A stretch of 64,000 bases of DNA, taken from Cytospora piceicola (Eukaryota > Ascomycota > Sordariomycetes > Diaporthales > Cytosporaceae). Made by a program: the position numbers and the translations under genes. This document shows, piece by piece, positions 1-64,000 of this stretch (within the stretch, counting starts at the first letter, position 1; every line of letters starts with the position of its first letter). Location of the stretch: positions 62,001 through 126,000 of the forward strand of contig JALQBC010000004.1 in the NCBI GenBank assembly GCA_023375675.1. Direction: 5' to 3'. The notes below the pieces were generated by a model, which was not told the DNA's origin, did not search any database, and saw only the letters and a list, made by a program, of their open reading frames with translations.

Positions 1-1063
1 CGATTGCCCAGCTTGAGCAATTCTGGTACGCCCCTAAGCTTCTTTACCACCTTCCCGCATTTTTTAGTCCCAGTAGTCATTTCTTTGGCAACTACAGTGT
101 GGCCTCGTCGTGAGAACAAATTGTTGACGGTGAGTACTAGCCGACACGCTGAACCAACGACGTAGGTTTCACGATTCTCAAGCTTGCTCTCTTGATTGTT
201 GAACGCTGTACTGTCTCTGACTGCTCTGTATGTGTAACCTGGTGTCTAAGGAGGCGTGGGTCCACATCCCTTCCGACGGTCACCTCGACGGACATCTGGC
301 GCCAAGTTGCTACGTCGGCACCAAACGCTTGCTGCAACCTCCGCATTGCGCGAATCGCCTTGGGAGACGATGGCTTTCTTGGCCATCTGGTGATTTCAGG
401 TGGTCTGCTGCAATATCGCGCGGACAGTCAAGGCGCGCACCTCTATGTGAGGGGGACGGAAGTGGTCACGAAACAGCACATGTGCAAAGACTCGGGAACT
501 GCTCGGCCAGAATGCCGGTCAAAACTCGGGAAATAGAAGAACTTGGCCGTGCTAAGGATCTGGAAAAAGAGGAGTGTCTGGGCCGTAGAGATCTCTATGG
601 CAAATGCTCTTTGGAGATATTATCTCTGACGAAGCCTGACCTAGTAGATAATGCCGCCTAGTGGAGCGGGCCGGCGTCGAGTTAATCGGGTGGAGGCCGA
701 CATCGCCTGGTGGAGCCCCACGGCACCTGCAAACGACGGCTAGGAATCTACGGAGGCTTCAACCGATCACGGTACGTGGAGTAGATAAGCAGCCGCCAAG
801 GCAAGTTTCCCGTGTATCGTCATGGGCTTGATAATTTGAGAATTCATTATTGATTGTTGCTCCTCATCACGAAGTATCTACTGGATGATATTGGGTTTGG
901 AGGACGTGTACTATAAATGTAGCGGTCCCCCGGGAGGTCGTCCCTCCCTTCTCCCTTCTCAGCATCAACATAATTTACTACGATCTATTTTCCGGCCAAA
1001 CGATTTCCGTGTCTTTCAAGGTTCACAGAGATTCTCTCACATCGATATAATAACGACCGCGAC
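1..1063. other. left-edge region without a confident gene
   Basis: No complete gene could be supported here. On the minus strand two short open segments in different frames, about 370-480 and 137-346, are separated by a stop and a frame change. They could be a decayed gene, but I do not recognise the family. The last 150 bases before position 1064 look like the promoter of the next gene: a TATA-like element at 912-918 followed by a pyrimidine-rich tract at about 938-962. Confidence 0.4.
912..918 (+). promoter_or_regulatory. TATA-like element of the dehydrogenase gene
   Basis: The sequence TATAAAT lies about 150 bases before the ATG at 1064. A CT-rich tract lies between the two, as is common around fungal transcription starts. 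The placement is by position and motif only. Confidence 0.35.
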
Positions 1064-2218
1064 ATGGCGTCCACAGATAGCTTTGGCTGGGTATGTAGCA
1101 GGCAATCTTGAATCGTCTCATCCTCCATTGTCTCTAAACCCATTGACGACCCATACTAATGATACCATAGTATGGCCTTGGGTCTATGGGAATTGGCATG
1201 GCCCTGAACCTTCAAAAGCACCTTGCTGCCAAGGGTTTGGCACCACTTCACTACAGCAACCGCACAATCTCGAGGGGCGAGCCTCTGAAAGAGGCTGGCG
1301 CCATCCCTGAGGAGACATTTGAGAACCTTGTTTCCAAGACGAATATTATCTTCACTATGGTAAGCTATCCTGAGTACAGTGGCATGTAACTCGCGACTGA
1401 CATTTCCAGATTTCAAACGATGAAGTGCTAGACGAGCTGGTAACAAAAGCTTTGGGAAGCGGGACATCGCTGGAGGGTAAGGTCTGGGTAGATACCTCCA
1501 CTGTTCACCCCGAGACTTGCGCAAAGTGCTCCGAGCGCCTCGGTGAGAAGGGTGCTGTCTTTATCGCCTCGCCAGTGTTCGGTGCCAGCCCCATGGCTGC
1601 CTCTGGCAAGCTTATCTGGTCTATGGCTGGCCCAGCGGCCACCAAAGATAGACTCCGCCCTTATGTCTTGGATGTCATGGGCCGGAGCATCATCGATATG
1701 GGCGAAGACGTCAAGCGTTCGAGTCTGCTCAAGATCGCAGGGTATGTAATCCCAAACCAGGTACGAGATGTTGCATGTGGGGGACCCAAGACACTAATCC
1801 TTTACGCCCGCGGTACAGAAACATCTTCGTCATCGGATTCCAGGAGCTGATCGCCGAGGCGCACGTCTTCGCTGAGAAGACAGGCCTCGGAACCAGCCAG
1901 ATGGAGGAGTTCATCGGCAACATGTTTGGCCCCGTGCTGGAGAGCTACTCGAAACGGATGACCACGGGCGCGTGGGCGCCACCCCTCGACACCCCGCCCG
2001 GGTTCGCCGCCGCGCTGGCGTCCAAGGATGCCAGGCACGCCATCTCCATAGCCAAGGACAACGGCACCACCATCCCCACCCTCGAGACGGCGCTGTCCCG
2101 CATGACGGCCGCGCGCGAGTACGCCGGCGAGTCACTGGACAGCGCGTCCATGTACGGAACGGCACGGCTGGAGGCGGGGTTGCCTTTCTGGAGTGAGAAC
2201 AGTAGGCAGGGCAACTAG
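1064..2218 (+). CDS. NAD(P)-dependent beta-hydroxyacid dehydrogenase (3-hydroxyisobutyrate / 6-phosphogluconate dehydrogenase-like)
   Basis: Four exons (1064-1090, 1171-1359, 1410-1741, 1819-2218) join in phase to give 315 residues, a normal length for the family. The N-terminal Rossmann motif GLGSMGIGMA (about residues 11-20) binds the dinucleotide. Lys180, in SLLKIAGN across the last splice junction, aligns with the catalytic lysine of beta-hydroxyacid dehydrogenases, and the C-terminal all-alpha domain follows. Introns are GTATGT...TAG, GTAAGC...CAG and GTATGT...CAG. The enzyme should oxidise a small beta-hydroxyacid, or reduce the semialdehyde, using NAD(P)+. The substrate cannot be read from the sequence: mitochondrial 3-hydroxyisobutyrate oxidation and glyoxylate/succinic semialdehyde reduction are both possible. 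There is no clear mitochondrial presequence, so a cytosolic role is more likely. Confidence 0.9.
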
Positions 2219-3018
2219 GCTGCTGCGGAAAGAAGTGATGAACTCCCGCGCAGAAACTGGTGGGGGAAAAATACCAACGATCTATTTGAATGAATTGGGC
2301 TCATGGGAGGTCTGCATTTGGTTTTAGCGTAGACTCAAGTGCTTTACAGATATAGATAGATATCAAAGCTGTGAAGCTGGAATGACGCAAACGATGTATT
2401 TGATGATTTGATAATTTGAGGAGACGACTCTACGTAGGGAGCAGCATGAACTACATACTGTATTCAGCCAAATCCCATCTGCACTGCAATCTATGAGAGA
2501 CTGGGGCTTGGCACTGGCCCAAACTTCCGAGAGCAAATGACTGCCCACATGGGCAGGTCGTCCAACAATTTCCTTTGAACGCCCGGGCGGCACCTGCAGG
2601 TGGGTATGACCGCGCTTCTGTGGTGGTCAGCACTAACGCATAGTAACCTTGGAAGCAGTCGACTCGCCCAGCCATCGTGCCTCAATGCAACACCAGGTGC
2701 CCAATCAATTTGAATGATCTAGCTACCTAAGTAGATAGCAAGAAGCCCTGAAGTGAGCCTGGCAATCCTTCACACAGCCATCTTGTTCGGTCTCACCGTT
2801 CCGTATAGCAGCCACGCAATGAGGCTGCACATGTGCCCGAGGCGATGAACTAATATGGCTCCCTCAACCCAGCTGTTCTGCACAGGTCGTTGCGGTGTGT
2901 AAACCGAGTTTTTTTTTGACCACATACCAAGCTCTGAACCCATCATTGATACGCATTGTGCTGTTCTTTGTGCCTTGTATCGAAAGAACTCGCTTGATAT
3001 CACGAAGTGTCATAAGCA
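2219..3018. other. intergenic, no gene seen
   Basis: This 0.8-kb spacer lies between the dehydrogenase stop and the STAND-like gene. Short open frames on the minus strand show no domain and no codon bias. One CTACCTAAGTAG-type short palindrome, a motif recurring in intergenic DNA of this window, lies at about 2721-2733. Confidence 0.5.
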
Positions 3019-6000
3019 ATGGATCCGCTTTCCATCACCGCATCAGCGGTAACGCTGATCCAGATCGCCGCTTCTGTAAGTTACCTTTTTGAGTTCCAAA
3101 CCACGGCTTCCAAGGTTGACAAGAGGCATCTAACATGGATGTAGGTTACAAAGACACTGCGTGGATTCAATAAATCCATTAAAAACATCGATGGAAGGGT
3201 AAATGACCTGTGTGGCGAGCTGGACCGCCTTACGACCTGCCTTCAGACCGTCCAAGAGACCCTAAACGGGTGTCAACGATTGGACTTGGCCTCTATTGGA
3301 GAATCCATGTGGCAGCAATGTGACGTGGCTATATCTGATTGTAATATGACACTCAGCGCCATGAGTTTCATGGCAGAGAAAATCAAAGGCACAGAAAAGA
3401 ACAGGGGCTTTGTGTGGAGAGCCAAAGCAGTGGTAAATTGGAATGAGCACAGTGAAGACCTCACTGCATTCCGAGATAAAGTACGGAAGTCGCATTTGGC
3501 TTTGCAGACAATGCTACAAACTATCACCGTGTAAGCCGCCTACTCTCAGGCCTTCAGTTTTGGACATGGGGTGCTGACTTCCAACTTGAAGCTCCACATC
3601 ATTACGAAGCCATGATTCCATTGACTTGGTTCACCTGAAGCTCGACGTACTCAAGAAGTCTATTGATGATGCATTCGGCGCCGCTATGCGTCCAGCCGGT
3701 GGCCTCTCATACAATCAGTCGGACCTCAGGCTCACTCACAACCTCCGCAAGCTCCTGGATGCCGCCAAACAATTCCACTCCACGGCAAGTTCGACAGCGA
3801 GTACTATCCGCGACGGTACCAATGGCCATTGGATGTCTCACAATAACCAAGCGATGAGCCTGATGGGCGAATTCCCGCCTAATAGGCGACAGTGGGTTGA
3901 GGATTATGTGCGAGCTGGTAGACATTGGGAATACCATTCACCAGACGCTTTGGGACAGCAGTCTCCACGTCGAGCCATCTCGCCTCGAAGGCCACGGTCT
4001 CCATCTGGAAGCCCTCAAGCCACATCATTTGCTGCGATTGACGAAGTCACTGCCAAAACGCCTACCGATATAGTTCCAGATAAGGAAAACGGGGAGAGAC
4101 AAGAAGACAAGGACGAAGAGGACGACGAGGATTACGATGACGATAACGCCGAACCCGAGGCCGAGAAAGCATTCCAAGATAGGCTTCGGGAACTTGCTCT
4201 GGATAGGATTGGGACTCGTGACTACAGCAACGCGGTAGTTTTCCTTCAGAGAGCCTTGAAGCCAGTGCCTGTTACGGATATTGCAAAGGCCGAACATCGA
4301 CATCTGAAAATCCAGCTTGCCGTATGTTATTTCCTCCAAAGAGACTGGGGGAAGGCCGAGGCCATTGTTTCCATCCTATCGAAAACAAAGAGCGACCGAG
4401 ACTCTGTGATCTGCACCCTCATGCATGCTTTGTCGTTAGCCCACCTCTTTCATTACTCATTCGAATCAGCTTTGAGCATTGGCCAGAGAGCTCTGCAGGG
4501 GAGAAAACGCTTGTTCAAGGCTGGCAGCATCGAATCCAGTGAGGTAGATAAGACACGGGCGTTGCTCGCCACAATCTACGATGTTAGGGGTGGTGATGAC
4601 GACTACATCCATGCCGATGTGCTCAACGGACAATTGACGAGGGATTTCGAGTACAATCATCCCAAAAGTGAGATAGAGTTCCTCACAAACCATCCCACTT
4701 TGTTTTCAACAGTGTTTGGCCATGATACCCCAGCTCTTGGACCGATAACGCCCTCCGGGCACGTCGAATTGCCCGGAGATGCTCTTGGACTGGAAGTTCA
4801 CGCCAAGCAGCCCGTGAACAATGACCAAGGAAACAGGCTAAAGGTTATATGTACTCTTGAACCAACCGGTGCGATTCGCAGTGCTGGAGGTGTATCACCG
4901 CTGAGAAGCAAGTTGACGGACCACTGGCGGTTCGAGCAGGACACTGCCAAATGCGCCACTTCATCACCAATGCCGGCACCAAGGCCTTTGTCTCCAAGGA
5001 CAATGGATGCTGACGATGAATGTTCGACAAACATCGACACTCCGACTTTCCCCCTTAAGCATCGGTTAACACACTTGCTCACATACAGACGAACAAGGCC
5101 TGTCAAGCTCGAGGATGTACCGGATTCTGCAGAGCCACCCATAGCAACTACATCACCGACGTCAAATTGGCTAAGAGGTGGTAGCATGGTCCGGCGCACA
5201 AAGTCCAAGAAATTGGTGCGGAAACGGTCTAAAGAACATGTGCCCGAACGTCAAAGGCTGTCAAGTTCCTTCAGGTTCCACAGCAAAAAAGGCATAAACC
5301 AAGCAGAAGCAACGGGTTCTGACAAGAATGGTAGCAGGGTCTTGGATTGGTTGGAATCTCAGACTTCGTGTGAGAACAGCGAGGACTGCGCTTCTGTGGT
5401 GGCATGTGTTGGATCTTCCAGGGCATCGATGTGTTGGCTACCCGGAGACCACTTGGGTCCAGATGCCCTGTCAAGCCCACATACTCTGCCCTGCACATTG
5501 CCTGAGAAAACGAAGGCGTTTTCACAGTACAGTCAAAGAAACCTTCCTAGCAATCCATATACACCGGATGACATGGTCCCAATTGTGGACACTGACCGCC
5601 ATGCACATCTGAAGAAACTGGGCGGCAACATATACTACGAGTTTATGAACGGTAGCATATGCCCCGAGTTAATGGACACCGGACTACCCGCAGAATTGTC
5701 CGACACTGCCCTAACGCCAGTGGAAATCATAGAAAGACACCCAAGCATCGGACATAACGCAAGACATAGTCTTCGGTCTTCACTTCTTGATGCCGGACTG
5801 AGGGAGAAGAGTCGAGAGCCAGACTCTGCAACCACTTCATCTGCCTCGTTTCAATCACGCCCCAACAACCTCAAATTACGAACAACCGGTCTGGAAAATA
5901 CGCATTTAGAATATGTTCCTGGGCAGCTGGCTGGACATTTTGCCGCCCTACCACACATGACTGATGAGAGAGAACGCTTTGTGACCAAGTTGTCTCTGGA

Positions 6001-6733
6001 CAGACTATTGTCCCATGTCACTTCGGCTTTCCGTGATCCTGTTCTTGAGCACGACATAAGAAGAATCATCAAGAAGCTGGAGAAAAATGGCAGCCCTGGA
6101 GCCGATACTGCTAGTGATTCCGGGTACGAGACGATGTCCGCGGTCAAGGCGGGACCGAACAAGTCGCCGTTACAATTCGACTCCGGAGCCGAAGACGAGC
6201 ACAACAACACCGCCGTGCCACTCCCTCTAAGTTCAGAGCCTTCTTGTCGACAGGACAGTCCTAGAAGTCACTTAACAGACAAGCCGGCGTCTACAGTTCG
6301 GAGATATTCGCTATCCTCCCAGACGCAGACGTATCCCGGCCTGAAGCGAGCGTTCTCCTTTGTGGTTGGTGCTGAGGATGATATCAGTTGTAATCGCTCG
6401 GGCGCCATACGGCAAGATGACGAGGATGACTCAGCTCAGCCATCGACAAAGAAGGTTTCTTTTGCCCTGGAGCCGGACCCTCAGGATGAATTGGCCACTT
6501 GCAAAGCTGAGCAGAGTGATAACGACGGGGGAAAGGAGGGTAACAAGACAGGCGACCGCATTGATGCATGTGGCATGGAGATGGAAAGTTGCAAGCAATA
6601 TAGAGAACAGAGACGACGGGTAAACTTCAAAATCAGAGACATTTGGGGAAAGATATCTTTGGGTCGGAAGGCGTTGACCGATCTCGCGCGGTTAGATGGA
6701 GGGGAACCCCCGATATGCATGCGGACATCTTAA
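3019..6733 (+). CDS. large protein with fungal STAND N-terminal domain and TPR-like repeats, no NTPase domain
   Basis: Three exons (3019-3075, 3145-3530, 3592-6733) give 1,194 residues. The start MDPLSITASAVTLIQIAAS and the helical stretch to about residue 150 match the 'fungal N-terminal domain of STAND proteins', the signalling end of many fungal NLR-like receptors. An Arg/Ser/Pro linker and a strongly acidic tract (about residues 311-340) come next. A helical region at about 341-500 then looks like degenerate tetratricopeptide repeats (DYSNAVVFLQRAL, WGKAEAIVSIL, ESALSIGQRALQGRKRL). The remaining ~690 residues are Ser/Pro/Thr-rich and probably disordered, with a basic patch (RRTKSKKLVRKRSKEH). 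No NACHT or NB-ARC P-loop is visible. The ATG at 3019 was chosen because it starts the canonical domain motif. A role in self/non-self recognition or signalling is inference only. Confidence 0.8.
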
Positions 6734-8270
6734 ATCTCGAATAATTTGGTTCTTGACACTGAGTAGTTATTATATAGAACAGCCCCTCAAAGGAGTATTC
6801 TATTCTCAGCACTGGGTTTTCAGTGCCTCCAAGATGATTCCGTGTTCAGGGGGCTTGGCTAAACAGATGCCCCATCCACGGTCGCCCATCCATACATACT
6901 TAAGTGCCGTACTTAAGTATGTACTTAGATAGATTTCTGATGGTTCATATGTACCCGCAATACCTAGGTAACTATATCACCGTCAAGTCGGCAACGCAGA
7001 ACCGGCTTGTTTGCAAATGTTGGGAATCAAGATTAACTTCGCGAAGGACCGATCAACTCTAGTGACGTGCTTTAAAAGATATTCATTAGTGTGACAACGT
7101 TCAACGGAGAAGCAGAGACTAATGCGCGGAAAATTTGGAATGGGATGGTGTGGAATGGAACTAGTCAACTGGTGGTCGCAAAGCTTTTGATCCTCCTATG
7201 AATCCCACGTTGGGGCTGAAGATAGGGAATATCAGAGTCATCAGCCCTCAGTGTGTGCTACACAAACTGGCGAGAAACAACCCTCGGTAGGGATTCGCTG
7301 TTGGTTGCAATTCCTTTGGATCTCGGCTGGGAAGTAGGATCGTAAGCGCGTACACTCTATATTCTTCCCCTATGCCATCGCGTTGGAAACTATGCACATG
7401 AACATTGTTGTTCACCTGCTGCTTATGATATCATAGGTTCGATATAGGTGAAAACCCCTACATGTGTTGTACAGCAGAGCGCCACTTGCGCTAGGGAGAA
7501 TCATAATGGATGACACTAGCTGCTAGGCTAGGAGGATGTAATCCTACGAGCAGGATGAGCAGAGAATGCGCTGTCATCTGCGATCAAGTGTTCCGAAAAC
7601 CTAAGTGCGTATAGTGCACGGTGTTTCTCGAAATCGTAACTTCAAGAGCAAAATGGAAGTAAGGGGCTGTCGCACTAACAGGGTAGTTAGCTCCCATGTA
7701 TATACGGGAGTCGACATTGCAATGGCAGCGCTGACAGTGTATGCCGCTCAATTCAGAGTGGATAGGGATGAACATTGTCAAGTAAGGCATGGAAAAGCGT
7801 GCAGATCAACCGCTACATCGTAGCCTTGGTGACTCTTGAGCTAAGTTGAGTGATGTCTTTTGGTATGTGTGTCTGCTCCCCGAATACTACGGCCAATAAG
7901 AGATCGTGGACATAGCTACTACATGATAATCATTTCCACCTTATGCTGCTCTTTTTGCCCACGCAACCTCACCTCCTCCGCCTACAGACGCCGATCCTAT
8001 CACAATATTCAAGCAGTATGAGCTAAGACTACATAGGCAATAATTTGAAACAGCGCGCAGTCCTCAAGGAGACCGGAAAAGCCTTGAATCAAGTGCTAAG
8101 TTTGATATACGGGAAGGGGGTCTTCTTAGTCCCCTAACACTGCGGTGAGGTAGATCTCTGACGCTAATACACCCAATTGCCTATACGGATTCCAGAGTTG
8201 GCCGATTGCCAGCACGCTTCCGCTTTGACACTAGAGAGCATGACAGTAATATCTGGCCTGAGTACTAGTG

Positions 8271-8330
8271 GAAGGATTAGGAAGGATGAGGAAGGATTAG
8301 GGAAAATTGAGAAGAACTAGGAAGGATTAG
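8271..8330 (+). repeat. 10-bp tandem repeat, 6 copies
   Basis: Six consecutive 10-base units of the type GAAGGATTAG fill this interval. Units 1, 3 and 6 are identical, unit 2 differs by two bases, and units 4 and 5 are more diverged. It lies in non-coding DNA and looks like a simple minisatellite. Confidence 0.8.
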
Positions 8331-9052
8331 GCACGGCTAAATGACCTTGGAAGACTGGAAGCTGCTTTCAGGATTTCGGTACAAGACATGCGACGAGCTT
8401 GGGGAATAATCTTCTACTTCGAAAATATATAGAATCAAATTTATATACTTACAAAGCTCGAAGAATATATGTACTATATGGTTGAAGCCCTGGTCAAAGT
8501 TTACAGATTTCTCTCATGATTATAATTATTTAGTGATAGAGTTACCGGCATGCGTAGCTTGATAGGACATCTACGCTCCGCTCGTGGTCTTCATAATGCG
8601 GGTGACTCTCTCATCTCTCCTTCACATCACCATCCTAGATACAGTTTAGCTTAATTCACTTCTTATGCGGTCGTCCTAAAGTATAAATCTGTAGCCAAAC
8701 ATTGGTGTAACTAGTGCTTATTGATAGCTGATAATTTTGGCAACGAGAATGTCTGATCTTTACCTTCAAAGTTTTAGAGCTGACGTAAAATGAGTTGGGT
8801 TCCTTTTTGACAGTCCTTGCGTGGCTGTTTAGCCAATTAATCCTACATCTGGATATATTCCGTCCAACTACTACCTGGGACTGTACACCATTACGGCCGA
8901 ACCTCCAGGGAGCTTTGTCACCTGGACAGATTACGAGGGCCTAGAGTCTCATATTGACGATGGAATGAGAGGAATTGTGGGCAAATTCTAGACTGGGTGT
9001 TGTCTAAGCATGGATGAGATGGTCTACGATGAACATGGTGTCGAGAGAAATC

Positions 9053-9060
9053 TATATAAA
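9053..9060 (+). promoter_or_regulatory. TATA box of the small secreted protein gene
   Basis: TATATAAA stands about 130 bases before the ATG at 9188. A CA-rich leader lies between them. A strong TATA box is common for highly induced fungal genes such as effectors. This is motif evidence only. Confidence 0.45.
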
Positions 9061-9187
9061 GTCATGTTACGTCCCATATAGTTCCCATCTTTTGACCCAG
9101 CAACTCACCCAGTCTCATCAAGTTACGAGAACCAAGCACAGAAATACAAAGTCCCCTCCAAAATATCATCATCCTCCCACAGACATA

Positions 9188-9482
9188 ATGCGTTTCACAG
9201 CCATCCTCGCTGCCCTTGTTGTTGCGGCAACTGCAGCCCCTACGAGCTCTTCTCCTGTCGAGCAAGCTGGCTCAGCTCTCGGTAGGCACCACTCCTGTTG
9301 TCTTATACATTACGTATACAACGGTCATAACATTCAACCTTTTGGCTAACGATAGTCTCCAATTAGTTGCCCGCGACGCTTGTAGTAACATCGATGGTTA
9401 CGAGGAATGTGTCAACAATTGCAGCTCGCTCGAACCCGGCTTTGCTTGCACCATCGCCTGCCTTATCTCTTATTGTCCCTAA
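9188..9482 (+). CDS. small secreted cysteine-rich protein (effector-like)
   Basis: Two exons (9188-9281 and 9367-9482; intron GTAGGC...TAG) encode 69 residues. The N-terminus MRFTAILAALVVAATAAP is a clear signal peptide. The mature part of about 50 residues has six cysteines spaced C-x8-C-x3-C-x8-C-x3-C-x4-C, so two C-x3-C pairs are separated by eight residues. Paired C-x3-C motifs are typical of disulphide-stapled helical hairpins (alpha-hairpinin-like). The family is not recognised. Size, secretion and cysteine content fit a host-interaction effector or an antimicrobial peptide, but nothing shows activity. It sits isolated between long non-coding stretches with a TATA box upstream, a setting common for effectors. 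Confidence 0.75.
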
Positions 9483-10827
9483 ATTCCTTCATCTAGCATC
9501 TGAAGGTGCAGTGATGCTATAAGGTAGTAAGAGGAGTCTTAACTTACTAGGAGCTTAGCTAAGGCCATTCTAGGGAGCATTGCACCTGTCGACGGCAGAA
9601 GGTTGAAGGGTTGAATTTCAAGGCTTCACAGTGTCTTTTCTTCTCACTAGCCGCCTCATTAGGCTATTCAATAGGCTGCCCTTTCTGTATCAAGACCGTG
9701 TAGTGTGGATTGGTAACATCGGAGGTGACTGAGAGATGTTTTTCAGATGTCGAGATGTCCCTCTATGGTGATATATTGTTTTTGATCAGCTTCGCGCGCA
9801 GATTTAAGCAACAACCCCTGTTTCAATTCAATACAATCCCCAACATAGCATAAGCTATTATCAGCAACGGACTGGAGCAGCATGCATGTGGGCTTTTACG
9901 CGATGGACCGTTGTTGGTCAGAAACCTGCTACAAAATAACGAGGTGGTTCCACTGTCAATTGCTGGGATATGTAATAAATACCTACCTAGTACGCATAGA
10001 TCCTAGTTCGTTTTCGTCTACACATGCAAGTCTCGGTCCTTTTTCGCAACATCTTTACCAACAAACCAAACAGTGCATGTGAGGCTGCCCGCCCCTGGAG
10101 ACCGGCGAGGCCTGTGCCAGTATTGATTCATCTGCATAGCCCCCAACCAATCTCCTTGCTTACAACAGCTAGCGTTGCGTTATCAGCTACCTACTTAAGT
10201 AGGTATCATGAACAATAACACCCCAATGCAACGGAATATGTCCGTTGGTGCCGGCCCCAGCAACAACGTATCGCAACACTTCCAATTCCAATCAACTTCG
10301 AGTACGAGTCATTACTTAAGTACCGTGTAGTATAGATGCAACCCAGGCAACATGGATCGGCATTGCGTCCCATGAGCCCCGGCCCCCCCGGGGCTCTGCT
10401 GCGCCCCCCAACGCAACACATGTGCATTGTCAGAACGACATACTGAAGTATTGAACGCGGGCATCCAGCGAGATACACCACGGCGCATATGCGTCTGTCT
10501 ATGCATGCAGAAAATGGAGAATTTGTCGAGAAATCCTGGCACACCAAATCTTAATTGACAGGGTTTGATGGCTGTTGGTTCACGGAGTCTACGTAATGGT
10601 GACAGCAGCGCGATGGTTGACCTACCGCTCGCCGCTCGCGAGATGCTCTACAGATTGATGCATGATCGCCATCATTTCCTTGGAAAGTCCAAGTGTGGAT
10701 TTAGAGGGGGAAACACGAATAGTTCTCAATTGTTTCTGTGAGTCTAAAGCCTAAATAGAGCCAAACATTCCCGAAACAGCCAAGCGAGCTCCGCATTGCC
10801 TTAGGATCCAATTGATCAGTGTGTACC
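9483..10827. other. intergenic, no gene seen
   Basis: This 1.3-kb stretch separates the small secreted protein from the convergent hydrolase gene. It contains short palindromes of the ACCTACTTAAGTAGGT type (about 10190-10204) and a C-rich tract (about 10378-10412). The minus-strand open frame at 10206-10547 has no coding bias or domain. Confidence 0.5.
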
Positions 10828-11625
10828 TCACTCTCTGCCATCCTTGATAGTCGCTGCAGCCTTGTTGACAGTATCGACAACTTCCTCTGTCGCAGTAAGG
10901 AACGGACAGTGGTCGGTATTAAGTAAAACCAGTCGCGGATCCGGCAAACCATGTTCTTTCAGTCGTTCCAACATCAGCTGTTGAGAGGCGAAACTAACAG
11001 TCTTGTCGTTGATAGTATGAATGTACGTGACTGGAATCTCCTTCCAAGCACAGTGTGAGAGTGGTTGCTGCATGGCCTTGATGTTCCAGGGCACCAGTGT
11101 CGAGATATAGGCTGCTGCCTGACTATCGTCGCTGACATTGTTGATGAGCTGCTCTCTGGGCGCTGCCATAGTACAGTAGCCATCTTCGTCGAAGGCGAGA
11201 TTCAGCTGCGGTGCCTTTTCGTCCTTCATGCCTAGGGCGTGCGCTTGGTTCATTGTAGACCAGTTCTCAGGCAGAATAAAACCGCACATGTAAATGAGAT
11301 TCGACACACCGCCGCCAAGTCCCTGCTTTGCGCGTGTGTGGAAGGACAGTCCATGGAGAGCATTGGAGCCGACTTGGCCGCCATACGAATGCAGGAGAGC
11401 GATGACGGTTCGCCCATCTTCGACAAGGCCCTCCACGCACGAGCGAATCAGTGCAGTGTCGGTCACGAGGTCGCCATCCGGGGACTTCGTGCCGTTCATG
11501 CTTGTGAGAAGAGGGACATGAACTTCATAGCCCGCGAGCCGAAGAGATGTCGTGAGTTTGTCATAGGACGCGGGAACGTGCCACGCGCCGTGAACGAGAA
11601 CCACGGTTGGCTTTGTAGATACCAT
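10828..11625 (-). CDS. alpha/beta hydrolase (AB hydrolase-1 superfamily, esterase-like)
   Basis: A single exon encodes 265 residues from the ATG at 11625. The open frame runs further upstream to 11883, but the fold starts at this ATG: MVSTKPTVVLVHGAWH is the first beta strand and the oxyanion loop HGAW. The nucleophile elbow is LLHSYGG, with Ser80 in an H-S-x-G-G context. The acid is probably Asp in TINDKTVSF, and the base is His in NTDHCPF near the C-terminus. It resembles small soluble esterases of the pyrethroid-hydrolase / salicylate-esterase-like type found in fungi. No signal peptide, so probably cytosolic. It lies 0.5 kb from a polyketide synthase relic and 2.5 kb from a P450, so it could be a leftover tailoring or offloading hydrolase; that is inference. 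Substrate unknown. Confidence 0.85.
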   Translation of the reverse strand: MVSTKPTVVLVHGAWHVPASYDKLTTSLRLAGYEVHVPLLTSMNGTKSPDGDLVTDTALIRSCVEGLVEDGRTVIALLHSYGGQVGSNALHGLSFHTRAKQGLGGGVSNLIYMCGFILPENWSTMNQAHALGMKDEKAPQLNLAFDEDGYCTMAAPREQLINNVSDDSQAAAYISTLVPWNIKAMQQPLSHCAWKEIPVTYIHTINDKTVSFASQQLMLERLKEHGLPDPRLVLLNTDHCPFLTATEEVVDTVNKAAATIKDGRE

Positions 11626-12100
11626 GGTCACGGATAAAGTGAATAGTATGATGAAGAAGGGAGAGGTTATGGGGAAGAATGGTTTCCGATCCAAATTGTT
11701 CAAGGTGCAGCAGCGGATATCTATATATACATCTGGGAAGACCTGCAAGTAGGCAATAGATCCGAGGAGCAGCACTGAAATTACTAATAAGTACCCATTG
11801 TAAATATGATACCTATTGGTAAGTCGGTATTCGGGCCTATTGCCTACCCACATATAGTTTAAGGCGGCTATATATAACCTCAAACTTAAATATTACTGCT
11901 TTATTTCTATTATTTTTATTAATGTTATTGGTGTTGAAACTGGAAATAATATTTTACTTCTTCAATTTTAAATATAGTTTTATAACTTGTTTTGAAAACT
12001 GAAAGAAAGTTGTAGGAGCCATGATAGGGTCATCAAGTGTGTGTATCGTGTAGCTTGATTCCGAAGGCTACAGACGGTGCTTAAGGAAGCCTACTTATAG
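11626..12100. other. AT-rich spacer between hydrolase and PKS relic
   Basis: No gene is seen. The stretch 11880-12010 is very AT-rich, unlike the flanking genes. Together with the G-to-A nonsense change in the neighbouring relic it suggests RIP-like decay of what was once coding DNA. Confidence 0.45.
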
Positions 12101-12555
12101 ATGCCCTCGGCCATCCTAGCCAAGGGGATCGAACTCCACCACTCGATCCGCCGCCCCTTGTTCCGCCACCTATTCCGGATGAGACACGAGAAAGATACCC
12201 AGGCCAATAGCACTGCCAGTCAGAGCCAGGCCATGACAGACAAAGCAGCACAGCTACGGGGGGCAACATCGGAAGAGGAGGCGGTCCACCTCATCAAGGG
12301 GTGGTTCTTGGCCAAGGTCGCCAGCGTCCTGGACTTGCCCGAGCCGGAAATTGACCCCAGCAAGCCGGTTCACACCTCGGAATTGACTCGCTTGTGGCAA
12401 TTGACCTGAAAAATTAGTTCGCGAGGGGGATCGGTGCTGAGATCGGCGTGTTTCTGTTGATGGGCAATGCACCGCTGTACGAGCTCAGTGCAGTCGCGGC
12501 CAGAAAAAGCCGACATCGAGAGCAGGTTGTGAGCGAGCGAGGTTCGGAGTTATGA
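12101..12555 (+). pseudogene. C-terminal acyl-carrier-protein remnant of a reducing polyketide synthase
   Basis: The translation from 12101 matches the extreme C-terminus of fungal highly reducing PKSs: a linker with SIRRPLFRHLFRMRHE, then an ACP helix (EEEAVHLIKGWFLAKVASVL). At about 12376 the frame shifts by one base. In the new frame the phosphopantetheine site GIDSLVAIDLKN appears at 12379-12414, interrupted by a TAG at 12415-12417 where the family has Trp. It then continues (FARGIGAEIGVFLLMGNAPL) to a natural TGA at 12553-12555. The single-base deletion and the nonsense codon mean it cannot encode an ACP. A TGG-to-TAG change is CpA-to-TpA on the other strand, the context of repeat-induced point mutation. 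Nothing of the rest of the synthase is recognisable upstream. Confidence 0.8.
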
Positions 12556-14081
12556 GGTACCCTAGGGTATGGCACTTGGCAACCATACCGCGCCGCTGAT
12601 TATTTTAAAAACGCCCAAGGCACGCTGCCTTGGCTAGAAACTGTGGCTGATTGAACTTGAAACGGAAAGACCGTTTTTAAACACGTAGGACCGTTTCTAG
12701 ACTTGAATACATCTTAGGTCATCAAAATCATTTCAAGGTCTAAACTGTTTCTAGGTACCTCGATCAATTCGTACCTCGATCATTTCGTACTTCGATCGTT
12801 TCGTTACCTATATCGTTTTTAGGTACCTAGGTGTAGAGATCTCGGCTAGGGATGAAGTTTCACCGTTCGAGAGTAACTTACTTAGTCTACCTACGTAGCT
12901 ACTTTAAGGTCTGAGGGTCTGGAAGGTCTTGTTCTTGAAGATCTGTCTTGAATGTCTTGATAGTCTTGATGGTTTTGATGATCTTGGATGGTCTTGATGA
13001 TCTTGGATGGTCTTGATGATCTTGGATGGTCTTGATGATCTTGGATGGTCTTGATGATCTTGGATGGTCTTGATGATCTTGAAGGGAAGGTCTTAAAGGT
13101 TGTTGCCTTGAAGGTTGTTGCCTTGAGATCTTAAAGGGAAGGCATCGTCTGGTAGGAAGGCACCTGGTAGGAAGGCACCGTAGTAACCTCGGAAGGCACC
13201 GTAGTAACCTCGGAAAGCACCTGGTACCTAGGTACTTAAAGATCCAGAAACCATTTTAGAACGAAGGGACCATTTCAGAGTAAGTGACCATTTCAGAATA
13301 TAGTAACCATTTCAGAATAGTGAATAATGCCTGACTGAACTTGAGGCCAAAACCGTTTTAGAGCACGTAAACGGTACCTCTGAGCGTTTTCAAAATAATC
13401 GTCGCCGCGGTATGGAAACCTTTAGGCTTTTGTTTTTGTGGTGGTCATTTCATGTCATTTTTTGTCATCTCATGTCAGCTCTAAGCTTGGCCCTGATTGT
13501 TGCGATGATGACACATGACTGATGTGACAGGACAAAGATTTTGACCTTAAAGGTTGGGTGTGATGAGGCAGTGGAGTAATTGTCTGGCGATTTTTCTCTT
13601 CTATAACCGCGTGGGTGATTATATTCTTTCTGTTTTCATTTTTGAAATTACCCTAGGGGAGGCTTCTGTCTTCACTTTGAACTCGATAATACTAGTGCTA
13701 TCGGAATTTTGGCCAGCTGGCTTCCTTCGAAAGAAGGGTTGCAATCGAGTTGTATGATCATGATTTTGCAAGTCCAGGTAGAGTCTACCAATGGCAAACC
13801 TCTTCTACAACATTCAAGTTCGCCAAGGGGGTGGCAATAGGTGATTAGGGCGTGTCTCTAATATGCGATATACGAACCAACAGACGTTCAGAAGGTGTTG
13901 GTTCAACATCGCAAGGGGCTTTTCAGATGTCTAGTCCGAACCTGACCAGGTCCAGATGTGCGTCCTCTTCTACCCAACATTTTCAGTTTTACAGCTTCAC
14001 AGCCATATCAACTACCTACTTGGGCTTCGTCTCTTCCTCCCAGCCCTTCCCTTAGGCACCCAAATCAAAGTCAAGTTTGAG
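12556..14081. other. repeat-rich non-coding region
   Basis: This region holds a 19-bp minisatellite (12968-13081) and several looser repeated motifs: GACCGTTT..., TACCTCGATCA/TTTCGTAC... (about 12755-12800), GGTAGGAAGGCACC (13150-13190), CACCGTAGTAACCTCGGAA (13178-13220) and ACCATTTCAGAA (13265-13320). The last ~300 bases are probably the P450 promoter and leader. No gene is supported. Confidence 0.6.
12968..13081 (+). repeat. 19-bp minisatellite, 6 tandem copies
   Basis: Six head-to-tail copies of the 19-base unit GATGGTCTTGATGATCTTG run without gaps. The first copy has one C-to-T change and the other five are identical. Near-perfect identity suggests recent expansion. The unit length is not a multiple of three and the array lies outside genes. 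Confidence 0.9.
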
Positions 14082-16012
14082 ATGGACGACCCACAGTTTC
14101 GGTACGCCGTACTTATCTTGGCGGGTGCCGGCGTCCTGATCCTGTGGATGAGGCAAAAGCTCTACCCCAAGCCCTACCCAGGGGTTCCATACAACATACA
14201 GTCTGCAACGCGCGTGGCCGGCGACATTCCGGACCTGATCCCCGTTGCCACAGCCAAAAATGAATTCTCCGAGTCCCTTTTCGCCATCACGACGCAGAAA
14301 CTGGGGGTCCCAATCGCCCAGATGCTCTTCCCCGGTGTCCGCAAGCCTATGATCATCCTAGAGGACCCTCGTGAGATCGAGGATATTCTTATTCGGAGGG
14401 GTAAAGAGTTCGACAAGGCACCTATGACCATTGACCTGTTCGGCCCCATGTTTCCTAACTCGATCATCGCTCAGTACAACACACCAAAGCTGAGGGAACA
14501 AAAGCGCATCTGGGCCGACACGATGAAGATGGAATTTCTGCGGAAGACTGCGGCTCCTAACATTCGAAAATCGACTCTAGACCTCATTGAGCTGTGGCGG
14601 CTCAAGGCGTCTGTTGCGCCTGATCAGCCCTTCCGGACCCTCGAAGACTTCAAGTATGCTGCTCTGGATGCTATCTGGGTTGCTGCTGTTGGTGAGGAGC
14701 CAGGAGTGACGAGTTTCGAAATCAAGAAGCTGCAGAGTCAGATTTCCGGGAACTCTCAGCCTCAAGAGCAGCCTCTCGGCGCGTTTATCATGAAGGAGAT
14801 GATCTACATCAGTGAAACTATTGCACGAAATTCCACTAGCCCCTCGCCCAAGTGGGCACAGGTGTTTGAGACATGGACTCCTCGCTATCGCAGAAGCAGG
14901 AAGGTTATCAATACCGAGGTTGGGCGTTCTTTGCGGAGGGCGGTTGACCGATTCCAAGACTCTGAGCTTGGCAATCTGGAGCGCGACGACTTTGATACGT
15001 GCATGGTCGATTTGGTCCTTCGAAGACAGACTCTGGAGGCGAGAAAGGCCGGCAAGGGCAAGGTATCAACGGACCCAACCAAGGACCAGAGCTTGATCGA
15101 CATGCTGTTTGTCTTGCTCGTTGCGGTATGTGTTTCTTATCGAGACTTTTGTACCTCTGTCTGACTTTACACGCAGGGCCATGATTCAACTGCCAATGTT
15201 CTCTCCTGGTTTGCCAAGTTTATGGAAACCGACCCTGCTGTTCAAACCGAACTCCGCACTGCCCTTCAAGCAGCTTTTCCAGGTCCCGATGCGCCTTCAG
15301 CTGACGACATCCTCCGAACCGATATACCGTATCTCGATGGTACCTGTGAAGAGGCCTTCCGTCTCGCCGGCGCGGCCAAAGCACAACTCCGTCGAACCCT
15401 AGTAGATACCGAGATTCTTGGCTGCAAGGTAAGCAGGGAACCCACCCCCGCCCCGGGGCCCGCCCCCCCGCCGGGATTCATGGAAACCAGATATTGACTA
15501 GTATACAAGGTGCCCAAGGGCTCCGAGATATTTATGAACTTGCATGTCAACCGCATGCCCGCGCCTGTGGATGAGTCCAGGCGCAGTACTACCTGTCGGG
15601 AGGCAGCAGTCAAGCATGGCGAGGGAGACAGGTTCCAGGGCGCAGCTGGCCGCCGGCTGGAGTCATTTGAGCCTAGAAGGTGGCTGGTCAAGGACGATTC
15701 GGGAAGGGAGTCGTTCAACGCACACGCAATACCGGCCCTTGCTTTCGGTGGTGGATACAGGGGCTGCATCGGTAAGTGTGCTTTACTTTAGATCTATGGA
15801 GGAGTTGACCATCGTTTGGACAAGTTCCATCTGACCACTGCTTCACCATCATAGGAGTCAAACTTGCGAGGATGGAACTCCGGATAGTCGTTGTGCTTCT
15901 GATTCTCAATTTCGAGTTTCTACCCTTGCCCGACGAGCTACGGACAACAAGCGTCACAGAGAAGATCTTCAGGGAGCCAGATACGCCATATGCGAGGGTG
16001 AGAGCTCTGTGA
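14082..16012 (+). CDS. cytochrome P450 monooxygenase
   Basis: Four exons (14082-15125, 15177-15428, 15510-15771, 15855-16012) give 571 residues. An N-terminal membrane anchor (YAVLILAGAGVLILWM) precedes the PYPGVPY hinge. The I-helix oxygen-binding motif AGHDST spans the first splice junction. The K-helix ExxR is EAFR in GTCEEAFRLAG, the PERF-like motif is FEPRRW, and the haem-binding loop is FGGGYRGCIG with the thiolate cysteine just before the last intron. All motifs are present, so the enzyme should be active at the ER membrane with a cytochrome P450 reductase. Substrate unknown. The 1.5-kb distance to a decayed PKS and the nearby hydrolase suggest a former secondary-metabolite setting. 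At 571 residues it is slightly long; the second intron (15429-15509) is GTAAGC...AAG and is the least certain junction. Confidence 0.88.
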
Positions 16013-16755
16013 AGGGCGGACCAAAAGGGGCTCCAGGGTTCTGTATGGTCTGGATCTCTGCAGCCATCACAAACGTCGAACGGTCTCTCTCGAACGCTGG
16101 AGGAGGAGGAGGAAGAAGTCGTGCCTTCCTGGTTGGCAGAGTCGTCTGGGTTTACAGACAGTCCAACAATCTGAAGGAGCCGTGGAGAGCCTGGAAAGCC
16201 TGGCCAACGCAATGTACTTTGTATTTACACCTGGTCAGGCAGCAGTGACGCACGGTGTTGCTGGATCTGGGCCTCTGACAGCATTTAGATCTTCCAAGGT
16301 TGGGCAGGAGAGACTCCATTACTTGTTACTACCGAAGTACTGTGGCTGGACCCATCTATCACTCCAGAGCTGTTGTCATGCCTTCCATCGATGCCTGCGT
16401 TTGCGTCTCGGGACGCTCTGGACCGTGAAGGTCGTGGAGGCTCCTTCCCTTCCCCAGCGAGACAGACTGGATCCGATGTTCCGGAAGAAAGGCGCAACTT
16501 CCTCATGTCTGCTCAATCGTGGAGTGCTGCCTGGACACATCATCATCGGTTGTGTCATCAGTGCTCGCAAGAAGCAGGAGCCCCGACAATGTCCCTAATC
16601 GCAGCACGGAAGGAGGCACTGTAGCAGCAGGATGAGAACAATATATACAGAGTAAACAAATGTGATTCTCATCTTCTTGAAACTTTTGGATGGCTCGGCC
16701 GCGAAGATCTCATAGAAGCTGTTCTCTTGTTCTTTCTTTTTCTCAAACCGCCAAG
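16013..16755. other. intergenic, no gene seen
   Basis: This is the spacer between the P450 stop and a small candidate gene. Several short open frames occur on both strands, but none has a domain or sustained codon bias. Confidence 0.45.
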
Positions 16756-17247
16756 ATGGTATGTGGGAGATTTACACGCAGTTGAGATATTCTTACAGAC
16801 ATGGGATGCTAACAGTATACAGAACACAATCACCACAACCTCCGAGGTCTTCACCCTCCTCCTCCCCACCACCACCATCACCATCACCGACGCCGCCGCC
16901 GCCACCGCCGCCACCGCCACCCCCCCTCCCCCCTCCCCCACCCCGTCACCATCCACCTGGGCTGGGTGGGATTCTTCTTCTCGGTGGTGGGCCCGGTGCT
17001 GAGCTGGGCGCTCACCCGGTACGCCGCCGCCGCCCCCCCTGCCGCCGCCGCTCTTGGCCTGGCGGCCGTCCGCGCCGCCCTGCGCCCCCTCGCGGTCCGT
17101 GCCGCCGCCGCGCACGCTCTCGCCGCCTCGTCTCCTCCGCCCGCCCGGCGTGGCCGGTCTGTGCCTGCCTCGGCTGGCCCCTCCGCGGCGCCGAAGCGGG
17201 AGCGCGAGCCCGTTGCCATCAAGGACCGGCGCCCCTTCCGTGCCTAG
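16756..17247 (+). CDS. possible small two-exon gene with a frame break in a C-rich tract
   Basis: An ATG at 16756 is followed at once by a well-formed intron (GTATGT at 16759, branch CTAAC at 16809-16813, acceptor ACAG ending at 16822). The next stretch, read as NTITTTSEVFTLLLPTTT and then Ala/Thr/Pro, uses C at nearly every third position. The same strong GC3 bias continues after about 16945, but in another frame (VTIHLGWVGFFFSVVGPVLS, then Ala-rich), up to a TAG at 17245-17247. The frame changes inside a run of C-rich homopolymers (about 16920-16944). Either this is a base-calling error in the assembly or the gene is broken. The hydrophobic stretch suggests a membrane segment. Family not recognised. 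Confidence 0.35.
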
Positions 17248-17277
17248 ACGACGACGACGACGATGACGATGACGATG
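17246..17277 (+). repeat. GAC/GAT trinucleotide run
   Basis: A run of GAC then GAT triplets starts right after the stop of the candidate gene above. It is simple-sequence DNA with no sign of function. Confidence 0.7.
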
Positions 17278-17373
17278 GAGGAGACGACGAGAACTATTTT
17301 AACATCAATATTAGATGTTCTGTCCTCCTCTACCTTTCGCGTGCCTCTACTGAGTTTCCTCCATACGTGAAGC

Positions 17374-19164
17374 CTACTCGCAGGATCGAGGACAAAATAT
17401 TGAGTACTCCTGGCCGTAGATAATGCTCGAAAATCCAGGAATGCGTCCGTAGTAGTTGCGACACCGTTGCTGCCGGCACCAGTATACCCCAAGTCCGTCC
17501 CGATCATCTGTTAAGCTATACGAGTCCGAGTCGAGAGCCTGATACAAATGAGGATTTATTTCCTTATCATTAGAGTAATCGATAGTCCGCGAGTACCTGA
17601 CTACCAGACAGTGACTACCAGTATGGCATGGTTGTGCTCTAATGTTAGAGATCCCGGGCCCATACATGCCGGTAGTATGCTGACGCCATCTTCCATGACT
17701 TCTTGCCTGAAACTCGCACTTCTTCGATTGTTTCACCCGTGATTCTGGCTTAGGTGGGGATATGGCTTCTAGGGGAAACAAGCATTCTGTGGGGTCCGTA
17801 TGGCGTACTTGTTTGGGTTCTGAACGCGAATTATTATGCAAAGGATCTTCGAAGTAAACACAGTCGCAACTGTTAGGGTCAAAACAGCAGAGCTCAGGGA
17901 AGTCCATACCCACACCCGCCGCCAGTGGGGGGCATATAAACCGTCCCACATTATCGCGCAGCTCGGTTAGTCGAGGACGCAACGCAGCAGCCGTGACAGG
18001 CCACTCGGTATCCCCCAGAGGCAAGTGGGCAGTCCAGTTGAGGCAAATCTTCTTGTCCCCCACCTGAAAGCTCGGATGGATATACTCTTGGCATTCGGCA
18101 ACGTGACACCCAGGATCCAGGGCGCTACTCTTCCACATAACGCCCTCAGAAACAGTAGTGCCTTCGCATGTTATAATATGACTATTGTCTTTGCACTGTA
18201 GAGGGACTGATTTCTCCCCCGGCGTTTGCTTGTCCTCGTAGTTCTCGACATCTGACAACCGGATGATGCCCTCTTCATGGCCGCAGATCCTGAGGTAGCC
18301 CTCGTGTGCGATACAGAACCGACGGTGTGGCTTTTGCATGCGCTGCGAATGTGAGAAGAGGCAGGCGGGGTGGTCGGCAACGCACTTCGAGCAATGGAGG
18401 AACTTGCGGAGCCGCGCGGTCCTCTGCCCCCAGTCGGGCGCCTCCCTGGCCGCGCGGCATCCGTCGCAATACCGGTCCCTATCCAAGAGGCTCATCAGCT
18501 GCGTCCTGTCCTCGGGCAGCCCGGCGCGGCCCTCCGCGGCCTTTAGCAGCTCTTTCCCCTGGCCTGTAGCGCACATGGATCCTAGGCGTGGCCACGACCA
18601 AGACTCGCCGCGGCCCTTTTCGGTCGGCAAGAACACTCCGGGCCTTTCGAATATGATATCATGGCATAGGTATGGGAAATCGCGCGCGACGCGGCGCATA
18701 CACTCGACACCGCTGTTATCGAGCATTCTGATGATTTGGATGAGGACGGGTTCCGGAAGTTTGTGCAACCGGCTGTATGTCTCGTTATGCCGGATCGCTG
18801 CGATCAGGGGGTCCATCCCTGGGGGCATGGGAGCCTGCGATCCGGGGAGGCCGTGAGGGAAGACGGCGGAGTAGCTTGGAGGTCTCTGGGGTGGCTCCTC
18901 GCCATCCTGCTGTTCCTCCTCGGTGTTGATAGAGCTTGGGGGCTCTTGAGGGGACTCCACGCGGCCCTCCTGGGGGAAGTTCTGGCCATCAATTTCGGTG
19001 GGACTCTTGCAGTCCTGCTGAGAGGACGTACCGCCGTCCATCTGCCCCTCCTCGATGTTGGCCAAGCTTGACGATGAAGAAGACGGCGTGCTGTATCCTT
19101 CACTGTCGGGTCTGAGTATGAGTCCGCGTAATCGACGTCTGAGTGTGCCCATGATCACTGTCAT
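17374..19164 (-). CDS. F-box-like protein with cysteine/histidine-rich region
   Basis: One exon encodes 596 residues. The first ~120 residues are disordered (Ser runs, Glu/Gln-rich) and include PPSY at 95-98, a PPxY motif of the type bound by WW domains of Rsp5-like ubiquitin ligases. An F-box-like helix bundle follows at about 131-172 (LHKLPEPVLIQIIRML, then MRRVARDFPYLCHDIIF). The region at about 225-300 has Cys/His pairs (CDGC, CSKC, H and C in between) that could bind zinc. The C-terminal half has more scattered cysteines and no known fold. An F-box suggests substrate recruitment to an SCF ligase, but the target is unknown. Similar single-exon F-box-like proteins are abundant and lineage-specific in fungi. 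Confidence 0.7.
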   Translation of the reverse strand: MTVIMGTLRRRLRGLILRPDSEGYSTPSSSSSSLANIEEGQMDGGTSSQQDCKSPTEIDGQNFPQEGRVESPQEPPSSINTEEEQQDGEEPPQRPPSYSAVFPHGLPGSQAPMPPGMDPLIAAIRHNETYSRLHKLPEPVLIQIIRMLDNSGVECMRRVARDFPYLCHDIIFERPGVFLPTEKGRGESWSWPRLGSMCATGQGKELLKAAEGRAGLPEDRTQLMSLLDRDRYCDGCRAAREAPDWGQRTARLRKFLHCSKCVADHPACLFSHSQRMQKPHRRFCIAHEGYLRICGHEEGIIRLSDVENYEDKQTPGEKSVPLQCKDNSHIITCEGTTVSEGVMWKSSALDPGCHVAECQEYIHPSFQVGDKKICLNWTAHLPLGDTEWPVTAAALRPRLTELRDNVGRFICPPLAAGVGMDFPELCCFDPNSCDCVYFEDPLHNNSRSEPKQVRHTDPTECLFPLEAISPPKPESRVKQSKKCEFQARSHGRWRQHTTGMYGPGISNIRAQPCHTGSHCLVVRYSRTIDYSNDKEINPHLYQALDSDSYSLTDDRDGLGVYWCRQQRCRNYYGRIPGFSSIIYGQEYSIFCPRSCE

Positions 19165-19817
19165 TGCTTTGGTCGATGTATACGATGCTTTGGTTGATGT
19201 ATAAGGCGACCCGAAACAGTGTTAGTAGGAATAAGTAGGTCCTCCGTTGATAACAAACTGGTGTGGGTTCCAGGAGAATAAATAGGTCGGTCGTTGCGGG
19301 ACAGCAGCGATGAGCACAGACACATGTGCCTGGTAGTCCAGCGTGCTCGAGTCCAGTAGAGGTTCGCCGGTCCTACGCTTTGGGCCACGCCTTGAGGCCG
19401 GGGCCTCTGGTGGCGGCAATTCCTTGCTGGATCAGTGCCTCCTGACTGAAGGCACGTGCGATCGGACAGGAGCTTGTCAAGCAAGTGCCTCTCTTAGCCC
19501 ACCAGCTGATCAATGAAACATGCAGAGCTAGTATCGAAAAGAGATACGTATTCAGCCTCGGACATCTGGACACATTTTACACACATCCGCTAACACGTCT
19601 CTAAAACAAAAGAGCAAACCCAGTTTCCGCACCAAGGATATCACTCGCCGTCGCACGCATACGTGCCCAGCATCGTACTGTATACCACATCGACCAAAAG
19701 CAACATGGGAAGGGGAAACGAGAGCAAGAAGGAGCAAGCGAGAAGCGAAACGTACAAAAGCAAAAGCCACAGTCCCAGACGCGACGTGCCATAACATGTC
19801 ATCTCTCCCCCTCCCAC
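19165..19817. other. intergenic, no gene seen
   Basis: A 0.65-kb gap separates two minus-strand genes. It contains the promoter of the F-box-like gene and the 3' end of the oxidoreductase gene. The open frames here lack domain or bias. Confidence 0.5.
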
Positions 19818-22800
19818 CTAATAAAGCAAGTCCCCGCTGTCCACCATCATCTTGAACCGATCATTCGGCTCCTCAAACCGATACTCATCCCCCCGGCACA
19901 CCCGGTCCACCTCCTCCCTCACGAACGGGTACACGTCCTTCCACGCGTTCCTCCCCATCCAGCAGTCCAGGTGCCCGTACCCGGGGACCACCCGCCGGTG
20001 GTACTCGACGCCGGGCCCGTCGCGTCCGCCCTCGCCGTTGACCCCCGCGCCGTCGCCGTGCGCCGTCCCGAAGTGGTCGCAGAGGGTCTCGTAGGTCCTC
20101 TCGGTCGCCTCGGGCGACAGCACGGCGTTGTCGGCCCCCACGAAGAGCAGGAACGGCACGCCCCTCAGCCGCTCGATGTTCTCCCTCGTCGTGAGCCTCT
20201 TGGTCAGCGGCGCGTTGCCCATGACGTGGCCCTCGGTGCCCATCTTCTCGAGGAGGCGGAGCAGCCGCATATTGACGCCGCCGAAGAACTGGTCGATCTG
20301 CCGGTGCGTCGCCTCGTTGAGGTTGTGGTGGTTCCAGCACCGCCCGAACGTCAGGGTGATGCGGTGGCAGCTCGCGCTGTTGCAGATCTCCCGCCGCCGG
20401 TCGGGCATGAACCGCAGGGCCTGGTTGAGTAGGCGCTGGACGAGGCTGTCGTCGCGCGAGGTCGAGCAGCTGAACCAGCTCCCCGCCACCAGGTTGTACA
20501 GCTTGTCCGCAGGGATGGGGCCCGCTTTGGCCTTGATCATGTTCGATACGTTCCAGATGGGATTCATGAATGTCTGCGAACAGGTCACGCCGCGTATCCA
20601 TGAGGAGGGGATCGTCCCATCGAGGAGGCCACACGAAAAGGCCACGCTGCCCATGCAGTGTGCTATGGCGTAGATCTTAGGCGGTTTGAACCCCTGGAGC
20701 TGGGCTAAGTCGTTTGGTGGCCTGAGGTTCGTGGCATATGCGTCTGTGTGCAATTGTCTGATGCGTTTCAGGCATGCCTTGATATCAAGCCGTGCGTCAT
20801 ATGTCGTCCAGTTTTCTTCTGCAATTATGAGCTGGCCGATCCGGAGGACAGTGACAAACACGCGATACCCTGCGCGCGTGAAGTAGTTCACCGCGTTATA
20901 CGGTATCGTGGGCAGTGCGAAGATCCGGTGATCCACGCTTGCGCCTGGGATCATAAAGAGGTCCTGTACTTGCGCTCCCTTGGGGATGTGTGTAGGATTC
21001 CACATGTGCATCTTGGTGCAGACGCCGTCTCGGGCCGTGATGTCAAAGCTACGATCAGGACGTGTTTCGTTGATGTAACTTTGGGGAGTGCTCAAGGGGT
21101 ATTGCAGAGATGCCAGTGGGGCGAGAAACAGGGACATGGACCTACGGGTGAAGTAGGTCATGAAGCTGGCTACTGATTGGATTTTGGAGAAGATTGAAGA
21201 CCCTGTGGGCGTCAGGGTCATGATCTCTGAGAGGAAGTCGCCTGGCTGTATGTGCATCATGCCTTTCGCGATGACTTGGAGCCGCCGCCAGGCGTCTTCG
21301 TCAGGGACGTCGCTGATGGGCCCTTTCTTGACGCGCTTGCTGATGGTAACATATAACGTCGTGGTGGACCGCCAGAATTGAATTGGTGCCAGGGCGACCG
21401 AGGAATCCACGACCTTGTAGCCATGGAAGTGGAGTAGCTCGCCATTGATGCCAGTCATGTCGAAGTCGTATGTGAAGTTCCTCGTACCCGGCGCCTTGTG
21501 GTCGAGCTTAAACAGGTTGAAGTTTCCTCTCTGCACCATGAAGGGCGAGCCGGGGATGGTCGGACACACGAAAGTCCCCGTAAGCATACTTCTGTGATCA
21601 GGGTCATTCACCATAGTCGTGGTGTTGAAAGCCTGGACACTCAGGAAGAACCTCGCACTCTCGCAGAGGCTCTTAGCAGAGCGATAACCCAGCTCGTACG
21701 TTGCGTGGGTATCCATGTTCATCCCATCTTCTCCATGGTGAATATACCCAGACATGACCTCGGTGAACCCGAACCCACTGGCATGCGTAGCGTCTGCCTT
21801 GCTGATAACGTGGGAAGCACCTTTGATGCTGTTAATCTCGGACCGCTGCAGCGCAATCTCCTCTGTCATTTTCCTGCGTGTATCAGGGTGGTGTTTCGGC
21901 TCGCCAAAGAGGTCGAGGTTATGATTCTTCTCGCGATTGATCTTGAGGTTATTCTTGCGGCAATAATGCTCGACAGATCGCTCGGCGAGCGCGGTGATGG
22001 TTGCGAGGGGGTTGGCGCCCAGCGCGGCGGGAATAACAGCAGCATCCATGACGATGAGACCTTCGTGTGTATCCTTGCTAGTCGGATCCTTGGCCAGAAG
22101 CACTTCGCCATGGTGGTTCGTAACTCCCGTCATAGGCGTGCCATCGCGGGCCATGCAGGCACCGCCTATAGGATGGACCGTAACTTGCTGCTGGCCCATC
22201 AGAGCGAAGAAAGGGTTTTGAACCAGCGTGCCGCCGACAGCCCTGGTGGCATCAGCAAGAACACGGTTCAGGTACTTGACGTGGTCGCTGCGGCCGACAC
22301 CGAGGAACTCCAGTTCCGGTTTGTCGTCTTTGAGGCTGAGCATGGCTTGGTTGCTGTCGTGGGACATGATAAGGTAAACCTGCGTCCTCTCAATTGCGCC
22401 ATCTTTGAAATAGGGGCCAAGTAACCGGCTTCCCCAGCGGGCCATTTTGGCCTGAGCCTGGTCAATGAGTGTATCCTCGCTCGAAATACTTCCAGGCATC
22501 AGGTCCAGCATGGCCTGCATGAAGGGGGCAAGTGCTTTGGGAACGCTTCCCTCCTCGATGACGTAGCCATCCAATGGGTTTTTGTGGCCTTCTCGGTTAT
22601 CAATGATGCCAGTGATGCATGGTCCGACTGGGTTATAAGGTGAAGGGACGGGATTGCCGATACCGTTGACGAGTTCGTCTGTGTTGTACCTTGAAAAGTG
22701 CGTCAGCACATGACTTATCAATGTCGTGATTGCGAATGTAGCACTCACCCAAACGCCAAAATGTCCCCGTTCCCACTCATGTTCTTGCCAACCTGGTCAC

Positions 22801-24234
22801 TCATGCTCAGACCGAGCTGCTGACTCCTCAACAGTAGCTCGGTGGTACCGATCGCACCCGCGCCGAGGAACACGGCCTTCTTAGCATGAACCCACATCAG
22901 ATCCCCATGTAGGTTCGCCTTGAAACTACCCCTATTCCGGCCATGCCAGGCAAAGTACACGTTGTACCCACCACGCTCATCACTGCACTTCTGTATGTGT
23001 CTAACTTCACATTCGCAGAACATCTCGGCGCCCCAGTTCCATGCATCTGCAAGGTACGTGACGAGGGTTGTGGTCTTGGAGGAGTCGTTGACACCCGTGG
23101 CGTCCTGGCCTGTCAGTGTTGAGCATTTCATCTCAACGCCGCAACTGTTGGGCCCGTTGTGGAAGCGGGTCGTCTGGTTGGCGCGGCGGAACTTTCCCTC
23201 GCCCAGGTATTCGGCTTGCTTTTCGAGAAGTTCGAGTTTGCGCAATTTGGGCCATTCTTGTGGATATGGCTGAGGTTCGAGCACCTCTTTGGCCCTTTCA
23301 TAATCTGAAAGAGAGTTCAGCTTGCGGTTATTCTGGTGTAGGGCAATTCAAGTGTTCTCACATTTGTCAAGGCGTTCAGGGTGTTCCCTTATTTCCTTAG
23401 GCCATGCCTTCATGCTCAGGGCATCCCGGTTCGCCTCCAAGAAAACGTTGGCGTTCATCAAGCTCGTACCACCGAGACCTGTTCTCGCCATCAGCAATCA
23501 AGCGCTCGTTCTGGGGCAATAGGGTACTCACCATTACCAACAATGGCATTCTGCCCTTTCCCAAATATCAAGTGATACATGCCTGTCGGATCACCGCCAT
23601 CCACGGGAAGACCCTCCGTGAAACAGCCCGGCGCAAAGGTCCCAGAGCAGTGCAGTTCTTTGATAGCCTCCGCCGACCCATTTGGATACTCGCCAGGCCA
23701 CTTCTCCCGTCCTCTTTCGAGGAGACACACGCTCTCGCCAGCTCGCGCCATCCGGGAGGCGGCTACGCCGCCACCATAACCAGACCCGATGACCACACAG
23801 TCATAACTGCTTCGCAAGAGCTCCACGGGCCTTGAGATCCGCGGGAATTGGTGTTCAATCCTTTTATTCTCAGTATATGTCGTCATTTTGGGACGTGTGT
23901 GTCCCCATGATCCGCTGGCATCACCCTCATGAAGACAGCGGTTCGGGACTGGCTGTGGCACAGGCGACGAAGACCGTGGCCAGGTCACTCTCCTGTGAGA
24001 TATGTGTGGAGAGAGGCTCTCTGTCGTCCTGAGTCCATCGTCATTGTCTTTATATTCCGAGATGTCGGGGAGGCGTGGTGTTGTAGCGGGGCTGTTTGTG
24101 CCATTCGTACTGGTGCCATTGACGTAGGGGCCAGGAGGGATTGGTCCTACTGGACCGCCGTTGTAAAGTTCCGAATCTAGCCCCTTGGACTCATGTCGGA
24201 AGGACGCCAAGCCGGAGTGGTCTGTTGATGCCAT
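19818..24234 (-). CDS. GMC oxidoreductase (cholesterol-oxidase-like) fused to an alpha/beta hydrolase
   Basis: Four exons (24234-23532, 23478-23362, 23304-22749, 22689-19818) join in phase to 1,415 residues. A disordered N-terminus of ~140 residues leads to the FAD-binding motif VVIGSGYGGGVAASRMARAG. The FAD and substrate domains follow, ending in HPIGGACMARDG and GANPLATITALAERS, the conserved His and Asn of the GMC family and closest to class I cholesterol oxidases. A linker precedes an alpha/beta hydrolase domain over about the last 500 residues: oxyanion region LFMIPGAS, nucleophile elbow AIAHCMGSVAF, acid GADNAVLSP, base YGHLDCWMG. The nucleophile is Cys rather than Ser. Bacterial and fungal proteins with this same fusion are known, usually annotated only as GMC oxidoreductase. 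A two-step action on a sterol-like or other hydrophobic alcohol is plausible but inferred. No signal peptide is visible. Confidence 0.88.
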
Positions 24235-27200
24235 TGTGCTAACTTTGAAGTGTGTGCCTGGCGACGATTGAAGCACGCGCAACAGGTTTACACAGCTAGA
24301 ATGCAGGACTCGACTGAGAAGATCAGACTGCAGAAACACATGGACCGCCGTTGATGGGACCGAAACGGGTGATGGTAGAGACGACCACGTTCTTCTATCA
24401 AGTATATCAAATTCCACTCAGAGCAGAGACTCATATGGGTATCATGGAGGATCGAGACTGGTGAGAAGGATATTCAATGGCTTCATAGAATTGTCGAGTC
24501 AAGGTTGGTCTGACAAGGCATTGAACCTTATATGGCCAGGGGAAAGGTATGTGCGAAGTATCCCTACCAATCGCAAGGTGGCGTTGAGAGAAGGTCGCCC
24601 ATGTGTGTGTGGAGAGGGGGGTGTTGAGGCTGAAGGTAACTCTGAATGCTATTGGGGGCAGAGGGAAAATGGAGGCCATTTCTGTGTGAAGGATCACTAG
24701 GCTGGGGACCGGGATATTGGCCGGGGTATGATGATACACTGTCTCTAGCCAGACAGAGGTGATGGAGTTGATAACGGTACATCCGAATAAATCGGACTGC
24801 TCGATCGAATCTCGTTCCACAGCAAACGAGTTGTCCTGGTTCCTGGTCCCTACCCAGTGCTGAGGGGCGCAGCTTACAGCCGCTCCGAGCTTGGTTTGGG
24901 CTATGTCCGGCGTGCAGATCTTTGGACCCGAAAAGGTAAAAATATCGCGGGGACGTCAGAAGTCAGCACCAATGTTTATTGGTCGTTTCACCGATAACGG
25001 GCTGCCATGAACTGGGTGGGCATGTGGGCAAGAAGTGTCACCCAAGCCCAAGGCGCTTTCGGGGCAGACGAGGATGGTAGGATCAATAAGGGTGAATGCC
25101 TGAATAATCGTGAAGGGTTTCTAGGCAGACCCACTTTGAAGCCAGCCCTCTGGATCTCAGCACGACCGATCCGTGGTGCTACCCGCTGTGTCGTGATAAT
25201 ATTTTCCCTGCCATATGGCACTGTTGGTGGGTCTCGCATGTAAACTCCTAGCCCTCAGGTTGATGATGGGAAACGTCTCGAAACCCGAGTCGAGGGGCCA
25301 CGATGCAAGCCAAAGTCGGGAGAACCGACTGACCTGCCTGTACCCCTGACCAACGTGGGGATCGCGGAACGTGGGCATCGCGGAACGTGCAGGACGCCAC
25401 AAGGCAGAAAGCCGTTCGCGCCATGACCCGGGATGTCTCGCGGCCAGATAAGCTGCTGTATAATTATTATCCTGGCGGTTCGGGTCCAATTGAGGCTTGA
25501 GGCGGTGCGCTAGTGCAGCGGTGCGAGTACTTGCGACCATGACAGGAGATCCAGGCTTGTGCAGGCATACAAGTTTGTGGTTTGATGCTATCCTCATGGG
25601 TCTTTCGTCGTCGAATTCATCGAATGGACTGCCAATGTCGTCAGTTCCGAGTCCATCGTCAATGTCAAATCTGTACATTGTACCTTTTTTGTTTTTTGGT
25701 CTGACCGGGTAAAAGGGCCATGCACTAATGACAGCAGCCACAGCGATTGGTGTACGGCTGGTAATGATCTGAGATGGCAATGTCTAGATGCCACCGTTGA
25801 TTCGAGGCGCTGATTCTCAGCTTGCAATTGATCAGCTGACGACTCATGCACAATGTAGTCCAGGAGATTCAGCCTTTCTGTCCTAAATGGGGATGAGGGC
25901 CGAGTGGTAAGAGGGGCACGACAAGCAGAAGGCGTTAGTATCGGCAATGTGAGGGGAAAATAGAAATGAATATCGCGAAAGGGGCCAGTATTCGCGCGGC
26001 GTGCAGTTGAAGGTGACACGGCGGTATCATTGGGCGAAATACGACATGATGGTGCCCATCTCAGCGGCTGTCAGGTTGTAGTGTAAGTGACTGGGCCACC
26101 AGCTAAGGATTATTTAAAGTATCCACTCACCGTTGCGGTGAATTGTGTGTGCAGATGATATCTCGATTCGGTGACATCTGGATGCTGGTGTGTGGGCCAG
26201 CCCCGGAGAGAAGGATTCGCACTACTGTGTAGTGTACATGTATGGCCTGTGAAGAGATTGGCAAACCCCCAAGGCCCCAGGCCCCCGAGGACCCCAACGG
26301 AACTGGTGAACACGGATCTCTCGGAGTCCTTGCATATCAGCCCCTGCCCACTAGTTCATTGAGGTGTGGTGATGGTAGACAGCAGACTATTAGTAGAGTA
26401 TCGGGCCAAGGACTCGACGGTTAGGTGCGTCGGCCGCCGTCACACTTCTCTAGGCCGCTGCACACAGCTGTTGCACCATGATGCGTGGGCTTGATTGGCT
26501 GCTTAGCCGATGGTCACGGGCTGAGCGAGGTAGTGGAGGGCAGGCAGGACTGCTGTGCTGTGGTGGTACTGTTCCATGCATATTCCTTCGACTGACACAG
26601 CCGACGTGAAGCCATCCAGGATGACAGCCACCGTCGGAATGAACCTCCATGAACCTCCGTGGTAGGGGTCCGGGGGAGAGAAGGGAGACACAATTCGGTG
26701 GTGAGAATGCAAGGAATGGTGAGGCTGGCTTGTAGGCAGACTTAAGCGAACCACGATGACGATTTATCCGCGGCCCGTTGGTGCTATTTCACCGGCTGGC
26801 TGGCTGGCCTGGAGGGGAACCCCAGGTTGAAGGATTATCGTTGTACGAACTTGTCGCACATGTCAGGAACATGTCAAAGAACAAGCGCAGGGCTGAAGAA
26901 AGATACTTAGGCCAATGTTGCAGACGAAAACGTTGAAATCGGGACTGGCCGGCGTAACGCTTAGTCTGTCTGAATGATGATGGATGATGATGATGATGAT
27001 GAGGATAATTGTTGGAACGTTCGAACTTCCAAGGTTGTTTTTTGTTGCACGAGCTTTGGCACAGAGCTCGGCCCCTGCCAGAAGCACAAAAAAAAAAGGT
27101 CCGGATGGCTAACACTGTAACACCATCCAGGGTACCTGGGTACCTGGGTAACTACCTACTTGCAAGGTTACATACAACTTCCGGGTAAGGGTTATGCGGG

Positions 27201-29353
27201 TATACCCTCACAAGGAGGGGGTTACTAGGGTGTTTATCCACCTAGGTACTGTAGTTTTATTGAAGTTGGTAAGTAATTTCTCAGGGACTCCAAATAGCCC
27301 AGTCTTACAGATGTTGCCGAATAGCCTACACAGTACATAGTAGGTAGTTGCTCCACGGGTCTAGAATAAATCTTTTCTTCTTGATGACACGCAGCTCCAA
27401 AACCGTCGAACAAGTTGGTACCCCGGGATTCGGACCTCCCCAGGTGCCCAGGTGCCCAGTGCCCTGCACGTGCATGATGCCATCACCATAACGCCTACGA
27501 CTACCCGAAGGAGCACGACGATAAAGTAAGATAACAAACCCAACGAACTTCCTATTCAAACCGCGGCTATAAATAGTGACAAATTAGCATCATACGTACC
27601 TATAGGTAGTAACTATTTTTGAATATCAGCCGCCACCCTCCCCCCATCCCCTCAAGCACGGAAGGTGTGGTCCAAAAGTGGTGGACAACGGGCAGATATG
27701 AACATTTGTGAAGCATTGAGCAAGCATTGAGTTGTGCTATCTTAAACACAAGCAGCTTGAATATTCGGCGAAGTTCCGAATTGAAACCTTCAACACCAGG
27801 CATCAGACTACCAACGCCACCTACCCTCCAGAAACCCGGTTCCCACGCTGCATCGTACCTTGTATCTCCCTCCAACCGCAATAGCACCGTAACCCAACAC
27901 CAATCCACACATGGTTTCAGATGTCGCTGTATATGCCACCCATAACCCGAGGCTTGACAAGGTAATCTCAGAAACTGATGCGGCCCATTATCGTTGGCGT
28001 CGTTTTCATTCCTACCCGTTCCGAGGTAGGACCATAAGTGGTCGCATTGCAACGTTGAAACTGATGGCCGTTCTTGAACACCCTGGGGCACAAGCCCGGC
28101 GATTACAAACCCAATCCTGGCGCAGGTCATTCTTTTCGAGTCGTTATCCGATGGAGGTCATACTTTTGAGATGATATGCGATATATCCCAAGCTGGGTAA
28201 CAAACCCGTTGGCCTAAACATGCCCTGGCAGTCCCGGCCCCAACGCCGTGCTCCGATGAGGACCAGTGGAACATTGGCAATTCGAGAAGATGATTATCAG
28301 GAAACACATGATTGACCATCTCATGGATATCCAACAGCTCTCGTCACCAAAGGCACGAAATGATGTGGAACATCGTTGCGGCAGGGAAGGGCTTACCAAG
28401 GAATGCGTGGCAGGTGGGTGGGGGAGATTTGTAGAGTGGAGAGAAAGTGAAGAATGGCAAACCTGAGTTGAGTTGTATGGACGAGTTCAACTTCGAAATT
28501 GTGAGGAGTTATATATAACATGAAATCCTGATGTTGATGATAACAAGGAAGTCTGGGATCCGTCACATGAGATCCATGTAGTATCCCATGTTCAACCACA
28601 AATACAGTCAATACAACTTTCAAGCAGCTCAGTGGCTTTGAGATGCACTGGATACATTGTTAGTCGATAAGCGCTTCCAAGCTGTTTACCCTAGGGTACT
28701 ATAGAGAAGGTCGAGTCGGTGGGAAGAGATAGGGTGCGATTAGTTGCGAGCTCGTCGGGACGGATGTCAACGTGTCTGCCTCCTCTCAGAAAGTTTTCCC
28801 CAAGGCTTGATGACTGGGTAGTGACTTTACGCGTTTCTTATTGTGGGTAATAAGCTTGATCGTTTCGACCTCAAATATTTGATTAACCTCCAAACAGACC
28901 CGGTGTGTCCAGGCAAACACCAGTCTCTTTTCGCACATTGCTTGAGTTCGCGCGTATGAAGTAAATGTAATTAATTAGTAATTGCCATGCTAGGGCTTCG
29001 ATTTCGGTTCCCTTATCAATATTCTCCTTATATTGAATCGTATTGAAGGACTATACAATGTATCTTTCAAAGGTTGTCTTTACAATATTCCCATGACTGA
29101 AGTCATCAAGCGTTTGAGTGAAAGACCACAAAGATCACAATAAGGGTTAGGGTGAATTTTGATGTGAGCAATTGGGAAGATCCATGGATGCCGAGGCATA
29201 TCTCCGCATCGTCCCTTGATCTACCAAGTCGTGCCCCCGCATGGCAGCAGCGGCTGCTGTGGCACTGATCGAAATAGAAGCATCTACTTCACGTGCAATT
29301 GGCCTCACTTCCTTCCTGTTCTCCCTCAATCGCCTGAATCGCATGCCAGGAAG
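24235..29353. other. 5.1-kb gene desert
   Basis: This is the longest stretch without a supported gene. Open frames such as 25157-25780 and 27600-28130 on the minus strand have no recognisable domain, no GC3 bias and no convincing splice partners. The stretch contains GAT-triplet runs (about 26978-27002), and TACCTGGGTACC-type palindromic motifs at 27130-27300. A near-repeat of ATCGCGGAACGTG... occurs at about 25361-25390. Nothing suggests a transposon. Confidence 0.5.
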
Positions 29354-31404
29354 ATGTCAAATGAGAGTGCCAAAGGCTGGCAAGTCCGAGCCGCATCAAA
29401 ACGATCACAATGTGAGAAACTAATTCCTCCGGGCTGGAAGCTGCCCTCAACGCTGGTACAAAGTCTCGCACATCCACTTGAGGCGTCCAAGAACAATCTC
29501 GTTGAGCTCGATATTCCCCGTCGTTCTGGTATACTCACGGAGAAGGAACTTCGCATTACGGAGGCATATGATGTCCGGCATCTCCTGCAAACGCTCGCAT
29601 CCGGAGAATTCGCGTCCTTAGAGGTGACGGTAGCTTTTTGTAAGAGAGCTGCTATTGCACAAGAGCTAGTATGTTTGTATTTTTCAACCCTCTAATCACT
29701 GCTGCTAATTTCCGAATGTAGACATCCTGTCTCACCGAGATACTCTTCGAGCAGGCTCAGGAGCGGGCTCGGCATCTTGATGCCCTCCGCGAGAGAGGTC
29801 AACTTCTTGGTCCCCTTCATGGACTACCTATCAGCCTGAAAGACAGCTTCCAAGTTCAGGGCAGCGACGCCACTCTCGGCCTTGTAGCTTACCTTGGCAA
29901 CGGGCCGTCTCGGGAGAATTCTTGCTTGGTAGATGTTCTCCTCGCTCTTGGGGCTGTTCCGTTTTGTAAGACCAATATTCCGCAGACACTAATGGTGAGT
30001 GTGCTCAAAAATGACCGTTGCCCTGTTCTGTTACTGACTAGACACTATAAGACGGCCGACTCGCATAACAACATCTTTGGAAGAACTCTGAATCCCTGGA
30101 ACACCAGCCTTACAGCTGGGGGATCTACCGGCGGAGAAGGTGCCCTACTTGCTCTAAGAGGCTCACCACTTGGTATTGGGACAGATGTAGCTGGTATGTT
30201 TTTCCCAACAGGAATGGGTTTTCTCCCCTGTTTGACGAATAGCTGCTCACGGAGTCGCACATAAAGGATCTGTTCGTATTCCTGCCTTATGTTGCGGCGT
30301 ATATGGTTTCAAGCCAACTGCAGGAAGGGTCCCATACGGTAAACAAGTACCGCTCGGCAATCCAGGACTTCGCAATATTCTAGCTTCCGCTGGCCCTCTC
30401 GCTACTGATCTGGACGCTTTGGAGATTCTCGTAAAATCAGTCGTTGACTCGAGACCAGTACTGGTGGACTCAACTGCGATCGATATCCCGTGGAGGACCC
30501 TTGGTCCAATGAAACCGCGGCTGAGATTCGGCGTACTCGCAGAAGATCCTCTGTTTCCCTGGCATCCACCGGTCAAAGCTGCCGTACTTCAGACTGCGGA
30601 CTTGCTCAGGGCTCAGGGTCATGAGGTGGTAGATCTGACACCTCAGCAATGCCTGGTGGGGGAAAGCTACGACGTGGCGTCTCAAATGTTCGGTCTGGAT
30701 AAAACTCCAGCTCGAATACTTGCGGATGGTGGCGAGCCGTTAGTTCCCTCTCTACTCTACATCCGGGAGGCGGTGCGTGGCATCAGGTTTGACCGGAGCT
30801 TTCTGCCAGACACCAGGAAGATCAAGGATGGACTGGAACGGCTGTCTATCCTGAATGTGAAGAGATCTGAGATACAGGAAGCCTGGAGAGAAGTCTGGGT
30901 AGGGTTTCAGCTTGATGCCGTTATTGGCCCTGCAGCTCAGAACACGGCGGTCGAGCATGATATGTATGCACTGGCTCCATACACATGCATCTTCAACCTC
31001 CTAGATGTGAGTAACGATGAATTTTCTAGGGTTACTAATACTTCGCTAACTGTATTCCAGTATCCGGCATGTGTTGTGCCAGTCGGTTATGTGAAGAAAT
31101 CAGACCCAGGGGAGCATTTCGAAAAGTATTTCGGCCAATTTGCTCCGCCATGTTAGTCCCACTGTTCTTTGTCACCTGTTCTTTTACCATTTCATTTACC
31201 CTATCGTTTCGCCCCTTGCAATGCCTGTTCTTTGTTGACCCTCAGCTACATATAGACAAACCTGAAAATCTAGTGGGAGCACCCACGGCCATTCAGATCA
31301 TCACAACAAGAATGCGCGATGAGGAATGTTTAGGGATTGCCAGGCTGGTCAATAAATATTTGAGGACAAGGACCGGAGATGGAAGCAGTATAGCTAAGCT
31401 TTGA
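29354..31404 (+). CDS. amidase (amidase-signature family)
   Basis: Six exons (29354-29668, 29722-29994, 30052-30193, 30267-31006, 31061-31151, 31256-31404) join in phase to 569 residues, typical of fungal acetamidase / general amidase proteins. The Ser-cisSer-Lys triad is complete by my count: Lys145 in GLPISLKDSF, Ser221 in TAGGSTGGEGAL and Ser245 in GTDVAGSVRIPA. The spacings of 76 and 24 match those of fatty acid amide hydrolase. The junction TNIPQTLM-TADSHNNIFGRT, created by splicing, is a family hallmark and confirms the second intron. The last intron (31152-31255, 104 nt) is the least certain; it restores the usual C-terminal GAPTAIQIITTRMRDEE. The enzyme hydrolyses an amide to acid plus ammonia. 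Nitrogen scavenging or detoxification are both possible, and the substrate is unknown. No signal peptide, so intracellular. Confidence 0.92.
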
Positions 31405-31644
31405 AGACTCGGGTTACTCAAAGGTCTTCGTCCCCACCTTACTAAGTGCTTAAGTGCCTAAGTACATAGGGGAGCCCTCAATTTTGAAGGGCTCCGGAGT
31501 CTTCATTGAACATATAACGTTACGGCTGCCTTCAGTCTTGACAGGTGGGGCTCTGCCCCTTAAAGCCAGTCTACTGAGGCCCTATCATGAACAACGGTGC
31601 ACGTGGTTACACGTAATATAGAATGAAGCAGGGTCTCGACAGTC

Positions 31645-32649
31645 CTAGTTCCATCCATCATTTCCAACAGGTAGCTCTTCTGCATACCTGTCTGCTGCTA
31701 ACTCGTGTGTGACAGGGTGGGAACCCTTCAGCTCATACGCTTGCTGACCACCAGGAGCGTAGTATCCCTCAAGAGCCCTCATGTGTGCTGGCTCAGATGT
31801 TGATGAATGGCTGTTCCAGAAACCGGGGGTGTTGGGCCCTGTGGGCCTGTTAGCCTTTGTGCCTCTTTTACCATGCCTCCTTCGCCGCCAGGCAAAGAAA
31901 CCACCAAAAGCAACGAGAAGGACCCCGACGACTGCTCCCACTGAGGCTCCGACAGCGACTCCAACTACGTCGTTGTTTCCGGAACCTTGGATGCTCGAGC
32001 TGGGGTGGGATGAAGATGCAGTTGGTGTCGTTGATGCCATTGCTGTCGTGCCCGTAGGACTGGTGGTCTCACGACCGGCGTTTGAAGAGGATGATGGAGT
32101 GGATGTGCTCGTCGCGGCGATATTTAGCCCATTGATTGGTATTCCAAAAATGGTGAGCGTCTCGCTTTGCACTGTCGTGCTCGTCGGAGCCCACGTATCC
32201 CCCAAGTCCGAATCGTAATAGATCTTCTCCCAGCTCAGTGTCTCACCGGCTGCCAGTGTCGATGTACATTGCGATGGAAATATCGTCCTTGCAAAATCTG
32301 CGACGTAGAGGTTGTATCCCGAAGGACAGCAGATGGTTTTGGCGGTATAACTGTCCACAGAAGAGGCGTAGACTTCGTGATATGCGTCGGGACAAACGAA
32401 GGCTGGGCCGAGAGAGGTTACTGGTGATGCGTCTTGGTCCCACCACGACGATGCTTGAGATGGCCAACACGTTGTCAGGTCGCCATCGATGGAATGGACG
32501 TACCAAGGGTCCCAGCCGAGGAAACTTCCGCCGATCTGCTGGTAGACGGCTTGGGCACAATCTGCACCGGCCGAGGACCAAGCTGTTGACAGGGGGACGA
32601 GGGACGTCGCAGTGCCACTCACCGTGGTGAGCAATGGTGCTGTTGCCAT
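31645..32649 (-). CDS. Ser/Thr-rich single-pass membrane protein
   Basis: One exon encodes 334 residues from the ATG at 32649. There is no obvious signal peptide at the very start, but the body has extracellular character: paired cysteines (DCAQ, TTCW, VCPD, ICCPSGY, SQCT) in the first ~160 residues, then a Ser/Thr/Pro stalk. A transmembrane helix follows (VVGVAVGASVGAVVGVLLVAFGG in part) with a basic stop-transfer RRRRHGKRG. The cytoplasmic tail of ~75 residues carries tyrosines. The ICCPSGY motif and this overall plan recur in a fungal family of mucin-like surface proteins of unknown function. A second member with the same architecture lies at 59492-60888. A role as a cell-wall or surface sensor is inferred from architecture only. 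Confidence 0.75.
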   Translation of the reverse strand: MATAPLLTTVSGTATSLVPLSTAWSSAGADCAQAVYQQIGGSFLGWDPWYVHSIDGDLTTCWPSQASSWWDQDASPVTSLGPAFVCPDAYHEVYASSVDSYTAKTICCPSGYNLYVADFARTIFPSQCTSTLAAGETLSWEKIYYDSDLGDTWAPTSTTVQSETLTIFGIPINGLNIAATSTSTPSSSSNAGRETTSPTGTTAMASTTPTASSSHPSSSIQGSGNNDVVGVAVGASVGAVVGVLLVAFGGFFAWRRRRHGKRGTKANRPTGPNTPGFWNSHSSTSEPAHMRALEGYYAPGGQQAYELKGSHPVTHELAADRYAEELPVGNDGWN

Positions 32650-34063
32650 CGAACAGTAATTGGTATGTGTGGCTGTTCGGTAAAGCACTCGAAAGGAAGC
32701 AAAAATGTCACGGTCTGTCGTGGGCGAAGACGACGGCAGCACTCAAGCAGCACTTGGGGGGTTTGGAAGAATAGAGCCCAACTCGTTTAAGCCGGCTTGC
32801 AGCACTTTCAATTTTGAGGCCATATCCGGGGACCCTCTCTGGCCGAATACGTCTACTTCGTCCGTCACGGTTTGCCAAAAACACCCGATTTCTGCATCTT
32901 GTTCCGGGTAACGATTGGCTCTAAAAGCATACCCACGGTTGTCCTATCTTCCTCCCTCTCCTTTGAGCCAGGAGTGGAGTCAACCTGATCCTTTTGGTAA
33001 CAGCATTGGCGCCGATGAACCTCTGCTATCTGTTAGCAGGGATGAATCACTAGCCTCACGCATACCACCTTTAAGGTCCCATCCGCAAGCTCCGGCGTCG
33101 CTGTCGGGTAGTAACCCATGCTTCCCAAAGATCACCCCTGAGCCTCATGACCACCGTCCCACCATGAACAACATTTGAACTCGACATTGGGATGCAGGAG
33201 CAACGGGGCCTGTTGCTCACTGCTCGACGCTGGATTGTGATGCAGACCTCGGGACATACATATCAGACCGTTTCTCGGCCCGGACATGGGTCGAGTATCT
33301 CCAGAAGCTTCAGTCTCTCGATACCATATCGACCGGGGTCGGTCCAACTGCACCCCTGTGCCACCCTACGGCGGGCGCATGCCATAAATAAACAGGCGCA
33401 TTTGCTGCCCAGTTTGTTTCCATCGAGGATGTAACAATTAGGATTGACAAGGAGGGCAAAGATGCAAGACGTTAGCTGCACGTAATCAAGCGATATGGTT
33501 CATGGCCATAAAGAGGATACCGACAGGCTAGTACGAGTAGTCTCGCGGCCAGGAAAATCCCAAGGTTCTTCGGATGAAGTCGCGTTGACCTGCCAGACAT
33601 GCATGCTGTCCCAGGTGGAACATGTCTCGGGCCGTCACCCCTGACTTGGTCGTTCGCAGCAGATGATGAAATCAAGCATACTTAAACGAAGGGCTGAAGA
33701 AATGAAGGGGGACTGGTCATGGACAAGCCCTTGGAGTCTTCGGGTGGTACTGTAGCCTGTCATCTATACTTACCAAGGTACCCGTGTAGTACTTTAGTAC
33801 TTAGATAGACCAGCGTACCTACTTAGGTACCCACGTGTGTGGGTGCTCAGCATGCCTATCTTGGTGCAGAGCAGCAAGGGAGGTACGCTCAAGCCCTCTC
33901 CCCCTCCCCCGCGAACCAATATTATTTTGCAGACGGTTACGCCCGGGCTCCCATTAACAACCTCCGTTCTCTTCAAGGCTCCATCTTGCCTGGCACCCCA
34001 GCTGTTTGAGTATTCCATCCTGTCGAGGCACGACGATTAAATCGGATTACTGAAGAACTTGAC
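32650..34063. other. divergent intergenic region
   Basis: This 1.4-kb region separates two genes transcribed away from each other, so it should hold both promoters. It contains GTACCTACTTAGGTACC-type palindromes (about 33773-33830) and a CT-rich tract (33890-33912) before the DUF5672 gene. No gene is supported. Confidence 0.5.
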
Positions 34064-35092
34064 ATGGCGCGGCCGCCATCTCCCACCACCATGTCTCCAC
34101 CGACTTGGGCAAAGTTTCGATCGAAGGAGTACATATTTGCCATCGTCGCCGGTCTTATTGTCCTGACCCTCTTGTTCTTCTCCAGGGAAGGTGAGGTATC
34201 GCCACCAGCAGCAGCAGACGTCCCACCGGTCATACTCCCACCACCAGAGCAGGAGTCCGCGACCGAGACCTCAGAGATCTCACCACCACCAGCGATCCCA
34301 GACCAGATTGCCCCGGTGATTGAGCCCACAGTACCAGATGTTGCTGGCAGCAACACCAATGACTTCTTCGCCTCCGATGCACTCGCGCAGGCCGCACCCA
34401 AGGACCGCCCCCAAGCCGTTATCATCGAGACAGACATGGTCTCCAACCTCATCCCGATCATGCTTCACTTCGCGACCGTCCTCGGCCCCACATGGGGCAT
34501 GATTCTCTTCACTCTGCAAGACCGCTGGATCGAGCCCCTGTCACCCGCCTTCCACCGCTTCGTCGAGGCCGGCCGCATCGAGGTGCGCTTCCTCCCCGCC
34601 AGCACGCAGCTGTCCAACTCAGAGGCCGTCTCGAGGTTCCTCGCCTCCCCCTGGATATGGGAGCAGGTCCAGTCGGCGAAGCGCGTGCTGCTCTTCCAGA
34701 GCGACAGCATCCTGTGCAGCAAGGCCGAGGCCTCGGTCGAGGATTACTTCCGGTACGATCTCGTCGGGGCGCCCATCGCGGAGCAGTACGGTCAGGGGTA
34801 CAACGGCGGGCTGAGCGTGAGGAACCCCCGCATGTTCTTGGATATCGCGAAGGAGGGCAGCTTCGCGGCGTCGGGGCACCAGTTTGAGGATCAGTTCTTC
34901 TTTGGCGAGATAAAGAAAAGAGGCGGGGTGCTGCCGGGCGTGGATATAGCGAAGACCTTCGCGGTCGAGACGGTCTATTATGAGACGCCGCTGGGTTATC
35001 ACCAGCCGCAGAGGTGGCAGGCAGCGAGGATGAACGAGATCGAGGAGTGGTGTCCTGAGGTGAAGATGCTCATCGGCCGGAGGGCTCAGTGA
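34064..35092 (+). CDS. DUF5672-family protein, type II membrane topology (putative glycosyltransferase-like)
   Basis: One exon encodes 342 residues. A short cytoplasmic N-terminus is followed by one transmembrane helix (YIFAIVAGLIVLTLLFF, about residues 24-40) and a Pro-rich stalk, as in Golgi type II enzymes. The luminal domain at about 115-335 matches DUF5672: AVIIETDMVSNLIPIMLHFA, WGMILFTL, RVLLFQSDSILCSKAE, the core YDLVGAPI, GYNGGLSVRNPRMFL, EDQFFFGEI. The Q-S-D-S and N-G-G-L-S motifs resemble nucleotide-sugar-binding and acceptor loops of GT-A glycosyltransferases. Activity has not been assigned for the family to my knowledge. The ATG at 34064 gives the membrane anchor; a second ATG at 34091 would also keep it. 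Confidence 0.85.
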   Translation: MARPPSPTTMSPPTWAKFRSKEYIFAIVAGLIVLTLLFFSREGEVSPPAAADVPPVILPPPEQESATETSEISPPPAIPDQIAPVIEPTVPDVAGSNTNDFFASDALAQAAPKDRPQAVIIETDMVSNLIPIMLHFATVLGPTWGMILFTLQDRWIEPLSPAFHRFVEAGRIEVRFLPASTQLSNSEAVSRFLASPWIWEQVQSAKRVLLFQSDSILCSKAEASVEDYFRYDLVGAPIAEQYGQGYNGGLSVRNPRMFLDIAKEGSFAASGHQFEDQFFFGEIKKRGGVLPGVDIAKTFAVETVYYETPLGYHQPQRWQAARMNEIEEWCPEVKMLIGRRAQ

Positions 35093-38000
35093 GGTGGCTT
35101 CCTGAGGCGCCGGCGTGGCGGGATATGTGTCACAGTATTATACCACGCATAGTGTAATGAGATCCAATCGTCTGCATATTCTCAGTGAAGCAAAACTGTC
35201 GAAATTCTGGAGCGGCAGCCTCTCTAATCAAGAAGACGGTCTGAGAACCCCTCGAATCAGACGCACACCGTCAATTAACTCGGCCCTGACGCGAAGACAA
35301 TGTATCGACAATGGAAATGGAACTCGAGTCCCTAGAAAACTCGACTGCTGAACACCGTGACCTTGGGGTGCATTAGCTTTGGTTGGGGTGGAGGAGGCTG
35401 GTCTACCAACAACAACACAACCTGTTGTTTCTGATTCACTTCTGACAAGCCGAAGCAGTCGATAGTTTGTGATTCTAAACATTTATGTAAGTTGTCAGTA
35501 GTAGACGTGACACGAAAACTCCAAGCCTAGTCGCCCTTCCAACGCGCTTCGGGTGGCCAGAAATTCATCCCTCAGTGAGCACGAGCTGCCCCAGGATACA
35601 GGTCAAGGTCGGCTGTCATCAACATCCACGTGGAACTACCATGGCCATCATTCTAGGGAAATCAACAGACAACCACCCGCAAGTATCGGTAGACCACCGT
35701 TGATCCATACACCATGAGCGGCAACTACAACATCACCGGCCCAACCACACCGTGGCGCCGCCACCACTTATTCAGTGGTCGGCTCACGTCGATGGTTATG
35801 GAGGTCTAGGATACGGTGTGGCCGTGGCATGGCTCTTTGGAGGCATTCGACCATGAGGAACCTGGTGTGAGCAAAGTGATACACATCAGCTTCAGTATTC
35901 GTGGACAAGGGCAACCCTCACCCCATCCCCCCCCCCTCACCTAAGCTAGGGTTTTGCCCTGGCTGCCTGGTATCGTCAACATGGCACAATGCCAGTGCCT
36001 GATGTGATGAGTGAGATCAGTGCGCACGGTGTAGTGGGAATGTGCCAAGCACCACAACTTCACAACCTTAAGGTCTCGAGGGGCGGCAGAAGTGCAAATT
36101 TGCTTTCACAGCCATCTCGTTTGATCTGTGTGACGGGGACACGAGAAAAGACACCGCCACCGAGTGTTATTGTTGCAGTGGCCAAAGTGCCGATGCGCCG
36201 ACCTTTACTGCCGCTGTGGCATCGGCGAAGCGCCAACAGATCCCTCTCGATTTGTCGCCGTCGTTGTCGCCGTCGTAAGTCTGTCTGCCTGTCAGTCTGA
36301 CCTTCTGTCCTGGGGTTCAGCCGGGCAGTCTGGGTTCATCGTCAGGTTTCAGATACAGGCCAGCGCTATCGCTCTTTGGAGAATGCTGGAATGCTCAGGA
36401 GAAAATTAGCAACAGGCCGCAGGAGATGACCATCATGTCCAGTTGATTGACCAGCCTGCCAGCCTTGCCATCCTGTCATTCTCATCGAACCTATACTTTT
36501 GTTGGCGTAGTCGCGAAAATCGCGAATCGCTCGGTGGTCGACGACGTGGGACCAGCAGTCCTTTTTTAAGATACAAAACTGGGGATCGCATTTTGATGGG
36601 AAACCCCGTGTTCAGTTGGAATTGTCAGCATGATCGCCAATCGGGAATTGACTGATCTACATTGATCATCAGATGCGGATTGGCGCTGGTTGGTGGTCGC
36701 CTGGCTTTATTGTTGTGGCAGTGCCAGGAGTGCTTCTCTTCCTGCAGCCTCTTGGAACGGCCATGGCAGCCATGTGTACCATACCAGGCATACTATTGTA
36801 GCAGGCAGTAGCAGGCATCTGTAATCATCTGAGCCCGACGCGTCTCATGTGTGTGTCCACACCATCTGAACTTTTATTCTCCGAGGCGAAGTGTTCCTTC
36901 GAACTCACTTTTAAGAGTCGATGATCTCCCTGATACACTGAACAGAAATTACTGGTTGCAACCACCTCGCCTGCTTGCTTGCAATCTCCAGCAACCTGGT
37001 TGGAGGTCACAATAAGAAAAGGAGGTTGGATTGCTTGGTCCGGTTGATCATTGCTGTTATAGAAGGGCGACGGTTGAACCGTGAAATAAGCGCTGCAGGG
37101 GCTGAAATAACGTTCCGATCAATTGTTAGTGGTGGAGCAGGGGTTCTGCCTTACAGCGATGGGCCGCTGGAGGTTTACGGGGTACAGTGGGTCAAATGAC
37201 ACGCTACTGGGGGCACTGCCAGTGTGTTCCAAGGTTCAGCCCAGTTGCCAGGGGTGCCCAGGCCACCACCACCATCATCAATATCATCATCCTGCCTGCC
37301 ATCATCACACAGAAAGACCCACGCCCCATGCTTCCAGGGCTGCCACCTACCGCTGGCTGGCCGCAGCTCTAGTATGCTGTCGGTACGGAATACGGGACCC
37401 ATAGATACCAGTAATATGCTTACCATCTGCCATTAACCAAGCCAGCCCCTGAATTCTCGACCAATTCCTGACCAGCACACACCACCTGCCGTTGTTGACT
37501 TGGCGCAACCTTACACGCTTGGCACTGCCTGAGCGGGTTTCATGTTTTTTTTTGCATCTGTCATCATGTCCGCTTCCCAACTGTGGTATGTGGTATTGTG
37601 GTATGTGATGTGTGGTATGATGTGTACTGTGGCAATACTGTGTAATCCGTATCCTTCAAGGCGTCCCACAAAGGAATGAATGAATGGATGAATGACTGAA
37701 TGAATGAATGAATGGGACCAACGTTCAATGTCTATTTTATGGATTCGCCTCTCTCTGTCTTGCCTTACCACCTTTCTCATCCCAGTCGTACCGTTAGATC
37801 AATTGCGGGTTCCTATGTTCCCACCCCCCTTGGAGACCTTCCTGTCTGTCCAGCTTGGTTTCTGATTCCCCATTGCCTTTCTTCGATCCTTCAACCTTTG
37901 TTTTTCTTGTACTGTACTGTACCAAAATAGAACCCACAGACTGGGCATCATCTTTTTCGAATTCAAGACCTGTAGTGTATTACTACTGTATATCGATTTA

Positions 38001-38171
38001 ATATCGTCCATCTAACTGTGTCCCTTGCTTGGAATCGAGCCCTGCAACAAATACTCTACTTCACCTCAACTCTTGACTGCTAGACAAAGCCGAATTACAA
38101 CCGACGCTCACGACGGACACTACTCTTGGCTAGTGATTTGAAGGATCAGGGGAAAACACACACATGCGGAC
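35093..38171. other. 3.1-kb intergenic region
   Basis: No coding sequence is supported. The region contains CA/CCAC-rich simple stretches (about 37255-37320), a GAAT-type tetranucleotide run (about 37671-37714) and pyrimidine-rich tracts near the right end that probably form the promoter and long 5' leader of the Tvp38-like gene. Open frames such as 35989-36300 are low-complexity and lack domains. Confidence 0.5.
37671..37714 (+). repeat. GAAT tetranucleotide microsatellite (imperfect)
   Basis: About ten imperfect copies of GAAT/GGAT/GACT stand in non-coding DNA upstream of the Tvp38-like gene. This is simple-sequence DNA. Confidence 0.7.
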
Positions 38172-39640
38172 ATGGGAGGCAGCACGGACAGGAACGATGA
38201 CATCGAGCTGGGGACATCGCCGCCTATGTGGAACTCCGCGGCATCAGCGATATCAGAGACGAGCAGCGCCGACCCGAAGATGAAGAAGAACAAGAAAGCC
38301 GACACGATGCCCATCGAGCCGAACTACCAGCCCGTAAATTGGAAGAGGGTCTTCTTCACGCCCAAATACATACCGCTATGGATCGTCTTGATCATTATCG
38401 GCATCCTTACCGCCGTCATAACCCTCAAGCATGACCAGGTCGTCGATGCGCTGCGCCCATTCGCCGAGAAGGTCCGACACATCCCCGCCGGCTGGCTCAT
38501 TTTTGTCGCCATTCTGTTCGTCATTTCGTTTCCCCCGTTGTTCGGCCACGAGCTGGTGGCGCTGTTGGCCGGTGTGGTGTATGGCTTATGGATTGGGTTT
38601 GCCGTTGTCGCGGCGGGAACATTCATCGGCGAGAGTGAGTGCATCCCGTTATCATACATATATCTGGCCCGAAAGGGGCGGGTATACCGACCGACCACAC
38701 ACTAACACACAAATCACAGTTGGGACATGGTTCGCCTTCAAGAAGGCATTTCGGCGGAAAGCGGAGAAGATGGAGATGACGAACCTTACCTACGGCTCGA
38801 TGGCCAGGTTATGTCGTGAGGGAGGATTCTGGGTATGTTACTGCCGTTCATTTTCCTGAACCCCCAGCAAACTAACATCTCCACCAGATCGTCCTTGTAA
38901 TCCGTCTATCCATTATCCCTTCGCACATGTCCACCGCAGTCTTCTCGACCTGCGACGTCAAGTTCTGGCGCTTCGCCATCTCGACATTCCTCACGCTGCC
39001 CAAGCAGCTCATCCTGGTCTACCTGGGCGTCCTCCTCGTGCAGGCGCAGGACGGGGCCGGCGTCAAGGACGCCCTCTTCGCCGTCGCGGGTCTGGTCACC
39101 ATCGCCGCCGCCGTGTGGATCTGGTTCAAGATGAAGAAGTACAAGAAGCAGCTCCTGGACGAGCAGGCGCTGCGGCAGCAGAAGAAGGAGGCGGAGAGAC
39201 TGGCCCTCACGCGGAGCGACAGCGGCTATGCTGCTGGTCCCGTCCCCGGTGGCCTGAACATGTCCGACTACCCGCTGCCTGGCCAGGCGGCTGGGCCCAG
39301 GCCGATGCCCGCGGCGACGACGACGACGATACCCTCACCGACGTTGAACTATGGCGCATGGAATCAAGCTGCTGGGTTCGCAGGGGCGACGACGCAGGGG
39401 CCGGAGTCTCCGAGATACGAACCGTACAGGCCGCAGTTCGGCACACCCACGACGCCTTACGGACAGTACGGACACTACGAACAGGACAACTTCTACCACG
39501 CGACCAGTGATTCAGGGGACGTCGGAACGGCTCTTACGCATCCGACTGCGTATGGGCTTCAAGGGCCTGTGGCACAACAATCATCAGACAACGTCAGTGT
39601 AGTTAATAGTCAACCGGCGCAAACCACACATTTCGTATGA
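38172..39640 (+). CDS. TVP38: Tvp38/DedA-family Golgi membrane protein
   Basis: Three exons (38172-38634, 38720-38832, 38888-39640) give 442 residues. The N-terminal ~55 residues are polar. Then come hydrophobic helices YIPLWIVLIIIGILTAVITL and GWLIFVAILFVISFPPLFG, followed by HELVALLAGVVYGLWIGFAV, the 'SNARE-associated Golgi protein' (VTT/DedA) core. The second intron interrupts the conserved segment before VLVIRLSIIPSHMSTAVFS, which carries the Arg and Pro typical of this superfamily. More helices (FWRFAISTFLTLPKQLILVYLG, ALFAVAGLVTIAAAVWIW) and a disordered Gln/Tyr/Pro-rich tail of ~140 residues follow. By homology it resides in Golgi/vesicle membranes and may act as a lipid scramblase or trafficking factor. 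The gene symbol is by family match with yeast Tvp38. An out-of-frame ATG at 38164 lies just upstream. Confidence 0.88.
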
Positions 39641-40408
39641 CGACTGGACGGTGGAGTGGAGTAAGGCAACGGACCTCTCTCTAATCTGATTATTATGATG
39701 TACAACTTAGGGATATCGGTGATACTTTGCATTTGGCGTTTCGGAAGGGCGGCCCTAGTAGCTTAGGCTGGATATGACGTGTTACGAACGTGGGATTCGA
39801 ACGGCGTTCAGGAATTGACTGTACAAGAAAATCAAGGGACTCATTTGGCCACGGATGATTTGGGGCGGAAATTCCACCTCGTTGGGAGGCCCATCGCTGG
39901 CTAGGCATGGTTTCGGGGGGTTTGGGGCGAAAGGCAAGGACGAGGGAGATGGCCACAGGGCCGAACTTGTATTCCAGTGAGACGACGAAAACAACACTCA
40001 AGCCTGGCTTGAATGTGCATTTGAAATTACTCTGTTCAACACACGTTAAACCTGGGCGGTAAACCCCGCCCTGCTCTATTCGTGAAGTAGTGATCCTGAC
40101 GCCTTGCTGCTGTATCAAAGCTCCCTTTGCTGGTATCTCTCTGTCCTCGCCACGTGTAACGAGTATGCTGTCCTTCGCCGTTGCCGACTACTTGACAAAC
40201 AAAACCCCAAGAGCCTCTGCTGGTGGTGGCGGTGGAAATCCAACACCGTCAGAGGTGAACAGTCCGATTTTCTTCTCCAACTGTGTGCCGTCCGTGTACT
40301 GCCACCCTCGATGCTGGGCTACGCCCGATTATCATTGCCGTCACGAGCCCTCAAGTCGCCAGGCCTAGCCGTCTAGTTGTCTGTGTGCATGAGTGCCCCG
40401 ACAAGTAT
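39641..40408. other. convergent intergenic region
   Basis: This is the 3' space between two genes that point towards each other. No gene or repeat of note is seen. Confidence 0.5.
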
Positions 40409-41371
40409 TCACCCCCGACGCCGGAGAAGCTCTTCGATATCGGTCACCCTGCTCGCCATGTTTCTATCCATCTGGACGACCATTTCCTCGAGCCGCATAT
40501 CTTCCCGGATGCTGTCGATCTCGTTCTCACCCAGGTACATCCTGTAGGAATCCCACAGCACCTCGTACCCCGCAAAGCACAACAGGGCCGGCACCGACGC
40601 CCTAGCCGTCCTCTTGAACAGGGACCCCAGCAGCCTGCCACCCTGGCCGAAACGCCCTGCCGTGCCTGTACCCTGTTGGTGATGCTGCTGCTGCGGTGCC
40701 GAGAAATGCGTGATATGCCCATCCGCCCCCACCGTCCCCATGCCCATCCCGGCCGCACTCGCACCGGCAGGCCCGGCCGCCGCCGCCGCCGCCGCCTTCT
40801 CCGCCGCCCTCCTGAAGGCCTCCCTGGCGCCGCTCTTGGCCCAGCTCCGGGCCACGAGGTAGGCGCCCAGGCCGGCGGCCACGGGGCGGTCGTAGCTGGC
40901 GGCCACGGCCAGCCGCGTGACGGGCTCGAGCAGGGCGTCCCGCTCCTCGACCGTGAGCCGCCGGCCGGCGGACCGCGTGTAGAACATCAGGCTGGACAGG
41001 CACTCGTGGCGGAAGTCGGCGTCGTTGTAGCCCCACATGTAGCTCAGCACGGGGAGGCTGGGGTAGCGGTGCCATGGGATGGTGGTGATGTAGCCGCGGT
41101 TGCGGCCGACCCAGGACTGCAGGGCTAGGTCCTCGGCTGGGGTGGGGGCGTCAAGGGTCGCGGGGAGGGGTGGGGGCGGGTCGCTGTCTGGGGTCTGTTG
41201 TTGTTGGTTCTGTTGTTGTTGTTGGATTTGGAGTTGTTGTTGTAAGAAGTACGGCATGGTCGCTGTTTGAGGTGTCGAGGTGTGGTTTTTGTTGGTGGCC
41301 TCGGGGTTGGTGGTGAAGGTTGTGGTGCTAAGGATCGAGTTGTTGATATCGTCATCGGGCGGGCGGGCCAT
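40409..41371 (-). CDS. conserved-looking fungal protein of unknown function with polyQ tract
   Basis: One exon encodes 320 residues. The N-terminus is low-complexity with a Gln/Asn run (QQQLQIQQQQQNQQQQ at about 44-59) and a Pro run. A globular helical part at about 85-185 is rich in Trp, Tyr and Arg (SWVGRNRGYITTIPWHRYP, YMWGYNDADFRHECLSSLMFYTRSAG). Ala- and Gly-rich linkers follow. A C-terminal helical segment (ASVPALLCFAGYEVLWDSYRMYLG, then acidic/basic helices ending in MASRVTDIEELLRRRG) could form a coiled coil. Strong GC bias at third positions supports real coding. I do not recognise the family and make no functional claim. Confidence 0.65.
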   Translation of the reverse strand: MARPPDDDINNSILSTTTFTTNPEATNKNHTSTPQTATMPYFLQQQLQIQQQQQNQQQQTPDSDPPPPLPATLDAPTPAEDLALQSWVGRNRGYITTIPWHRYPSLPVLSYMWGYNDADFRHECLSSLMFYTRSAGRRLTVEERDALLEPVTRLAVAASYDRPVAAGLGAYLVARSWAKSGAREAFRRAAEKAAAAAAAGPAGASAAGMGMGTVGADGHITHFSAPQQQHHQQGTGTAGRFGQGGRLLGSLFKRTARASVPALLCFAGYEVLWDSYRMYLGENEIDSIREDMRLEEMVVQMDRNMASRVTDIEELLRRRG

Positions 41372-42976
41372 CTTTCGTCGGTCTTGTCGTGAGGTGAGTG
41401 GGTAAAGGGACGTGAAGGAAACTACCTAGTTACTAGGTAAGTAGTTGGGTGACTTTCTGCGACCTTGGGCTCGCTGAAGGGTGTGGGCGGCGGGTGGTTG
41501 ACGGTAAACGGTGATGTGGAAAATTGTTGTCAGCATCATTCGCTACGGAAGGAGTTGTTGCAATTTCGAGGCTGAAGCTTTCTTGCCCCTGCCAATCGAC
41601 ATGGACATGGACAGGGGTGCCCTGGTCCATCATCGACGCCATGTGCTTATCCATCTGCAGGTCCGTGATCTGCCTTTGCCCGTTTTGGGGGCAGCGTACA
41701 CACTTGTCACATAATTGGGAGCTTTAGCAAAGAAGTACCTACTGTAGGTATATTGTATGTGAAATAAGTATGGTTTTGTATTGTAAATGTGGCTGCCACT
41801 TCTGAAAGCCGAGTGGGTACTCCGTACGCTGCAGGAAATGCAGGAAATGCCGGAAATGCAGGAAATGACCTGATTAGTTCACCCACATACTGCATTGTAC
41901 CGGTAGATGGCGTTGATAATAGCATTTTGTTGCGCGAACCTCGGAAGACAACCACAGTAGACGATCCCCCATGGCTTCCAAAGTTCCAAGACAGTACTGC
42001 GTGAAATACTGTACAGGTTTGAGTGGCATGTGAAAGGCGCTGGTCGATATGCTATAACCCGAACCTCTTCCGCCTTCCACAAGCTACCTCGGTACTTACC
42101 TTCCAAGGTTTACAGTGCAGCTACCTACCTAGCCTAGGTACTTAGGTAGGTATCTACTTGATCTTCCTCCCCCAGTGCCAATAATAGCGACCTCTTAGCA
42201 TCCCAGCTTCTTCCTTCAAAGAGCGCCTTGCAAGGTGTACCTGCTCATATCCCACCGTTCGAGACGGTGAGTATCTTTGCTGTGACCTCCCACCAACCTT
42301 GCAAGTTGCAGCTTTAGTGTGTCTTCAGGGGCTTGAGCCCCTGCCTTCACTGCAAGCGCGCTCGTGCATGTGCTGCTCATGCCGACCCAGCATTTGAGTC
42401 AAACAGTCTACCGTCCATTTGCCTATCGGTATCGGTGGGGCCACTATAAAATCTACCATCGTTGAAGAACGTCACTCGTCACTTACTTTTCTTATGTCCC
42501 CGACCCATTTACTTGAGTACACTGCATATCTCCTTCTTTAAAGTTTCATATCTGCCTGCTTATTTCACCGTACTTCATCGACTGGTAACCTCTATGGTAA
42601 CCTACCAGGTCGCTGAAAGCACATTGAAACCTGTTGCTTAACTTCCAAGTTTGCATCTGGGGTTACCTCTGCACATCGTCCTCAGCTCGCCGCCTCCCAA
42701 TCACCTGATACTCTGTTCCGCCTACCGAGCCCCGGGCCTGGCATGCAGTCAGGAGTGCGACAACTGCAATTGACCAACACGCCAGCGCCAGCAGCACAGT
42801 TTAGTGTGACTCGGGTTAGGAGACCTGATGCCTTTGGGTGCTGATTGAGCATACATACCTACCTAGCTAGGTATGCACCAGCATCTGCGTAGGACCACGA
42901 GTCGCTCAGCAATCAATTCTGTTGGCACTGTCTCAACGAGAGCGAGTGTTGCACTCTGATACCTCCATGTTTCAAC
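41372..42976. other. divergent intergenic region with short repeats
   Basis: This 1.6-kb region lies between two divergent genes. It contains a 9-bp tandem repeat (41832-41867), TACCTAGGTA-type palindromic motifs (41425-41445, 42107-42155, 42857-42872), and no supported gene. It should carry the promoters of both neighbours. Confidence 0.5.
41832..41867 (+). repeat. 9-bp tandem repeat, 4 copies
   Basis: Four contiguous copies of CAGGAAATG, the third with one A-to-C change. Non-coding. Confidence 0.85.
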
Positions 42977-45010
42977 ATGGTGGCCCACGGAGAACCGATT
43001 CTCCTACCGGGGTTCGACAGAGACAAGCAGTTTCAATACGACTTCAAAAGCAGCAAATTTGACACGTTCTGGCTGCGACGTGTCTACACCCAGGAGAGAA
43101 GCCATGTGATGAAAAACCTCGGCCGTCGCAAACCACAAGAGATCCGGTATGGGAACAATATCACCGTGCTCCTCAAGGCATGCTATCATCTTCGGGCCTT
43201 CTACCAACATGCGTCATTTTGGACTGCCGTTGCGAGTGGGTTTGGGACAATGCCCGCTGAAGTAGCCAAAGAGAGAACATTCGCTTTCATGGATGCTCGC
43301 TTAACATTCCTGTCTCGGGGTGGCGCCCCGGACTACATATCAACCGCTACACGTGCAGCGGATGATTTTATTGCCTACCTCGACTCGGATTCCAGTCTAC
43401 ACTCTCCCCTGGCGCCTGCAGGGGAGCTCAAGCCCGCCGCTGCTGCATTCTTCTCAGGCATGAGAGAGTCACTAGTTGATAGTGCTCGGATGACATCTGA
43501 GGGCGAAAGTCATTCCTCTCTGACCCATAACCCCGCCCGCCTCGCTCCTCAAGCGGTTCCACGCAAGCGCTCCCCATCACTCAGCCCACCGGGCCAGCCA
43601 TCCAGTGCGAAACGGCGGCAATTCTCCGACACCCCGGACAGGACGGACATGTCTGGCCAGGCTCGTGCTCCAAAGTCGCTGCCACCCTTGCTGACGGGAA
43701 ACAAGAACCGCAGCATCACTAAACTGGAATCGTGCCTGACGCCGTCCACAGCGCAAGATGAACTGACACCGGACGGCTACTTCTCGCAAGGGATGCTGGA
43801 CAAACCGACCGAGTTGAAGATACGTGGCACAGCTGCAATCGAGAAATCCCATTCACCATCCCAGGGCGCCCCTGACGGCGCTAAGGGGCAGCATCCATTG
43901 TCATATGAAGACATCCGGCACGCAAACATCAAGCTTCAAGTTCGTGTTCAAGAACTTGAGAAGGAGAAGAAACAGAGAGAGGGAGCTAGTAAAGCAGTGG
44001 ACGCCAAGTTCGCGTTGCTTGAGCAGAGGATGAATGCAATTGAGACTAAGCCGATAAAGGATGACAAGCTCATCCAAGATATGGCAACCAAACTCGCCTC
44101 CCTGGACGAACAGCTTCAGGAAGCCCGGAATGAATTGTCAGATAAGAGCAGGGCTGTTCAGGAGTTGAAGAACAGTGTTGGGTGCTTGAAGAAAGCACTG
44201 GAATCGAAGGCACTCCGACCTGAGGACACTAAAGCTTTTCAAGACTTGCACCATGTGGTTCAATCATTCGAAACCAGGATGAGCGCTATGGAGACCAAGA
44301 TTGATGCAGAAGATAAAGCTTTGGTGACCAGAGTGGCAGCCCTTGAAAAACGGGCCGATACACCAAACAAACACAGCTGTGATAGAAACGCCGCTTTTAA
44401 GGCATTGGTGGAGCGTCTGGAGCGGCAGGTCACGTCTGTTGAAGCAAAAGTAGCCACTTTGGAGACTCGTCAAGGACCTGAGATCAAGGCTGGGGCACTG
44501 GACGGCAGATTCAACGATCTGCAAAAGGACATAATGGCAGTACGAGAGATGGTTAATGACCAGTCTATGTTGAATGACTTGCGGGGAGATATTAAGAGAC
44601 GTCCTACCAGCGAGTCCGTTTCTAAACAGATCAGAGAAGTGGAACAACTCGTTCAGGGTCTGGTAGAGACATGCGGGAAGGAAATCTTGAAGCGTGTCAA
44701 TGAGCGTTGCAAAAGCGCTTGTGTTGCCGCTGTCAGTGACTTTTCAACACGCATTGACAAGCTGGGAGAGGACTTGGACAAAGTGAATACGTCTCTGCAG
44801 AGTGTCCAGAAAGTCCCTGCGACGGTTGAGCCCGCTCAGCCATCAGGCAGTACTTCAGAGGTTCTGGGAAGACTCGACGAGTTGTCCGAAATAGTTAACG
44901 GGATCTTGGAAAGTGAAGCGCGACTCACTATACCACCCAATTTGGATGGCCTCGTTCAGCGTGTCGCAATCGTCGAAAGGATTCTGCGAAACCTGAGAGA
45001 TGCTTACTGA
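42977..45010 (+). CDS. coiled-coil protein of unknown function
   Basis: One exon encodes 677 residues. Residues 1-145 look globular (ILLPGFDRDKQFQYDFKS, YGNNITVLLKACYHLRAFY, FAFMDARLTFLSRGG). A Ser/Pro-rich disordered region with basic patches (RKRSPSLSPPGQPSSAKRR) follows to about 300. From about 310 to the end it is almost entirely heptad-patterned helix rich in Lys, Glu, Leu and Gln (ANIKLQVRVQELEKEKKQR, AKFALLEQRMNAIETKP and so on), a long parallel coiled coil. The basic SP-rich segment could be a nuclear localisation signal. The family is not recognised; a structural or scaffolding role is only suggested by the coiled coil. It starts 0.1 kb after a short palindromic motif and ends in a normal TGA. 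Confidence 0.7.
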   Translation: MVAHGEPILLPGFDRDKQFQYDFKSSKFDTFWLRRVYTQERSHVMKNLGRRKPQEIRYGNNITVLLKACYHLRAFYQHASFWTAVASGFGTMPAEVAKERTFAFMDARLTFLSRGGAPDYISTATRAADDFIAYLDSDSSLHSPLAPAGELKPAAAAFFSGMRESLVDSARMTSEGESHSSLTHNPARLAPQAVPRKRSPSLSPPGQPSSAKRRQFSDTPDRTDMSGQARAPKSLPPLLTGNKNRSITKLESCLTPSTAQDELTPDGYFSQGMLDKPTELKIRGTAAIEKSHSPSQGAPDGAKGQHPLSYEDIRHANIKLQVRVQELEKEKKQREGASKAVDAKFALLEQRMNAIETKPIKDDKLIQDMATKLASLDEQLQEARNELSDKSRAVQELKNSVGCLKKALESKALRPEDTKAFQDLHHVVQSFETRMSAMETKIDAEDKALVTRVAALEKRADTPNKHSCDRNAAFKALVERLERQVTSVEAKVATLETRQGPEIKAGALDGRFNDLQKDIMAVREMVNDQSMLNDLRGDIKRRPTSESVSKQIREVEQLVQGLVETCGKEILKRVNERCKSACVAAVSDFSTRIDKLGEDLDKVNTSLQSVQKVPATVEPAQPSGSTSEVLGRLDELSEIVNGILESEARLTIPPNLDGLVQRVAIVERILRNLRDAY

Positions 45011-46151
45011 CGGGGGTGACAGACCTTACAGTCTCTTGACTACGGTCGAGGCCTCGTCTGATAGACTCAGCCCACGAACCAGATTCTCATTGTTGCAATA
45101 TTTGTCACAATGCTCAAAAGACAGGGCAATGCGGAAGCTCAAACATGGCTGTCACTCGACAGTGGGGATGCCCGAATCCCAGCCAGGGCTGGGACTTTTG
45201 CTCCCATGATTGAAGCCCCTTTTCCAGGTATTTGAGTCTACATATGTACCAAGTGGCTCAATATGGTGTCTGCAATCATCAACTTCTTGTGCGGTACACT
45301 TCCAATAGTTGGCAGTTCACTGACATTGCTGTTGGAAGGAAATGGCTAATGGATCCATACCGGCCTATGTATGCCATCCAACTTGGCGCTGGAGGAGCAG
45401 ATTTAAGGGGTGTGCTTGGGCGGTGCTGCCATCCGCCGTGGAAAGTCGCCGCCTCTCGCTCGGAAAGACGTCAGTGTGTGATAAGGGTAAGGAAGACTAT
45501 GTTCCAGGAGCTGCCAGGCGTAAGCACCTACGACTACAATCAGAGATAAAGGGTGATGTATAGTTGATCGGTAATAAGCCTATGAACACAAGACATTCTG
45601 ATGAATTCTGGAATCAAGCAAGCGGACGTTAGTGACACCAGTGTCTAGAGAGGGCCATTCACTGCCGTCACATAACAGCCCACTCGAGTGAATCGGAGCA
45701 CTTATTCAAGTGAAAATCTCGAGAATGCAAGGGGTGTGAGCAAGCCGTCATGGAATGCAAGCAAGTAGGCGAGGTCAATGACCCCTTTCGACAGGCTTCA
45801 GCAAGTAAGCACTTGGGTCCGGTTCAATGTCACATGGAATCCTCCAAATTCTCCAAATGACCTGAAGCCCATGAATGCAATGGACCCGGAAGTAAGACGG
45901 CCCAATTCGGACTCTTTGAACCTGCGGTACTGGAAGGAGAAGAATGGCAAGTGAAACTCTAGCTTGTGCGTGCATTTAATGTTCTCTTCCCCGTCATCGA
46001 ATTTGGGCGGTCAGACCTGTCTCACTGCCCTGTAATTACGAGATATCCAATTCCTTCTGCTACCACATTTCACCGATTGAAGCTTTCGGACTCGCTTTCA
46101 ATCATCCCAGCCTGGAGCAGACCCAATACGCGGCAATTCCCACGACAAAAC
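45011..46151. other. intergenic, no gene seen
   Basis: This 1.1-kb spacer holds short open frames only, none with a domain. Its last 200 bases probably form the leader of the broken monooxygenase gene. Confidence 0.5.
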
Positions 46152-47430
46152 ATGGCCTCAAGCCAACCAAGAATCGCCGTCATTGGCGGCGGCCCTGGCG
46201 GCCTTACACTCAGCGCACTACTCCACAAGCGTGGGTCTCCTTCACCCTCTATGAGCTACGCTCGCGTCCGAGCGAGAAAGAGCTATCTGAACCCTTGGGA
46301 ATGCTTGACCTCCACGAGGAATCGGGTCTGGCCGCCATACGTGCCTGCGGTCTCTACGAGGTATTCTTCACCTTCACAGGAGACTGCGAGGAGTCAATGA
46401 TCGTTGCTGATAAACAAGGCAACATCTTGCATACCGACAAGGGCGAAGCAGCTAGCCGTCCTGAGATAGCCCGCCACAATATTGTGAAGCTCTTCCTATC
46501 TGTAATTTCCGGAGGACTCGATCAGATTTGGCACAAGAGTTGTCTCGGCTACACGAAACCCGAGGAACGGCGAGGTCACTCTGGAGCTCCAGTCCACCGT
46601 GGCAAAGGCAACAACTACCTTGGCGGCCTACGACCTCGTCATTGGTGCGGACGGAGCATGGTCCAGGGCTCGGCCGATATTAAGCCCTGAGATACCCCGA
46701 TCCAGCGGCCTCCACTACCTCGCTATGAATATCAAACATATTCCGACCCGCTACCCACACCTGGCCTCACTGGTTGGCAAAGGTTCCCTCATTGCACTTG
46801 GGAACAAGCACGGCGTCGACAGTCACCGAGCGGCACAGGAATCGTCGCAGATATACGTGTTCCTCAACGCGCCCGGCCAAGACGAGGCCGTAGAGTCCCT
46901 GTCGAAACTCTCCACCCCGGAACTCAAGGAGCGCGTACTCAATGACGAAAGAAGCTTCTCTGACTACAGCCCGCACCTGAAGGAAATGATGGCTGTGGCT
47001 TTCGACGAAGGGGCCAGGGCTGGTGGAAAAAATACCAATCAGACCCTTTCCCACGCTCCCTATCGGTCACAGATGGGAACAAACACCCGGCGTGACGCTT
47101 ATCGGAGACGCTGCGCACCTGATGACTCCAGCTGGGGAGGGTGTCAACCTGGCTATGTGGGATGCGCTCGACCTCTCGGGGGTTATTGCCGGTGCCTGGG
47201 AGGAGTCTAGCAAGAATGGTGGTGAGACTTTCACTATGGCTCTGAGTAAGCCGATGAGGGGGTTCGAGAAGGCGATGTTTGCACGCGCACAGGAGAAGGC
47301 GGAGATGGCAAAGGTTTTATTCGAGACTATGTTCTCGGAGGATGGTGCGCAAGGCTTGGCGGATACCATGAAGGGAATCTTTGAATGGCCGCCGTTACAT
47401 TACACCCAGCACCCTCTCCTCAACACCTGA
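46152..47430 (+). pseudogene. TetX-like FAD-dependent monooxygenase broken by three small indels
   Basis: All landmarks of a group A flavin monooxygenase are present in order: FAD motif IAVIGGGPGGLTLSALLHKRG at the start, then ELRSRPSEKELSEPLGMLDL, then the DG motif YDLVIGADGAWSRARP, then the GD motif VTLIGDAAHLMTPAGEGVNLAMWDA, ending HYTQHPLLNT. They lie in four reading frames. The frame changes at about 46233-46236 (a GGG run, one G apparently missing), at about 46508-46513 (TTTCCGGAGG) and at 47027-47032 (a run of six A, one apparently extra). No GT-AG intron explains any of the changes. Total length (~425 codons) is right for the family. Either this is a recent pseudogene with little other decay, or the assembly has homopolymer errors and the gene is intact. 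Apart from the indels no in-frame stop interrupts the four segments. Confidence 0.85.
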
Positions 47431-47564
47431 TTGTCGGCCGCCTGTAATCCAGCAACTCGGGGGGCCCTGACCCGTCCTGCTAGTCCCTTCTCAAGTCTAT
47501 GTAATCACATACTCCAAAGAGCTAGTTTTGGAATATTTGATAAACAACCAAGGACACCCCGAAC

Positions 47565-48403
47565 TTAGGCGAAATCAGGGTAGAACTTGGCGGCGCGCCT
47601 GACCCTAGCGGTCGAGTTGGATCCGGGCATCTGGACAGCGAAGACGCCACCGAATGGGCCGGCATCATTGTTGTTGGAGATCTTCACCAGGCAAAGGTTG
47701 CTGATGCCGTTGATGGTACCAGTGCAGGAGGTACCGGCTGGGATCTCGACCTCGAAGGGCTGTCGAGGTGGTAACTGTCAGCGCAAATGTCTCATAAAGC
47801 TCACATCGGAAATGAATCATCACTCACATAGTCCTCATTGACATTGTCGGCTCTCTTCTGCATGAGTCCCATCTTCACCAGGCTGCGTCGGACCATGCCC
47901 ATCACGCCGCGCTTGGAGCTGGAGCTGCCCTCCGGCGCATCGATGTTGCCGTTCTCTCCAGGGGGCTGCTTGGTCACGGTGGCCTGCTTGGCTTGGCTCC
48001 ACTTTGCGCTGGCCGTCTCGTCGATGAGTGCCTCGACAGGGCCGGCTCCATCGGTCGTCACAATGTGATAAGTTCCCGACACAGACCCACCGCTGCTGAC
48101 CTGGGGAAGAGTCGAGCCGCTCAGGGCCATAGCCTGGTCGAGGTCCTCGAGCTTGTTGTTCCCGGAGCCGCTCTGCGTGTATCCGATGTCTTCATCTGTG
48201 GCGATGTCCTTGGACCAGAAGACACTGGTATCGGACTCGGTTTTGTAATTTGGGCCCGACCCAGCAACGACTCCGCCCTTGATACCGAGAGCTGTGCCAT
48301 TACCTCCCAAGTCTCCTGTTACCACAGCGATCTTTCCGTGGGCAGAAACGGTAGTCGTTGCCGCCGCCAGGGCGAGGATGATGGCTTGGATTTGGAACTG
48401 CAT
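47565..48403 (-). CDS. Egh16-like secreted protein (Gas1/MAS family)
   Basis: Two exons (48403-47828 and 47759-47565; intron GTGAGT...CAG) encode 256 residues. MQFQIQAIILALAAATTTVSA is a signal peptide, and the mature protein begins with HGKIAVVTGDLGGNGTALGI, the hallmark of Egh16/GAS1-type proteins. A second conserved part, FEVEIPAGTSCTGTINGISN, then CLVKISNNNDAGPFGGVFAVQ, lies after the intron and carries the two cysteines. Members in Blumeria, Magnaporthe, Metarhizium and Colletotrichum are expressed in appressoria and some affect virulence. The biochemical function is unknown. This member has an inserted Lys/Ser/Arg-rich middle segment (about residues 150-185). A TATA-like element on the minus strand at about 48662-48668 is far upstream (~260 bases) and uncertain. 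Confidence 0.9.
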
Positions 48404-49571
48404 CTTGGAAGTTGATGAGACGTCGAAACGTGTTCGTTCTGGAAGTAAAGTGTCTAGTTGGGGATGATTTGGAAGTGGTATTAAAGACAGTCAATGTCTG
48501 CAACCTGATTGATATCGTTTTGAATTTGTGAAAAGCTGTAATGAATGGGCACGAATCAATCCTTGTTCAAGACAAGGAAGCGAAAACGAAGGCTTGGAGA
48601 GGCTGTCAATACTGATGTTGATGATGTTCCGGACGTGACGAAGGTGAGACCATAGGAACTCTTTATACCTAGCAGTTTGCGAGGCCTTTTTCTATGTCTC
48701 CATAACCCCGGAATCGTCCGCTGATGCAAGCTGGTTATAGTCGAAGCTACCCGTAAACACGTTCATTTCAAACATTGAACTGCTTCAGCCCGAGACCTCA
48801 GACGGGCAGATATGGAAGATAAGGGTCCGGGACACTGTTATTGGTAAATAACCGAAGAAGAGCATGTCACCCGAAGCTTCTGTCTCGAAGGTGAGACTGT
48901 TTACCTTGGTGAGGACGAGTGAGGTTCGAGTGGACGGTACCGGATAAGCCATATCCGAGATGGGACGGAAAGTTTGCCATGAAGAGCCGGCTATATCTGG
49001 CACAGGAGGAGCTTGCGGTCTTCAGATGGTTTGAATATATTCCGACATGGGCATGGTGATACCGTAGTTGGGGTGTAGGGGGGGTTTGGTCGTCGTTTGA
49101 ACAAGCATTGCGGCGGTGCGGCTTGTCTCCATACATATGTAATCCTTGAAGATGGTGTGGGAATTTTATCGACTTGTATGGTAGGTGAGCCGAGCTTCCG
49201 TGATATGTCCTACGATATTCGTCCATGGAAACAATGTGCTCCAAGCAGGAGGCGGTTAGCGAGTTTTATGCGGCACTCATTGCGCCTGGTGAGGATCAAA
49301 CGGTCGCAGTCTCATGCATGTGTCGACCCTTGCCCCTGAGATGGCCATCCACCCTTTGGGTTTCCAACCGCGCTTCTCAGGCCAGACCAACACAATACAA
49401 TCCCAGTTCATAGAGTCAAGACTATCCCATTGCATATCATTGCATGCAGGATTTCTTTCTATCCTCATGAGAACTCTCTTTGTGGGCTAGAATGGTAGGT
49501 ACTGCCAAACAGGACAAAGCCGACTTCTGGTTATAGGTACACTTTTTAAACATGTTTACAACAACCAATTA
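48404..49571. other. intergenic, no protein gene seen
   Basis: This is the 1.2-kb promoter side of the Egh16-like gene, reaching to the tRNA gene. Open frames such as 48867-49244 (minus) have no domain. Confidence 0.5.
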
Positions 49572-49607
49572 GGTCTGGTGGTCTAGTGGTATGATTCGCG
49601 CTTAGGG

Positions 49608-49624
49608 TCTACCCTGAGTAAAAA
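49608..49624 (+). other. canonical tRNA intron
   Basis: Seventeen bases lie directly after base 37 of the tRNA, the standard site for eukaryotic nuclear tRNA introns removed by the TSEN endonuclease. A CCCT inside it can pair with the AGGG of the anticodon loop, as is usual for such introns. Confidence 0.8.
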
Positions 49625-49636
49625 TGCGCGAGGTCC

Positions 49637-49695
49637 GTAAGTAGAATCCTCAGTTCAAACACAATTCCGAGCAACAATATCTAACAATATAACAG
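49637..49695 (+). other. spliceosomal-type intron inside a tRNA gene
   Basis: The 59-nt insertion has donor GTAAGT, branch-like CTAAC ten bases before the end, and acceptor ACAG, the same profile as the protein-gene introns in this window (50-104 nt). It falls between the first and second base pair of the T stem, where no TSEN-type intron is expected, and does not touch the B box. It contains a B-box-like GTTCAAAC at 49653-49660. Whether it is spliced is unknown. Confidence 0.75.
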
Positions 49696-49733
49696 CGGGT
49701 TCAATCCCCGGCCAGACCCTCATATACAAATTC

Positions 49734-49740
49734 TTTTTTT
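49734..49740 (+). terminator. Pol III T-run terminator
   Basis: Seven T in a row begin 15 bases after the tRNA 3' end. This is the normal RNA polymerase III terminator, and it supports the tRNA gene being an independent transcription unit. Confidence 0.7.
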
Positions 49741-49862
49741 GCCTTCTTTTTGCTTCCTTTTTGCTTCATTGTTGATCTCCAGCTTTTGACAGTAGGTCGT
49801 ATTTTCAATACAGGAAAATGTTGACACGAAAATAGAGCACCCTGGTTGGGTGTTGCGGCATA

Positions 49863-50272
49863 ATGGCGGCAAAAGACATTTTCTCTTGTGGGGCTTTTGA
49901 CACGATTGAGGTTCAGGGCCACGCTAGCTTTAAATCCATATTAGTGTCTCGCCCGTGTAAGACGATTGGCTGGTGGGATATGTCTCCACTGATGCTCTTG
50001 CTGCAATTCTGCTCTGGTACAGCGTCTATGCAATGGAAAATTCCATCATTGATATATACCCCCGAGCGCCATCCAGCTTGGCTATGGTGTTACACGACCA
50101 TGATCGCCTGGTCTCAGTAATCGTATTATCGGAAACAAAGGAACGTAAACGGCCATGCCCTATTGATACAGCCAACTGGCTAGATATGGAAGAGCCGATC
50201 ATCTGGAGATTGGAGAATCTGAACGTCAGCTTCAAGGTCGCGGATCCTTTGGTTGACGTTGGACCCCACTGA
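49863..50272 (+). CDS. possible short protein gene, frame-broken, unrecognised
   Basis: From 49961 to the TGA ending at 50272 there is an open frame whose translation looks protein-like (VSTDALAAILLWYSVYAMEN, DTANWLDMEEPIIWRLENLN). It has no ATG. An ATG at 49863 opens a neighbouring frame that would join it if one base near 49970 were missing or extra. There is no domain, no signal peptide and no clear splice pair, so coding status is weak. Confidence 0.18.
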
Positions 50273-50303
50273 GATATGTGATAACTGTTACAGATACAGA
50301 GTA

Positions 50304-50321
50304 TTTTTTTTTTTTTTTTTT
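50304..50321 (+). repeat. poly-T run
   Basis: Eighteen consecutive T followed by six A. Simple sequence; could also be the end of an ancient retro-copied element, but nothing else supports that. Confidence 0.6.
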
Positions 50322-51040
50322 AAAAAAGATGGGTTTTAAAAGAGACCACAAGCAAAACCTCGTCCTCTTTATTGCCGATTGTCAGAATTGTTTCTACCCT
50401 TGGACTTGATATCAACTTACTGTTTTCTTTCGTTTGCATAATTCTTTCGAATAGTCCAGAACTATTACGAAGACTGAATCAATTGATCGTATGCTCCGAT
50501 GATTTGGCAGATATTTGAAGCCAGTATCACGTTGTTGGGTGGTTTGTCGCGATACTTGGCATATATGGGGCCCAAAATTTGAGCACTCGAGTAAATGTTA
50601 TTTTACCACAGCCAGCAGGGTCCACGTCTGGGGCAGCTTTCTGTACTGTGATGTCCCATGCCAAGCAGAAACTCATCATGATTGGAAGCCAGCTGACTCT
50701 TGCCGCCCGTAACATGCCGCCCGTACAGCTTTGAATATCAAAGCAAGGGCTGAGTGTTGGCGGTGAGGGTGAAGGTGAATTACCTAAGTAGTTGAACAGA
50801 GACCAATGACTCCGCCCTTCCTCTGTCTTGAGGTCTTTATCTTGCAGCGACCCACAAAGGAGCTTGGCTGTTTTCGACCCCTCCCAACAACCTTTGCCCA
50901 AGCGCTCGCTTGAGTATCGTATCATTGAAGATGGAGTACCCCAACTTCAACAAAAGGAACCGTGAGTTGCAAGTTTCGGGTTTTGGGTGGACCTTGAAGA
51001 CTATTCTCCTCGAAACACCAAGCACAGTCCATCACCGACC

Positions 51041-52798
51041 ATGTCTGGACTATCATCAGCATTCAGCAGCCTCAACCCCTTCGCCAGGAGGGGCAGTCCA
51101 ACCCAGGATGAGGCTGGCGAGGAGATCGACAATTACACCATTGCCGGCGGTGGTCACAGTGCTCGAACGACCGCCGTTACTCGGCATCAGCTTCGCGTCA
51201 GCCAGGCCTTGAAGTCCTTCTTGCTGGTCGAGGGCGTGCTATCCCCTGAGGATCTGGAGGACGACACGGAAGAGACGCCAAGCACAGCTCTCCAGGCGCT
51301 TGTTAAGAAGCCTCACATCGACGTTCCACCGGAGGTCACTGATAGGTCACACCCGCTGCCGGAGTACTACATCAGCTCAAGCCACAACACGTATCTCATG
51401 GCGCATCAGCTTTACGGATCGTCCTCTGCATCTGCATACGAGACCGCCTTGAAGGCTGGTGCTCGCTGCGTGGAGATTGATGCATGGGACGATGAGGATG
51501 ATGAGGAGGAGCCCAAGGTCACCCACGGGTACACACTTGTTTCGCACATCCCATTCCGTAGGGTGTGCGAGACGGTCCGCGATGTTGTCGACCAAGAAGC
51601 AGCGGAGGAAGAAGACGCGCAAGGATATCGTTCGGCCCCGATCATGGTGTCTCTGGAGAACCATTGTGGTCCTCGTGGTCAGCAGCGGCTGGTGGACATC
51701 ATGAAAGAAGTCTGGGGAGAGCGGCTCCTGAGCAAAGCGATCCGGGAGAAGGGCCACGAAGAGCAGGAGGGAGGCGAGCACGTCACTCTGGAGGAGCTGG
51801 GCTCCAAGATCGTTCTCATCGTCGAGTTCCACTTGCAAGGCGAGAAGGAGAAGGACGATGGAGATTCCAGCACAAGCGACGAGTCATCCGATGACGAGAG
51901 CAAGGAGGCTCGTAAGCAGTACAAGGAAAAGAAAAAGACCGCCAGCTCCAGGATCATCATCCCTGAGCTCGCCGAGCTGGGCGTGTACGCACAGTCAGTC
52001 AAACCCATCGATAACTCGTGGTTTGAGGAGATGCAGATGAGGAACGGCCCCCATCACCATCTTATCAACGTCTCTGAGTCCGGCCTCTTAGGTCTCATGT
52101 CTGAGTCCAGCCATAAGATAGGAAGACACAACGCGCATCATCTGATGAGAGTGTTTCCAAAGGGCACCCGCATTTCTTCCCACAATCTGAAGCCCCTCTC
52201 GTTCTGGGGACTTGGAGCGCAAATCTGCGCGCTCAACTGGCAGAGCTTCGGCCTCAGCCTCCAGCTTAACGAGGCGTTGTTCTCCGGAACCGATGGATAC
52301 GTCCTCAAGCCCGCATCCTTGCGCCATGGCGGTGACGGGTCGATGGTCACCGGCCAGAGGAAGCGCCTTCGTCTCCGCATTGCCGGTGCCACAGATATAC
52401 CCCAACCAGAAGGCCGCGATCCGGAAGATCTCTACCCATATGTCACCGCGTCGCTCATGCTCCCAGCGCATGACAACGACCCTACCACGACCAAGCAGAG
52501 GACAATTGCCTATAGACAGCACAAGCTAGGCTTCCTGCATAGTGGGGAGAACCCCCCACGCACAGACCCTATCTGGGACGAGACGCTGGAGTGGGAGTAT
52601 GAAGAGAGCGAGCTGGCCTTTGTGCGGATTTCGATCAAGAGCGACGACTCTTTTGCTGTAAATCCTATATTTGCACTGACGACCGTGCGGGTCATTTACG
52701 CTGCGGAAGGCTGGAGCTTCATTCGCATGTTGGATCTGAAGGGTCGCGAGACAAAGTGCTCTCTTCTCGTGAAATTCGAGGTCCAGAACGCTGACTAG
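51041..52798 (+). CDS. phosphoinositide-specific phospholipase C (X-Y-C2 type)
   Basis: One exon, 585 residues from the ATG at 51041 (MSGLSSAFSSLNPFARRG). The X box has both catalytic histidines: His115 in YISSSHNTYL and His162 in VTHGYTLVSHIPF, with VEIDAWDDED between them. An acidic, charged linker (about residues 270-310) separates it from the Y box, which carries FPKGTRISSHNLKPLSFWGL and then AQICALNWQ. A C-terminal C2 domain begins near residue 440 (RLRLRIAGATDIPQ, DLYPYVTASL, NPPRTDPIWDETLEWEYEE). EF hands and PH domain seen in larger delta-type enzymes are absent; only a short helical segment lies before X. It should cleave PI(4,5)P2 to IP3 and diacylglycerol at membranes in a Ca2+-dependent manner. 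Filamentous fungi usually have several such PLCs. The open frame extends to a GTG at 50987, but the ATG is the better start. Confidence 0.93.
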   Translation: MSGLSSAFSSLNPFARRGSPTQDEAGEEIDNYTIAGGGHSARTTAVTRHQLRVSQALKSFLLVEGVLSPEDLEDDTEETPSTALQALVKKPHIDVPPEVTDRSHPLPEYYISSSHNTYLMAHQLYGSSSASAYETALKAGARCVEIDAWDDEDDEEEPKVTHGYTLVSHIPFRRVCETVRDVVDQEAAEEEDAQGYRSAPIMVSLENHCGPRGQQRLVDIMKEVWGERLLSKAIREKGHEEQEGGEHVTLEELGSKIVLIVEFHLQGEKEKDDGDSSTSDESSDDESKEARKQYKEKKKTASSRIIIPELAELGVYAQSVKPIDNSWFEEMQMRNGPHHHLINVSESGLLGLMSESSHKIGRHNAHHLMRVFPKGTRISSHNLKPLSFWGLGAQICALNWQSFGLSLQLNEALFSGTDGYVLKPASLRHGGDGSMVTGQRKRLRLRIAGATDIPQPEGRDPEDLYPYVTASLMLPAHDNDPTTTKQRTIAYRQHKLGFLHSGENPPRTDPIWDETLEWEYEESELAFVRISIKSDDSFAVNPIFALTTVRVIYAAEGWSFIRMLDLKGRETKCSLLVKFEVQNAD

Positions 52799-54893
52799 AG
52801 CGCGTGAGTAGGCTTTGTACTTATTCATGATACATTCACGCTGCATGTGGTCAAGAAGTTGTAGATGTAATTGTATCACTCACCTCAGGCTCAGGCTCTT
52901 GGGATCGGGGATCCAGGGAGGATGATGGGATGCCGAGCCACTCAAGCTATGCCCATAGACATTCCTGATCATGGGTACGAAGCACGGTATTAATATAATT
53001 ATTCCAGTATTTATACTAGTCTCGCGGTAATTCTGTATTTAATGGCACCAATTGAAGGAGCCTTAAAAAAAAAACCCTCTGGTCTTGCGGGCCGGTGTGA
53101 ACTTGTTGAAACGGGCCCCCCAAGGCTCCTGCTCGGGTCGGTAAACTACTAGCATAGACCATGGCCGTGGGGCCGGGGCCCTAGGAAACCGTTGCCAGAA
53201 CTGGAAGTGTTAACTATGAGGAAGAGCACTAGTTTCCGTTGGTTTCCTTATATGCTATAGGCAGTGGATGAAAAGTCTCGGCCTAGCACATCGTCCGTAG
53301 AGATAAGATGACCGAGTCGCTCTACAACTATTCTTGTTCACGAATAACATAGCGTATCAACCGCAATTTTACTAAGGCTAAGACTACCCTAGGGTAGCTC
53401 CGACATCTGGACTATCAGTCGATTCATTAACAGGGTAAGCAAATCCATTATACGTTCGTCAAATTGGACCGCTGTAAATTGAGTGAGATAGACGTGTATA
53501 CCCGGCACGTAAACAAATGAGGGTAAAATCCTGACCCCGACTATAGCAGCTGCGTCAATATTACATTCTAACTATATTTACAATCTGAGACCGAGAGTTT
53601 ATTGAGTGATCGTATTCTCGAATATACTGGGTTGCCTATTTTCTGTGGAATAGACCTATTAAAAATCGAATAGGCTAGGATATATCTGTCTCTGAAAACA
53701 GAAAACGAAAGGTGAGGAGGAAGTAACTATAAATCTCCCTAATAGCAATATTTTAACGAGAAAATGGATTCAGAGGATATTCTCCGTATCTCTCTCCCGC
53801 CGAGAGAGTGGCTGGTACCAGCTGCAACAGATCACCGTTGATTAGGACGAAAGGCGTATCCTGGCGCTGGATTTCCAGTACCTTAGCTACAGTGGACACA
53901 GCAGTTGTGAGGTATCAAACTAAGACCTTAGGGAACGAAAAGAAACAGGGCACAGTTTTGTGTGTATTTCGCAGGCATTTGATTACAAGGCTTCAAATGT
54001 TGTGTGTGCTGTGTGCTGAAGGGAAGTAGACAAACAGCACTCAGGCCTGGAGCCTAAGGCAAGGAAGGAACAGGGTGTAAATGAAGCAAGTAATTAACGC
54101 TCCCGTAAGCTAACATAACAGCAGCCATGTCTACGAAGCGTTTGTCCGCAGACTTTATGAAGGGTTTGATATTATTGTTTAGGGTACAGTGAGTGGTACC
54201 GGTTACAGTCGCGCAATGCCAGAGGGTTTGTCGTATAGCAAGGCGGACTACACTACGTGAGCTTTTCCCTTCAAAGTTTCCACGCAATTCCCTTTCGAAT
54301 GGATGACTGCGGACAAACTACAACTAGAATATATTACTAGCACTAGTTTCGGAGATCAAGTACAGCCTTAGACCTTCTCCTGCTTGTATAGTCTTCTGTA
54401 ATGTTAGGGATTTATAATTGTAGAAAGGAGAGCGAAATGCATTAGTTCTTGGTCGGTCGTATGGTGCGCGGAATGGTCCGTGCTAAATAAGGAGTAACAA
54501 TTTCTGCTCTCTATTGTTCTTTTTTTGGTGCATAGACTGTGAACAGTCAATCAGGACATTCTTACTCTTCGATATGTTGCTATTTCGGGGCGGCGGAAAG
54601 CGGCGACGGACAGGATGAACAGGGTATTGCTCCAGATCATCTTGTAAGGGGTTATGGTGAATAGACTATAGTATAATCGAATATGTTACCGATGGGTATA
54701 TATTATTCGAGGACTTGGTTAAACCCCAGCGCCTGGTCTGATCAAAGCTCGACCGTGGTCCCGATCAGAACGAAGTACAACTACCGTCGGGGTACTACAC
54801 TCCGAAGTTTCCCTTCCTAGACATTGCAAACCAGTTCCACAAATCACGGCCGTTTAAGCCAAATTATACGGTTGTGTCTTCTCCAGCGCCAAC
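52799..54893. other. AT-rich island, left part
   Basis: From about 52970 the base composition drops sharply to AT-rich with many TpA steps, and no open frame longer than about 70 codons occurs. A short frame from 53764 (MDSEDILRISLPPREWLVPAATDHR) stops early and is not recognised. The pattern fits DNA decayed by RIP or relaxed selection. Confidence 0.5.
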
Positions 54894-55049
54894 GGGAACT
54901 ACGGCACTGCAAGTAACGGGTTCTTCCAGAGCGCAGATGCCAGCCAGACGTGGTTGGTATACCATGCGACCAGCGACTCAGCGGGCGCATGTGATGACAC
55001 GCGGTACTTACTGCTGCGGCCCAACCTAGGGAATAATAACGGTTATTAA
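54894..55049 (+). pseudogene. GH43 glycoside hydrolase remnant
   Basis: One plus-strand frame reads GNYGTASNGFFQSADASQTW, LVYHATSDSAGACDDTRY and on to a TAA at 55047-55049. This matches the C-terminal part of GH43 arabinanase/xylosidase-type catalytic domains, where the family has a G-x-G-H-N-x-F-F segment, then W-x-V-Y-H-A, then a Cys/Arg-rich end. The conserved GHN is altered to ASN here. No other part of the enzyme is recognisable upstream, so this is a fragment of ~50 codons in an AT-rich, decayed region. Confidence 0.6.
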
Positions 55050-56042
55050 GAGACACAACCATTGCTCGGTAACATACGATTACAGTATAGACAACAGTTA
55101 TTTTCCTGACAACGCTTAAGATAGCCTAGTTTAATTAGCTTAGATTACCTTAAGGTCCTCGTACCTTCCCTTTTTCTAGATATCTTCACTATAAGATAAA
55201 GGTCGAAGGGAAGGCACGCCAGTAAGGGAGCCGGGGGCGGGGAGTATATAAGGGTATGAATTGTTCTCCTTAAGAGAAGAGATCAATCAGTTATTCTGAT
55301 CTAGAATCTACATTATATCTTAAAGCAATACTATTTCTAAATAAGTCCCCTAGGTAAAGGAAGACGGTAGGTAAATTTTAAGTCAGCTAGTTTTAATCCC
55401 GAAGCGATTTATTAAGGTAAGAAAATAACAACGGTTATTTTCTAGACAACGGTTATTCCCAGGCTAACGATTGGCTATACTGTAATCGTATATTAAGGGA
55501 ACAACCATTACTAAGACCTACGAATTCCCGCTACAGTAGGTATACGATGGTTCAGCTCTTAGGGTCACACAGTGATGGGAGTCCTAATTTTGGGTCGCCG
55601 GTGGCGTTTACGAATGCTTATAGTGAGCCGAGTAGGGAGTGATAGTATCGTTATTATCGTTCGTATGTGTTGCACTGGAGCCATTGCACGCTTCGGTTGT
55701 ATAATATATATATATATAATAAACCGAAAACGTGAAAGAGAGCTGTACGTAGTACATTAACCATTTCGAACCTCGAATTGTTGTCCTGCCTGCTGCAATC
55801 TTAGAGAAGCAATTCTTGCCCTATATACAGCCCGTGACGCATTTACCACCAGCTACGTTTAGTAAAAATATATAATGTAAATACAGACTTGGTGATTTGT
55901 GACTTCTTAGTGGTTGTATTGATTAGGGGTTCAATCTCGGAAAAAGTAATCATTACAGCAAAGTCCTAATATCGATATGCAAGTCATTCTTGATACACCT
56001 CCTCTATCCCCATATGCCCAATCGTTTGTAATCCTTAAATGC
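55050..56042. other. AT-rich island, right part
   Basis: AT-rich DNA with TA-dinucleotide runs (about 55700-55720) and the inverted-repeat element listed separately. No gene is seen before the chitosanase stop at 56043. Confidence 0.5.
55074..55491. mobile_element. MITE-like element or relic bounded by inverted repeats
   Basis: ATACGATTACAGTATAG at 55074-55090 occurs as its exact reverse complement at 55475-55491. Weaker similarity extends about 10-20 bases on the inner side (CAACAGTTATT against CAATCGTTAGC). The ~385 bases between them have no coding frame. Copies of ACAACRGTTATTTTC also lie as direct repeats near both ends. Non-coding DNA between inverted repeats fits a miniature inverted-repeat transposable element, but no target-site duplication could be fixed. 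Confidence 0.45.
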
Positions 56043-57135
56043 CTAGGCCAGCGCAGTACACTGCTTGGCCGTACAGACCATATTCCCAGAGCAATCATTG
56101 TCAGTTGAGCAAGACGCACCAGCACAGTGTCCAGCCCACTCGCATGACGTGTTGCTCATGGTGGAAGTCGCTGTGCTTCCGGAATTAGACTTCGTACTAG
56201 AAGTGGCGGTGCTTACAGACACAGAAGTGCTGTTTTGTAAACCAGACCCGCCACCAACCCGCTGAAGCAGCTTGTTGCCTAGGGTCGTGATGCTGCTCTC
56301 GAAATCATCATAACTGCTAGCAGCCCAGTTTGCACCATTAGCCCCTGGGACAGCATCAGTGCCGTTGAAAGCGAGATAGAGAACATCGTTTCCGTCGTGG
56401 CCGTTGTCTCCGGTGATCGAGTCTCCGAAGCAGGCAGTGGCTGTGGATATTGCCGCCTCACCGATCATGGGATGATCCCCATCGTCGCCGTTTGTATCAC
56501 CCCATATCCCAAAGATCTATGTCGTCTCTGTCAGAATAACTCTGGCCTTTTTCGAGTGTCGTGGTTGCTTACCACCTTGTTGTTGCACACAACTGCCATA
56601 ACACTCAAGGGCTCAATGCCATAGTCTGTCGGCTCGAAGCCAACAAACTTATCGCCCTGGTTTCCAAACACGACGTAAGGGTGGACGAATGCGTTTAAGT
56701 CGTCAATACCGGCATTGTATGCTGAAACAGTGGACTGGAAAGCTGTAATGCTCTGAGTGTCTGCTGAATTTCCACACCGGCCGTCATCCGCAGCACCACC
56801 CTGAACACCATCGCAATCGATATCCATATTGGCCAATGCACCGTCTGTCCCTTGTGTGTATAAAACTCCGTATGCATCGAGAAAGTCTCCGCAGTAAGAG
56901 AAATCTACAATATGTCAACCTCTTGAAGATAGACTCACATATCGCGCAATTGTGTAAGAGACCTACCGCTTGATCCTCCATCCGTGCTGTAAAAACCAGT
57001 CTGCAGCTTATTTGTACAGCTTCCTTGAACGACGATTCCGTCATACAAGCTCTGGATGTTGGATGGTATGCTCACCGCTTGTGCTGATGCAGTGAGCAGC
57101 GAGCTGAGTGTCAAAATGGATGCTGAAGGAGACAT
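56043..57135 (-). CDS. secreted endo-chitosanase, GH75
   Basis: Three exons (57135-56967, 56904-56573, 56516-56043) give 324 residues. MSPSASILTLSSLLTASAQA is a signal peptide. The catalytic domain runs to about residue 240 with family motifs DFSYCGDFLDAYGVLY, MDIDCDGVQGG, FVHPYVVFGNQGDKF and VMAVVCNNKV. The acid pair is Asp174 (FGIWGDTNGDDG) and Glu187 (MIGEAAIS); the 13-residue spacing is the one known for Fusarium GH75 enzymes. A Ser/Thr linker and a small C-terminal Cys-rich module (CEWAGHCAGASCSTDNDCSG...) follow. The enzyme should cut chitosan outside the cell, in wall remodelling or feeding on fungal/arthropod walls. It sits beside a degraded AT-rich island. A TATA-like element (minus strand, 57223-57229) is ~90 bases upstream of the ATG. 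Confidence 0.92.
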
Positions 57136-58249
57136 CTCGGGCGCAGTGAAGTCAATTCAGTCAATTCAATGACATCTGTATAAAGAGACTCTACATATTC
57201 TGTCAATGGCGACACTCTGTGGCTTTATACTCCAATGCCTCATACTCAATTTCGACTCCAGCCCAGGCGACTCGAATCATTGGCAGGGCTTGTCTCGTGG
57301 TAATACTCCATCTCAGTAAGCAGCTGGCCGTGAATGATGGTCCCGCTTACTGAATTGAGCTACTTTGATGACCGGAATTCAGGCATAATAAGCCACAGTA
57401 CCTTTGAAAGCTTTCTTCTGTACGCTGACACGGCATACAGAAACACTTGGGAAGTCGGATGACGCACAGGAGGAGGTCCTTTGCCGCCTATGGATGGCCA
57501 TTGGATCACGTCTGAGACACGCCTTTGGAATCCAATTCCGTGGTCCTCGTACCTCAATAACGATCACTGGTCTTCAGACAAGCTCTTATGCCCGTCTTGT
57601 CCAGATATTTCTTGTTGAGTCCCAAAGCCCTGATTCATATGTATCCTCATAGCAAACTCCAGCCTAGAAGTCGAACCTCGCGCCATACAATTACCCTTCA
57701 TCCCTGGGCACCTGCACTGTTGGCATTGCCGCGACACGCTTCGGCTATGGCGGAGGACCGGCCGAAGCAAGCCCTGCTGTAACGATTGATCTCACGTTCG
57801 ATATCACCTTTTTTTGGAGTCATATTATGCGGGGCTGCAAGGAAGATGAATATAAGTGGATATGAACTGATATAACCGGAGCTCGGCACAGACGACTGGT
57901 AGTCATGTCAAGGTTTACCCAGCAACACAGCATCACCTGGGCCACTGTTGAGGTTATTCAGTGGTGCTCTGTCAGTCTGCACGCCATCCCCCACCGATAT
58001 GGAGATACTTAGAGGGGATTATCAAAGGGCCACACGGATCAGAGTCACCCTCCTACTCCAATGACGCAGGCTGACAATCACCTGCATATCACCTGAGAAG
58101 AGATATATAGGTTCTCCTGAATAGTGCTTCCTTGTTACCACCACTATATAGTCTACCGTCACATATCGCATCTACCATTCAGAAAGAGCGTAGAGCATAT
58201 TCTTCACCATTGATATACTCGACCCCCCTCAACATTTATTGTTCACACA
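57136..58249. other. divergent promoter region
   Basis: This 1.1-kb region separates divergent chitosanase and dehydrogenase genes. TATA-like elements occur near each start (57223-57229 minus; 58145-58150 plus). No gene is supported. Confidence 0.5.
58145..58150 (+). promoter_or_regulatory. TATA-like element of the SDR gene
   Basis: TATATA about 100 bases before the ATG at 58250. Motif and distance only. Confidence 0.35.
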
Positions 58250-59307
58250 ATGGCGTCCGCTGTTCCTTCTAGTCCACCATCCTCCACCCCCTTCAGCGTA
58301 TCTGGGAAGACAGCTATTGTCACAGGCGCAGGATCCGGTACGTTGCTTCTTAATTCGACGGATTGGCTGCGGCCTATACTCACACTCGCCCTTTGTGGTC
58401 AACAGGTATCAACTTGTCTTTCACGGCGCTACTCCTGTCTAGGGACTGCAATGTCGTTCTCGCCGATCTGGCACTCCGTCCAGAAGCCGAGGAACTGGTT
58501 GCCGCGCATAGCGACACCAGCAAAAGCCCCAGAGCCATATTTGTCAAAACGGATGTAACATCATGGCCTTCTCTATCGAAGCTGTTCGACGTCGCCCTCG
58601 CAGAGTTTGGTGACATCGACGTTGTCTGTCCAGGCGCGGGGGTGTATGAGCCACACTGGTCGAACTTCTGGCACCCGCCCGGCTCCCGTGAGAGCAAAGA
58701 CCCCATCGACGGGGAGCCGGGGCACTATGCTCTCCTAGACATCAATCTGACCCATCCAATCCGGGCGACACAGCTTGCCATTTCTCACTGGCTGTATCCG
58801 CCGTCGGGTTCCACCAGGGCAAAGGTGTCGCCATCGAATCCCAAGCGGATTGTCCACATTTCGTCCGTCGCCGGACAGATGCCCAACCTCAACGCCCCTG
58901 TCTATTCGGCGTCCAAGTTCGCCGTACATGGCTTCGTTCGGAGTCTTGCTAATATTGATGAGACACACGGGGTTCGAGTCAATGCGGTGGCACCTGGCAT
59001 CGTGCGAACGCCGCTTTGGCTGGAGCACCCTGAGAAGATGGTCAACCTTGAGCCGGAAAAGGACGGCTGGGTCACACCTGATGAGTGTGCCGTTGCGATG
59101 CTGCGGTGCGTGGAAGAGGGTGGACTTGTCGGGGGGACGATTCTGGAGATTGGCAAGGACCAGACCCGTCGCGTGGAGAATCTGAACGACCCTGGCCCGA
59201 GTTCTGATCCGAAGGATGGGCTCCTCTCGGGGAACTCTAAGGAGGGGAACGACATGGTGTGGAGCTGGCTTGGCGACGAGAGTATTTGGGCGCCGCCCAG
59301 GCAATAG
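58250..59307 (+). CDS. short-chain dehydrogenase/reductase (classical SDR, 15-hydroxyprostaglandin dehydrogenase-like)
   Basis: Two exons (58250-58337, 58406-59307; intron GTACGT...CAG) give 329 residues. Splicing completes the cofactor motif TGAGSGINLSF (TGxxxGxG) at about residues 25-32. Asp in VVLADLALRPEAEEL suggests NAD(H) preference. The catalytic Ser lies in RIVHISSVAG and the Tyr-Lys pair in PVYSASKFAVHG, and the PG motif is AVAPGIVRTPLW. The C-terminal ~40 residues extend beyond the fold. It should oxidise or reduce a hydroxyl/keto group on a small substrate in the cytosol; the substrate is unknown. The resemblance to NAD-dependent 15-hydroxyprostaglandin dehydrogenases is family-level only. 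Confidence 0.92.
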
Positions 59308-59491
59308 CGCACAGTTCCCTTATTTCCCTTGCTTTGAATGCAAATACTGCAACTTGATCACTGATTAGTGAATCACAGTTTTATATCATGCGTCACTCCT
59401 CAACACCACAACTCATATGCTTGGAGACCCCCTCATCGTATCAGACTACGTGCTAGTATTGCGATATTTTCCCAAGGGTTGCTCTGATCCT

Positions 59492-60888
59492 CTAATGCCG
59501 ATAATAATATGGGCCAAGTCCCCCATCTTTGGGCAGATCTCTCGGACCCGTCGGACTTCCTCCAACGCCCATTGTAGCCCCGGGGAAACCCCCTACAAGC
59601 TGAGGGCTCCGTCGGGGCCCAGCCCTGACAACATGCGAGGTTTCTTGTCCTGGCCCGTACATCATATCTGGATTCGGCCTGCTGGGGAAAGTGCCTTGAC
59701 GATCCAGTCCAAACACTGTCTCGCGCCCCGCGGTGTCAAATGTCTTGGGCCTCGCCGCTTCGTAGATGCTGTCCAGCTGTAACATGCGGTCGTCGCTGAT
59801 TCCCTGGAGCATTTCACTCTTCCACTGTCTTCGACGCTGATACATGAATACTGCCCATACCGCCACGGCCGATGCTCCAAGTCCACCAGCCACGGATATA
59901 CCAATAGTGGCCCCGACAGGGAAGCCACTTTGATCCTTGTCGGCTGCCTTGGCCTGGTCATTATCTTCAGAGCCCAAGTCTTCGTGATTGCTGGCAGCGC
60001 CACTCGATGCAGCTGCTGTTGTGGTGACGACTTCTGAAGTGCTGGCTATCTCCAGACCTCCGGTTTGTGAGCTGTCCGTAGATACGGTCTGGGTTCCAAT
60101 CAGACTTGGGGCCCTCGTAGCCGATGGGGCCGTAGAACCAGTGTCGGTGGCCTGGGATCGAGATGGTGAAGTCTGTGGAGTGGCAGCGAAACCCGATCCA
60201 TCACTGCTCTGCCAGTTGATCTGGAACATGGGCGCGAATAGTGTTGCCGCTGTGATAGTCGCGGGCGTCTCCGGCACAACAAATATTCCAGAGTTTGCAA
60301 TAGTCCCGCTTTCACATCTAGCAGTTGGAATTGTTGCTGATGTTGCTGTTTGGATGCATGTCTGGCCTCCAGAATTTCCACACGCATAACCACTGATTGA
60401 TCTCGGTTTAGCCCCTGATAATGTTACAAGCACTTGAGTATTTACAGTGTCAGTGGGTGAGCGTACCTGGGGCAGCAACCAACGGCCGTCTCTCCTTGAA
60501 GCATTCGGAATTGAACGGGCCAGTCGCTCGAACCGCTGGCTCCTCCTGTAGCAGAGCAGGCGCTTGCATATCCAGTTGGGCATATCGTCCCAGGGGAGTA
60601 GAAACCCCAGCCCTGGAAAGACGCCGAGGGTGTGGCAGCGCCGCTGCTCGTACCTGGCCAACAAGAAGCGTCATCAAGACCAAAGCTGTTGTCTTGAGCT
60701 ACCTCACAGGCATGAGCGAGGAAACCAGCTAAATCATCGTCGTCCTGTCCAGCCACGGCTAAGGTGCATGATGGTGGTTGAGTGAAAGTCGTGGTAAGAG
60801 GCCCAAGAATCGTCCGAGCCTGACCCGTAATGGTTGAGGAGGCGCCCCCAAGAAGCTCCGAAACCTCGGATCCCAGATCAAGAGACAT
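59492..60888 (-). CDS. Ser/Thr-rich single-pass membrane protein, second family member
   Basis: Two exons (60888-60467, 60392-59492; intron GTACGC...CAG) give 440 residues. The N-terminal region (about 1-145) contains paired cysteines ending in VGCCPSGYACGN, the same CCPSGY motif as the protein at 31645-32649. A Ser/Thr-rich stalk, one transmembrane helix (VGATIGISVAGGLGASAVAV...) with stop-transfer YQRRRQWK, and a ~110-residue cytoplasmic tail ending in YYYRH follow. The ATG at 60888 (MSLDLGSEVSELLGG) was chosen although the frame extends to 61062; the upstream alternative adds a more hydrophobic start (MDIPQGFLRIIIPVSCHCFF) that might be a signal peptide and cannot be excluded. Function unknown. 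Confidence 0.75.
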
Positions 60889-62686
60889 CTTGAAGATAAA
60901 TAGAAGTAGCAGTAATATGGTTAGGTGCAAAAAAGTGTGTGGACGCACAGCATCTCGTCTTATTTCGCCGATCACGCAAGGCTCCGGGGTCGACAAAGTC
61001 ACAAAGAAACAATGACAAGAAACAGGAATGATGATGCGAAGAAACCCTTGGGGAATATCCAAGGGGAAGAGCAGCAGTATTCATGGTTTTCCCCCTTGAG
61101 TATGTACATCCCTCGCTCGAGAACGAAGAAGCACGAGCCCCTGAATTTGCCAATGCGCTGATCACAATGGGTGTCTCTAAGTGACGTCGTGACTTTGTTG
61201 CACCCGCCAGGCAAACTGTCACCACACCGGTTTCAGAGTGATTCACTGAATTGTTCTCGGCCGTTTGATGAAAAGGCATGGTCGGATATGTTCGAGCTGA
61301 TAAGTAACCAGCCGGCCGGTCGATGTCACTTATTGGCTCAACTTGGTGAAGACATCTCGGCCCCTTGATCGGTATGCGAGTGAAATCATTCTTCTGGGTC
61401 CTTGACTCACACAGTAGAAAGTGACAAAGTAGATCCCTCAATTGAAGGTCACACTGTTTCAATCACTGCTACAGATTACAAAGTATATCTAGGTGCAACC
61501 GATGTTGGGCTTTCGTAACGACTGGCTCGAACAAGATATTAGTTATACAGGCGAGATTATGCGCAATCAGGGGTCAAAGGACATACCGGTAATAGCACTG
61601 ATACACGAGTGGTCCGTTCCCTCATTCGAAGACGTACGCAGCATGTTGTTCCCCCCACCGTATGCCCCTTCGGGATACCTAGGTATATCTAGGTCCCAAT
61701 ATATTCGACTATGTATAGCTCAGAGATTGCGTGCATGGAGTTCAACGGCCTCAACATGCCACCTACGGTCCGTCTTCCAAGCTGTTAGTCTATCTTGCAT
61801 TTGCATTATTCAGATCCCTTACAGAAAGTACTCAAATGTAACATTTGTTTTGACTACCCGCCTTTGGGCCCCAGTCCCTAGAGTCGCTTGCATACCTAAG
61901 GTACGTAGATATCCACCCTATATCATCTAAGTTTAGGGCAGAATTCCAAAGGGTCTAACTGGGAAAGTGTAATCGTCTGCAAAGTATATTCCAGAAGACA
62001 ATGCTCCTAGTTATTGTATTGTTTCAACTCGTGGTGGGTGTTGGGTCAATCAGTCATGCGGTCAATTCCCTTGTGTTCCTCTATTCCAGATGTCCCATCT
62101 CTGCTATGAGACTCTCGCATCCTCTGATGCCTTCTTTCGAGTACCTTATTCTTTCCCACTTCCTCCATCTACGTTGAAGTATACTGCTATGAGAAGAGGT
62201 CAATATTTGGACTGATCCCCTCCCCTAAACTGACCAACTTACATGTACCCTTGGATTTTGAAAAGTTGATGACGCCTTTGGACGCTCGGGCTATTCAGTC
62301 ACGAGATTCAAAGCACAGCAGTTGCGAATATAGTGCGGAGGCGCATGCATAGCTGCACGGAGACATGCAGCTAAGACCTCCGGGACCAGGAAATCTTGAA
62401 CAAAAAGCATGTTGACTGACAACGACCCCGAGAGATTGAGGTGAAATGCGGGGAAGTGCAGACAGTATCTAGACATTGCATTGCCATCTTGGTACGTCAC
62501 CTCTGGTCGGTCCGTACAGTCAATTCTATTACATGAGCACATGCTTGCTGTGTCCCAGGTGAAATCTACAACTATTGCATTCTCCTATTGACCGTGCTGT
62601 ATGACTGGGAAAGCGACGTTAACCAGTGAGCCGGAAGGACATGATTTCCTCGCTTGAAAAAAATTGATTCAAACCCTTTGAAAAAT
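60889..62686. other. divergent intergenic region
   Basis: This 1.8-kb region between divergent genes presumably contains both promoters. Open frames at 60878-61462 (minus) and 61493-61930 (plus) show no domain or codon bias. The CTAGGTATATCTAGGT-type motif at about 61680-61694 resembles the short palindromes seen elsewhere. Confidence 0.5.
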
Positions 62687-64000
62687 ATGCAGTCGCCGTC
62701 GTATCTTCTTACAGCCTGCCTGGTTATAATCGTGGACTCTGTCTGGCGAGTCTCGGCATACGTCGACTACTCGCAGTACGTGAATCCGCTCATTGGGGGC
62801 AGCGGTCCGACCGAAGGCCAAGCCTGTAAGTTGTATCGAGACGAGTCCCACCCCGTTAGGCTCCATGTAACAAGGCCGCTGACATTCGGCTTGGCTCCAG
62901 ATGGAGGAGGCGACATATTCGTTGGTGGAGCTGTGCCGTTTGGGGTCGCCAAGGTCGGCATCGACACGCACGAAGGCTTCGGAAAGTACTCAACCCTGAA
63001 CGGAGGATGGACTCCGGGAGGGAACGTCACGGGGATCTCAATGCTGCACGAGAGTGGGACAGGCGGTGCTCCCAAGTACGGCATCATCCCACAAATGCCC
63101 TTGACAAGCATTGCTTTTCCTGTGAACTTGCTCGACAATCGGACCTATTCACAGCGTCGTGTGGTTGAAGACACAGCCCGCGTAGGATACTACAGCACGC
63201 AATTGCTGAACGGGGTGACAATAGAGCTCTCGGGTGCGAGACACTCCGGCTTTTTGCAGTACTCATTTGCTGCGGGCGAGAAACATATCCTCGTGGACCT
63301 CTCACACTACCTACCCAGTGAGGTAGGTGGATACACTGTGCAACAATATCTGGGCAGCTCCCTCAATGTCGACGGCGCTGAGTACTGGGGCTCCGCCACC
63401 TACGGGGCTGGTTGGAACGAAGGGGCGCCGTACACAGTCTACTTTTGTGGAAGTTTTGACACACAACCACTCCAGTCGCAAACATTCACTGGGAGGAATA
63501 CTGAGCCGATGGTGCGGTACCATACGTTCAGCGACGAAGGTCCTCCGGAGTCTATCTTCAGTGACGATACCTCCGAATCGTTCGCTGAATCCGGACCCTT
63601 AGGCGATCGTGTCGGAGCAATCTTCAGTTGGGAGAATGAAGCTGCCAGCACCATCAAGTCCCGGGTCGGTATATCGTTCATCTCTGTGGCTACCGCTTGC
63701 AACTTCAGAGATAACGAGATCCCAACCTGGAACATCAACGACACCGTGGATGCAGCAGTGAAGGAGTGGAATGAAGGCGTCTTCAGCAAAATCCAAGTTG
63801 TCACAGACGAGACTGCCAATACCACCAACCTTCGACTGTTGTATTCCTCCCTGTACTTCATGCATCTAATGCCATCCAATAGGGTGGGAGAGAATCCGCT
63901 CTGGGAATCAGATGAGCCATACTGGGATGATTTTTACACGATGTGGGATATATTCCGCTGTACAGTTAGTCTTTACCACCTCATCCAGCCAGCGAGCTAC
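62687..64000 (+). CDS. GH92 alpha-mannosidase, secreted, 5' part (runs off the window)
   Basis: Two exons (62687-62825, then 62901 to the window end; intron GTAAGT...CAG) give the first 413 residues. MQSPSYLLTACLVIIVDSVW is a signal peptide. The mature start YVNPLIGGSGPTEGQA is the typical GH92 beginning, followed by FVGGAVPFGVAKVGIDT and GISMLHESGTGGAPKYGIIP, and further on LLYSSLYFMHLMPSNR and DDFYTMWDIFRCTVSLYHLIQP, the start of the catalytic (alpha/alpha)6 domain. The general-acid Glu region lies beyond the edge. GH92 enzymes are Ca2+-dependent exo-acting alpha-mannosidases, here secreted and probably trimming mannans or N-glycans. No frame break is seen up to the last base. Confidence 0.9.
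   Translation, partial: MQSPSYLLTACLVIIVDSVWRVSAYVDYSQYVNPLIGGSGPTEGQACKLYRDESHPVRLHVTRPLTFGLAPDGGGDIFVGGAVPFGVAKVGIDTHEGFGKYSTLNGGWTPGGNVTGISMLHESGTGGAPKYGIIPQMPLTSIAFPVNLLDNRTYSQRRVVEDTARVGYYSTQLLNGVTIELSGARHSGFLQYSFAAGEKHILVDLSHYLPSEVGGYTVQQYLGSSLNVDGAEYWGSATYGAGWNEGAPYTVYFCGSFDTQPLQSQTFTGRNTEPMVRYHTFSDEGPPESIFSDDTSESFAESGPLGDRVGAIFSWENEAASTIKSRVGISFISVATACNFRDNEIPTWNINDTVDAAVKEWNEGVFSKIQVVTDETANTTNLRLLYSSLYFMHLMPSNRVGENPLWESDEPYWDDFYTMWDIFRCTVSLYHLIQPASY

What the first reader, a model, noticed from the sequence alone, without database searches (positions are those of the whole stretch)
49572..49719. A tRNA-Pro(AGG) gene carries a spliceosomal-type intron in its T arm as well as a canonical tRNA intron
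Seen in sequence: perfect acceptor, anticodon and T stems form only if two pieces are removed. One is a 17-nt intron at the canonical 37/38 site. The other is 49637-49695, starting GTAAGT, with CTAAC ten bases before an ACAG end, 59 nt long, matching the protein-gene introns around it. Removal restores a 72-nt tRNA with intact A and B boxes, and a T7 terminator follows. Known: nuclear tRNA introns are cut by the TSEN endonuclease at 37/38; Pol III transcripts are not normal spliceosome substrates. Inference: either the spliceosome processes this tRNA, which would be new biology, or an intron has jumped into a tRNA gene and inactivated it, or the locus is read by Pol II. The splice-like ends and exact restoration of the stem make chance insertion of other DNA unlikely. 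The internal GTTCAAAC (49653-49660) could act as a decoy B box.
Basis: partly seen in the sequence, partly recalled or inferred. Interest (0 to 1): 0.92.

Follow-up and report, generated by a model that had tools for sequence, protein, structure and literature searches.

The report
Proline tRNA genes with mRNA-type introns
In a Cytospora-like fungus, six of the eight proline tRNA genes found are cut by what looks like an ordinary mRNA-type intron, at a place the normal tRNA-splicing enzyme is not expected to handle, so these tRNAs probably need the spliceosome; no RNA has been tested.

Summary
The 59-nt GT...CTAAC...ACAG insert at 49637-49695 sits between tRNA positions 49 and 50. Eight tRNA-Pro genes were found in the genome (43.6 Mb, Cytospora-like fungus). 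Six carry the insert at this site, always 59 nt: 4 of 5 AGG and 2 of 2 CGG; one AGG and the single UGG gene lack it.

These are not dead copies. Exons are identical among the four AGG and between the two CGG insert-bearing genes (0 of 71 columns vary), while their inserts vary (10 of 59, 18 of 59). After removal all 102 acceptor, anticodon and T-stem pairs are standard. Splice signals are conserved above the rest of the insert (12 of 14 versus 11 of 40 columns). The T-arm junction has no strict bulge-helix-bulge, so the tRNA endonuclease is unlikely.

A U6 gene of this genome has two mRNA-type inserts, one with a B-box core. Such introns in Pol III U6 are known from fission yeast; ten paper searches listed none in a nuclear tRNA. 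Best reading: these tRNAs need both spliceosome and TSEN. No RNA data or relatives' genomes were available.

The parts
49572..49607 (+). tRNA-Pro(AGG) exon 1: acceptor 5' strand, D arm, anticodon arm to position 37
49579..49589 (+). A box (TGGTCTAGTGG), Pol III internal promoter element; label from recalled consensus
   Evidence: sequence
49608..49624 (+). canonical 17-nt tRNA intron at 37/38; can pair 6 nt with the anticodon loop
49625..49636 (+). tRNA exon 2: position 38, anticodon stem 3' strand, variable loop AGGTC (49631-49635), C49
49637..49695 (+). 59-nt spliceosomal-type intron between positions 49 and 50 (first and second nt of the T stem)
49637..49642 (+). 5' splice site GTAAGT
49653..49658 (+). 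B-box-like GTTCAA inside the intron, GTTCRA in 6 of 6 inserts
49680..49685 (+). branch-site motif TCTAAC, present in 6 of 6 inserts; putative branch A at 49684
49692..49695 (+). 3' splice site ACAG
49696..49719 (+). tRNA exon 3: rest of T arm, acceptor 3' strand, discriminator C
49698..49707 (+). tRNA's own B box (GGTTCAATCC); label from recalled consensus
   Evidence: sequence
49734..49740 (+). T7 run, presumed Pol III terminator

Best explanation
The locus is a working Pol III tRNA-Pro(AGG) gene with two introns of two kinds. The one at 37/38 is an ordinary tRNA intron for the tRNA endonuclease (TSEN) and the tRNA ligase. The one between positions 49 and 50 is a U2-type spliceosomal intron. 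Pol III would make the pre-tRNA, the spliceosome would remove the 59 nt in the nucleus (joining C49 to C50 and so rebuilding the T arm), and end trimming and TSEN splicing would follow or run beside it. The same intron sits in three other AGG genes and both CGG genes. Shown from sequence: insert, site, conservation, exon constraint, no strict bulge-helix-bulge, two U6 inserts of the same type. Inferred: transcription, removal, the machine, the order of steps.
For: Six of 8 tRNA-Pro genes found carry it at one site, all 59 nt. 5' sites GTAAGT x3, GTGAGT x2, GTACGT x1; TCTAAC in 6 of 6; ACAG x5, ATAG x1. Splice columns invariant 12 of 14 versus 11 of 40 elsewhere, Fisher p 2e-4. Exons 0 of 71 variable versus inserts 10 of 59 (4 AGG, p 2e-4) and 18 of 59 (2 CGG, p 1e-7). 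Acceptor, anticodon and T-stem pairs 102 of 102 standard (D stem not counted), with paired differences between AGG and CGG at acceptor pairs 3 and 7. Flanks of the six align about as shuffled sequence does (means 0.43 versus 0.41 upstream, 0.49 versus 0.44 downstream). The strict BHB central helix at the T-arm junction forms 0-1 of 4 pairs. Protein introns of this genome share the signals: 59 nt lies within 51-171, and a CTRAY/TTRAY motif starts 14-26 nt from the 3' end in 15 of 18. A U6 gene has two inserts of the same type. None of the 8 Pol III inserts has a T-run above TT, versus TTT in 13 of 18 protein introns.
Against: No RNA was seen. One AGG gene (C20) and the only UGG gene found lack the insert, so Pro decoding without splicing is conceivable. 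Columns and paralogues are not independent, so the p values are rough; gene conversion could homogenise exons. GTACGT in CGG_C90 scores low (4.23) on the 18-intron matrix. CGG_C1c has a T5 run inside its canonical intron, as long as its first downstream run of five T's, which may weaken its transcription. The T-run contrast is confounded by length: among the 7 protein introns of at most 67 nt, 3 have TTT (read). Only the strict BHB geometry was tested. No relative's genome could be checked.
Confidence: 0.85

Rival explanations
1. The six genes are pseudogenes: an intron-like piece entered an ancestor, copies spread, and only the insert-free AGG and UGG genes make tRNA.
For: An insert-free AGG gene and an insert-free UGG gene exist and score above the Rfam cut-off (46.9 and 51.2 bits). 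The review PMC4090602 (passages) says T-arm insertions in eukaryotic tRNA genes are mostly in one of many synonymous genes and are taken for pseudogenes.
Against: Exons unchanged (0 of 71 within AGG and within CGG) while inserts diverged; stem pairs kept. Inserts conserve splice signals. It would leave one AGG gene, while at least 5 Thr(AGT), 6 Arg(ACG) and 5 Ile(AAT) nuclear genes were found in an incomplete list, and CCC plus CCT are 99 of 130 Pro codons in 11 coding stretches.
Confidence: 0.07
2. The insert is a non-canonical tRNA intron cut by the tRNA endonuclease, as in archaea, the red alga Cyanidioschyzon and nucleomorphs.
For: Introns outside 37/38, including the T arm, exist in those groups (PMC4090602, passages; PMC3978253, passages). 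Many nucleomorph ones form no defined BHB.
Against: No strict bulge-helix-bulge: 0-1 of 4 central pairs in 6 of 6 genes. In a looser test the canonical introns of all five AGG genes can pair 6 nt with the anticodon loop. It would not explain GT...TCTAAC...AG conservation.
Confidence: 0.03
3. The genes are read by Pol II as part of longer RNAs and spliced there, with no tRNA function of their own.
For: Spliceosomal introns normally lie in Pol II RNA; no transcript data were available.
Against: A and B boxes, stem constraint and a T-run of 5-7 starting 13-26 nt behind the acceptor stem in all 6. The flanks of the six genes are hardly more alike than shuffled sequence, so there is no shared Pol II unit.
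Confidence: 0.03

Closest known systems
mRNA-type intron of U6 snRNA in Schizosaccharomyces pombe
   Same: [quoted passage not shown] Schizosaccharomyces U6 introns were reported to hold a B-box match (passages and a reference title in PMC10484740; the 1990 paper itself was not held)
   Different: Here the host RNA is a tRNA that also has a canonical tRNA intron; the B-box-like core lacks the last conserved C and the tRNA keeps its own B box downstream
Canonical nuclear tRNA intron at 37/38 (TSEN and tRNA ligase)
   Same: The same gene carries one; nuclear tRNA gene
   Different: T-arm site, no strict bulge-helix-bulge, splice-site and branch motifs instead
Non-canonical introns of archaeal, nucleomorph and Cyanidioschyzon tRNA genes
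   Same: Intron outside 37/38, in some cases in the T arm and together with a second intron (PMC4090602 passages)
   Different: Those use BHB motifs or are 3-24 nt long (Guillardia nucleomorph); here 59 nt with spliceosomal signals
Spliceosomal introns of this fungus's protein genes
   Same: Length range, 5' and 3' sites, branch motif position
   Different: Host is a tRNA gene; the inserts are A-rich and lack TTT

Membership tests
U2-type spliceosomal intron | GT...AG ends with a 5' site fitting the genome's own introns | tested here: met
   6 of 6 GT-AG; matrix scores 7.7-9.1 in five, 4.2 in CGG_C90, references 2.5-9.1
U2-type spliceosomal intron | Branch motif at the right distance | tested here: met
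   CTAAC starting 15 nt from the 3' end in 6 of 6; protein introns 14-26 in 15 of 18
U2-type spliceosomal intron | Removal restores the exons exactly | tested here: met
   ARAGORN finds a tRNA in 6 of 6 after removal (5 called Pro, the window copy miscalled Phe), stem pairs 102 of 102
U2-type spliceosomal intron | Lariat and spliced RNA, dependence on the spliceosome | not testable with these tools
   no RNA data
TSEN/BHB tRNA intron | Position 37/38 | tested here: not met
   T-arm insert lies between 49 and 50; the gene's other intron meets it
TSEN/BHB tRNA intron | Strict bulge-helix-bulge at the junctions | tested here: not met
   0-1 of 4 central pairs in 6 of 6; relaxed forms not tested
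mRNA-type intron in a Pol III gene (U6 kind) | Host gene made by Pol III | tested here: inconclusive
   A and B boxes and T-runs present; polymerase not measured
mRNA-type intron in a Pol III gene (U6 kind) | B box within the intron | tested here: inconclusive
   GTTCRA in 6 of 6, GTTCRANNC in none (inserts listed); a U6 insert of this genome has GTTCAAGTC
Group I or II self-splicing intron | Catalytic core of hundreds of nt | tested here: not met
   59 nt in 6 of 6; the size limit is recalled knowledge
Dispersed repeat or transposon insertion | Copies outside tRNA genes | tested here: not met
   4 of 4 matches (up to 3 mismatches) of the AGG insert's 3' half are tRNA-Pro genes; the 8 matched pieces lie in 6 tRNA-Pro genes. 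The tool skips simple repeats and very common words; CGG-type inserts were not searched apart

The most novel reading that the evidence does not exclude
Translation of most proline codons in this lineage depends on the spliceosome: pre-tRNAs for AGG and CGG must pass both splicing machines, and the intron carries its own TFIIIC-binding B-box-like element, kept under selection, as in U6. Pol III introns of this fungus would then form a class of their own, with promoter elements inside and terminator-like T-runs avoided.
Probability: 0.3. Interest if true: 0.95.

Novelty: new variant of a known kind. Interest (0 to 1): 0.9.

Why it matters
The usual account keeps the two nuclear systems apart: TSEN for tRNA, spliceosome for mRNA. 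A conserved spliceosomal intron in most proline tRNA genes would break that division, tie decoding capacity to spliceosome activity, and give a natural substrate for asking whether the spliceosome needs a Pol II tail or a cap. It also shows why such genes are missed: ARAGORN finds 0 of 6 unspliced; the window copy is not reported by Rfam at the curated cut-off; and of five others scanned at E up to 10, one scored 18.1 bits (cut-off 29) and four were not listed. Similar genes may be hidden in other fungi.

Tried and rejected
Dispersed repeat: rejected as far as searched. Strict bulge-helix-bulge: rejected. Origin of the insert by partial duplication of the anticodon loop plus canonical intron: CGG_C90 aligns with AGG_C20 (score 26, 4 of 2000 dinucleotide shuffles; best of 58 other tRNA genes 22), but for the six inserts the best other tRNA scores 20-28 and beats the Pro genes in five of six, so not established. 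Origin from the U6 insert: best score 26 for AGG_C1a (18 of 2000 shuffles), the other five copies score no higher than the best protein intron; not established. Other tRNA genes with a T-arm spliceosomal intron: the pattern CTAAC..AG..B box gave 19 hits against 46 for the reversed control; six are the known Pro genes, two are tRNA genes whose anticodon loop supplies the CTAAC (called Val(aac) and Thr(agt) by ARAGORN), and in the other 11 ARAGORN finds no tRNA (the ARAGORN column was spoilt by my slicing and is replaced). ARAGORN is blind to unspliced cases, so an A-box-like word was also sought: found in the two tRNA genes and in 1 of the 11, which shows no tRNA by eye. This tests only exact CTAAC and GTTCRANNCC. 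Relatives: 47 genome-contig loci (titles all archaeal or bacterial) and 2 untitled viral-contig loci hold a Pro-like 5' half; 40 of the 49 were printed and nothing fungal was recognised, the other 9 have the B box at the usual spacing. A longer pattern found 0 in viral contigs. The tRNA list is incomplete: one search scored 63 of 1659 candidates. 5S: 47 copies scored of 2275 candidates, all 120 nt, no insert. Of 26 exon pairs, 8 were dropped for lack of a single GT-AG solution that fits the profile spacing exactly; a few of the 18 kept may still be misplaced. Folding of whole precursors gave no consistent picture.

Full report
What is there. The window holds, at 49572-49719 on the plus strand, a tRNA-Pro(AGG) gene in three exons. 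The 17-nt intron at 49608-49624 is at the canonical place 37/38. The second insert, 49637-49695, lies between tRNA positions 49 and 50, after the first nucleotide of the T stem. Its ends are unambiguous and read GTAAGT...CTAAC...ACAG. A T7 run follows at 49734-49740.

It is a gene family. A search of the whole genome (43,645,921 bases, 99 contigs) with the locus gave 8 matched pieces in 6 genes. A search for the Pro 5' half with up to two mismatches found 8 genes, with 0 for the reversed control. Reading all eight: AGG with insert at C36 (the window), C1 (two in tandem) and C7; AGG without insert at C20; CGG with insert at C90 and C1; UGG without insert at C9. So 6 of 8 carry it, 4 of 5 AGG and 2 of 2 CGG. 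All six inserts are exactly 59 nt. AGG inserts are 88-95% identical to each other, the two CGG inserts 70%, AGG to CGG 55-73%.

Organism. The phospholipase C gene next downstream is 91% identical to a Cytospora schulzeri protein, the best hit that bears a name; I call the fungus Cytospora-like. The genome carried no name.

Are the genes alive? Among the four insert-bearing AGG genes the 71 aligned exon positions do not vary, but 10 of 59 insert positions do (Fisher p 2e-4); between the two CGG genes it is 0 of 71 against 18 of 59 (p 1e-7). The 100-nt flanks align little better than shuffled ones (means 0.43 versus 0.41 upstream, 0.49 versus 0.44 downstream). AGG and CGG exons differ at 8 positions; at acceptor pairs 3 and 7 both strands differ and pairing is kept; all 102 acceptor, anticodon and T pairs of the six genes are standard, the D stem not being counted. 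Dead genes should have drifted like their inserts. Copies and columns are not independent, so these p values are rough. In 11 coding stretches (4,510 codons) CCC and CCT make up 99 of 130 Pro codons; one insert-free AGG gene would have to serve them, while the tRNA genes found include at least 5 Thr(AGT), 6 Arg(ACG) and 5 Ile(AAT) nuclear genes, contig C65 being left out as presumably mitochondrial (incomplete list).

Is the insert a spliceosomal intron? I inferred protein-gene introns from neighbouring exon matches to the chaperonin and P450 families, choosing GT-AG pairs by frame and by fit to the profile, not by splice consensus; 18 of 26 pairs gave a single exact solution. They are 51-171 nt; 10 of 18 begin GTAAGC, GTGAGT or GTAAGT; a CTRAY- or TTRAY-type motif starts 14-26 nt from the 3' end in 15 of 18. 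The inserts fit: five of six score 7.7-9.1 bits at the 5' site (references 2.5-9.1), CGG_C90 (GTACGT) 4.2. CTAAC starts 15 nt before the end in all six. Splice columns are invariant in 12 of 14, other columns in 11 of 40 (p 2e-4). Of 127,882 stretches of 59 nt in the window one meets the combined test, and the locus meets it by construction.

Could the tRNA endonuclease do it? A strict bulge-helix-bulge at this junction would need intron +2 to +5 to pair with exon +2 to +5; 0 of 4 pairs form in five genes and 1 of 4 in the sixth. As a looser comparison, the canonical introns of the five AGG genes can pair 6 nt with the anticodon loop; for CGG the script set the wrong intron end, and for UGG only 3 nt pair. 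Relaxed endonuclease motifs were not tested.

A second Pol III gene with such introns. The genome search gave two U6 matches, both over the cut-off (47 of 2118 candidates scored). One (C63) is uninterrupted. The other (C68) aligns to U6 only across a large insertion, and reading it shows two inserts: 53 nt GTAAGT...CTAAT...AAG and 60 nt GTAGGT...CTGAC...CACAG, the second at ACAGAGAAGAT/TAGCATGG. The second holds GTTCAAGTC, an exact match to the recalled B-box core GTTCRANNC. In fission yeast U6 an mRNA-type intron is spliced, and Schizosaccharomyces U6 introns were reported to match the B box (PMC10484740, passages and a reference title). So splicing of a Pol III RNA has a known precedent, and this fungus itself seems to have a gene of that kind.

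The B-box-like element. GTTCRA occurs at position 17-18 in 6 of 6 tRNA inserts and in 0 of 18 protein introns; 5 of its 6 columns are invariant against 11 of 40 elsewhere (p 0.015). The full core GTTCRANNC is met in none of the six. It may help TFIIIC because the intron pushes the tRNA's own B box 59 nt further from the A box, or it may be a leftover of the insert's origin. I could not decide. Also, none of the 8 Pol III inserts has a run longer than TT while 13 of 18 protein introns have TTT (p 0.0016, or 0.017 counting four lineages); shorter introns show it less (3 of 7 at 67 nt or below), so this is only suggestive.

Literature. Ten searches of the held library were read as listings; five of them showed only the top 20-25 of more papers. 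No listed title or opening abstract reports a spliceosomal intron in a nuclear tRNA gene. The library lacks most subscription journals, so this is weak evidence of absence. PMC4090602 (passages) states that T-arm insertions in eukaryotic tRNA genes are mostly single copies taken as pseudogenes, with exceptions in nucleomorphs and Cyanidioschyzon. [quoted passage not shown] PMC2586383 (passages) notes that spliceosomal introns sometimes interrupt noncoding RNA genes. PMC8707768 (passages) mentions BHB motifs in D and T arms; PMC11782384 (passages) treats tRNA introns as of the archaeal or group I kind; PMC3488318 holds none of the terms tried.

Verdict. A spliceosomal intron in functional tRNA-Pro genes is the best reading (0.85). 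The kind of intron and the idea of one in a Pol III RNA are known; a nuclear tRNA as host, together with a canonical tRNA intron in the same molecule, appears to be new. The proof must come from RNA.

Noticed in passing
L188 (G000:C68:682185-682353, minus strand): U6 snRNA gene with two mRNA-type inserts (53 and 60 nt), the second with a B-box core; a second, uninterrupted U6 gene is at C63:24720-24818.
   Followed up: partly
49631-49635 in the window, and the same place in the other tRNA-Pro genes: Variable loop is AGGTC in all 6 insert-bearing genes and AGGCC in both insert-free ones; the T makes a GT four nt upstream of the 5' splice site.
   Followed up: no
L043 (tRNA-Pro CGG, C1 near 75320, minus strand): T5 run inside its canonical 35-nt intron, as long as its first downstream run of five T's; may cause early termination.
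   Followed up: no
49637-49695 and the five homologous inserts: Length is exactly 59 nt even between AGG and CGG copies that differ by up to 45% and by offsetting one-base gaps; the reason for a fixed length is unknown.
   Followed up: no
L009 (C1:939662-940090): Two insert-bearing tRNA-Pro(AGG) genes in tandem, 281 nt start to start.
   Followed up: partly
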